From positions 1 through 32,421 of the forward strand of contig NZ_JAGSOH010000084.1 of assembly GCF_018139625.1 (NCBI RefSeq): 32,421 nucleotides of DNA, read 5' to 3'. Shown one piece after another: positions 1-32,421 of this stretch. The position numbers were made by a program, and so were the translations under genes. The first letter of the stretch is position 1. Each line of letters starts with the position of its first letter. The DNA is from Actinospica acidithermotolerans (lineage in GTDB: Bacteria; Actinomycetota; Actinomycetes; Streptomycetales; Catenulisporaceae). The notes under the pieces were generated by a model. The model was given only the letters and a program-made list of their open reading frames with translations, had not been told where the DNA came from and did not search any database.

Positions 1-504
1 CGTCAGCACCGTCGTCGTCAGATCCGGCACCGCCAACGCCCGCGCCGCCGCGTTCTGCGTCCCCATTCCGAGCCCCAGCAGCGCGATCAGCGTGTACCGC
101 TCAGCAGCGTTCACCTCCGGCGAGGGCCCCAACTGCCCCACCAGGTAGGCCGCGAGCATCAGCGCCGCCTCGATCGCCATCGCCGTGGACAGCAGCCGCC
201 CCCGATGCGACCGACCCGCGGTGCTGACCCGTCCCCCCAGCAACGCCCCCACCGCGAACGCGGCCAGCGCCGCCAGCGAAGCCAGCAGCGAGAAGCCCGC
301 GGCCCCCGCGATCGCAAACCCCGAAAACACCACGTTGCCCGTCATGTTCGCGACGAACACGTGCCCGAGCGCAAGGTAGCTGTACGCGTCCACGAAGCCG
401 GTGACGAGCGTGAGCAGCAACATCAGCGGCGGCAGCGGCCCGAACCGGGCCCCCCGCTCGGGCACGATCGTCCGCCAGGCCTGGTGCAGATTCTCGGAGC
501 TCAT
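1..504 (-). CDS. YoaK/DUF1275 family membrane protein, 3' end cut by window edge
   Basis: The first 168 codons are visible and the frame is open to the window edge. Four hydrophobic stretches can be read (about residues 24-45, 60-85, 98-118 and 130-150), with the short motif VANMTGNVVF after the first and GMGTQNAAARALAVPD near the edge; both are typical of DUF1275 (YoaK) proteins, which normally run 210-240 residues, so roughly 50-60 residues are missing. It is an inner-membrane protein of unknown substrate; a transport role is often assumed for the family but not shown. The ATG at 504 is chosen because the hydrophobic, family-like sequence begins shortly after it. The overlapping longer frame at 101-538 is a shadow. 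Confidence 0.72.
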   Translation of the reverse strand, partial: MSSENLHQAWRTIVPERGARFGPLPPLMLLLTLVTGFVDAYSYLALGHVFVANMTGNVVFSGFAIAGAAGFSLLASLAALAAFAVGALLGGRVSTAGRSHRGRLLSTAMAIEAALMLAAYLVGQLGPSPEVNAAERYTLIALLGLGMGTQNAAARALAVPDLTTTVLT

Positions 505-561
505 GCTCCAGAGTCGGCCGCAGCCGGACATAAGTCAAAGATCTCTGTATTCGAAATCTGC

Positions 562-617
562 GGTCGGGCCCGGTGGGCGGGCCGGCGACGAACCGCGAGC
601 CGCCGGCCTGCCCGACC
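562..617 (-). terminator. hairpin downstream of the GH127 gene
   Basis: Arms GGTCGGGC (562-569) and GCCCGACC (610-617) are perfectly complementary, and a second GCCGGC pair (581-586 with 602-607) nests inside. It begins 15 bases after the GH127 stop on the minus strand. There is no T-run, as is usual in high-GC actinomycetes, so the terminator role is inferred from position. Confidence 0.4.
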
Positions 618-631
618 TCACCCGCTGCCCG

Positions 632-2575
632 CTAGTTCGCCTCCTCGTGCGGGAGCCAGACCCGCATGGCTCCGTAGGTCCGGTTGGCCCAGGCGAGGTA
701 GGGGATCGCGGTCACGCGGGTGTGGGCCGCGTGGCCGGCCGCGGCTGACTTATCAGGGCCGCCGAGCTCCCGGTACGGCCAGGGGTCCTTGGTGTCAAGG
801 GAGCGAGCCGTGGCGTCGATCAGGACAGTGGGGAGGGTGGTGCCGTCGATCTCGATGGGGGCGCCGTCCCAGGGGTGGCCGGCCAGCATCAGGTCGCGCA
901 GGTCGGAGTCCTGGTCTAGGTGCTCGGCGCAGTAGACGAGGGGGCCGCGCTCGATGGCCACGCAGCCGCGGGCGTCGTCGACGCGGGGGTCGGCCACCGT
1001 CAGGCGCGGGCGGAGGGGGAAATCGAGCTCGACCACGTCGCCGGCGTGCCACGTCCTGGTCAGGCGGACGTAGTCGACGTCCGCGCCGAGCGTGCCGTCG
1101 TTGCCCGTCCCGGCTACGGGCGCGCCGTTCAGCAGCACGGTCGTGGCGCCTCTGGCCCACGCGGGGATGCGCAGCGCGAGGGTCCAGGTGCCCGCGCTCG
1201 CGGGCGGGATCGCGAGGCGGACGGTGCCGTCGAAGGGGTAGCCGGTCTCGACGTTGACGCCCGCTCCCCACTCGGTGCGGATCTCGCCGGACGCGTACTG
1301 GTGGATCTGCAGGCCGTCGTCGTCGCTGGTGGCGAAGTAGTGGGTGAGGCTCGCCAGCGTGCGCATGACGTTGGGCGGGCAGCAGGCGCAGCTGAACCAG
1401 GCCTGGCGCCCGTCGGGGCCGAGGGTCGTGTCGCTGCGCACCTGCAGCGGGTTGACGTAGAAGTACCGGTCGCCGACGAGCGAGACCCCGGCGAGGAAGC
1501 CGTTGTACATCACGCGTTCGAAGATGTCAGCGTATTGTGACTCGCCGGTCGCCAGCTGCATGCGCCAGGCCCACTGCATCAGCGCGATGGCGGCGCAGGT
1601 CTCGGTGTACGCCTCGTCCGCGGGGAGCTCGAAGGCGTCGCCGAGGGCCTCGTCGCGATGGCGGGCGCCGGTGCCGCCGGTGATGTACGTCTTTCCACGC
1701 AGCAGGTCCTCCCACTGGGCCCGCAGCACGTCGAGCAGCGCGGCCTCGCCGGTCTCCAGGTAGACGTCCGTCACGCCGGTCGCGAGGTAGAGGGCGCGGA
1801 CGGCGTGGCCGTGAAGTGCGCGCAGCTCGCGGACGGGGACGAGGTCCTGCCAGTAGCGGCGGCCGAAGGGACGGTCGCCCATCTGGCCGCTGCCGCGCAG
1901 GGTGATGAAGCGGTCCGCCAGCCGCAGGTACGCCGCATTCCCGGTCTCCCGGTAGAGCTCGACGAGTGCGGTCTCGACCTCCGGGTGCCCGCAGTAGCCG
2001 ACCTGCTCGCCGTCCTCGCCGAACTGGGTGACGAGCAGGGCGGCGAAGCGCTCGGCGATGTCGAACAGCGACGTGCGGCCGGTCGCGCGGCGGTGTGCGA
2101 TGCCGGCCTGGATCAGGTGGCCCGCGCAGTACATCTCGTGGCCCGACGGGAGATCGGCCCAGCGTTCGCCGCCGCGCACGACGGTCGTATAGCTGTTGAT
2201 GTAGCCGTCCTCCTGCTGCGCGGCGGCTACCAGCGCGATCACCTCGTCGGCCTTCTCCAGCCACTCGGCCGAACCCGTACTCTGCACGTGCCAGGCCACG
2301 GCTTCGAGCCACTTGTAGACGTCGGTGTCGAGGAACGGCAGCTTGCCGTGGTACGCGCCGTGCCTGGTTCCCGCGGCCAGCTCGAGGTTCTCCAGCGTCC
2401 CGGCCTCGGTCATCCGCTCGAGTCCCGCGTTGAGGGAGCGTTCGGCGTTCGCGGTCACGCGCGCGGACCAGAAGCCGGGGCCGAGCCGTACCGCCCCGGC
2501 GGGCAACGCGCGCAACACCGCTGCCGCGCCCAGCTCGCCGACCGGACCTGGCGCAGCACTCCTATCAGCCGTCAT
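632..2575 (-). CDS. GH127 beta-L-arabinofuranosidase (DUF1680 / HypBA1 type)
   Basis: A 647-residue protein of the GH127 family, whose characterised member HypBA1 releases L-arabinose from beta-1,2-linked arabinooligosaccharides attached to hydroxyproline-rich plant glycoproteins. The zinc/cysteine site can be read: TETCA (Glu325, Cys327) and FSCACCPPN (Cys396, Cys398, Cys399), matching the Glu-Cys and Cys-Cys ligands of HypBA1, in which a zinc-bound cysteine is the nucleophile. The N-terminal two thirds is an alpha/alpha barrel-like helical region, followed by beta-sandwich sequence. No signal peptide is seen, so it probably acts in the cytosol on imported oligosaccharides. The ATG at 2575 has AAAGGGTG upstream. 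The frame could extend 20 codons further, but that would run through the LacI-type palindrome, so the shorter start is preferred. The substrate is inferred; GH127 also includes other specificities. Confidence 0.86.
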   Translation of the reverse strand: MTADRSAAPGPVGELGAAAVLRALPAGAVRLGPGFWSARVTANAERSLNAGLERMTEAGTLENLELAAGTRHGAYHGKLPFLDTDVYKWLEAVAWHVQSTGSAEWLEKADEVIALVAAAQQEDGYINSYTTVVRGGERWADLPSGHEMYCAGHLIQAGIAHRRATGRTSLFDIAERFAALLVTQFGEDGEQVGYCGHPEVETALVELYRETGNAAYLRLADRFITLRGSGQMGDRPFGRRYWQDLVPVRELRALHGHAVRALYLATGVTDVYLETGEAALLDVLRAQWEDLLRGKTYITGGTGARHRDEALGDAFELPADEAYTETCAAIALMQWAWRMQLATGESQYADIFERVMYNGFLAGVSLVGDRYFYVNPLQVRSDTTLGPDGRQAWFSCACCPPNVMRTLASLTHYFATSDDDGLQIHQYASGEIRTEWGAGVNVETGYPFDGTVRLAIPPASAGTWTLALRIPAWARGATTVLLNGAPVAGTGNDGTLGADVDYVRLTRTWHAGDVVELDFPLRPRLTVADPRVDDARGCVAIERGPLVYCAEHLDQDSDLRDLMLAGHPWDGAPIEIDGTTLPTVLIDATARSLDTKDPWPYRELGGPDKSAAAGHAAHTRVTAIPYLAWANRTYGAMRVWLPHEEAN

Positions 2576-2592
2576 GGCCCACCCTTTCGAGA

Positions 2593-2604
2593 GCAAACGT
2601 TTGC
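2593..2604. promoter_or_regulatory. LacI-family operator candidate
   Basis: GCAAACGTTTGC is a perfect 12-bp palindrome with central CG, the usual shape of LacI/GalR-family operators in sugar-utilisation genes. It lies 17 bases upstream of the GH127 start codon, where a bound repressor would block transcription or early elongation. No LacI gene is present in the window, so the regulator must be encoded elsewhere. Confidence 0.65.
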
Positions 2605-2701
2605 CTGCCACCCTAGCGCGACGGGGCGGACGCACGCCAGAGTCTGATCGGGATGTGATCGGGCCACGATCCGGATCAGGCGGCGGGAAGGCTGTTCGAC
2701 C

Positions 2702-2749
2702 GTCGGGTCGGCTGTCGGGTCGGCTGTCGGGTCGGCTGTCGGGTCAGCC
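2702..2749. repeat. 12-bp tandem repeat x4 spanning the SARP stop codon
   Basis: Unit GTCGGGTCGGCT on the plus strand is repeated three times exactly (2702, 2714, 2726), with a fourth copy GTCGGGTCAGCC at 2738. The SARP stop (2744-2746) is in the fourth copy. Because 12 is a multiple of three, the equivalent triplet in each other copy is CGA instead of TGA on the minus strand, one transition away. Confidence 0.9.
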
Positions 2750-5038
2750 GGCGGGGCTTACCGGATGGCGGTGCCAGAGGAGTTCGCAGACCCGGTCGAG
2801 GCCCTGCGCGAGGTGGCGGCGGTACGTGCCGAAGGGCAGCCCCAGCTCTTGGGCCACGACGTGCTGCTGTTTCGCGTCGGCGTCGAGGTACGTGCAGGTG
2901 ATGGCGAGGTACTGCTTCTCACCGTGCCGATCCTCGCGAAGCTGGCGCAGTGCGAGCGATATCGCGGCGCGGACGCGTTCAGCGGGGACTACGTTGTCAT
3001 CGTCCGATGCGACGAGGTTCGTCTGGTGCAGCAGGCTGTCGGCCAGCGTGTCGGGCCGATGCCAGGCGCGCAGGGCCGAACGCACCGCGGCGTTGAACTC
3101 CTCGCGGGAGAGCGCGGCGGCGTCGGGCTCCGGCGGCATGTCGCCCAGGTGCGACAGAACCCTGGCACGCAGCACCTGGTGCCGTTCCGGGTCACGCCAT
3201 TTGAGGTCCGCGTCGAGGATCTCGCGGACGACGTCATGCGGGTACACGCCGAGCGGACCGGACTCGATGAACGGCAGCTCGCGCAGCCAGGCGAACAGGG
3301 CCGGCGTGTCGGCGTCCGGTAGCGCGGCGCGCAGCAGTTCCTCGTTCGTGGTCGGCAGCAATGCGCATACGTCAAGCGCCTGCCTGTGCTCGGCAGACGG
3401 GGCGTCGCCCACCAACTGGTCCACGAGCGCGCCGATGACGTCGTACGACGGTGCCCAATCCGCCTCGTCGTCCGCACTCTCGTCGCGCCGAACCGAGTCC
3501 GCGGCGAGCGACAGGGCGAGGGGGTTGCCACCGGCGAATGCGAGGACCGACTTCGTCTGCGCTGCCGGCACCTCGCGCGCGGCCAGGAGCTGCCGCGCGT
3601 CACCTTCGCTCAAGTCCCCCAGTTCGACGACGTCGAGGATGTCGTGCCACGCAGGGTCACTGCGCCATTCGCGCGCGGGCCGCGTCCTTCCGGCGAGCAC
3701 GACGATCGTGCCGAGCGGCAGGCGCGGCAGGAAATCCTCGCGCAGCCACGGCTCAAGAGGTTGATACATCTCGAACCCGTCCACGAGGAGGGTCGCGCGA
3801 CCCGCCTCCGGCGCGAGCATCCGCGACGCGGCGGCTTCGAAGGCGGACTGCGTGCACTCGACGTCGCGGACCGCGTCCAGCTCGACGACCGTCCGGCCGA
3901 CCTCCGCCGACTCCTCCGCGAAACGCCGGAGCAGCGTGGTCTTGCCGACGCCGCCGGGGCCGGTCACGAACAGCAGGGTGAAGGCGCGCCCGGCGTCGCC
4001 GAGGGCGGATCGGAACGCCGCGATCTCGGCTTCCCGGCCGACGAAGGCGCGGCGGCGCGCCTCCTGGAGCTGCCGCGCGAGGCAGGAGCGCGACGTTCCG
4101 GGAAGCGGCGGGGCCGGATCGTCCGACGGGGCCGGACTGATCGACGGGGCCGGCGCGATGACCTCGGCGCGCGGCTCGTGGCGTTGCGGCGGGATGTCGA
4201 TCATGCGTACGGCCAGAGCACCGCCGACCTGCCTCCTGCGGACGGCCACCGCGCTGACTCCGGTGCGCGGCCCGGAAAGCGGGGCCAGCGCGTCGTCGGC
4301 GCTGAGCACGCGCAGCTGCATGCGCTTGAGAGCCGGGCCGGGCTCGATGCCGAGTTCGTCGCGCAGCACGCGGCGGGCCCGCTCGTAGACCTCCAGCGCG
4401 TCGGCCTGCCGTCCGGCGCGGTAGAGCGCGAGCATCAGCAGTTCGTGCAGGCTCTCCCGCAGCGGGTACGTCGTGATCAGCGTCCTGAGGCCGGCGATCG
4501 CGGCGAGGTGGTCGCCGGCCTCGACCTGTGCCGCCGCCTCGATCTCGGCGGCATCCGCGCGCAGCTCCGTGAGCCGGGCGCGCACCCAGTCGAAATACGG
4601 CCCCGGTACGCCGACGAGCGGTTCGCCGCGCCACTCGGCCAGCGCCCGGCGGCAGAGGTCTGCCGCGTCGGCGCCCGCGCGCCGCGCGGCCATCGCGGCG
4701 GTGACCCGCTCCTCGAAGACGTCGGCGTCCACCGACACCCTCTCGCCGCGCAGCGCGTAGCCGTCGCCGATCGGCTCGATGACGATGCCCGCACCCGCCT
4801 CGCCCGAGTTAAGGATCTGCCGCAGCCTGGAGACGTACGTGCGCACGGCTCCCGCACCCGACTTCGGCGGGTGCTCCCCCCACAGCGCGTCCAGCATCGA
4901 CGCCATCGAGACGTGTGCGCCGCGCGCGAGCAGCAGCACGGCGAGCACCGCCTGCTGCTGCGGCGGCCCGATCTCCAGCTCCGTCCCCGCGCGCCACGCG
5001 CGCACCGGCCCCAACAGCCGGAAAGTGAAATCGTCCAT
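2744..5038 (-). CDS. SARP/AfsR-type transcriptional activator with NTPase domain
   Basis: A 764-residue regulator. Residues about 5-97 form an OmpR-like winged helix (FRLLGPVRAW, then VRTYVSRLRQIL); about 100-245 form the bacterial transcriptional activator domain (EPLVGVPGPYFDWVRARL, LRESLHELLMLALYRAG). After a proline-rich linker an NTPase follows with Walker A GPGGVGKTT (Lys366) and Walker B-like LLVDGFE near residue 418. The last 70 residues (VAQELGLPFGTYRRHLAQGL) look like a second helix-turn-helix. This is AfsR-like, but I see no TPR block. Such proteins bind 11-bp-phased heptamer repeats and recruit RNA polymerase; a matching array lies in the divergent intergenic region. The ATG at 5038 has GGAGGG upstream and begins the winged helix; an earlier start at 5140 lacks that support. 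The stop lies inside a 12-bp tandem repeat. Confidence 0.88.
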   Translation of the reverse strand: MDDFTFRLLGPVRAWRAGTELEIGPPQQQAVLAVLLLARGAHVSMASMLDALWGEHPPKSGAGAVRTYVSRLRQILNSGEAGAGIVIEPIGDGYALRGERVSVDADVFEERVTAAMAARRAGADAADLCRRALAEWRGEPLVGVPGPYFDWVRARLTELRADAAEIEAAAQVEAGDHLAAIAGLRTLITTYPLRESLHELLMLALYRAGRQADALEVYERARRVLRDELGIEPGPALKRMQLRVLSADDALAPLSGPRTGVSAVAVRRRQVGGALAVRMIDIPPQRHEPRAEVIAPAPSISPAPSDDPAPPLPGTSRSCLARQLQEARRRAFVGREAEIAAFRSALGDAGRAFTLLFVTGPGGVGKTTLLRRFAEESAEVGRTVVELDAVRDVECTQSAFEAAASRMLAPEAGRATLLVDGFEMYQPLEPWLREDFLPRLPLGTIVVLAGRTRPAREWRSDPAWHDILDVVELGDLSEGDARQLLAAREVPAAQTKSVLAFAGGNPLALSLAADSVRRDESADDEADWAPSYDVIGALVDQLVGDAPSAEHRQALDVCALLPTTNEELLRAALPDADTPALFAWLRELPFIESGPLGVYPHDVVREILDADLKWRDPERHQVLRARVLSHLGDMPPEPDAAALSREEFNAAVRSALRAWHRPDTLADSLLHQTNLVASDDDNVVPAERVRAAISLALRQLREDRHGEKQYLAITCTYLDADAKQQHVVAQELGLPFGTYRRHLAQGLDRVCELLWHRHPVSPAG

Positions 5039-5230
5039 CCGTAGCCCTCCCCGCTCCCCGAGCGCCCCGTTGCCGTGCGGACGGCCGAGTCGTGCCTGCG
5101 GTCCTCGGATGATCTTCGCGGGCCCGGTTCCGCGAAACATCCGTCAATCTCACTGAACATACGCTAAGAGGGGGCTGAAGGAGCGACGGCTTTTCCTTGA
5201 GCCGGGGTGGCGCGACCGGCTCTTCAGGCG

Positions 5231-5259
5231 CGTTGACGGGGCGTAGACAGGGCGTTGAT
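5231..5259 (+). promoter_or_regulatory. SARP-box-like heptamer array
   Basis: Three direct heptamers, CGTTGAC (5231-5237), CGTAGAC (5242-5248) and CGTTGAT (5253-5259), are separated by exactly four bases each, giving an 11-bp period. Characterised SARPs such as ActII-ORF4 bind heptamers in this arrangement just upstream of the -10 element. A -10-like TAGCGT at 5270-5275 follows after 10 bases. The site lies between the divergent SARP and sigma genes. Confidence 0.6.
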
Positions 5260-5269
5260 CGGCCGCCCC

Positions 5270-5275
5270 TAGCGT
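5270..5275 (+). promoter_or_regulatory. -10-like element of the sigma/alr-ddl operon
   Basis: TAGCGT sits 10 bases after the last heptamer and 23 bases before the chosen ATG. No TTGAC-like -35 is at normal distance, which fits an activator-dependent promoter where the SARP occupies the -35 region. An alternative -10, TACGCT at 5160-5165, would give a longer leader. Confidence 0.4.
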
Positions 5276-5298
5276 GCTGCGCCGTGGAGGACAAACGA

Positions 5299-5904
5299 AT
5301 GCGGGCCCTCTACGCGACCCACAGCCGGCCGCTGCTGTCCTCGATCATCCGATGGACGAGCGGGGACCGGCAGGCCGCGGAGGATCTGCTGCAGGAGACG
5401 ATGCTGCGCGCGTGGCGCAATCTGCCCACGCTCGAGGACGCCTCCGCCCGCGCCTGGCTGCTGACCGTGGCCCGGCGGCTGGCGATCGACGCGTCGCGCA
5501 GCCGGGCCGCCCGGCCCGCCGAGTGCGGCGACGAGCCCCTGGCCGCGATCGCGGCCGGGCCCGACCACGTGCAGCAGGTGCTCGACCGCGCACTGCTCGC
5601 GCCCGCCCTGGCCGGCCTGCCCCATCCGCAGCGCGACGTGCTCTTCCACGTCTACTACCTGCGCAGCACGATGCGGCAGACCGCCGAGACCCTCGGCATC
5701 CCCGAGGGCACCGTCAAGACCCGCACCCGCCACGCGCTGCGCACCCTCCGCGGCGACCTCGCCGAACAGAACCCGCACCCGCTCACGAAGAACATTGGTG
5801 GTGGACCAGCTCCATGTACCCGCCGCTCGCCCCAGAACCCGCCGTCCCGGCCGGATCACCATCGTCAGTCGCCGAGACCCCGGCCATCCCGGGGGAACGG
5901 ATGA
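5299..5904 (+). CDS. ECF-type RNA polymerase sigma factor
   Basis: A 201-residue sigma-70 family protein. Region 2 covers about residues 1-70 (AAEDLLQETMLRAWRNL, ARAWLLTVARRLAID) and region 4 about 102-152 (LPHPQRDVLFHVYYL, then the helix-turn-helix TAETLGIPEGTVKTRTRHAL). The last 48 residues are Pro/Arg-rich with no recognisable fold. The ATG at 5299 has a strong GGAGG eight bases upstream; a GTG at 5284 is possible but would overlap that site. The stop TGA overlaps the next start as ATGA, implying translational coupling to alr-ddl. No anti-sigma gene is visible beside it, so control is probably transcriptional, perhaps through the adjacent SARP. The target promoters are unknown. Confidence 0.85.
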   Translation: MRALYATHSRPLLSSIIRWTSGDRQAAEDLLQETMLRAWRNLPTLEDASARAWLLTVARRLAIDASRSRAARPAECGDEPLAAIAAGPDHVQQVLDRALLAPALAGLPHPQRDVLFHVYYLRSTMRQTAETLGIPEGTVKTRTRHALRTLRGDLAEQNPHPLTKNIGGGPAPCTRRSPQNPPSRPDHHRQSPRPRPSRGNG

Positions 5905-8090
5905 CGGAGGCGGTCGTCGACCTCGCGGCCCTCGCCGAGAACCTGCGGATCTTCCGCGCCCGCACCGACGCCGCGCTGATGGCCGTGGTCAAGGCCGACG
6001 GCTACGGCCACGGCGCCGTGCAGATCGCGCGCGCCGCGCTGGCCCACGGCGCGACGTGGCTGGCGGCGTCCTTCATCGGTGAGGCGCTCGCGCTGCGCGC
6101 GGCCGGAATCCAGGCGCCGATCCTGACCTTCCTGCACCTGCCGGACGAGGACGTGACCGAGGCGCTGCGCGCCGATCTCGATCTGACCGTGTCGTCGCAG
6201 GCGCAGCTCGCCGAGATCGCCGCGTGCGCGAAGCGGCTCGGCCGGACCGCCGAGGTCCAGCTCAAGGTGGACACCGGCCTGCACCGCAACGGCGCCTCGC
6301 CGGCGCAGTGGCCCGCGCTCGTCGAGGCGGCGGCCCGGCTGGAGCGCGAGGGCTCGGTGCACGTCCGCGGCATCTGGTCGCACCTCGTGCATCCGGACCA
6401 GCCCGGCCATCCGACGACCACGCGTCAGCTCGACCTGTTCGACGAGGCGGTCCGCGAGGCCGAGCGGGCCGGTCTCACCGGCCGTCTGCGGCACATCGCG
6501 AACTCCACCGCCGCGCTGACGATTCCGCGGTCGCACTACGATGTGATCCGGCTCGGCAGCGGCCTGTACGGCATCGACCACGCGGGCGGAAACGGCCTGG
6601 TCCCGACGATGACCCTGCGCGCGCGGATCGCGATGACGCGCCGGGTCGACGCGGGTGAGGGCGTCTCGTACGACCACCTGTACCAGACCGCTGAGGCGAG
6701 CAATCTCGCGCTCGTGCCGCTGGGCTACGCCGACGGACTGCCGCGCGCGGCGTCCGGCAGTGCACGGATATCAGTGCTCGGCGAGCAGCGATCGGTGGCC
6801 GGGCGCATCGCGATGAACTCGTGCATTGTCGACGCCGGCCAGCTCGATGTCATGCCCGGGGACGAGGCCGTGGTCTTCGGCACCGGATCGCGGGGCGAGC
6901 CGACGGTCGCGGATTGGGCGGCGTGGTCCGGCACCACTCCGCTGGAGATCCTGACCCGGGTCAGCCCGCGTGTGCCGCGCCGGTACATCACGGCCGCCGA
7001 AGGCGAGGTGCCGGCCGCGAGGGAATCAGGGCACGACGGCAAGCTGCGGGTGGTCGTGCTGTTCGGCGGCCCCGGCGGCGAGTACGACGTCTCCTGTGCT
7101 TCGGGCGCCACCATCGTCAGCTACCTCGATCGCGAGCGCTACCGCGTGCAGCCGGTGCGGATCAGCCCGGAAGGGCGCTGGATCCCCGGCCCGACGGACT
7201 GGCCCGCCGGAGTCTTCGGCCCGCACGACCTGGTCGCGGCGACGCCGGATCCGGCCGTGCGCAGCGGCGCCGGCCACGGGCAGGCGCTCGAGGTGCTGGC
7301 CGCGGCCGACGTGGTCGTGCCGGCGCTGCACGGTCCGTTCGGCGAGGACGGCACCGTCCAAGCGCTGATGGACGCGCTGGGCGTGCGCTACGTCGGATCC
7401 GGCATGGCGGCGAGCGTTCTCGGCATGGACAAGGACGCGGCCAAGCGCGTGCTCGTCACCAGCGGCCTGCGCGTGGCGGACTGGGCCGTGCTGCGCCGCG
7501 AGGTCGACGACCTGTCCGACGCGGACCGCGAACGGCTCGGGCTGCCGGCGTTCGTCAAGCCCGCGCGGTCCGGATCCAGCGTGGGCGTGAGCCGCGTCAA
7601 GAACTGGGAGGAGCTCGGCACGGCACTGGCCACGGCCCGCAAGTGGGACGAGAAGGTGCTCGTCGAGCGCAGCGTGATCGGCCGCGAAGTGGACATCGCC
7701 GTGCTCGAGCATCCGGACGGCCGGATCGAGGCGAGCCCGCCGGTCGAGATCGTGCTGCACCAGGGCGGCCGCGACTTCCTCGACTACGCGGCGAAGTACC
7801 AGGACGCGACGGCCACGGACATCCTGCTGCCCGCGCCGATCGCGCCCGAGATCACGGCCGAGCTGCAGCGGATGGCGGTGCAGGCGTTCGAGATCCTCGG
7901 CTGCCGCGGGCTCGCGCGGGTGGACTTCCTGCTGCGCGACGGGGTCGAACCGGTGTTCAACGAGATCAACACGTTCCCCGGGTTCAGCGCCACGTCGCTC
8001 TATCCGCGGATGTGGGCCGAGGCCGGGATCCCGCTGCCGCGCCTGCTCGACACGATGATCGACACGGTGCTCGCCGGAGTGCCCGCGTAA
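5901..8090 (+). CDS. fused alanine racemase / D-alanine-D-alanine ligase
   Basis: A single 729-residue frame joins two cytosolic enzymes of the D-Ala branch of peptidoglycan synthesis. Residues 1-365 are a PLP alanine racemase: PLP lysine in VVKADGYGHG (Lys31), catalytic tyrosine region GVSYDHLY (Tyr257) and LGYADGLPR. Residues 381-729 are an ATP-grasp Ddl: LFGGPGGEYDVSC, LHGPFGEDGTVQ, KPARSGSSVGVS, DFLDYAAKYQD and FNEINTFPGFSATSLYPR. The AAKY loop is of the D-Ala-D-Ala type rather than the D-lactate (VanA) type. The Ddl N-terminal loop has GG where many enzymes have RSS. The start at 5901 overlaps the sigma stop as ATGA; an ATG at 5814 is in frame but has weak ribosome-binding sequence. Fusion would channel L-Ala to D-Ala-D-Ala in one chain. 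Activity of both halves is inferred from motifs. Confidence 0.9.
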   Translation: MTEAVVDLAALAENLRIFRARTDAALMAVVKADGYGHGAVQIARAALAHGATWLAASFIGEALALRAAGIQAPILTFLHLPDEDVTEALRADLDLTVSSQAQLAEIAACAKRLGRTAEVQLKVDTGLHRNGASPAQWPALVEAAARLEREGSVHVRGIWSHLVHPDQPGHPTTTRQLDLFDEAVREAERAGLTGRLRHIANSTAALTIPRSHYDVIRLGSGLYGIDHAGGNGLVPTMTLRARIAMTRRVDAGEGVSYDHLYQTAEASNLALVPLGYADGLPRAASGSARISVLGEQRSVAGRIAMNSCIVDAGQLDVMPGDEAVVFGTGSRGEPTVADWAAWSGTTPLEILTRVSPRVPRRYITAAEGEVPAARESGHDGKLRVVVLFGGPGGEYDVSCASGATIVSYLDRERYRVQPVRISPEGRWIPGPTDWPAGVFGPHDLVAATPDPAVRSGAGHGQALEVLAAADVVVPALHGPFGEDGTVQALMDALGVRYVGSGMAASVLGMDKDAAKRVLVTSGLRVADWAVLRREVDDLSDADRERLGLPAFVKPARSGSSVGVSRVKNWEELGTALATARKWDEKVLVERSVIGREVDIAVLEHPDGRIEASPPVEIVLHQGGRDFLDYAAKYQDATATDILLPAPIAPEITAELQRMAVQAFEILGCRGLARVDFLLRDGVEPVFNEINTFPGFSATSLYPRMWAEAGIPLPRLLDTMIDTVLAGVPA

Positions 8091-8102
8091 CTGCCCGGCG
8101 CG

Positions 8103-8136
8103 GGCGTGGGGCGGGCCGGCCGGCTCGCCCCACGCC
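8103..8136. terminator. bidirectional hairpin between alr-ddl and murF
   Basis: Arms GGCGTGGGGCG (8103-8113) and CGCCCCACGCC (8126-8136) form an 11-bp perfect stem with a 12-base loop. It starts 12 bases after the alr-ddl stop and ends 34 bases beyond the murF stop, so it can end both convergent transcripts. No T-run is present. Confidence 0.75.
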
Positions 8137-8170
8137 GTCGGTCGGCGCTGGTCAGCTCATTGCGACAGCG

Positions 8171-9571
8171 TCAGTGAACCGTTTCCGGCTGTCCGGCCAA
8201 CTGCTCGGCGAGCGGCTGCAGCCCGGCGGGTTGCGAGGCCTTGAAGAGCACGGTGTCCCCGGAGGCGAGCAGCCCGTCGAGCAGGATTCGCGCCTCGACG
8301 TTGTCGACGGTGCGGTGCACGGTCGCGCCGGCGGCCTCGGCGCCGTCGGCGATCCATCCGGCCTCCTCGCTGCCCTTGAGTCCGCCGACGGTGATCAGCA
8401 GGTCAACGCCGAGTTCCGCGGTCAGCGCGCCTATCGCGCGGTGCTCCGGCTCCGCCTCCTCACCCAGGCCCAGCATCGCGCCGAGCACGGCGATCTTCCG
8501 CCGGCCGTTCGCCATCGCCGTCAGGGCCCTGAGAGCGGCGCGGGTGCTGTGCGGGTTGGCGTTGTACGCGTCGTTGACGATGACGATGCCGTCCGGCCGC
8601 TCGGTGATCTCGAGCCGGCCGCCGGAGGCCGCGGTCGCGGTACCGAGGCCGGCGGCGATCTCCTCGGTGCTGAGCCCGATGCGGCGGGCGACGGCCGCGG
8701 CGGCGAGCGCGTTGCCGACCTGGTGCTCGCCGATCAGCTGCAGCGACACGGGTGCCGAGCCCTCCGGGGTGTGCAGCGTGAAGTGCGCGCGTCCGTACTC
8801 GTCCACCCGCAGATCGGATGCGCGGATGTCGGCATCCTGGGCAAAGCCGAACAGGACCACGTCGGCCTTCGTCCGCGAGCGCATCGAGAGCACGCGCTCG
8901 TCGTCGGCGTTGAGCACGGCGAGACCCGTGGCCGGCAGCGCTTCGACGAGCTCTCCCTTGCCCTGCGTCGTCGCCGCGTAGCCGCCGAACTCGCCGAGGT
9001 GCGCGGTGCCGATGTTCGTCACGACGCCGATCGACGGCGGCGCGATCTCCGTCAGGTACCTGATGTGCCCGATCGCGCGGGCGCCCATCTCCAGCACCAG
9101 GAAACGGGTGCCCGCCGAGGCCAGGCTGACCGTGAGCGGCAGCCCGATCTCGTTGTTGAAGTTGCCGGGCGTCGCGACGGTCTCGCCCCGGGTGCTCAGC
9201 AGGTGCGCGATCAGGTCCTTCGTCGTGGTCTTGCCCGCCGAGCCGGTGATGCCGAGCACCGTCATCCCGGAACCGCCGCGGGCGACCAGGTGCGCGGACA
9301 GCCGGCCGAGCGCGTCGACCCCGTCCGCGACCACGACCGCCGGGACACCCACCGGGCGCTGCGCGAGCACCGCGGCTGCGCCGCCGGACATCGCGGCCTC
9401 GACGTAGTCGTGCCCGTCCACCCGCTCGCCGGGCAGCGCGACGAAGAGCCCGCCCGCCTGCGCCTTGCGCGAGTCGACGAACGCGGGAGCCTTCACCACG
9501 ATGTCCTCGGCGCCGTCGTGCACGGTGCCCCCGACCACGTCGGCGAGCTCCCGCAGCGTTATCTCTCTCAT
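8171..9571 (-). CDS. murF: UDP-MurNAc-tripeptide:D-Ala-D-Ala ligase
   Basis: A 466-residue Mur ligase that adds the D-Ala-D-Ala dipeptide, the product expected from the neighbouring Alr-Ddl fusion, to the UDP-MurNAc tripeptide in the cytosol. Domain 1 is about residues 1-95 (AFVDSRKAQAGGLFVAL). The ATP-binding loop is GITGSAGKTTTKD (Lys114), followed by the central-domain motifs NFNNEIGLP, EMGARAIGHI and NDAYNANPHS, and then the C-terminal domain. Length is normal for MurF. The ATG at 9571 lacks a clear Shine-Dalgarno; TATGAC lies five bases upstream, so leaderless initiation is possible. murC, murD, mraY and fts genes are absent nearby, so this is not in a dcw cluster and may be a second copy. 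Confidence 0.9.
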   Translation of the reverse strand: MREITLRELADVVGGTVHDGAEDIVVKAPAFVDSRKAQAGGLFVALPGERVDGHDYVEAAMSGGAAAVLAQRPVGVPAVVVADGVDALGRLSAHLVARGGSGMTVLGITGSAGKTTTKDLIAHLLSTRGETVATPGNFNNEIGLPLTVSLASAGTRFLVLEMGARAIGHIRYLTEIAPPSIGVVTNIGTAHLGEFGGYAATTQGKGELVEALPATGLAVLNADDERVLSMRSRTKADVVLFGFAQDADIRASDLRVDEYGRAHFTLHTPEGSAPVSLQLIGEHQVGNALAAAAVARRIGLSTEEIAAGLGTATAASGGRLEITERPDGIVIVNDAYNANPHSTRAALRALTAMANGRRKIAVLGAMLGLGEEAEPEHRAIGALTAELGVDLLITVGGLKGSEEAGWIADGAEAAGATVHRTVDNVEARILLDGLLASGDTVLFKASQPAGLQPLAEQLAGQPETVH

Positions 9572-9614
9572 GCACCGTCATACGGATACGGCGCGGATCC
9601 GGATTTCCCAGCGG

Positions 9615-10148
9615 CTATCCCGGCCTTCGCACGTCGTAGACCGGCATCCAGGCGATCTTCTCGCGCCTGATGGTGGTGCCGTGGTGCGGTGCGACGACGA
9701 CCTCGCCGTTGCCCGCGTAGATGCCGACGTGCGATGCGCCGGCGTAGAAGACCACGAGGTCGCCGAGCCTGATGTTCTTCAGCGACACGGGCTTCCCGAA
9801 CGCCGCCTGCTCCTGCGAGGTGCGCGGAATGTCGATGCCCGCCGCGCGCCAGGCCTGCTGCGTGAGTCCGGAACAGTCGTACGCGTCGGGGCCGTTGCCG
9901 CCGTACTCGTACGGTTTGCCCAACTGGGCGAGGGCGAAGGCGAGGGCCATCTGGCCCCGGGTCTCGCCGGACAGTCGCGGGTGGCTATGTCGCCACTGCG
10001 CGCCCGCGCCCACGTCGGCCCAGGCGGGTGTGGCGGCGACGCTCAGCAGCGTCGCCGCCAGCAGGACCGCGCAGGCGGCCCGCGGCGCTCTTCGCCGGCC
10101 CGCGGATAATCGAACACTTCCCGACTCGCGTTCCCAGGGAACTCCCAT
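9615..10148 (-). CDS. secreted NlpC/P60 peptidoglycan endopeptidase
   Basis: A 177-residue protein with an N-terminal signal peptide: arginines at about residues 13-23, hydrophobic core AACAVLLAATLLSVAATP, likely cleavage after AWA near residue 44. The NlpC/P60 domain covers about residues 65-175 with catalytic Cys92 in YDCSGL, His140 in ASHVGIY and a third polar residue around His155-156. Such enzymes cut bonds in stem peptides outside the cell. It is a minimal single-domain member with no coiled coil or LysM. It follows HesB on the same strand after a 144-base gap containing a possible -35 (TTGACC at 10274-10279), but no convincing -10. The ATG at 10148 has only weak ribosome-binding sequence; the start could be slightly different without losing the signal peptide. 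Confidence 0.87.
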   Translation of the reverse strand: MGVPWERESGSVRLSAGRRRAPRAACAVLLAATLLSVAATPAWADVGAGAQWRHSHPRLSGETRGQMALAFALAQLGKPYEYGGNGPDAYDCSGLTQQAWRAAGIDIPRTSQEQAAFGKPVSLKNIRLGDLVVFYAGASHVGIYAGNGEVVVAPHHGTTIRREKIAWMPVYDVRRPG

Positions 10149-10292
10149 GGTGCCTGCCCGTGCCGATCGATGGTGGCCCCACCCTCGGCGCAGGCAACTA
10201 CCCGCGGTCTGGAAAAGCTAACTCCCGGTGATCGGCGGCACGCCGCACCCGATCTTGGACAAAGCCCCGATTGGGTCAACGCCGAGCGTGGC

Positions 10293-10589
10293 TCAGGCGG
10301 CGTCCTGCGGCCTGAGGTGGAAGGCGATCTGGCCCCCGGCGGCGGTCTCGGCGTCGAGCACCTTGTCGGAGAGCTGCTGGGCCGCCTCCGGCTCCAGGTA
10401 GACGCGGGCCTCGTGGACCTCGAGGACCTCGTCCTCGGGGCCCGGGCCGCTGGTCAGCGCCGCGGCGAGGGCGGCGCCCTGGCTCTCGTCGGGGCTCGGT
10501 GCGATGCGCAGGCCGGTGGTCTCCGGCATGTTCGGCTGCGAGGTGAGCTGGTTGATGGCGGTCGCGGCTGCGTCGGTGAGCGTCAGCAT
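10293..10589 (-). CDS. HesB/IscA-like small protein without cysteines
   Basis: A 98-residue protein whose opening (LTLTDAAATAINQLTS) and middle (GLRIAP, then DEVLEVHEARVYLEPEAAQQLSDKVLDAE) resemble the A-type iron-sulfur carrier fold (HesB/IscA). The three conserved cysteines that bind Fe-S in IscA are all missing; the protein contains no cysteine at all. It therefore probably does not carry a cluster by the usual ligands, and the automatic label Fe-S biogenesis would be misleading. AAAGGA lies upstream of the ATG at 10589, supporting the start. It follows the alpha/beta hydrolase on the same strand, separated by a strong hairpin. Confidence 0.7.
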   Translation of the reverse strand: MLTLTDAAATAINQLTSQPNMPETTGLRIAPSPDESQGAALAAALTSGPGPEDEVLEVHEARVYLEPEAAQQLSDKVLDAETAAGGQIAFHLRPQDAA

Positions 10590-10617
10590 AGGCCGTCGTT
10601 CCTTTCCGATTGGCTTC

Positions 10618-10646
10618 GGGAGCGGCCCGGGTACCCGGTCGCTCCC
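10618..10646 (-). terminator. hairpin between hydrolase and HesB-like gene
   Basis: Outer arms GGGAGCG (10618-10624) and CGCTCCC (10640-10646) enclose the palindrome CCGGGTACCCGG. On the minus strand it lies between the hydrolase stop (10680) and the HesB-like start (10589) and would fold strongly in RNA; a terminator or attenuator is inferred. Confidence 0.55.
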
Positions 10647-10679
10647 CGGGGAAACCCCCCGCCGGACGGAGCGGGTCTC

Positions 10680-11348
10680 TCAGCCGCCCGCGTGGAACAG
10701 CTCCGGATCGGGCCGCAGGAACCAGTCGCGGGCCGAACGGGCGACGGTCTCCAGCGCGTTCTCCTCGGCGAACAGGTGGGTGGCGCCGGGGATCACCTCG
10801 AGCCGGTGCGGGGCGGCGAGCCGGGCCGCCGCCTCCCGGTTGAGCGCGAGCACGTCCGGATCGTGGCCGCCGACGAGCAGCAGCACCGGCGCGCGGACCC
10901 GGCCGAGCGCGTCGCCGGCCAGATCCACCCGGCCGCCGCGCGAGACGACCGCGGTCACCCGGTCCGGCCGCTCGGCGGCGGCGATCAGCGCCGCGGCGGC
11001 CCCGGTGCTCGCGCCGAACAGGCCGAGCGGCATCCCGTCGGTCTCCGGGTTCGCGGCGAGCCAGTCCACCGCCGCGACCATCCGCCGGCCGAGCAGCGGG
11101 ATGTCGAAGCGCAGTTCGCCGGTGAACTCGTCGAGCTCCTCCTCGTGCTCGGTGAGCAGGTCGAGCAGCAGGGTGCCGAGGCCGGCGCGCTGCAGCACCT
11201 CGGCGACGGCGCGGTTGCGCGGACTGTACCGGGAGCTGCCGCTGCCGTGCGCGAAGGCCACCACGGACTGCGCGCCCTCGGGCAGCACGAGGTCCCCCGA
11301 GAGATCGGCGGCTTGGACGACCGGGACGTGCACGGTGCTGGAGGTCAC
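10680..11348 (-). CDS. alpha/beta hydrolase, dienelactone hydrolase-like
   Basis: A 222-residue alpha/beta hydrolase. The catalytic triad is visible: nucleophile elbow GLFGASTGA (Ser114), Asp163 in GGHDPDVL and His191 in PGATHLF; the oxyanion region is AFAHGSGSSR near residue 32. No signal peptide, so cytosolic. In mycobacteria (for example Rv0571c) a domain of this kind is fused to a phosphoribosyltransferase; here the two are separate genes transcribed away from each other across 63 bases. The substrate is unknown. Confidence 0.8.
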   Translation of the reverse strand: MTSSTVHVPVVQAADLSGDLVLPEGAQSVVAFAHGSGSSRYSPRNRAVAEVLQRAGLGTLLLDLLTEHEEELDEFTGELRFDIPLLGRRMVAAVDWLAANPETDGMPLGLFGASTGAAAALIAAAERPDRVTAVVSRGGRVDLAGDALGRVRAPVLLLVGGHDPDVLALNREAAARLAAPHRLEVIPGATHLFAEENALETVARSARDWFLRPDPELFHAGG

Positions 11349-11363
11349 GACACGACCCTCTGC

Positions 11364-11395
11364 CCCGTTTTCGGCGGAAAATGCGCGAAAACGGG
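11364..11395. promoter_or_regulatory. inverted repeats in the divergent hydrolase/PRTase intergenic region
   Basis: CCCGTTTTCG (11364-11373) and CGAAAACGGG (11386-11395) are perfect 10-bp inverted arms with a 12-base centre. A second nested inverted repeat, TTTTC (11368-11372) with GAAAA (11377-11381), gives three GAAAA-type half-sites. Placement between two divergent starts suggests an operator controlling both genes; an RNA hairpin in the PRTase leader is the alternative. Confidence 0.5.
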
Positions 11396-11411
11396 AAGGA
11401 GGTGGGGTGTG

Positions 11412-12068
11412 ATGGGCCGAGAACCCGAACTGCCCGCGCGCTTCGCGGACCGGTGGGAGGCGGGGCGGCTGCTCGCCGAGCGGGTGGCGCGCCTCGACCT
11501 GCGCGCGCCGGTGGTGCTCGGGCTGCCGCGCGGCGGGATCCCGATCGCGCGCGCGATCGCCGACCGGCTCGCGGTGCCGGCCGAGGCGTTCGTCGCGCGC
11601 AAGATCGGCGTCCCGGGCTTCCCCGAGTTCGGCATCGCGGCGATCGCCGAGGGACTGGACGAGGTGGTGCTCAGCCCGCAGGCCGGGGCGCTCGGCTTCG
11701 ACGCCGGGCAGCTGGCGCCGCTGGCCGTGGCCGAGCGGCAGGAGCTGGAACGCCGCGTCGCCGTGTACCGGGGCGATCGCGCGCTGCCCGACATGCGCGG
11801 CCGCGAGGTCGTGATCGCGGACGACGGCCTGGCCACGGGCGTGACCGCGCGCGCGGCGCTGCGCGCGGTGCGGCGGCGGGCACCGAGCAGGCTCGTTTTC
11901 GCCGCGCCCGCCTGCGCGCCGGACTCGGTCGCCGACCTGATCGCCGGCGGCGTGGCCGACGACGTCGTCTACCTGCTCGCGCCCGACGGCTTCGAGGCCG
12001 TCGGCGAGTGGTACGACGACTTCCGCCAGCTCAGCGACGCGGACGTGGTCCGGCTGCTGAGCGGCTGA
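11412..12068 (+). CDS. phosphoribosyltransferase family protein
   Basis: A 218-residue type I PRTase-like protein. The PRPP-binding signature is VVIADDGLATGVTARAAL (about residues 134-151) and the N-terminal region has LGLPRGGIPIARAIADRL followed by ARKIGVPGFPEFGIAAIAEG, typical of the actinobacterial family found fused to dienelactone hydrolase in Rv0571c. A textbook AAGGAGGT at 11396-11403 lies eight bases before the ATG at 11412; GTG three bases earlier is also possible. It ends in a hairpin that includes the stop codon and converges on murG. Substrate base unknown. Confidence 0.83.
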   Translation: MGREPELPARFADRWEAGRLLAERVARLDLRAPVVLGLPRGGIPIARAIADRLAVPAEAFVARKIGVPGFPEFGIAAIAEGLDEVVLSPQAGALGFDAGQLAPLAVAERQELERRVAVYRGDRALPDMRGREVVIADDGLATGVTARAALRAVRRRAPSRLVFAAPACAPDSVADLIAGGVADDVVYLLAPDGFEAVGEWYDDFRQLSDADVVRLLSG

Positions 12069-12093
12069 CGGGTGGCCCGACGTGGCCCGTCAG
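12065..12093. terminator. hairpin at the PRTase stop
   Basis: CTGACGGG (12065-12072) and CCCGTCAG (12086-12093) form an 8-bp stem with a 13-base loop; the PRTase TGA is in the left arm. The right arm is part of the outermost murG 3' repeat copy. It lies between convergent genes and could end both transcripts. Confidence 0.5.
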
Positions 12094-12161
12094 GCTCGAC
12101 CGGTCCATCAGGTCCGACAGTCCCGTCAGGCCCGAGAGTCCCGTCAGGCCCCGGCGACGCG
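12090..12161. repeat. 18-bp degenerate tandem repeat x4 carrying the murG stop
   Basis: TCA triplets (TGA on the murG strand) recur at 12144, 12126, 12108 and 12090, exactly 18 bases apart, inside units resembling GTCCCGTCAGGCCCGAGA. The two inner copies match at 15 or more of 18 positions; the outer two are more diverged. Since 18 is a multiple of three, murG has four successive in-frame stops. Confidence 0.85.
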
Positions 12162-13313
12162 CAGGATCAGCGCGGAGAGCGTCCGCGCGGCGTCCGGCTT
12201 GCCGAGCTCGCGCGCGTGCTCGGCCATCTTGCCGCGCGCGGCCGGGTCGTCCAGCAGCGCGCCGATCGCGGCGCGCAGGTCCTCGCCGGTCACCTCGCCG
12301 AGCAGCGCCCGCGCGGCGCCGCGCTCGTCGAGGTACCGCGCGTTGAACGACTGCTCGCCGCCGGCCGAGGAGGCGAGCGGGATCAGCACGGCGGGCTTGC
12401 CGAGCGCGGAGAGCTCGGCGATCGTGCCCGCGCCGCTGCGCGCGACGACGAGGTCGGCGAGGGCGAACAGGTCCGGCAGCTCCGCGCCGATGAACTCGGC
12501 GACGTGGTAGCGCGGCGCGAGCTCGGGAGAGAGCGCGGTGGCGGCCTCGCGCATCCGGTCGATCTCCGCGGCGCCGCACTGGTGCACGACGTTGGCCTGC
12601 TTGAGCAGCCAGGGCAGCGACTCCACGATCAGGTTATTGATCTGCCGGGCGCCCAGCGCGCCGCCGGTGACGTACACCGTCGGCAGCGCGCGGTCGAAGC
12701 CGTCGAGGCCGAGCGCGGCCACGGCCCGGTCCGGCTCGCCGCCGAACAGCTCGGCCCGGATCGGGTTGCCGACCAGCTCAGCGCGGGCGCCGCCGGGCAG
12801 CAGGCCGAGGGTGGATTCCGAGGAGACGGCGGTGACCTTGGCCAGCCGGGCCAGGATCCGGTTCGCCAGGCCGAGGCGCACGGTCTGCTCGTGGATCACC
12901 AGCGGACGCCGGCACAGCCAGGCCGCGACGCTGACCGGCACCGCGACGTAGCCGCCGAAGCCGACGACGACGTCCGGCCGCAGCCGCCGCACGATCCCGC
13001 AGGCCTGCACCGCGCCCCACGGCACCCGGGCCAGGTCCTTGATATTGGTCCAGGTCAGCATGCCGAGCGGGTTGCGGGCCCGGCGCAGCTTGCCGGTGGC
13101 CACCGGCAGGAACTCGATGCCGTGCTCCCCGGCGATCCGCTCCTCCAGCTTGCCGCGCGCGCCGACCCAGCTCACGGACAGCGCCCGGCCCTGCTCGGCG
13201 AGCACCGCGCGCAGGGCGTTCACCGTGGTCAGCGCGGGATACACATGTCCCCCGGTGCCTCCGCCGGTCACGATCACCCGGACGGGGCGCGCCCCGTCGG
13301 CTCGGCTGCTCAC
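12144..13313 (-). CDS. murG: MurG-type UDP-GlcNAc:lipid I GlcNAc transferase
   Basis: A 389-residue GT28 glycosyltransferase that converts lipid I to lipid II at the inner face of the membrane. The N-terminal glycine loop VTGGGTGGHVYPAL (residues 15-28), the GFGGYVAVP loop, IHEQTVRLGLANR and VGNPIR are present, as are the donor-site motifs TGGALGARQINN and RSGAGTIAELSALGKPAVLIPL with GEQSFNARYL. The GTG at 13313 has AAGGCGG upstream. There is no adjacent ftsW, murD or murC, so this copy is outside a dcw cluster; it may be a second paralogue with another acceptor. Its stop is repeated in frame four times by an 18-bp tandem repeat. Confidence 0.85.
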   Translation of the reverse strand: MSSRADGARPVRVIVTGGGTGGHVYPALTTVNALRAVLAEQGRALSVSWVGARGKLEERIAGEHGIEFLPVATGKLRRARNPLGMLTWTNIKDLARVPWGAVQACGIVRRLRPDVVVGFGGYVAVPVSVAAWLCRRPLVIHEQTVRLGLANRILARLAKVTAVSSESTLGLLPGGARAELVGNPIRAELFGGEPDRAVAALGLDGFDRALPTVYVTGGALGARQINNLIVESLPWLLKQANVVHQCGAAEIDRMREAATALSPELAPRYHVAEFIGAELPDLFALADLVVARSGAGTIAELSALGKPAVLIPLASSAGGEQSFNARYLDERGAARALLGEVTGEDLRAAIGALLDDPAARGKMAEHARELGKPDAARTLSALILRVAGA

Positions 13314-13404
13314 CTGGTACCGCCTTATCCTCGAGCCCCTTGTGCTGCCTGACCCGCCAAGCCTCCCACACCTCGGCCCGCAGCCCCGAAACGCACGGTG
13401 CCGT

Positions 13405-13410
13405 TAGCCT
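13405..13410 (+). promoter_or_regulatory. -10-like element for a leaderless LuxR mRNA
   Basis: TAGCCT ends six bases before the GTG at 13417 and no Shine-Dalgarno is present. The same spacing is seen at three other starts in the window. No convincing -35 is seen. Confidence 0.45.
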
Positions 13411-13416
13411 GGGCCG

Positions 13417-15957
13417 GTGTCAGTCTTGCGCGATGGGCTCCTGGTCGGCCGGGACGGCGAGGTGTCGCTGCTGCGCGGCCTGGTCGCGGCGGTGCGCTCG
13501 GGACGCGGCGGCATCGCGCTGATCGAGGGCGAGCCGGGGATCGGCAAGACCGCGCTGCTCGCCGAGGTCGCGCGCCGGGCCTCGGCGGCCGGAGTCCCCG
13601 CGCTGTGGATCTCCGGCGTGCCCGGCACCGAGCCGGACCTGCGGGATCGCACGCGTCCGGTCCTGGTCGTCTTCGACGATCTGCACGCCGCCGACGACGC
13701 GACCCTCGATCTCTGGCGCCGGCTCGCGGCAGCGACAGAGGACTCTCCGACGCTGGTCGTCGGCGCGCGACGGCTGGTGCCGCGGCGCCCCTCCGTGGAC
13801 CGGCTGCGCGAAGGCGCCGTCGTGATCCCGCTGTCCGGCCTCGATCCCGAGCACGTCGCCGCGCTGGCCGGTCCGGACGACCGGGATCGCCTCCAGGCGG
13901 CCGGCGGAAACCCGCGCTATATCCGGGAACTGATGGAAGGACCGACGCTGGCCGGTCCGGTCGCGGAAAAGCTCGGCTACCTCACGCCGCGCACGCTCGA
14001 AGTACTGCACGGCGCGGCGTTGCTCGGCGACCCGTTCTCGGTGGCTGATCTTTCGCTGATCACCGCGTTCTCGCCCATCGAGCTCGTCCCGGTGATCGAC
14101 GAAGCACTGGCCGCCGGCCTGATCGAACCGGCCGAGCATCAACTGCGGTTCCGGCACGCGGCGATACGGCGGGCGCTCTACGACGCGACACCTCCGGAGC
14201 GTCGCACCGCCCTGCATCTGGTGACGGCGTGGGTGCTGATGGCGACGGGCGCGCAGCCCGAACGTGTCGCGCGCCACCTGCTGGACAGCGGCGACTCGCC
14301 GAGCGAGGCGTGGGAAGCCGACTGGCTGGCGGCGCACGCCGAGACGCTGATGCGGCGCGAGCCGGGGACGGCCGCCGCGATCCTCGAGCGGGTCCTGCAC
14401 GGCCTGGATCCCGCCGATCCGCGCCGCGCCGAGTTCGAGGACTCACTCGCCGACGCCGACTTCCGGCTGTTCCGCTTCGAGGCGGCCGCGCGGATCGCCC
14501 GGCAGAACATCGCGCGCAGCACGGACCCGGAGCGGATCGGACGCAACACCTGGCTGCTCGGATACAGCCTGCTGAGGCTCCGGCGGCTCGACGACGTGCT
14601 GCGCGAGCTGGACGAGGCCTCGGCGCGGCCCGGCGTGACAGAACGCTGGCTCGCCCGGTACGCGGCGCTGCGGGCGGTCGCGTTCGGCGGCTGCGAGCAG
14701 CTGGAACGGGCCCGCGACGCCGCGCGCGACGCGCTGGCCGCCGGACGGCGCGCGCAGGACCCGATGGCGATCGGCTACGCGCTGCACGCGCAGTCGTACG
14801 TCACCATCGCCGCCGACCACGACGACGCCGCCGCGGCCACCCTGATCGACCGCGCGATGGCGGTCGTACTCGACGATCCGAACCTCTTCGACCTGCGGCT
14901 GTTGCTGTGGTGCAACCGCCTCGCCGTCGGATTCGAGGTCGGCGATCCGGCCGAGGAGCTGATGGACTGGGCGCGGCAGATGCTGGTCACGGCCGAGACC
15001 TCGGGTCTGCCGCGGCTGAACACGCTGCGCCTGCTCGTCGCCGAGGTCGCCTTCGAACTGGGCCTCTGGGACGAGGCCACTGATATCCTGGACCTGATAT
15101 CAGATCACGAGATAGCCACGGCGGCCACGCGGCACGCGATCCTCGCCCAACTGGCGGCCCGGCGCGACGACCCAGAGCAGGCGCGGCAGGCGTTGACAAC
15201 GATGCGCGAAGCCTGGGCCACCGGCGCGCAGACCGAGTACGGCCGAGTGTTCACTCTGGCGGCCGAGGCCTTCGAGCACGAACGCGAATGCGCACCGGAA
15301 GCAGCCCTCGAAATGCTGGCGGTCTGCCTGCGCCTCGGGCGCCCGAACCACCCGCTCCGCTACCGACTGCTCCCCGCGCTGTCCCGGCTGGCCCTGGCCG
15401 GCGGCGACAAGGCCCTGGCGCTGGACGCGGCACGAGCGGCCGAAACGGACGCAGGAGCGGGCTCGATCACCCGAAGGCGAGCCACCGATCTCTGGTGCCG
15501 CGGCCTGCTGGACGCGGATCCGGCCCCGATCCTCGAGGCCGCAGACCTCCTGCGCGAGGCCGGACTGCTGCCCGCGCACGGCAACGCCTTGGAGGACGCC
15601 GCCGAGCTGTTCGCACGCGCCCGCGACACCTCGCGCGCGAGGACGACGCTGGTCGAGGCCCTGGACGTCTACGAGGAGCTGGGCGCCGCCTGGGACGCCC
15701 GCCGCGCCACCTCCCGCCTCCGCGCGAACGGCGTGCGCCTGCGCACCGTCGCAGGCGGCAGGCGCGCCGTATCGGGCCCGGAGTCGCTGACCGAGACCGA
15801 ACGGAAGGTGGCCGATCTGGTGGCCGAAGGCCTGTCGAACCCGGACATCGCCGACCGCCTGAACCTCTCCCGGCGCACCGTCGAGAGCCACGTCTCGCGC
15901 ATCCTGGCCAAGCTCGGCGCCGCCTCACGCGTCGAGGTCAAGAACCATCTCGCGTAA
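13417..15957 (+). CDS. LuxR-family regulator with compact AAA ATPase (LAL-like)
   Basis: An 846-residue regulator. N-terminal NTPase with Walker A GEPGIGKTALLAE (Lys44) and Walker B-like VLVVFDDLHAADDATL (Asp87-Asp88); only about 40 residues separate them, shorter than I expect for LAL proteins, so part of the ATPase may be deleted. A long helical, TPR-like middle (about 190-770) is followed by a C-terminal LuxR helix-turn-helix (LTETERKVADLVAEGLSNPDIADRLNLSRRTVESHVSRILAKLG). The GTG at 13417 has no Shine-Dalgarno but a -10-like TAGCCT six bases upstream. A convergent paralogue follows, and the 3' end including the stop is duplicated twice. Regulated genes and effector are unknown. Confidence 0.85.
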   Translation: MSVLRDGLLVGRDGEVSLLRGLVAAVRSGRGGIALIEGEPGIGKTALLAEVARRASAAGVPALWISGVPGTEPDLRDRTRPVLVVFDDLHAADDATLDLWRRLAAATEDSPTLVVGARRLVPRRPSVDRLREGAVVIPLSGLDPEHVAALAGPDDRDRLQAAGGNPRYIRELMEGPTLAGPVAEKLGYLTPRTLEVLHGAALLGDPFSVADLSLITAFSPIELVPVIDEALAAGLIEPAEHQLRFRHAAIRRALYDATPPERRTALHLVTAWVLMATGAQPERVARHLLDSGDSPSEAWEADWLAAHAETLMRREPGTAAAILERVLHGLDPADPRRAEFEDSLADADFRLFRFEAAARIARQNIARSTDPERIGRNTWLLGYSLLRLRRLDDVLRELDEASARPGVTERWLARYAALRAVAFGGCEQLERARDAARDALAAGRRAQDPMAIGYALHAQSYVTIAADHDDAAAATLIDRAMAVVLDDPNLFDLRLLLWCNRLAVGFEVGDPAEELMDWARQMLVTAETSGLPRLNTLRLLVAEVAFELGLWDEATDILDLISDHEIATAATRHAILAQLAARRDDPEQARQALTTMREAWATGAQTEYGRVFTLAAEAFEHERECAPEAALEMLAVCLRLGRPNHPLRYRLLPALSRLALAGGDKALALDAARAAETDAGAGSITRRRATDLWCRGLLDADPAPILEAADLLREAGLLPAHGNALEDAAELFARARDTSRARTTLVEALDVYEELGAAWDARRATSRLRANGVRLRTVAGGRRAVSGPESLTETERKVADLVAEGLSNPDIADRLNLSRRTVESHVSRILAKLGAASRVEVKNHLA

Positions 15958-16229
15958 GCCGATCCCGGATCTCCCGGCGCACCGTCGAGAGCCACGTCTC
16001 GCGTCTCGCGCATCCTTGCCAAGCTCGGCGCCGCCTCGCGCCGGGAGATTCGGCGCCGCCTCACGCGTCGAGGTCAAGAACCACCTCGCGTAAGCCGATC
16101 CCGAATCTCCCGGCGCACCGACGAGAGCCACGTCTCGCGTCTCGCGCATCCTTGCCAAGCTCGGCGCCGCCTCGCGCCGGGAGATTCGGCGCCGCCTCAC
16201 GCGTCGAGATCAAGAACCACCTCGCGTAA
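15958..16229. repeat. 136-bp tandem duplication of the LuxR 3' end
   Basis: Two units (15958-16093 and 16094-16229) each end with the same CTCGCGTAA as the upstream gene and differ from each other at 3 of 136 positions. Each restates the end of the gene's helix-turn-helix (from CTCCCGGCGCACC to the stop) with two insertions: a 7-bp duplication of TCTCGCG, and 25 bp that reads SRREIR in one frame, like the C-terminus of the convergent paralogue. The 7-bp insertion breaks the frame, so the copies are not functional helix-turn-helix modules. The second unit overlaps the last codons of the convergent gene. Confidence 0.92.
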
Positions 16230-18153
16230 GCCGATCCCGGATCTCCCGGCGCGAGCCGATCCGCAGCTTGGCGAGGATGTTCGAGATGTGCGTGTCCACC
16301 GTCCGCTTGGACAGGAACATCCTGGCCGCGATATCAGGATTCGAGTAGCCCTCGGCGGCAAGCTCGGCGACGCGCTGCTCGGTCGCGGTGAGCAGGCCGT
16401 TTCCGCTGCGGCCCGCGGTGCGTGCGCGGCTGCCGCGTACGCCGAGGCGCACGTCGTACGCGCGCAGCCGGGCCGCGGCCCGGCGGGCGTCCCAGGCGGC
16501 GCCCAGTTCCTCGTAGACGTCCAGGGCCTCGACGAGCGCCGTACGCGCCTGCTGCGACTCTCCGACCCGGGCAGACAACTCGGCCGCGTCTTCCAGCGCG
16601 TTGCCCGCGTCCAGGCGCAGCCCGGCGGCGCGGAAGTACGCGACGGCGCCGAGAACCAGCTTCGGGTCCGCGCCGAGCAGGCCGCGGCACCAATCGGCGC
16701 ACGCACGCTTGCGCGGCATCGCCTCCTGGTCGGCCTCCCACTTCGCGGCCTCGGTCGCGGCACGAGCCGTCGCCGTGTCCTGATTCACCGTCGCCAGGCG
16801 CACGAGCGTGGGCAGCACGGCGTGACGCAAGGGGAAGCGGTCCTCGGCGCCGGGTTCCAGAAGGACCGACAGCAGCGCCACGGCCTCGGCCGGCGACCCG
16901 TTTCGCTCGCTCTCCAGCGCGCGGGCGGCGAGGTCGTAGATGCTTATCGCCCCCTCCCGCGTCGCCAGATCCTTGAGATGCCGGGCGACCTCGGCCGAGT
17001 CGTCGCGGTGCGCGGCGATCAGCGCGGCGATGGCGGGGTCGGCGCTGACCTCGTCCCAACGGCCCAGGTCGTAGAGCACCTTCGTGGCCTGCTGCCGCAC
17101 TCTGGTCAGCCACAGCGAGCCGGTGCGCTCGCCGATCGAGAGCACTTCGCGCATCGCGTCCGACACTCCTTCGTGGTGCCCGAGCGCGAAGCGGTAGACG
17201 TAGCGGTTGCCGAGAAGCAGCATGCGCAGATCGGGAAACCCGGTAGCTCGCATCATCGCTGAGAGCCCTTGCTCCACGTCCTCCAGCGCGCCGGCCACGT
17301 CACGACGTGCCGCGCGGGCGACCGAGCGGAGGTAGAGCGCCGCGCCGACCGTGAACGGGTCCGGCGGGCTGACCTCGGCGGCCAGTGCGCGTTCGGCGGC
17401 GGCCCGGCCCTGCTCAAGCCGGCCCAGGATCTCCAGGACGACGGCGCGTACCGCATCGTTGCGGGCGCGCCAGAACTCCGCGATCCCGGGGCCGCGGTCG
17501 AGATCCTCGAGCAGGCCGAGCGCCTCCTCGAAACGGCGCCTGGTCATCAGGCTGAGCGCGAGGATCCAGACGGCGGGCCCGACGCGGGCCGGGTCGCGGC
17601 TCTGCGTGAGGATGCCGCGCGCGATGCCCGCGGCCTGCTCGAAGCGGTCGAGCTCGAACGTGTAGCGGGCCCAGCGGTCCTCGAGCCGCGCGTGCCGCGG
17701 ATCGGCCGGGTCGATGCCGCGCAGCACGTGGCCGATGAGCTCGACCGCGAGCTCCGGCTCACGCGCGTAGAGCGTGGCGGTGTGCTCGATCAGCCAGTCC
17801 GCCTCCCACCGCTCGGCCTCGTCCCCGGCGGCGAGCAGGTGCCGCGCGATGCGCTCCGGCGCGACACTCAAGCCATTGAAGATCTTCGCCGTATACCGAT
17901 GCAATGCCATGCGAAGACCGGCCGGAATCGCTTCGTACAGTTCACGTCGAAGCCCCTCGTCCCGGAAGCACAGGGCACCGCCATCCGCCCGCAGAAGACC
18001 CGAGTCGATCGCGTCGTCCAGCAACACCCTGAGTTCTTCGGCGGGCCGGCTCAGCACGGCCGCCAGCTCGCGCAGCGAGAACCCGTCACCGAGAACGGCC
18101 GCGCCACGCAGCATCTCCAGCATCGACCGCTCAGGTCGCCGCCCTTGCACCAT
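16210..18153 (-). CDS. LuxR-family regulator paralogue lacking the ATPase domain
   Basis: A 647-residue protein aligned end to end with residues about 190-846 of the convergent LuxR regulator: MLEMLRGAAVLGDGFSLREL against VLHGAALLGDPFSVADL, then RIDPADP-like, ALVEALDVYEELGAAWDARR and a C-terminal helix-turn-helix (LTATEQRVAELAAEGYSNPDIAARMFLSK by parts). There is no P-loop; an upstream in-frame extension to 18306 is Arg/Gly-rich and also lacks one. It may be a truncated paralogue, or a regulator that no longer needs ATP. The ATG at 18153 has G-rich but weak ribosome-binding sequence. The last nine codons and stop lie inside the antisense of the 136-bp repeat, so its C-terminus (IRDRLTRGGS) depends on that sequence. 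Confidence 0.78.
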   Translation of the reverse strand: MVQGRRPERSMLEMLRGAAVLGDGFSLRELAAVLSRPAEELRVLLDDAIDSGLLRADGGALCFRDEGLRRELYEAIPAGLRMALHRYTAKIFNGLSVAPERIARHLLAAGDEAERWEADWLIEHTATLYAREPELAVELIGHVLRGIDPADPRHARLEDRWARYTFELDRFEQAAGIARGILTQSRDPARVGPAVWILALSLMTRRRFEEALGLLEDLDRGPGIAEFWRARNDAVRAVVLEILGRLEQGRAAAERALAAEVSPPDPFTVGAALYLRSVARAARRDVAGALEDVEQGLSAMMRATGFPDLRMLLLGNRYVYRFALGHHEGVSDAMREVLSIGERTGSLWLTRVRQQATKVLYDLGRWDEVSADPAIAALIAAHRDDSAEVARHLKDLATREGAISIYDLAARALESERNGSPAEAVALLSVLLEPGAEDRFPLRHAVLPTLVRLATVNQDTATARAATEAAKWEADQEAMPRKRACADWCRGLLGADPKLVLGAVAYFRAAGLRLDAGNALEDAAELSARVGESQQARTALVEALDVYEELGAAWDARRAAARLRAYDVRLGVRGSRARTAGRSGNGLLTATEQRVAELAAEGYSNPDIAARMFLSKRTVDTHISNILAKLRIGSRREIRDRLTRGGS

Positions 18154-18235
18154 CGTCGCGCCCCCACTCTCTCCCGCGCCGTACCGGCCGCGCGCCCTGC
18201 CCCTTCCGTGCTCCCCGTTGCGACGCCGTCCGGCG

Positions 18236-18246
18236 ACAACGGTTGT
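18236..18246. promoter_or_regulatory. short inverted repeat between LuxR paralogue and deacetylase
   Basis: ACAAC and GTTGT flank a single G in the 184-base divergent region, next to AT-richer sequence (TTACAAATCGAT) that may hold promoter elements. Too short to be certain; noted as an operator candidate. Confidence 0.25.
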
Positions 18247-18337
18247 TACAAATCGATCACGGGCGCCGCCGCGGCCTGGCGGAAAAACGCCGGGAATTTC
18301 TTTCAACCCCTCGGCGAGACCCGTCGTCTTTGGCGGC

Positions 18338-19486
18338 GTGACTACCTACGAACCGTGGCTTCCCCCGACGGACCCCAACGCGCAGACCCGCGCTCTGCCC
18401 TGGTCTCCGGCCCCCGAGCAGGATCCGATCGAGCGCACCCGCGTGTGGTCCTCGTCCGCCGCGTTCGACGGTCGCGACGCGGCGGTCGAGGAGCACCGCG
18501 ATCGCGACGCCGCGGTCGAGGGGTACCGCACCGGGCGTTCGGCGAACCGGCGTCGCGTGCTGTTCGCGGCCGGCGGCCTGATGCTGCTGGCCGGCGGCGG
18601 CATAGCCACCGCGGCGGTCGCCTCGGGTCGAGCGCGCCAACTGATCGGCGCGACCGGCGGCGGAACCGGCGGCCAGGGCGGCGCGCCGGTGCCCGGCTCA
18701 TCCTCGGCATCGACGTCGCACCCGGCGTCTGCGTCGAACACGCCGGGCTACGCATCCGGCTCGCCGTCGGGCCAGGGCTCAGCATCGGCCTCGGCGTCCG
18801 CGTCAGCGTCAGCGTCGGCATCCAACCCGTCCGCGTCCGCGTCCGCTTCGTCGTCCGGCTCGGCCTCGGGCTCGGCGTCGCACGGTCAGGTGTACAGCAA
18901 GCCGCTGTACTACGTGGACGACCACGGCCCGATGGCCATCGCACTGACCATGGACGACGGCCCCGACCCGACCTACACACCGCAGGTCCTCGAGATCTTC
19001 CGGCAGTACGGCATCAAGGCCACCTTCAACATGATCGGCGAGCAGGTCGGCGCGAACCTGTCCCTGGTCCGCGAGGTCTCCGCGGCCGGCCACACGATCA
19101 CCAACCACACCTGGGACCACGCGGACCTGTCGCACCTGTCCTCCGCGCAGGTACTCTCCCAGATGGATCGTTGCAACGATGCACTGGCGAACGCGAACCA
19201 GACCCCGACCATCTTCCGCGCCCCCTACGGCGCCTGGTCCCCGACCGTCCTGCAGGCCTGCGCCGCCCGCAACCTGACCCCCGTCGACTGGTCCGTCGAC
19301 CCCCGCGACTGGGACACCGCCAACGTCGACACCCAGCAGATCGTGCACACCGTGCTGCGCCAGACCCGCGCGCACTCGATCGTCCTGGAGCACGACGGCG
19401 GCGGCAACCGCCGCAACACCGTCGCCGCCCTCAAGCAGTTCATCCCGGCCCTACTCGACCGCGGATACAACTTCGTCGCCATGTAG
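18338..19486 (+). CDS. membrane-anchored polysaccharide deacetylase (CE4/NodB)
   Basis: A 382-residue protein. Residues 1-70 are cytoplasmic and charged, a single membrane segment follows at about 74-96 (VLFAAGGLMLLAGGGIATAAVA), then a Gly/Ser/Ala linker (about 107-180, including a run of alternating Ser-Ala), and a NodB domain from about 190. CE4 motifs: TMDDGPDP (Asp206, Asp207), NHTWDH (metal histidines), RAPYGAW, DWSVDPRDW and VLEHDGGG. It should remove N-acetyl groups from an extracytoplasmic polymer such as peptidoglycan or chitin-like glycan; substrate is not decided by sequence. The GTG at 18338 has poor ribosome-binding sequence. The stop is duplicated in frame by a 15-bp repeat. Confidence 0.87.
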   Translation: MTTYEPWLPPTDPNAQTRALPWSPAPEQDPIERTRVWSSSAAFDGRDAAVEEHRDRDAAVEGYRTGRSANRRRVLFAAGGLMLLAGGGIATAAVASGRARQLIGATGGGTGGQGGAPVPGSSSASTSHPASASNTPGYASGSPSGQGSASASASASASASASNPSASASASSSGSASGSASHGQVYSKPLYYVDDHGPMAIALTMDDGPDPTYTPQVLEIFRQYGIKATFNMIGEQVGANLSLVREVSAAGHTITNHTWDHADLSHLSSAQVLSQMDRCNDALANANQTPTIFRAPYGAWSPTVLQACAARNLTPVDWSVDPRDWDTANVDTQQIVHTVLRQTRAHSIVLEHDGGGNRRNTVAALKQFIPALLDRGYNFVAM

Positions 19487-19501
19487 TACGTCGCCATGTA
19501 G
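19472..19501 (+). repeat. 15-bp tandem duplication spanning the deacetylase stop
   Basis: TTCGTCGCCATGTAG (19472-19486) is followed directly by TACGTCGCCATGTAG (19487-19501), 14 of 15 identical, each ending in TAG in the same frame. Confidence 0.92.
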
Positions 19502-19634
19502 CACGGCAACAGGCAAAGCAAGAAGGCTGAGGCGGAGCACTCCAGGGGATCAGAGCACGCGCCCCAGCCTTCCGGATCCTGCGGGTGCGGAGCAGAGTAT
19601 TCACTCAGCGGGATTCCGGGGCGAGTTTTAGCAC

Positions 19635-19706
19635 GTGGTTCAGCAAGTGGTTCAGCAGGCAGTCCACCAGGTGGTTCAGTGGGCAGTCCACCAGGTGGTT
19701 CGGTAG
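19635..19706. repeat. 12/24-bp tandem repeat array
   Basis: GTGGTTCAGCAA (19635), GTGGTTCAGCAG plus GCAGTCCACCAG (19647-19670), GTGGTTCAGTGG plus GCAGTCCACCAG (19671-19694) and GTGGTTCGGTAG (19695-19706). On the minus strand three of the four copies contain TGAACCAC. The array lies 29 bases past the TGA of the Gly-rich minus-strand frame. Confidence 0.85.
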
Positions 19707-19734
19707 GTAGGGTCCGGGGTGGAATCCGCAGAGG

Positions 19735-20036
19735 TCAGTCGCCTCCGCCGCCGCCGTCACCACCGCTACCGCCATCATCGCCGCCGCTGTCACCGCTACT
19801 AATGCCGCCGGCACCGCCATCGCCGCCGCCGTCACCGCTGCTACCGCCATCGCCACCGCTGCTCCGCTGCTACCGGCACCGCTACCGCCATCGCCACCGC
19901 TGCTATAGGCACCGCCACCGCTGTCACCGCTGCTACCGCCGCCGGGACCGTCATCGCCGCCGCCGTCACCGCTGCTAATGCAGCCGGCACCGCCATCGCA
20001 GCCGGACACGGCCGCGGACTTGTCCCCCGTGAACAA
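19735..20036 (-). pseudogene. Gly/Ser/Asp-rich frame broken by an 8-bp duplication
   Basis: The minus strand encodes repeated Ser-Ser-Gly-Asp-Gly-Gly type sequence. At 19856-19871 CCGCTGCT is present twice in tandem; the extra 8 bases throw the frame into Ala/Val-rich nonsense. Removing one copy gives a continuous Gly-rich frame of about 98 codons ending in TGA at 19735-19737 (GGGGGD then stop). Such Gly-rich tails occur at the ends of some actinobacterial membrane proteins, so this may be a remnant. The only start is a TTG with no ribosome-binding site that overlaps the PPOX operator-like palindrome, so translation is doubtful. Confidence 0.35.
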
Positions 20037-20041
20037 GTCCG
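20015..20041. promoter_or_regulatory. 9-bp inverted repeat upstream of the PPOX gene
   Basis: CGGACTTGT (20015-20023) and ACAAGTCCG (20033-20041) are perfect inverted arms with a 9-base centre. The repeat covers the position of the -35 for the leaderless promoter at 20051-20056, so a regulator binding here could control the PPOX gene. It could also act as a terminator for transcription arriving from the left. Confidence 0.5.
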
Positions 20042-20050
20042 GGGCGGTCG

Positions 20051-20056
20051 TAGACT
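20051..20056 (+). promoter_or_regulatory. -10-like element for a leaderless PPOX mRNA
   Basis: TAGACT ends six bases before the ATG at 20063. There is no Shine-Dalgarno sequence, so transcription probably begins at or next to the start codon. Confidence 0.5.
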
Positions 20057-20062
20057 GCGGTC

Positions 20063-20530
20063 ATGACGCGAAAGCTCGCCACGAATACGACCGTCGACCG
20101 CGCAGGGCTCACCGAGTTCCTGCGGACCCGGCACAACGGCCTGGTCATCACGTCCCGTGCGGACGGCGTGCCGCAGGCGTCGCCGGTGACTTGCGGCGTC
20201 GACGAGCAGGGCCGGATCGTCGTGTCGACCTACCCGCAGCGGGCCAAGGCCCGCAACGCGCGGCGCGACCCGAACGTGAGCATCGTCGTCCTGTCGGACG
20301 ACTTCGGCGACGCGTGGGTGCAGGTCAACGGCACGGCAGAGCTCATCGACGCCGAGGTGGACGTCGAGCCGCTGGTCGACTACTTCCGCTGCATCGCCGG
20401 CGAGCACCCCAACTGGGACGAATACCGCGCGGCGATGATCAAGCAGGGCAAGACGCTGCTGCGGATCACCCCGGTGTCCTGGGGCCCGATCGCCACCGGC
20501 GGCTTCCCGCCCGAGCTCGCAGAGGGCTGA
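20063..20530 (+). CDS. PPOX-class (probably F420-dependent) oxidoreductase
   Basis: A 155-residue split-barrel flavin/deazaflavin-binding protein of the pyridoxamine 5'-phosphate oxidase-like family. Readable motifs: LVITSRADGVPQASPVTCGVD, STYPQRAKARNARRDPNVSIVVL and WVQVNGTAELID, in the order seen in Rv1155-type F420-dependent enzymes of this length. Cytosolic; the substrate is unknown. The ATG at 20063 fits a leaderless promoter. The gene is convergent with the tautomerase. Confidence 0.83.
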   Translation: MTRKLATNTTVDRAGLTEFLRTRHNGLVITSRADGVPQASPVTCGVDEQGRIVVSTYPQRAKARNARRDPNVSIVVLSDDFGDAWVQVNGTAELIDAEVDVEPLVDYFRCIAGEHPNWDEYRAAMIKQGKTLLRITPVSWGPIATGGFPPELAEG

Positions 20531-20538
20531 TCCGGAGC

Positions 20539-20606
20539 GAGCCAGCCCCACCCGGACCCGACAACCCGGCCAGAGCCAGCCCCACCCGAACCTGGCAACC
20601 CGGGCA
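20539..20606 (+). repeat. 34-bp tandem duplication just after the PPOX stop
   Basis: Copies at 20539-20572 and 20573-20606, both starting GAGCCAGCCCCACCCG, differ at a handful of positions. They begin nine bases after the stop codon and do not include it. Confidence 0.85.
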
Positions 20607-20636
20607 GGGCGCAGGCGGTGCGCCGGTTCGGGGCTG

Positions 20637-20828
20637 CTACTTCTTCGGGCGATCGGCGGTCAGCACGCCGCCGATCGCCCAACTGTCGGTCGGCACCTCC
20701 TGGATCCACACCTGGACGCTCTCCGCAGGGACGTTCAGCGCGTCGACGAACGCGTCGGTGATCCGGGCGACGAGGTCGCGCTTGAGTTCGACGTCGCGCG
20801 GACCCTGCTGCACGGTGACGATGGGCAT
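20637..20828 (-). CDS. 4-oxalocrotonate tautomerase family protein
   Basis: A 63-residue tautomerase of the usual small size. After removal of the initiator Met the protein begins with Pro, the catalytic base (MPIVTVQQG), with an Arg near position 11 (GPRDVELKRDLV) and the C-terminal VQVWIQEVPTDSWAIGG expected for the family. Probably a homohexamer in the cytosol; natural substrate unknown. AGGAGG lies seven bases upstream of the ATG at 20828, which excludes the longer frame. It lies 96 bases downstream of the LysR gene on the same strand. The final third of the coding region contains a perfect 13-bp inverted repeat. Confidence 0.87.
   Translation of the reverse strand: MPIVTVQQGPRDVELKRDLVARITDAFVDALNVPAESVQVWIQEVPTDSWAIGGVLTADRPKK
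20647..20680 (-). terminator. 13-bp perfect hairpin inside the tautomerase 3' coding end
   Basis: GGGCGATCGGCGG (20647-20659) and CCGCCGATCGCCC (20668-20680) pair perfectly around an 8-base loop. The hairpin ends 10 bases before the gene's last base, so it may act as a terminator embedded in coding sequence, or block incoming antisense transcripts from the convergent PPOX gene. Confidence 0.5.
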
Positions 20829-20924
20829 GTGAAGCCTCCTGGGAGTCGTTGATCGGTTCCCCACAAGTCCATCGCAGCGCGCCACGGCGAACAACGCCCA
20901 GTTCACGCACGCAGCGATCGCGGA

Positions 20925-21905
20925 TCACGATCGAAGAGGCTCAGTGGATTCCGGTTCGTCGGCGGCCGCACGGCAGGCGGCGAGCAGCGCTGCGACGACC
21001 GTCTCAGGCGTCGAAGGTTTCACGACGAGGAAGGTCGGCAGCGACAGCTCAGGCTCGCTTAACCGTCGGAACACGACGTTGCGAACGTTGAGTTGCGCCG
21101 CATGCGATGCGTACATGACAGTCCACGCGGCTCGCCCCGCGCCGAGCGCGGAAAGCGTCTCCTGCAATCCCGGATAGACACGGCCCGGCGCGGGCTCGAA
21201 CCCCGCGTCCTGGCACGCGCCGACGACCAGGTCCACGAGAGCCGGGTTGCGACGTCGCTCCACCATCCAAAGCGGCAGTCCGGCCAGATCCCCCATGGCG
21301 AGTTCGCCCTTCTCCGCCAAGGGATGCGCCCGCGGCAGCACGACCACCAGGTCCTCGCGCCACGCGGGAAGCAGTCGCAGCGATGCAGGGTCGGAACTCG
21401 AACCTGAGTCAGATCCCGATCCTGATTCAAGCTTCTCTGCTTCGCCTTCAGTCTTCTCTGCTTCGCCGCGGACGAAGGTCGCGTCTAGGCCGCCGTCGGC
21501 AACGAGCTCAAGCCTCTTGCTCGTCGGCGCGGAGACGAGGTCGACCTGCGTGTCCGGCAGGCGGCGCGCGAGGCCGTCGAGCACCGCCGTCAGCCGATCG
21601 CCGAGCCCGGCACTCGTGCCGATGCGCAAGAGCCGCGAGCGGTTCTCGGCGTAGCGGGCCATCGCTGCGACGGCTCGATCTTGAGCGTCGAGCACGGCCC
21701 TGGCCTCGGGGAGGAACGCGTGGCCGGCTTCCGTCAGCCGCACGTGGCGGGACGAGCGGTCGAAGAGCTGCACGTCGAGCTCTCGTTCGAGTCGGCGGAT
21801 CTGCTGGCTGACCACGGACTGCGCGATCAGCAGACGTTCCGCCGCTCGGCCGAAGTGGAGCTCCTCGGCGACCGTCGCGAAGTACCGGAGTTGGCGCAGT
21901 TCCAC
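20925..21905 (-). CDS. LysR-family transcriptional regulator with a repeat insertion
   Basis: A 326-residue LysR regulator. The winged helix-turn-helix is residues 1-62 (LRYFATVAEELHFGRAAERL, SVVSQQIRRLERELDVQLFDR); the effector domain follows from about 90. At about residues 147-175 the effector domain carries a low-complexity insertion, GEAEKTE GEAEKLE then Ser/Gly/Asp-rich, encoded by a 21-bp tandem repeat; it falls in a surface region of the first effector subdomain. The GTG at 21905 has no Shine-Dalgarno but TAGGCT six bases upstream, so a leaderless mRNA is likely. The tautomerase lies downstream on the same strand and may be a target or partner. Ligand unknown. Confidence 0.86.
   Translation of the reverse strand: MELRQLRYFATVAEELHFGRAAERLLIAQSVVSQQIRRLERELDVQLFDRSSRHVRLTEAGHAFLPEARAVLDAQDRAVAAMARYAENRSRLLRIGTSAGLGDRLTAVLDGLARRLPDTQVDLVSAPTSKRLELVADGGLDATFVRGEAEKTEGEAEKLESGSGSDSGSSSDPASLRLLPAWREDLVVVLPRAHPLAEKGELAMGDLAGLPLWMVERRRNPALVDLVVGACQDAGFEPAPGRVYPGLQETLSALGAGRAAWTVMYASHAAQLNVRNVVFRRLSEPELSLPTFLVVKPSTPETVVAALLAACRAAADEPESTEPLRS
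21432..21467 (-). repeat. 21-bp in-frame repeat inside the LysR gene
   Basis: CTTCTCTGCTTCGCC occurs at 21432-21446 and again at 21453-21467, 21 bases apart, encoding two copies of GEAEK plus two residues. The period is a multiple of three, so copy number changes would keep the frame. Confidence 0.85.
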
Positions 21906-21911
21906 GCGGGT

Positions 21912-21917
21912 AGCCTA
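21912..21917 (-). promoter_or_regulatory. -10-like element for a leaderless LysR mRNA
   Basis: On the minus strand TAGGCT ends six bases before the GTG at 21905. No ribosome-binding site and no clear -35 are visible. Confidence 0.45.
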
Positions 21918-21980
21918 CGTGTCCACGGCTTACCGGGGATTCGGTCAGCTAACGGGGGCGACTTGGCGCCAAACCGGACT

Positions 21981-22028
21981 GGTGGCGACTGATCAGCCGC
22001 CACCGCTCAGCGGGCTCGCAAGCGAGCC
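21981..22028 (-). terminator. two hairpins downstream of ohr
   Basis: GGTGGCG (21981-21987) pairs with CGCCACC (21998-22004), with TGATCA in the loop. GGCTCG (22013-22018) pairs with CGAGCC (22023-22028) around a four-base loop. Both lie 20-67 bases past the ohr stop and before the LysR promoter. Confidence 0.5.
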
Positions 22029-22047
22029 TTCAGTGAACCGGTAGCAG

Positions 22048-22458
<411 letters not shown>

Positions 22459-22524
22459 TTTCTCGTTCCCTCCACAAGATCCGATGCGGCTCGCGCCGCC
22501 TTCGGGATTCATCCTGGCACACGA

Positions 22525-22544
22525 TTCAGTTGTGCGCAACTGAA
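22525..22544. promoter_or_regulatory. OhrR operator candidate in the ohr/ohrR divergent region
   Basis: TTCAGTTG (22525-22532) and CAACTGAA (22537-22544) are perfect 8-bp inverted arms around TGCG. A related half-site GTGCGACTGAG follows at about 22550-22560, abutting the ohrR -10. Position between ohr and ohrR suggests dual control by OhrR. Confidence 0.65.
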
Positions 22545-22560
22545 CAGCGTGCGACTGAGG

Positions 22561-22566
22561 TATCCT
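22561..22566 (+). promoter_or_regulatory. -10-like element for a leaderless ohrR mRNA
   Basis: TATCCT ends six bases before the GTG at 22573. The intervening GGAAAC is too close to act as a Shine-Dalgarno sequence. Confidence 0.5.
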
Positions 22567-22572
22567 GGAAAC

Positions 22573-23073
22573 GTGAACACAGCGCATACCTCACCCGCCG
22601 AAGTCGCGCTCGAGCAGGCGATGCGTCTCGACGCACAGCTGTGCTTCGCGGTGCACGCCGCGTCGCGCGCCTTCGACAGCGTCTACCGCGTCACCCTGCG
22701 CGAGGCCGGGCTGACGTATCCGCAGTACCTCGTGCTGCTCGTGCTCTGGGAGCACGGCGAGCTCAGCGTGAAGGAGCTCGGGCAGCGGCTGCGTCTGGAT
22801 TCGGGCACGCTCTCCCCGCTGCTCAAGCGGATGGAGACGGCCGGCTGGGTCGAGCGTCGGCGGGATCGGGCCGACGAGCGCTCGGTCGTGGTCCGGCCGA
22901 CGGAAGAGGGCCTCGGGCTGCGCGAGCGCGTCTGCATCGTGCCCGAGCACACGGTCGAGTCGACCGGGATGAGCATCGCCGAGATGGGCGAGCTGCGGGA
23001 CCGTCTCAAGGAACTGACCGACTCCCTCGACGCCGCCGTGGTAAGACTGTCGGGCACGGGGGCGCGGGCGTAG
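22573..23073 (+). CDS. ohrR: MarR-family organic peroxide sensor
   Basis: A 166-residue MarR-family repressor of the OhrR type. The peroxide-sensing cysteine is Cys24 in [16 protein letters not shown], matching LENQLCF of Bacillus OhrR; the winged helix is [41 protein letters not shown] by parts, and the beta wing contains [16 protein letters not shown]. Cysteine oxidation releases DNA in this family. A second cysteine (RVCIVPEH) may be a resolving thiol. The GTG start fits a leaderless promoter overlapping the operator, so it is probably autoregulated as well as repressing ohr. Confidence 0.9.
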
Positions 23074-23111
23074 CAGAGTCGGCGGACTCGTCTTCGTTCG
23101 GCAGGTCCGTC

Positions 23112-23466
23112 CGGGCGTCGCTGCGCACGGCCAGATCGCGGCAGGCGGGATCGACGGCGCGCAGTACGATCGCGGGTCACGTGATCGGGGGCGCACGGCC
23201 CGATCGCGGCTGGTCTGATCGGCGGCGCGCGGGCGCGGGTCATGTGATCGGCAGCGCACGATCGCGGCTGGCGTGATCGGCGGCGCACGGGCGCGGCCGG
23301 GTCGTGTGAGCGGCGGCGCACGGGTCGATCGCAGGTCGCGTGATCGGCGGCGCCGATCGCGGGTGACGTGATCGGCACAGCACGATCGCGGCTGGCGTGA
23401 TCGGCGGCGCACGGGCCGATCGAAGGTCGCGTCATCGGCGGCGCACGGGCCGATCGCGGGTGGCGT
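23112..23466. repeat. hairpin-bearing minisatellite, about 10 units of 28-35 bp
   Basis: Units have the form GATCGGCGGCGCAC, an optional GGGCC, then GATCGCGG, (C/G)TGGCGT. Clear copies begin near 23148, 23183, 23217, 23246, 23275, 23308, 23342, 23370, 23399 and 23433. Full-length units contain GATCGGC and GCCGATC as inverted arms around nine bases; the copy at 23183 has GATCGGG with CCCGATC, a paired change. No spacers, so not CRISPR. This fills most of the 523-base gap between ohrR and the MFS gene. Confidence 0.85.
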
Positions 23467-23502
23467 GCCGCACGAGGCGAAGTGCCGTGGCGTGCCGCAC
23501 GA
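23460..23502. repeat. 16-bp direct repeat after the minisatellite
   Basis: GTGGCGTGCCGCACGA occurs at 23460-23475 and 23487-23502, 27 bases apart. The remaining 94 bases before the MFS start show nothing else I recognise. Confidence 0.8.
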
Positions 23503-23596
23503 CGCACCAGGCGTGATGCCGCGCCCGCTCACGCGATCGGGTGTGACGCGTCCCCGCGCGGCATACGGGACTCGCTGTCGGGGGGATCGGATCAAC

Positions 23597-24853
23597 GTGC
23601 TGGAAAACACCGCGTCACGGGAACTGGCCGCCGGGGACTCGATCGGCGGCCGCCAACTGCGGGTCCTTTGGTCCGCGTACGCGATCAGCAGCCTCGGCAG
23701 CGCCGTCAGCATGGGCGCGATCCCGCTGATCGCCGTGTTGCGGCTCGGCGAGTCGGCGGGCGCGGTCTCGCTCATGACGGCGTTCGCGTTCGCGGCCACG
23801 GCCGTGATCGCGCTGCCGCTCGCGCCCTTCGTCGAACAGCAGCCGAAGCAGCGCGTGCTGCGGGTGACCGAGGCGCTGAGCTTCGCCGCGCTCTGCTCCG
23901 TCATCGCGGCGTTCGCGGTCGGCGGACTGAGCTACGTGCAGCTCTGCGTCGTCCTGATGGTCGTCACCGTCTGCTCGATCCTCTACAACTCGGCGCTGAC
24001 CTCGCTGCTCAAGCAGGCGATCGCCGAGCATCGCCAACTCGGCGTCAACGCCAGGCTCTCCACAGTGGACTGGACGACGTCCACCGTCGGTCCGGCGATC
24101 GGCGGCCTGCTGATCACGGTCGTCGGCGTCGTCAGCTCGACGACCGTGGACGCGCTCAGCTTCGCGGTCGCGGCAGTCCTGCTGTCGAGCCGCTTCGTAG
24201 GCGGGCAGGGCGCGGTCGAGACGCCTGCCTCCGCCGACGGCGCTCCCCGGGAGAAGCTGTTGCGCCGCGTCGCCGCAGGGCTTCGGCACACCTTCGCGCA
24301 CCGCACGCTGCGCGGTCTCTATATCAACGCAATGGTCTTCGCCGGAGCGATCCGGATGACGTCCCCGCTGCTCGCCGTCCTCATGCTCGACGACCTGCAC
24401 CTGTCGGCGTTCGAATACGGCATCGCGCTCGGTGCCCCCTGCGCCGCCGGGCTGCTCGGCTCAGTCGTCGCGCAGCGGGTCACGCGGCGCTTCGGAACGC
24501 ACCGCGTACTCGCGGTCGTCGGCGCGTTGCGCGGCCCCTGCCTGCTGCCGCTCGCGTTCGCACCCGTCGGTATCCCGGGCCTGCTCACCATCGTCGGCGC
24601 GGAGTCGCTGCTGCTGTTCCTCGCGGGCGTGTTCAACCCTGTGATGACCTCGTATCGGATGCGCGAGACGCCGGCCGACCTGATCACGCGGCTGGCCACG
24701 GCCTGGTCGGCGAGCAACAAGTCGATCACGCCGCTGTTCATCGCGCTCGGCGGCTGGCTCGCGACACTTCTCGGCGTGCGCGATGCACTACTGATAGCGG
24801 GTGTCATCTGCCTGTTGAGCGGGATCTTCCTGCCGTGGCGGCACGCTGATTGA
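23597..24853 (+). CDS. MFS transporter
   Basis: A 418-residue major facilitator superfamily protein with about ten to twelve hydrophobic segments (for example ALCSVIAAFAVGGLSYVQ, VVLMVVTVCSILYNSAL, AIGGLLITVVGVVSS, LIAGVICLLSGIFLP). Between the halves is a cytoplasmic loop at about residues 204-235. The pattern of loop charges and the motif near STVDWTTSTVGPAIGG resembles antibiotic and siderophore exporters (MFS_3/EntS-like), but the substrate cannot be named. The GTG at 23597 has GGGGGGATCGG upstream and precedes the first predicted membrane segment; the longer frame begins inside the repeat region. The 3' end overlaps the convergent ECF42-type gene by 50 bases. Confidence 0.82.
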   Translation: MLENTASRELAAGDSIGGRQLRVLWSAYAISSLGSAVSMGAIPLIAVLRLGESAGAVSLMTAFAFAATAVIALPLAPFVEQQPKQRVLRVTEALSFAALCSVIAAFAVGGLSYVQLCVVLMVVTVCSILYNSALTSLLKQAIAEHRQLGVNARLSTVDWTTSTVGPAIGGLLITVVGVVSSTTVDALSFAVAAVLLSSRFVGGQGAVETPASADGAPREKLLRRVAAGLRHTFAHRTLRGLYINAMVFAGAIRMTSPLLAVLMLDDLHLSAFEYGIALGAPCAAGLLGSVVAQRVTRRFGTHRVLAVVGALRGPCLLPLAFAPVGIPGLLTIVGAESLLLFLAGVFNPVMTSYRMRETPADLITRLATAWSASNKSITPLFIALGGWLATLLGVRDALLIAGVICLLSGIFLPWRHAD

Positions 24854-26183
24854 GCAAGGCGCGCTCGGCGGCGTTCGTCGCGAGCTCGGCGGCGCGCGCG
24901 AATTCGGCCTCGGCCTCCGCATGACGGCCGAGGCGGGTGAGCAGGTCGGCGCGGACGGCGGGCAGCAGGTGGTAGTTCGGCAGCGCGTCGGCGGCGACGA
25001 GTTGGTCGACGAGCGAGAGACCTGCGGCAGGCCCTTCGGCCATCGCGACCGCGACGGCACGGTTCAGGGCGACGACGGGTGTCGGGACCAGCGCGGCAAG
25101 CGCGCCGTAGAGCCGGGCGATGGTCGGCCAGTCGGTCTCCTCGGGTGTCAGGGCACGCGCGTGGCTCGCGGCGATCGCCGCTTGGAGCGCGTACGGACCG
25201 GACGGGCGGCCCGCGGCGGTCGACAGGCTCTCGGCCGTGGCCAGCGCGGCGAAGCCTCGGCGGATGAACAGCTGGTTCCAGCGGCCGCGATCCTGATCGC
25301 TCAGCAGCACGACGCGGCCGTCCGCCGAGGTCCGCGAGGCGAGGCGGGAGGACTGGATCTCCAGCAGCGCCGCGAGTCCGTGGACCTCGGGCTCCCTGGG
25401 CATCAGCGTGCTGAGTACGCGGGCGAGTCGGACCGCCTCGTCGCACAGCGCGGGACGGGTCCAGTCGTTCCCGGCGGTGGCCGCGTATCCCTCGTTGAAG
25501 ATCAGGTAGATGACCTCGAGGACGGATGCCAGGCGCTCGGCGAGCTCCGGACCCTCGGGGACCTCGAACGGCACCTTCTTCTCGGCCAGCGTTCGCTTGG
25601 CGCGCACGATGCGCTGCGCGATCGTCGGCTCGGGTACGAGATAGGCGCGGGCGATCTCGGCGGTGGTGAGGCCGCCGAGCAGTTTCAGGGTGAGCGCCAC
25701 GCGCGCCGGGGCGGGGAGCACGGGGTGGCATGCGGTGAAGACGAGGCGCAGCAGGTCGTCCTCGATGTCGGGCTCGTCGAGGGCCGCCTCGGGACCCGGC
25801 GCGGCGGACGACGCGCCGGAGCCGCCCGACTCCAGGTCACGGCCGATCAGCTGCAGTTTTCTTGCGTAGGTCTGATCGCGGCGGATGAGATCGACGGCGC
25901 GGCGCCTCGCCACGGTCATCAACCATGCGCCGGGATTGCGCGGCACGCCGTCGGCCGGCCACTGCTCCAGCGCGGCGACGAGCGCATCCTGGGCCAGGTC
26001 CTCCGCGAGGCCGAGGTCGCCACCGACCAAACGGGTGAGTCCGGCGATCAGCCGCGGCGCCTCGATCCGCCAAACGGCGGAAACCGCCACGTCGGCCGCG
26101 GTGGCGGGAGCCACTGACGCCGCGCCTGGGGCGGTGCCCGCGCCGGCGACCGCGCCCAGCTGTCCGTCGCCCGATTCGTCCAC
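24804..26183 (-). CDS. ECF42-type sigma factor with C-terminal helical extension
   Basis: A 459-residue sigma factor. Region 2 is about residues 40-110 (GLAEDLAQDALVAALEQWP, GAWLMTVARRRAVDLIRRDQ), region 4 about 145-205 (TACHPVLPAPARVALTLKLLGGLTTAEIARAYL by parts). The long C-terminal domain (about 215-459; IYLIFNEGYAAT, RADLLTRLGRHAEAEAEFARA) is the DUF6596/TPR-like extension that defines ECF42. Such sigma factors lack anti-sigma partners, need the C-terminal domain for activity and sit beside DGPF/YCII genes, as here. The residue region 1-35 is Ala/Gly-rich and the GTG at 26183 has no good Shine-Dalgarno, so the true start could be slightly downstream. Its 3' end overlaps the MFS gene. Confidence 0.87.
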   Translation of the reverse strand: MDESGDGQLGAVAGAGTAPGAASVAPATAADVAVSAVWRIEAPRLIAGLTRLVGGDLGLAEDLAQDALVAALEQWPADGVPRNPGAWLMTVARRRAVDLIRRDQTYARKLQLIGRDLESGGSGASSAAPGPEAALDEPDIEDDLLRLVFTACHPVLPAPARVALTLKLLGGLTTAEIARAYLVPEPTIAQRIVRAKRTLAEKKVPFEVPEGPELAERLASVLEVIYLIFNEGYAATAGNDWTRPALCDEAVRLARVLSTLMPREPEVHGLAALLEIQSSRLASRTSADGRVVLLSDQDRGRWNQLFIRRGFAALATAESLSTAAGRPSGPYALQAAIAASHARALTPEETDWPTIARLYGALAALVPTPVVALNRAVAVAMAEGPAAGLSLVDQLVAADALPNYHLLPAVRADLLTRLGRHAEAEAEFARAAELATNAAERALLNQRAATAGRSRSTGR

Positions 26184-26286
26184 GTCGCCATCTCAGCAGG
26201 ACGGGGACGGCCGCGCAAAGCGGCCGCCCCCACTCGTCACGCTCTCGTCGCGCTCCGCGGCAGCCACCGTCTCCGGGAGCGCCGAC

Positions 26287-26475
26287 TCACTAGGGTCCGA
26301 AGACCCCGCGCACCCCCCGGGAACGCCGACTCACGCAGGTCCGCATGCCCGCGCGCCCTCGGGGAACGCCGGCTCACTCGGGTCCGAAGACCCGCGCACC
26401 CCCGGGAACGCAGACCCCGCGCACCCTCCGGGAACGCCGGCTCACTCGGGTCCGAAGACCCCGCGCACCTCGGCG
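26287..26475. repeat. 43-44-bp tandem repeats of the YCII 3' end
   Basis: TCAC, a (G)GGTCCGAAGACCC-like core and GGGAACGCCG recur with the TCA at 26287, 26331, 26374 and, as the true stop, 26442; a partial unit starts near 26412. The copies restate the YCII last codons plus stop and about 17 bases past it. The array fills the gap to the ECF42-type gene. Confidence 0.88.
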
Positions 26476-26798
26476 ACGATCTCCCACTCGTCGCCGTGGA
26501 TCTCCAGGAAGCGCTTGGCCCACTCGGCGGCCTCCTCCTGGGTCGCCACCTGCAGCAGCGCGTAGCCGCCGATGAACTCCCTGGCCTCGGTGTACGGGCC
26601 GTCGACCGTCGTGACCTTGCCCGCGGACAGCTGCAGCACGCTCGCCTCCTCGGCCGGGCCGAGGCCCGCCGTGTCGAGCAGCACGCCGGCCTTGGTCATC
26701 TCCGAGATCAGCGCGCCCATGTCGGCCATCAGCTGCTCGCTCGGGCCGCCGGCCGGCGCCTTCGCCAGGTCCGGCCTGATCAGCACGATGTAACGCAT
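26442..26798 (-). CDS. YCII/DGPF-domain protein, ECF42 partner
   Basis: A 118-residue YCII-related protein (MRYIVLIRPD start) with VDGPYTEAREFIGGY, the DGPF-type motif. Proteins of this family are the usual neighbours and targets of ECF42 sigma factors; their biochemical role is not established. GGAAGGA lies upstream of the ATG at 26798. It is followed on the same strand by the ECF42-type gene, the two separated by repeats derived from the YCII gene itself, and preceded by an LLM oxidoreductase on the same strand. Confidence 0.87.
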   Translation of the reverse strand: MRYIVLIRPDLAKAPAGGPSEQLMADMGALISEMTKAGVLLDTAGLGPAEEASVLQLSAGKVTTVDGPYTEAREFIGGYALLQVATQEEAAEWAKRFLEIHGDEWEIVAEVRGVFGPE

Positions 26799-26897
26799 CG
26801 TCGTCGTCCTTCCGTTCGGTGTCGGCGCGGACCGGGGCCGTTCTCCCCCGCCCGCACCCAGGCGTCGATCGGCGGACGCCGGTTTCGACACCGTCGG

Positions 26898-26935
26898 CCG
26901 AGAATTCTCAGAACTGCCGAGAAATCTCAGAACTT
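26898..26935. repeat. 19-bp tandem duplication spanning the LLM stop
   Basis: CCGAGAATTCTCAGAACTG (26898-26916) is followed directly by CCGAGAAATCTCAGAACTT (26917-26935), 17 of 19 identical. The LLM stop (TCA at 26927-26929) is in the second copy; the first holds the equivalent TCA at 26908-26910, out of frame by one base. Confidence 0.9.
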
Positions 26936-27799
26936 GAGCGCCTCGGGGATGACCTGGTCTCCGAGGATCTCCAGCGGCCGGATCGTCTCGACGTTCGGGA
27001 CGTAGCCGTGCACGTGCGTGATGCCGAGCGCCGCGAGCCCGCGCAGCTGCTCGAGCAGCTCGTCCACCTTCTCGCCGTCCTTGCCCGGGTCGATCGGGCC
27101 CATGACGGTCTTCTGGATCTCGTCGTAGTCGCGGCCCACGGCGGCGCAGTGCTCGCGCAGCACCTCGAGCTTGTGCGGCAGGTCGGCGTTGCCGAACAGG
27201 TTGCAGGCCTGCGCGTACTTCGCGACGAGGCGCAGCGTCTTCTTCTCGCCGCCGCCGCCGATCAGGATCGGCGGGTGCGGGCGGGAGAGCGGCTGCGGCA
27301 CGTTGAGCGTGCGCTCCAGCTGGTAGTGCGTGCCCTGATACGGCGCGTCGGACTCGCTCCACATCTGCAGGCAGATCTGCAGCGCCTCCTCGAGCCGCTC
27401 GAAGCGCTCCTTCGTGCTCGGGAACGGCAGGCCGAGGCCGCGCGCCTCCGGCTCGTTCCACGCGGCGCCGATGCCGAGCCAGGCGCGGCCCTCGGAGAGC
27501 ACGTCGAGGGTGCTGACTGCCTTGGCGAGCAGGCCGGGCTCGCGGTAGACGACGGCGGTGACCCAGGCGAGCAGCTCGATCTTCCTGGTCCGCGCGGCCA
27601 GGTAGCCGAGCGTGGTGTACGCCTCGAGCATGTCGTTCTCGGGCGGGCCGACGTTGGCGATCTGCCAGACGTGGTCCATCACGCTGAGCTTGGCCATGCC
27701 CGCGTCCTCCGCGGCCACGGCGATCCTGGTGAGGTCCTGCGCGATCCGCTGCGGTCCTTCGGGCCAGGTGAAATTGGGTACGTGCAAGCCGAGTTCCAC
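26927..27799 (-). CDS. LLM-class F420-dependent oxidoreductase
   Basis: A 290-residue luciferase-like TIM-barrel oxidoreductase. Family motifs: LGLHVPNFTWPEG at the N-terminus, SVMDHVWQI, GYLAARTRKIELL, VSTLDVLSEGRAWLGIGAAWNEPEARGLGLPFP by parts, and HPPILIGGGGEKKTLRLVAKYAQACN. The pattern is that of the F420-using actinobacterial subfamily instead of FMN-dependent luciferase, though the cofactor is inferred. AGGAGG precedes the GTG at 27799. The gene lies upstream of YCII and ECF42 on the same strand, with 128 bases between. Substrate unknown. Confidence 0.85.
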   Translation of the reverse strand: MELGLHVPNFTWPEGPQRIAQDLTRIAVAAEDAGMAKLSVMDHVWQIANVGPPENDMLEAYTTLGYLAARTRKIELLAWVTAVVYREPGLLAKAVSTLDVLSEGRAWLGIGAAWNEPEARGLGLPFPSTKERFERLEEALQICLQMWSESDAPYQGTHYQLERTLNVPQPLSRPHPPILIGGGGEKKTLRLVAKYAQACNLFGNADLPHKLEVLREHCAAVGRDYDEIQKTVMGPIDPGKDGEKVDELLEQLRGLAALGITHVHGYVPNVETIRPLEILGDQVIPEALKF

Positions 27800-27931
27800 G
27801 AGATTCCCTCCTGGGGAGAGTGGTGTGCGGCGGGGCGGACCCCGCCGTGATCGAGCCTATCCGACGGCCCGTCACGTGGCGCGGGATGGCGCGCACGGAT
27901 GGATCTCGGCCGAGCGGGTAACCGGAGAGAC

Positions 27932-28630
27932 ATGTTCTCCGTCGTGACCTTCGTCCTGATAGGTGCTGTCGTGCTCGCGGGGTTCGGTCTGGGCTGGTGC
28001 GCGCGCCAGCGGATCGCCCCGCGCTACGTCCGGCGTGCCGATGCGCGCCGCTTCGCCAGGGAGTTCGCCGAGCTCGTCGAGGGTACGGAGCTCGACCTGA
28101 CCGCGCTGCGCGGTCCGGGGCACGACGCGCACGACGGTTCCGCGTCGGAGGCGGCGACGGTTTCGGAGGGGCCGGCGCGATCGGCACGGTCGGCGATGTC
28201 GGCGCACGCCGGGCCGGCGGCCGTGGAGGCCGTCTACGCCGCGTTCGCCGAGCCGACGGACGACGCCGCGCTGCTCGACCCGAAGCCGCTGAGCCTCGCG
28301 GATCAGGACTACTACGCGGCGAGCTGGCAGAACGTGCGGGGCGAGTTCGCCGCCTCGCCCGCCTCGGGGCTGCTGCTGGCCTCGCACCTGACGGCGAATC
28401 TGCTGCTCAACCGCGGCCTGCTGCCGGTCGACACGGCACGGCCGACCGTGCTGCCCGAGTCCTGGACCTTCCCGTCCGCGAAGGCGTACCGGGAGGCGCT
28501 GCGTATCAGTGCCCGGACGGACGAGGAGCGGGTGCCGGCGGACGAGCTGAGCCGGGCCCTGCAGCAGTTCTCTGACTTCTACTTCGAGATGCTGACGCTG
28601 GCCGCCGTGCCTGACCGACCTCTCGGCTAA
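27932..28630 (+). CDS. single-pass membrane protein of unknown function
   Basis: A 232-residue protein with one N-terminal membrane segment (residues about 4-22, VVTFVLIGAVVLAGFGLGW) followed by a basic stretch (ARQRIAPRYVRRADARRF), so most of it is probably cytoplasmic. A Ser/Ala-rich linker (about 70-100) precedes a region rich in conserved-looking helices (LADQDYYAASWQNVRGEF, LLLASHLTANLLLNRGLLP, ALQQFSDFYFEMLTLAAV). I do not recognise a named family. GGAGAG precedes the ATG at 27932. The stop sits in a 25-bp tandem repeat. Confidence 0.72.
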   Translation: MFSVVTFVLIGAVVLAGFGLGWCARQRIAPRYVRRADARRFAREFAELVEGTELDLTALRGPGHDAHDGSASEAATVSEGPARSARSAMSAHAGPAAVEAVYAAFAEPTDDAALLDPKPLSLADQDYYAASWQNVRGEFAASPASGLLLASHLTANLLLNRGLLPVDTARPTVLPESWTFPSAKAYREALRISARTDEERVPADELSRALQQFSDFYFEMLTLAAVPDRPLG

Positions 28631-28679
28631 TGTGCCTGACCGACCTCTCGGCTAACGTGCCTGAGCGACCTCTCGCTAA
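28606..28679 (+). repeat. 25-bp tandem repeat x3 spanning the stop of the membrane protein gene
   Basis: Units begin CGTGCCTGACCGACC and end CTCGGCTAA: 28606-28630 (the gene's own last codons and TAA), 28631-28655, and a 24-bp copy 28656-28679. Copies one and two differ at one base; copy three has lost one G. Confidence 0.93.
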
Positions 28680-28730
28680 GATGCGGAACCCGCACCATAC
28701 TGTGCCGCATCGACGAGAGCGACCCACGAC

Positions 28731-30977
28731 GTGCCCCGTAGACTCCACCTCACCTCCGCGTTCCTCCTGACGCTCTCCGGCGCCGCGCTGCTGCCCGCGC
28801 AGTCCGCCGAGGCGGCCGGGGCGACGGATGTCACGGCCGCGGTGCTCGCGGGCTCGAACGTGACGCTGTCCGGCCCGTCGATCATCGACCTGCCCTCCGG
28901 CACGACCACGTACAACGGCGTCTTCTCCGGAATGGGAACGCTAACAATCGCCGGCTCCGGAACGCTCGTGCTCACCAAGGACAGCGACTTCACCCTGCCG
29001 AGCGCCGACCGGCGGCAGAGCGTGACCACCAGCGGCGGGAACTGGCCGTACCCGATCGTCTCGAACCCGGATCAGCCCGCTGTGATCGTCGAGCGCGGCG
29101 CCACGCTGCAGTACGGCACGGGCGGCCAGGCCGGGATCATCGGCGACTACCCCTACACCTCGATCAGCGGCCTGATGCTCAACCACGACAACATCGAGGT
29201 CGACGGCACGCTCGATCTGGACATCTCCGGCCGCGAGTTCAACCTCGGCACGATCACCGGGTCCGGCACGATCTCGCAGCCCAAGAACATGTGGGGCACC
29301 CTGGATCTCGCCGACGACATCCCGTTCGCCGGCACGATCGCGGACGGCACCGGCTTCAACTTCGGCAGTGCGGCCTTCCGCCTCTCGCTCCCGTCCGCCG
29401 CGTCCGTGCACAACGACGGCTCGGCGATCATCAGTGCCCGCAATTACACGCTCACGCTGCCCGAGGACTTCTACGAGGACCAGTACGGCAGCGATATCAA
29501 CTTCCACACCTGGCAGGCCGGCCTAATAGAGATGACCGGCGTAGACCACTACATCGACACATCGCTCGACACCGCGAGCATCGCGCACACCTCGAACTTC
29601 CGCGGCATCAACATCGAGGGCGCGAACGTCCAGTGGGGCGATGGGACCACCGATCGGTTCTTCCTGCCCGCCACGCCGTCGGACTCCTACATCAACATCC
29701 ACAAGAACGGCTCGCTCACCTTCGACTACGACGGCCCGGTCACCCTCGACACCCCGATCTCCGGCGGCGTCTACCACGCCTCGCTCAGCACTCCCGCGAA
29801 TGCCTCCATCGCCCTCGCGCCCACCAGCGGCAATGCCGTGACCTTCGCGGTCCCGATGAACTACCACGGCGACACCACCATCGGACGCGGTGCGACACTC
29901 CTGCTCGGCACCGGCACGGCAGGCGGCGACAGCAGCCTGCTGACCAGTGCCTCCAACGACCACATCACCGACAACGGCACGCTGACGGTCCGCAACACCT
30001 CGACGGCAATCACGTTGGCGAACATCAGCGGCTCCGGCGGCCTCACCCAATCCGGCCTGGCGACGACGACCCTGTCCCGCACGACGGACTACACCGGGCC
30101 GACGACGATCAGTTCGGGCACGCTCGCAGTCGGCCCAGGCGCATCAGGGATCGGATCCAGCAGCGGCGTCAGCCTGACCGGTACGCGCGCGGTACTCGAG
30201 ATAGCGGCGGCGGGGCAGAGCGTGAAGCAACTGTCCGGCGTCGCAGGTAGCACGGTCGCGTTGGGCGGCAACACCCTGAGCATCGGCACGTCGGGCGCGA
30301 CGACGTACGCGGGATCGATCACCGGCACCTCGGGGGGCGTGACGACGACCGGCAGCGGGACACTCACGCTGACCGGACACGCGAGCACACCGACCGGAAC
30401 CTGGCACGTGCAGCAGGGGACGCTGGCGATCGGGGCGTCCGGATCGCTCAGCATCGGCTCGCTGATCCAGTCGGCGGGGAGCACGCTGGCGATCGCGGCA
30501 GGCACGTCCACGCCGGTGACCGTTGCGGGCGCGATCCAGCTCGGCGGATCGCTCAAGGTCACCTCGCTCCCGCCGGTCGCGACGGGCGGGAAGATCGTGC
30601 TCATCCACGAAACCGGAACGCAAGCGGTCTCCGGCGCTTTCACCGGCCTGCCGCAAGGAGCCAAACTGCTGGTCGAGGGCCATCAGTACACGATCGACTA
30701 CGCGGGCGGATCAGGTCACGACGTCGTTCTCGCCGCCGGGGCGGCCGCGTCGCCGTCCACAGCCGGTGGATCGTCTTCGGGCGTGAACGCGGCAGACAGC
30801 GGCGGCGGTACGAGCGGATCGGGCGGAAGCTCGGTGTTCGAGTTCGTAGGTGCCGTGGTCGCGGCGGCTGCGGTGGCCCTCGGCGGGTGGCTGTTCTTCA
30901 AGCGCGGCAAGAATCAGGCGCGACGCGGATCGCGGAGGCGCCGGGAGCGGCGTCCCCGCGACCCGCGTCAGGTGTGA
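28731..30977 (+). CDS. surface protein with autotransporter-associated (PATR-type) beta-strand repeats
   Basis: A 748-residue exported protein. Residues 1-29 are a signal peptide (basic RRLHLT, hydrophobic SAFLLTLSGAALL, AEAA). The body is beta-rich with repeated GTL.. motifs; the clearest PATR-type repeat is GSGGLTQSGLATTTLS plus DYTGPTTISSGTLAVG (about residues 428-465), with others at TGSGTLTLTGHAS and GTWHVQQGTLAIG. A Ser/Gly linker leads to one C-terminal membrane segment (FEFVGAVVAAAAVALGGWLFF) and a basic tail, so it is anchored in the cell membrane, not by LPXTG. PATR repeats are best known from Gram-negative autotransporters, but there is no beta-barrel here. The GTG at 28731 has a weak GAGAG upstream. 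Likely an extracellular beta-helix, ligand unknown. Confidence 0.78.
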   Translation: MPRRLHLTSAFLLTLSGAALLPAQSAEAAGATDVTAAVLAGSNVTLSGPSIIDLPSGTTTYNGVFSGMGTLTIAGSGTLVLTKDSDFTLPSADRRQSVTTSGGNWPYPIVSNPDQPAVIVERGATLQYGTGGQAGIIGDYPYTSISGLMLNHDNIEVDGTLDLDISGREFNLGTITGSGTISQPKNMWGTLDLADDIPFAGTIADGTGFNFGSAAFRLSLPSAASVHNDGSAIISARNYTLTLPEDFYEDQYGSDINFHTWQAGLIEMTGVDHYIDTSLDTASIAHTSNFRGINIEGANVQWGDGTTDRFFLPATPSDSYINIHKNGSLTFDYDGPVTLDTPISGGVYHASLSTPANASIALAPTSGNAVTFAVPMNYHGDTTIGRGATLLLGTGTAGGDSSLLTSASNDHITDNGTLTVRNTSTAITLANISGSGGLTQSGLATTTLSRTTDYTGPTTISSGTLAVGPGASGIGSSSGVSLTGTRAVLEIAAAGQSVKQLSGVAGSTVALGGNTLSIGTSGATTYAGSITGTSGGVTTTGSGTLTLTGHASTPTGTWHVQQGTLAIGASGSLSIGSLIQSAGSTLAIAAGTSTPVTVAGAIQLGGSLKVTSLPPVATGGKIVLIHETGTQAVSGAFTGLPQGAKLLVEGHQYTIDYAGGSGHDVVLAAGAAASPSTAGGSSSGVNAADSGGGTSGSGGSSVFEFVGAVVAAAAVALGGWLFFKRGKNQARRGSRRRRERRPRDPRQV

Positions 30978-30981
30978 TGCG

Positions 30982-31020
30982 GGGTCAGGAAAGGGTCAAG
31001 ACAGGGTCAGGACAGGCTCA
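30982..31020. repeat. 11-bp tandem repeat x4 spanning the GH43 stop
   Basis: TCA recurs at 30985, 30996, 31007 and 31018 within units like GGGTCAGGACA. The triplet at 31007-31009 is the stop of the GH43 gene; 31018 lies out of phase inside coding sequence. The 11-bp period shifts frame in each copy. Confidence 0.85.
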
Positions 31021-32421
31021 GCGTCCAGTCCTGGTTGGAGCCGCCGTTGCTGGGCCACTGGTCGATGGCCGAGCCCTCGGTCGTCGAGTTGCTCTCGTCC
31101 TCGGCCGTGTAGCCGCTGATCAGGCTCGTCACCTGGTATACGGCGTCCCCCGAGGTCGAGTACGAACCGACCGGATCCAGCGCCCATTCCTGGTTGGTGC
31201 CTCCGTTGCACGTGTACTGATCGAGCTGCACGCCTTCGGTGGTGGACGAACCCGGCACGTCCAGGCATAGGCCGCTATTCACGCTGACGAGCGTGAAGAC
31301 GTCGCCGGTGCCAGGCACCTGCTTGAGCGTCCACTTCTGGTTCGCGCCGCTGTTGGCCGGCCACTGGATGATCTTGCCGCCATTGGAGGTCGAGGCTCCA
31401 CTGACGTCCATCACGTAGGAACTCTTGCCGTTCTTCAGGACGTAGGTGTCCCCTGACGCCGGGTTCGAGGATTCCGAGGTCGCGAGTCCCGTCGTCACGT
31501 CGAGGGACCAGGAGTTCTGCCAGCCGACGTTCATCGTCGTGCCGGAAAGGGTGAGGGGCAGCCAGATCAGCGGGGAGTCGCCGAGGTCGGACGTGGTCCA
31601 CCGGTCGCCGGCGTAGATGTACGTCGTGCCGGAGCTGCCCGAGACCGGGATGATGTTGGCGACCTGCGTGTTGTAGGTCTCCGTGCCGACGGGCGCGAAG
31701 TTCGCGAACGAGGTCCAGCCGCTGGAGAGCGAGGTGGAGCTCGCGTACACGTCGTCGTTGGTGGACCAGCCGGTCAGGTGCGAGGCCATGATGTAGTAGC
31801 GGCCGTTCGCCTTGACCATCGCAGGAGCCTCGTAGTCGGCGAACAGCGCGACGCTGCCGCCGTTCGAGGAGCCGGCGCTCACCACACTGAGGTAGTCCGA
31901 GGACAGCTCGTCGATGCGCAGGCCGTTCGCGCGGTCCTCGGTGAGCAGGTAGGCCGTGCCGTCGGTGTCCTGGAACAGGCCGATGTCGCGGCTCTGGAAG
32001 CCGAGCGGCTGCGAGGAGCCGAGGTAGGTGTACGCACCGCAGGGCGTGGAGCTCTCGGCGACGCCGACCTTGGCCTCCGAGTAGCTCGTGTTGTCGATGT
32101 GCATCCACATGACGTACTTGCCGGTGGACGAGTTGTAGATGACCTTCGGCCGCTCGACGATGCGGCTCGGGCCCAGGTCGCCGCTGGACTGCTCGCTCAG
32201 CGCGTCGCCCTGGAAGGTCCAGTGCTGCAGGTCGGTCGAGCTGTAGCAGGGGATTGCCTGGAACGAGGTGTTCGACGAGGTCTCCCCCGCCTTGTCCTCG
32301 CCGTACGCGTACCAGGTGCTGCCGACCTTGAGGATGCCCAGGCCGTGCGTCTGCAGCGGGCTGCCTGAGGTGTCGTCCCAGGCGGCGCTGGGGGTGAAGG
32401 TGGACGAGGTGTCCGCGTGGG
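31007..32421 (-). CDS. GH43 glycosidase (exo-beta-1,3-galactanase-like) with ricin-B lectin domain, 5' end off window
   Basis: The frame is open to the right edge, giving 470 visible codons. The visible N-terminal part reads WDDTSGSPLQTHGLGILKV, GSTWYAYGEDKAGE, CYSSTDLQHWTFQGDAL and RIVERPKVIYNSSTGKYVMWMH, the order and motifs of GH43 subfamily 24-like beta-propeller enzymes that cut beta-1,3-galactan of arabinogalactan proteins. The last 140 residues are a ricin-type beta-trefoil with three QxW repeats (NQKWTL, NQEWAL, NQDWTL), a carbohydrate-binding module usual on secreted actinomycete enzymes. The signal peptide would be beyond the edge. It is convergent with the PATR protein. The stop is in an 11-bp repeat array. 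GH43 assignment is firm; the galactanase specificity is inferred. Confidence 0.85.
   Translation of the reverse strand, partial: HADTSSTFTPSAAWDDTSGSPLQTHGLGILKVGSTWYAYGEDKAGETSSNTSFQAIPCYSSTDLQHWTFQGDALSEQSSGDLGPSRIVERPKVIYNSSTGKYVMWMHIDNTSYSEAKVGVAESSTPCGAYTYLGSSQPLGFQSRDIGLFQDTDGTAYLLTEDRANGLRIDELSSDYLSVVSAGSSNGGSVALFADYEAPAMVKANGRYYIMASHLTGWSTNDDVYASSTSLSSGWTSFANFAPVGTETYNTQVANIIPVSGSSGTTYIYAGDRWTTSDLGDSPLIWLPLTLSGTTMNVGWQNSWSLDVTTGLATSESSNPASGDTYVLKNGKSSYVMDVSGASTSNGGKIIQWPANSGANQKWTLKQVPGTGDVFTLVSVNSGLCLDVPGSSTTEGVQLDQYTCNGGTNQEWALDPVGSYSTSGDAVYQVTSLISGYTAEDESNSTTEGSAIDQWPSNGGSNQDWTLSLS

Follow-up and report, generated by a model that had tools for sequence, protein, structure and literature searches.

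The window analysed here is a whole contig of 32,421 bases, the contig ending at both window ends. Within it, the intergenic region 5039-5298 parts a SARP regulator gene on the minus strand (ATG at 5038) from an ECF sigma factor gene on the plus strand (ATG at 5299), in agreement with the initial annotation, which had described the SARP gene as divergent. The features of the locus are given below.

2744-5038, minus strand: SARP regulator gene (764 aa); the product has an AfsR-like winged helix and BTAD followed by a STAND-type ATPase half
5231-5237, plus strand: heptamer 1, CGTTGAC, read from the sequence; an extra upstream repeat at -51 to -45 relative to the predicted start
5242-5248, plus strand: heptamer 2, CGTAGAC, read from the sequence
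5244-5249, plus strand: TAGACA within the heptamer-2 region, at the afsS -35 position (-38 to -33)
5253-5259, plus strand: heptamer 3, CGTTGAT, read from the sequence
5270-5275, plus strand: predicted -10 element TAGCGT, 10 nt after heptamer 3
5282, plus strand: predicted transcription start, from promoter geometry
5286-5290, plus strand: ribosome-binding site GGAGG for the ATG at 5299, by sequence reading
5299-5904, plus strand: ECF sigma factor gene; Sigma70_r2 (1.5e-15), Sigma70_r4 (6.6e-10), TIGR02937 above cut-off
5901-8090, plus strand: fused alr-ddl; Ala_racemase_N/C and Dala_Dala_lig_N/C in a single frame
8171-9571, minus strand: accessory MurF, convergent with alr-ddl; TIGR01143, 395.8 bits
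12144-13313, minus strand: accessory MurG; Glyco_transf_28 domains

The three heptamers upstream of the sigma gene are separated by GGGG (1/2) and AGGG (2/3), i.e. by 4 nt each, giving an 11-bp period, and exactly 10 nt (CGGCCGCCCC) lie between heptamer 3 and TAGCGT. Position 5 is G in all three. These heptamers, with their four-base spacing, 11-bp period and 10-nt distance to TAGCGT, had been reported in the initial annotation, and its spacing and offset were confirmed. We determined how often such an arrangement arises by chance by simulating 500,000 sequences with an order-1 Markov model of the 259-bp intergenic region and searching them on both strands. The template, CGT(T/A)NA(C/T) three times at an 11-bp period, was composed after the site was known; no simulated sequence carried it with 0 or 1 mismatch, and the real one matches it at every position and has the hexamer as well. 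Triplets with up to 2 mismatches appeared in 42 of the 500,000, none of them with (C/T)ANNNT 10 nt downstream. In a template-free test, any three similar 7-mers at an 11-bp period were present in 0.87% of 3,000 simulated intergenic sequences. Equally alike triplets, not of the CGT type, occur at two other places in the window (2646 and about 30981); at 30980-31013 there is another 11-bp direct-repeat run (AGGGTCA type), between convergent frames ending at 30977 and 31007. When the whole 7.9-Mb genome was scanned for the CGTWGAY triplet, allowing up to 3 mismatches, the single match was 5231-5259, and the reversed control pattern gave 2.

The available part of PMC10936776 describes the afsS box as a pair of 11-bp repeats spanning -40 to -19 and places the -35 element at -38 to -33, and that of PMC10972967 gives the AfsR repeat consensus as CGTT(T/C)ATCGNN. 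When TAGCGT is assumed to occupy -12 to -7, the usual place, repeats 2 and 3 span -40 to -19, TAGACA falls at -38 to -33 and transcription would start at 5282, the same register as that described for afsS. The 11-mer of repeat 3, CGTTGATCGGC, departs from this consensus at position 5 alone; repeats 1 and 2 depart more. As in the AfsR-type operators described there, two or more similar heptamers stand at an 11-bp period, the repeats overlap the -35 and 10 nt separate them from NANNNT (the -10 position being assumed), but none of the three heptamers reads CGTT(T/C)AT, each having G at position 5. The site 5231-5275 was not recovered by a two-repeat afsS-type pattern at 2 mismatches, and neither was any site in the 14 genomes of the same family (G000-G013). 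In the positive control the same pattern, with up to 2 mismatches, matched 42 of 60 genomes, some of these 2-mismatch matches being the WhiB-type site described below, and the reversed control matched 1. All 25 afsS-type sites in genomes of the order, the subset of the 30 loci listed that passed a stricter expression, had NANNNT at offset 10, a partly circular figure in that the search pattern already required the A and the T. Several of the 25 precede frames with repeated motifs of what we take to be an AfsS-like protein.

The locus can also be compared with AfsR/afsS as a whole. As far as the accessible sources describe that system, both have 11-bp direct repeats of the form CGTTNA(T/C), a pair of which overlaps the -35, 10 nt before a NANNNT -10; both have a large SARP with an ATPase domain and a recognition helix carrying the equivalents of T88 and R92; and in both the target is a regulatory gene, AfsS being called sigma factor-like in a review. 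Unlike afsS, the window has three repeats, G at position 5 and a regulator divergent from its target, which comprises an ECF sigma factor and a cell-wall enzyme, and its SARP has a different C-terminal half. Three heptamers with 4-nt spacers and a regulatory gene as target are also described, in the part of the literature available to us, for the SARP-LAL regulator PimR and pimM; in contrast to the window, the PimR heptamer is CGGCAAG, its operator does not overlap the -35 and it belongs to a polyene cluster. Judged by its sequence, 5231-5275 is a putative AfsR-like operator and not an AfsR box.

The start of the SARP gene is most likely the ATG at 5038 rather than that of a longer open reading frame at 5140. 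On the longer frame, Pfam gave BTAD (8.6e-38), Trans_reg_C (1.1e-6) and AAA_16 (4.8e-10), and residues 5-270 of the SARP matched AfsR PDB chains (E 1e-58); an N-terminal winged helix followed by BTAD, the arrangement that defines the SARP family, was thus found. The recognition helix reads AVRTYVSRLRQIL in the window SARP and AVRTYASRLRKVL in AfsR. T88 and R92 of AfsR contact bases, T88 the base pair at heptamer position 5 (PMC10936776, available part), and both are kept in the window SARP as T67 and R71. The genome holds 15 SARP-domain matches including the window SARP, i.e. 14 further ones. Among the 13 of these that were aligned, none had both contact residues, the arginine being present in 11 and the threonine in 1. 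R92 alone does not set the window SARP apart; T88 is the distinguishing residue in its genome. The initial reading of the repeats as a SARP box is well supported by the period, the -10 offset, the orientation to the sigma gene and the adjoining SARP with both AfsR contact residues.

The window SARP is evidently not an AfsR orthologue. It scored 233.5 bits against the NCBIfam AfsR model, whose cut-off is 1430; in the tree it lay outside the AfsR clade and grouped with two SARPs from same-family genomes (100/99); and a Pfam scan at E 0.001 found no TPR domain, the AfsR-type C-terminus. Its C-terminal half has relatives among STAND proteins that lack this DNA-binding domain. For the DNA-binding domain itself, the closest relatives are three SARPs in same-family genomes, 49-53% identical, in which both contact residues are changed according to the alignments. 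No triplet of similar heptamers at a 10-12-bp period was found upstream of these three, which stand in a transporter neighbourhood, judged by eye; box and helix would at least not be in conflict among these three relatives. A D-Ala-D-Ala-ligase-type gene (L285, 5382-6605) lies about 2.7 kb from a related SARP in a same-family genome, and is absent from the 20 kb around two sister SARPs.

On the other side of the intergenic region, an alternative sigma start, GTG at 5284, would be nearly leaderless. The ATG of alr-ddl (5901) overlaps the sigma stop (ATGA), the alternative being an earlier in-frame start overlapping the 3' end of the sigma gene. No sigma-70-type promoter or terminator was found on the plus strand in 5030-8200; the minus strand of the same scan gave one promoter-like and one terminator-like site, the latter at 5323-5300. 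No anti-sigma gene was seen between the sigma gene and its neighbours, the SARP gene and alr-ddl. The ligase half scored as a D-Ala-D-Ala ligase (NF002528, 359.8 bits, cut-off 262), as against 247 bits with VanG (cut-off 495) and at most 221 with the D-Lac models (cut-offs of at least 550). The repeats had initially been placed before a cell-wall precursor operon; a D-Ala-D-Ala enzyme does follow the sigma gene, but alr and ddl form one fused frame and not two genes.

The genome has further copies of Alr (51% identical), Ddl (48%) and MurF (52%), and its best other MurG-like match is 32% identical. Because Alr, Ddl, MurF and MurG are duplicated elsewhere in the genome, the target looks like an accessory precursor module; MurF belongs to this module, outside the sigma-alr-ddl operon. 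The suggestion that the SARP controls D-Ala-D-Ala supply is supported only as far as operon structure goes (no sigma-70-type promoter or terminator found on the plus strand in 5030-8200, ATGA overlap), and the supply is accessory. Van-type loci are similar in that extra murF/murG genes lie beside van genes and that rare vanYRS loci have alanine racemase and Ddl genes (PMC8698665, accessible part); they differ from the window, where the regulators are a SARP and an ECF sigma factor and Alr and Ddl are fused. Neither vanHAX nor VanRS was recognised among the window frames scanned. Fused steps of precursor synthesis are also known from the MurF-Alr and MurC-Ddl bifunctional enzymes of the NCBIfam models, but Alr-Ddl is a different combination, and the 25 of 51 NCBIfam matches listed included no model for a bifunctional Alr-Ddl. 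In open-access literature listings no paper was found on Alr and Ddl fusion or self-resistance, and a search there for a bifunctional Alr-Ddl gave nothing.

We searched for relatives with the same arrangement, and none that was found kept the SARP-sigma-alr-ddl order. The sigma query returned paralogues only (at most 52%), and at E 1e-85 none of 393 other genomes of the class had a full-length relative of the SARP. In overlapping samples of 391 and 394 genomes, a single-frame Alr-Ddl fusion occurred in one other genome (G045) and adjoining separate genes in another (G305). At least 10 of the 80 loci listed matched both Alr and Ddl; in ten such named loci a stop lay between alr and ddl in 9 (including L100, the locus of G305), and L146 had the order ddl-alr. 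The sequence around the other Alr-Ddl cassettes contained no SARP DNA-binding domain and no match to this sigma factor, and a scan for two repeats plus a -10 gave no match in 466 kb of sequence from 26 related loci, other Alr-Ddl cassettes included, of which two loci overlap. In G045 and S. spinoverrucosus, Alr and Ddl are accompanied by MurF, and in G045 and Catenuloplanes japonicus MurG lies near them. The fusion of G045 (L066, 4-4811) is 62% identical, with MurF before it and an Acyl_transf_3 gene after it, as in Catenuloplanes. In Catenuloplanes japonicus (L099, 6575-13680), the genes for Alr, Ddl, an Acyl_transf_3 protein and a STAND ATPase diverge from MurG, and this ATPase is 45% identical to the C-terminal half of the SARP. 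This stand-alone homologue in an Alr-Ddl operon raised the STAND half as a general marker of Alr-Ddl loci, a link that was rejected when a search at E 1e-6 of 12 other 20-kb STAND-gene regions found none of Alr, Ddl, MurF and MurG. OmpR-type response regulators lie near Micromonosporaceae Alr-Ddl pairs (L107, 6356-7012; L178, 7225-7917; L146, 11239-11895; L170, 11914-12648), assigned by Pfam in L107, L178 and L170 and by opening residues only in L146, and are reminiscent of VanRS control.

Of 391 genomes of the order, 195 had the CGTWGAY triplet at 2 mismatches or fewer, as compared with 30 for the reversed control (hand count). The 29 other CGTWGAY loci that were read are part of all matches. 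NANNNT stood at offset 10 in 17 of them with no -10 in the pattern (11 at offset 34, at most 5 at any other), 15 of these 17 being one and the same WhiB-type site. This conserved site consists of three repeats, mostly CGTTGAT, CGTTGAT, CGTTTTT, and 10 nt usually separate it from a -10; of the 29 loci, 16 have it upstream of a WhiB-family gene (L188-L192, L195-L200, L202-L205 and L207, the match in L207 being one repeat upstream); the WhiB assignment is by sequence reading, with Pfam Whib confirmed in 3 of the 3 tested. The WhiB-type site may be an AfsR target, on which no paper was found in the literature listings searched. None of the 29 loci had a match to the window SARP within 1.5 kb; a weak SARP match lay about 9-10 kb away in 2 of nine 20-kb regions.

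Taken with its surroundings, 5231-5275 is probably an AfsR-like activator promoter, from which the adjoining SARP would drive the ECF sigma gene and the coupled alr-ddl. It is very likely that the SARP box is real and serves the sigma-alr-ddl promoter, and the adjoining SARP is the best candidate for its activator. The strongest argument for pairing the two is that, among the SARP domains aligned from the genome, the only one with both contact residues belongs to the gene beside the genome's only such box, with 193 bp between this box and the SARP start codon. Against the pairing, T88 is kept, yet the base pair it contacts, position 5, is the one that differs. In the mechanism we propose, SARP subunits made from the divergent gene would bind the 11-bp repeats side by side; a pair on repeats 2 and 3 would cover -40 to -19 and dock sigma region 4, serving a promoter with a good -10 (TAGCGT), a poor -35 and a 20-nt spacer, while repeat 1 would recruit a third subunit. 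RNA polymerase would then transcribe the ECF sigma gene together with the fused alr-ddl, the latter being translated by coupling. Any signal that the SARP senses through its STAND half would thereby raise the sigma factor and the D-Ala-D-Ala made by the accessory enzyme, and the presumed benefit would be an extra or protected precursor supply during cell-wall stress.

Other regulators were weighed against this pairing. ECF sigma genes are often autoregulated, and this common habit would fit a sigma gene read from its own ECF promoter with the repeats uninvolved. We regard this as very unlikely: TGAAC or G(G/T)AAC followed after 15-18 nt by CGT, two ECF-type motifs that may not be those of this sigma factor, is absent from 5039-5298, and the repeats sit exactly at the position expected of a SARP box. 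The repeats might instead be the operator of an OmpR-type response regulator (PhoP or VanR-like), since such regulators bind direct repeats of 11 bp as well. The PhoP repeat contains TTCA, whereas those of the window read TTGA or TAGA, although the 11-bp period does fit. Response regulators near Alr-Ddl pairs in the four Micromonosporaceae loci, and a PhoP-bound region overlapping the AfsR site at afsS according to the accessible part of a review, speak for such an operator. It nevertheless appears unlikely, as none of the 19 window frames scanned was recognised as a response regulator and the 10-nt offset and the adjoining SARP suit a SARP better.

Another SARP of the genome might instead act on the box in trans, with the adjoining SARP controlling something else. 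The 14 further SARP-domain matches, the R92 equivalent in 11 of the 13 aligned and the lack of a window-SARP match near the 29 other CGTWGAY loci are in keeping with this, but it is improbable given that none of the 13 has both AfsR contact residues and that the box is so close to the adjoining gene. Finally, the repeats could be a product of chance or an unused relict. The same arrangement was found in no relative, hence purifying selection cannot be shown; against this stand the 500,000 simulations and the single site in the genome, which leave such an origin extremely unlikely.

If the pairing of the adjoining SARP with the box holds, it would provide a SARP that targets cell-wall precursor supply. 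SARPs are known for activating antibiotic clusters, and one wired to a sigma factor and D-Ala-D-Ala synthesis would tie this regulator class to cell-wall metabolism; no paper on SARP control of peptidoglycan or alanine racemase was found in the open-access literature, searched by listings. The difference at position 5 offers a handle on how SARP specificity is set, and the promoter grammar of repeats, 10 nt and NANNNT also marks the recurrent site before the WhiB-family gene in the order. D-cycloserine inhibits both Alr and Ddl and is an example of an antibiotic against which the module might act. Tentatively, and with considerable doubt, the locus may serve inducible self-protection: a STAND-ATPase SARP and an ECF sigma factor would replace the VanRS-like two-component systems of other accessory cell-wall loci, switching on Alr-Ddl beside MurF/MurG and so sustaining lipid II synthesis under antibiotic. 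This possibility is drawn from the response regulators near other cassettes and from the racemase and Ddl genes beside vanYRS in the accessible part of PMC8698665. The window also encodes, at 13417-15957 and 16210-18306, two more large regulators whose C-terminal HTH domains are of the LuxR type.
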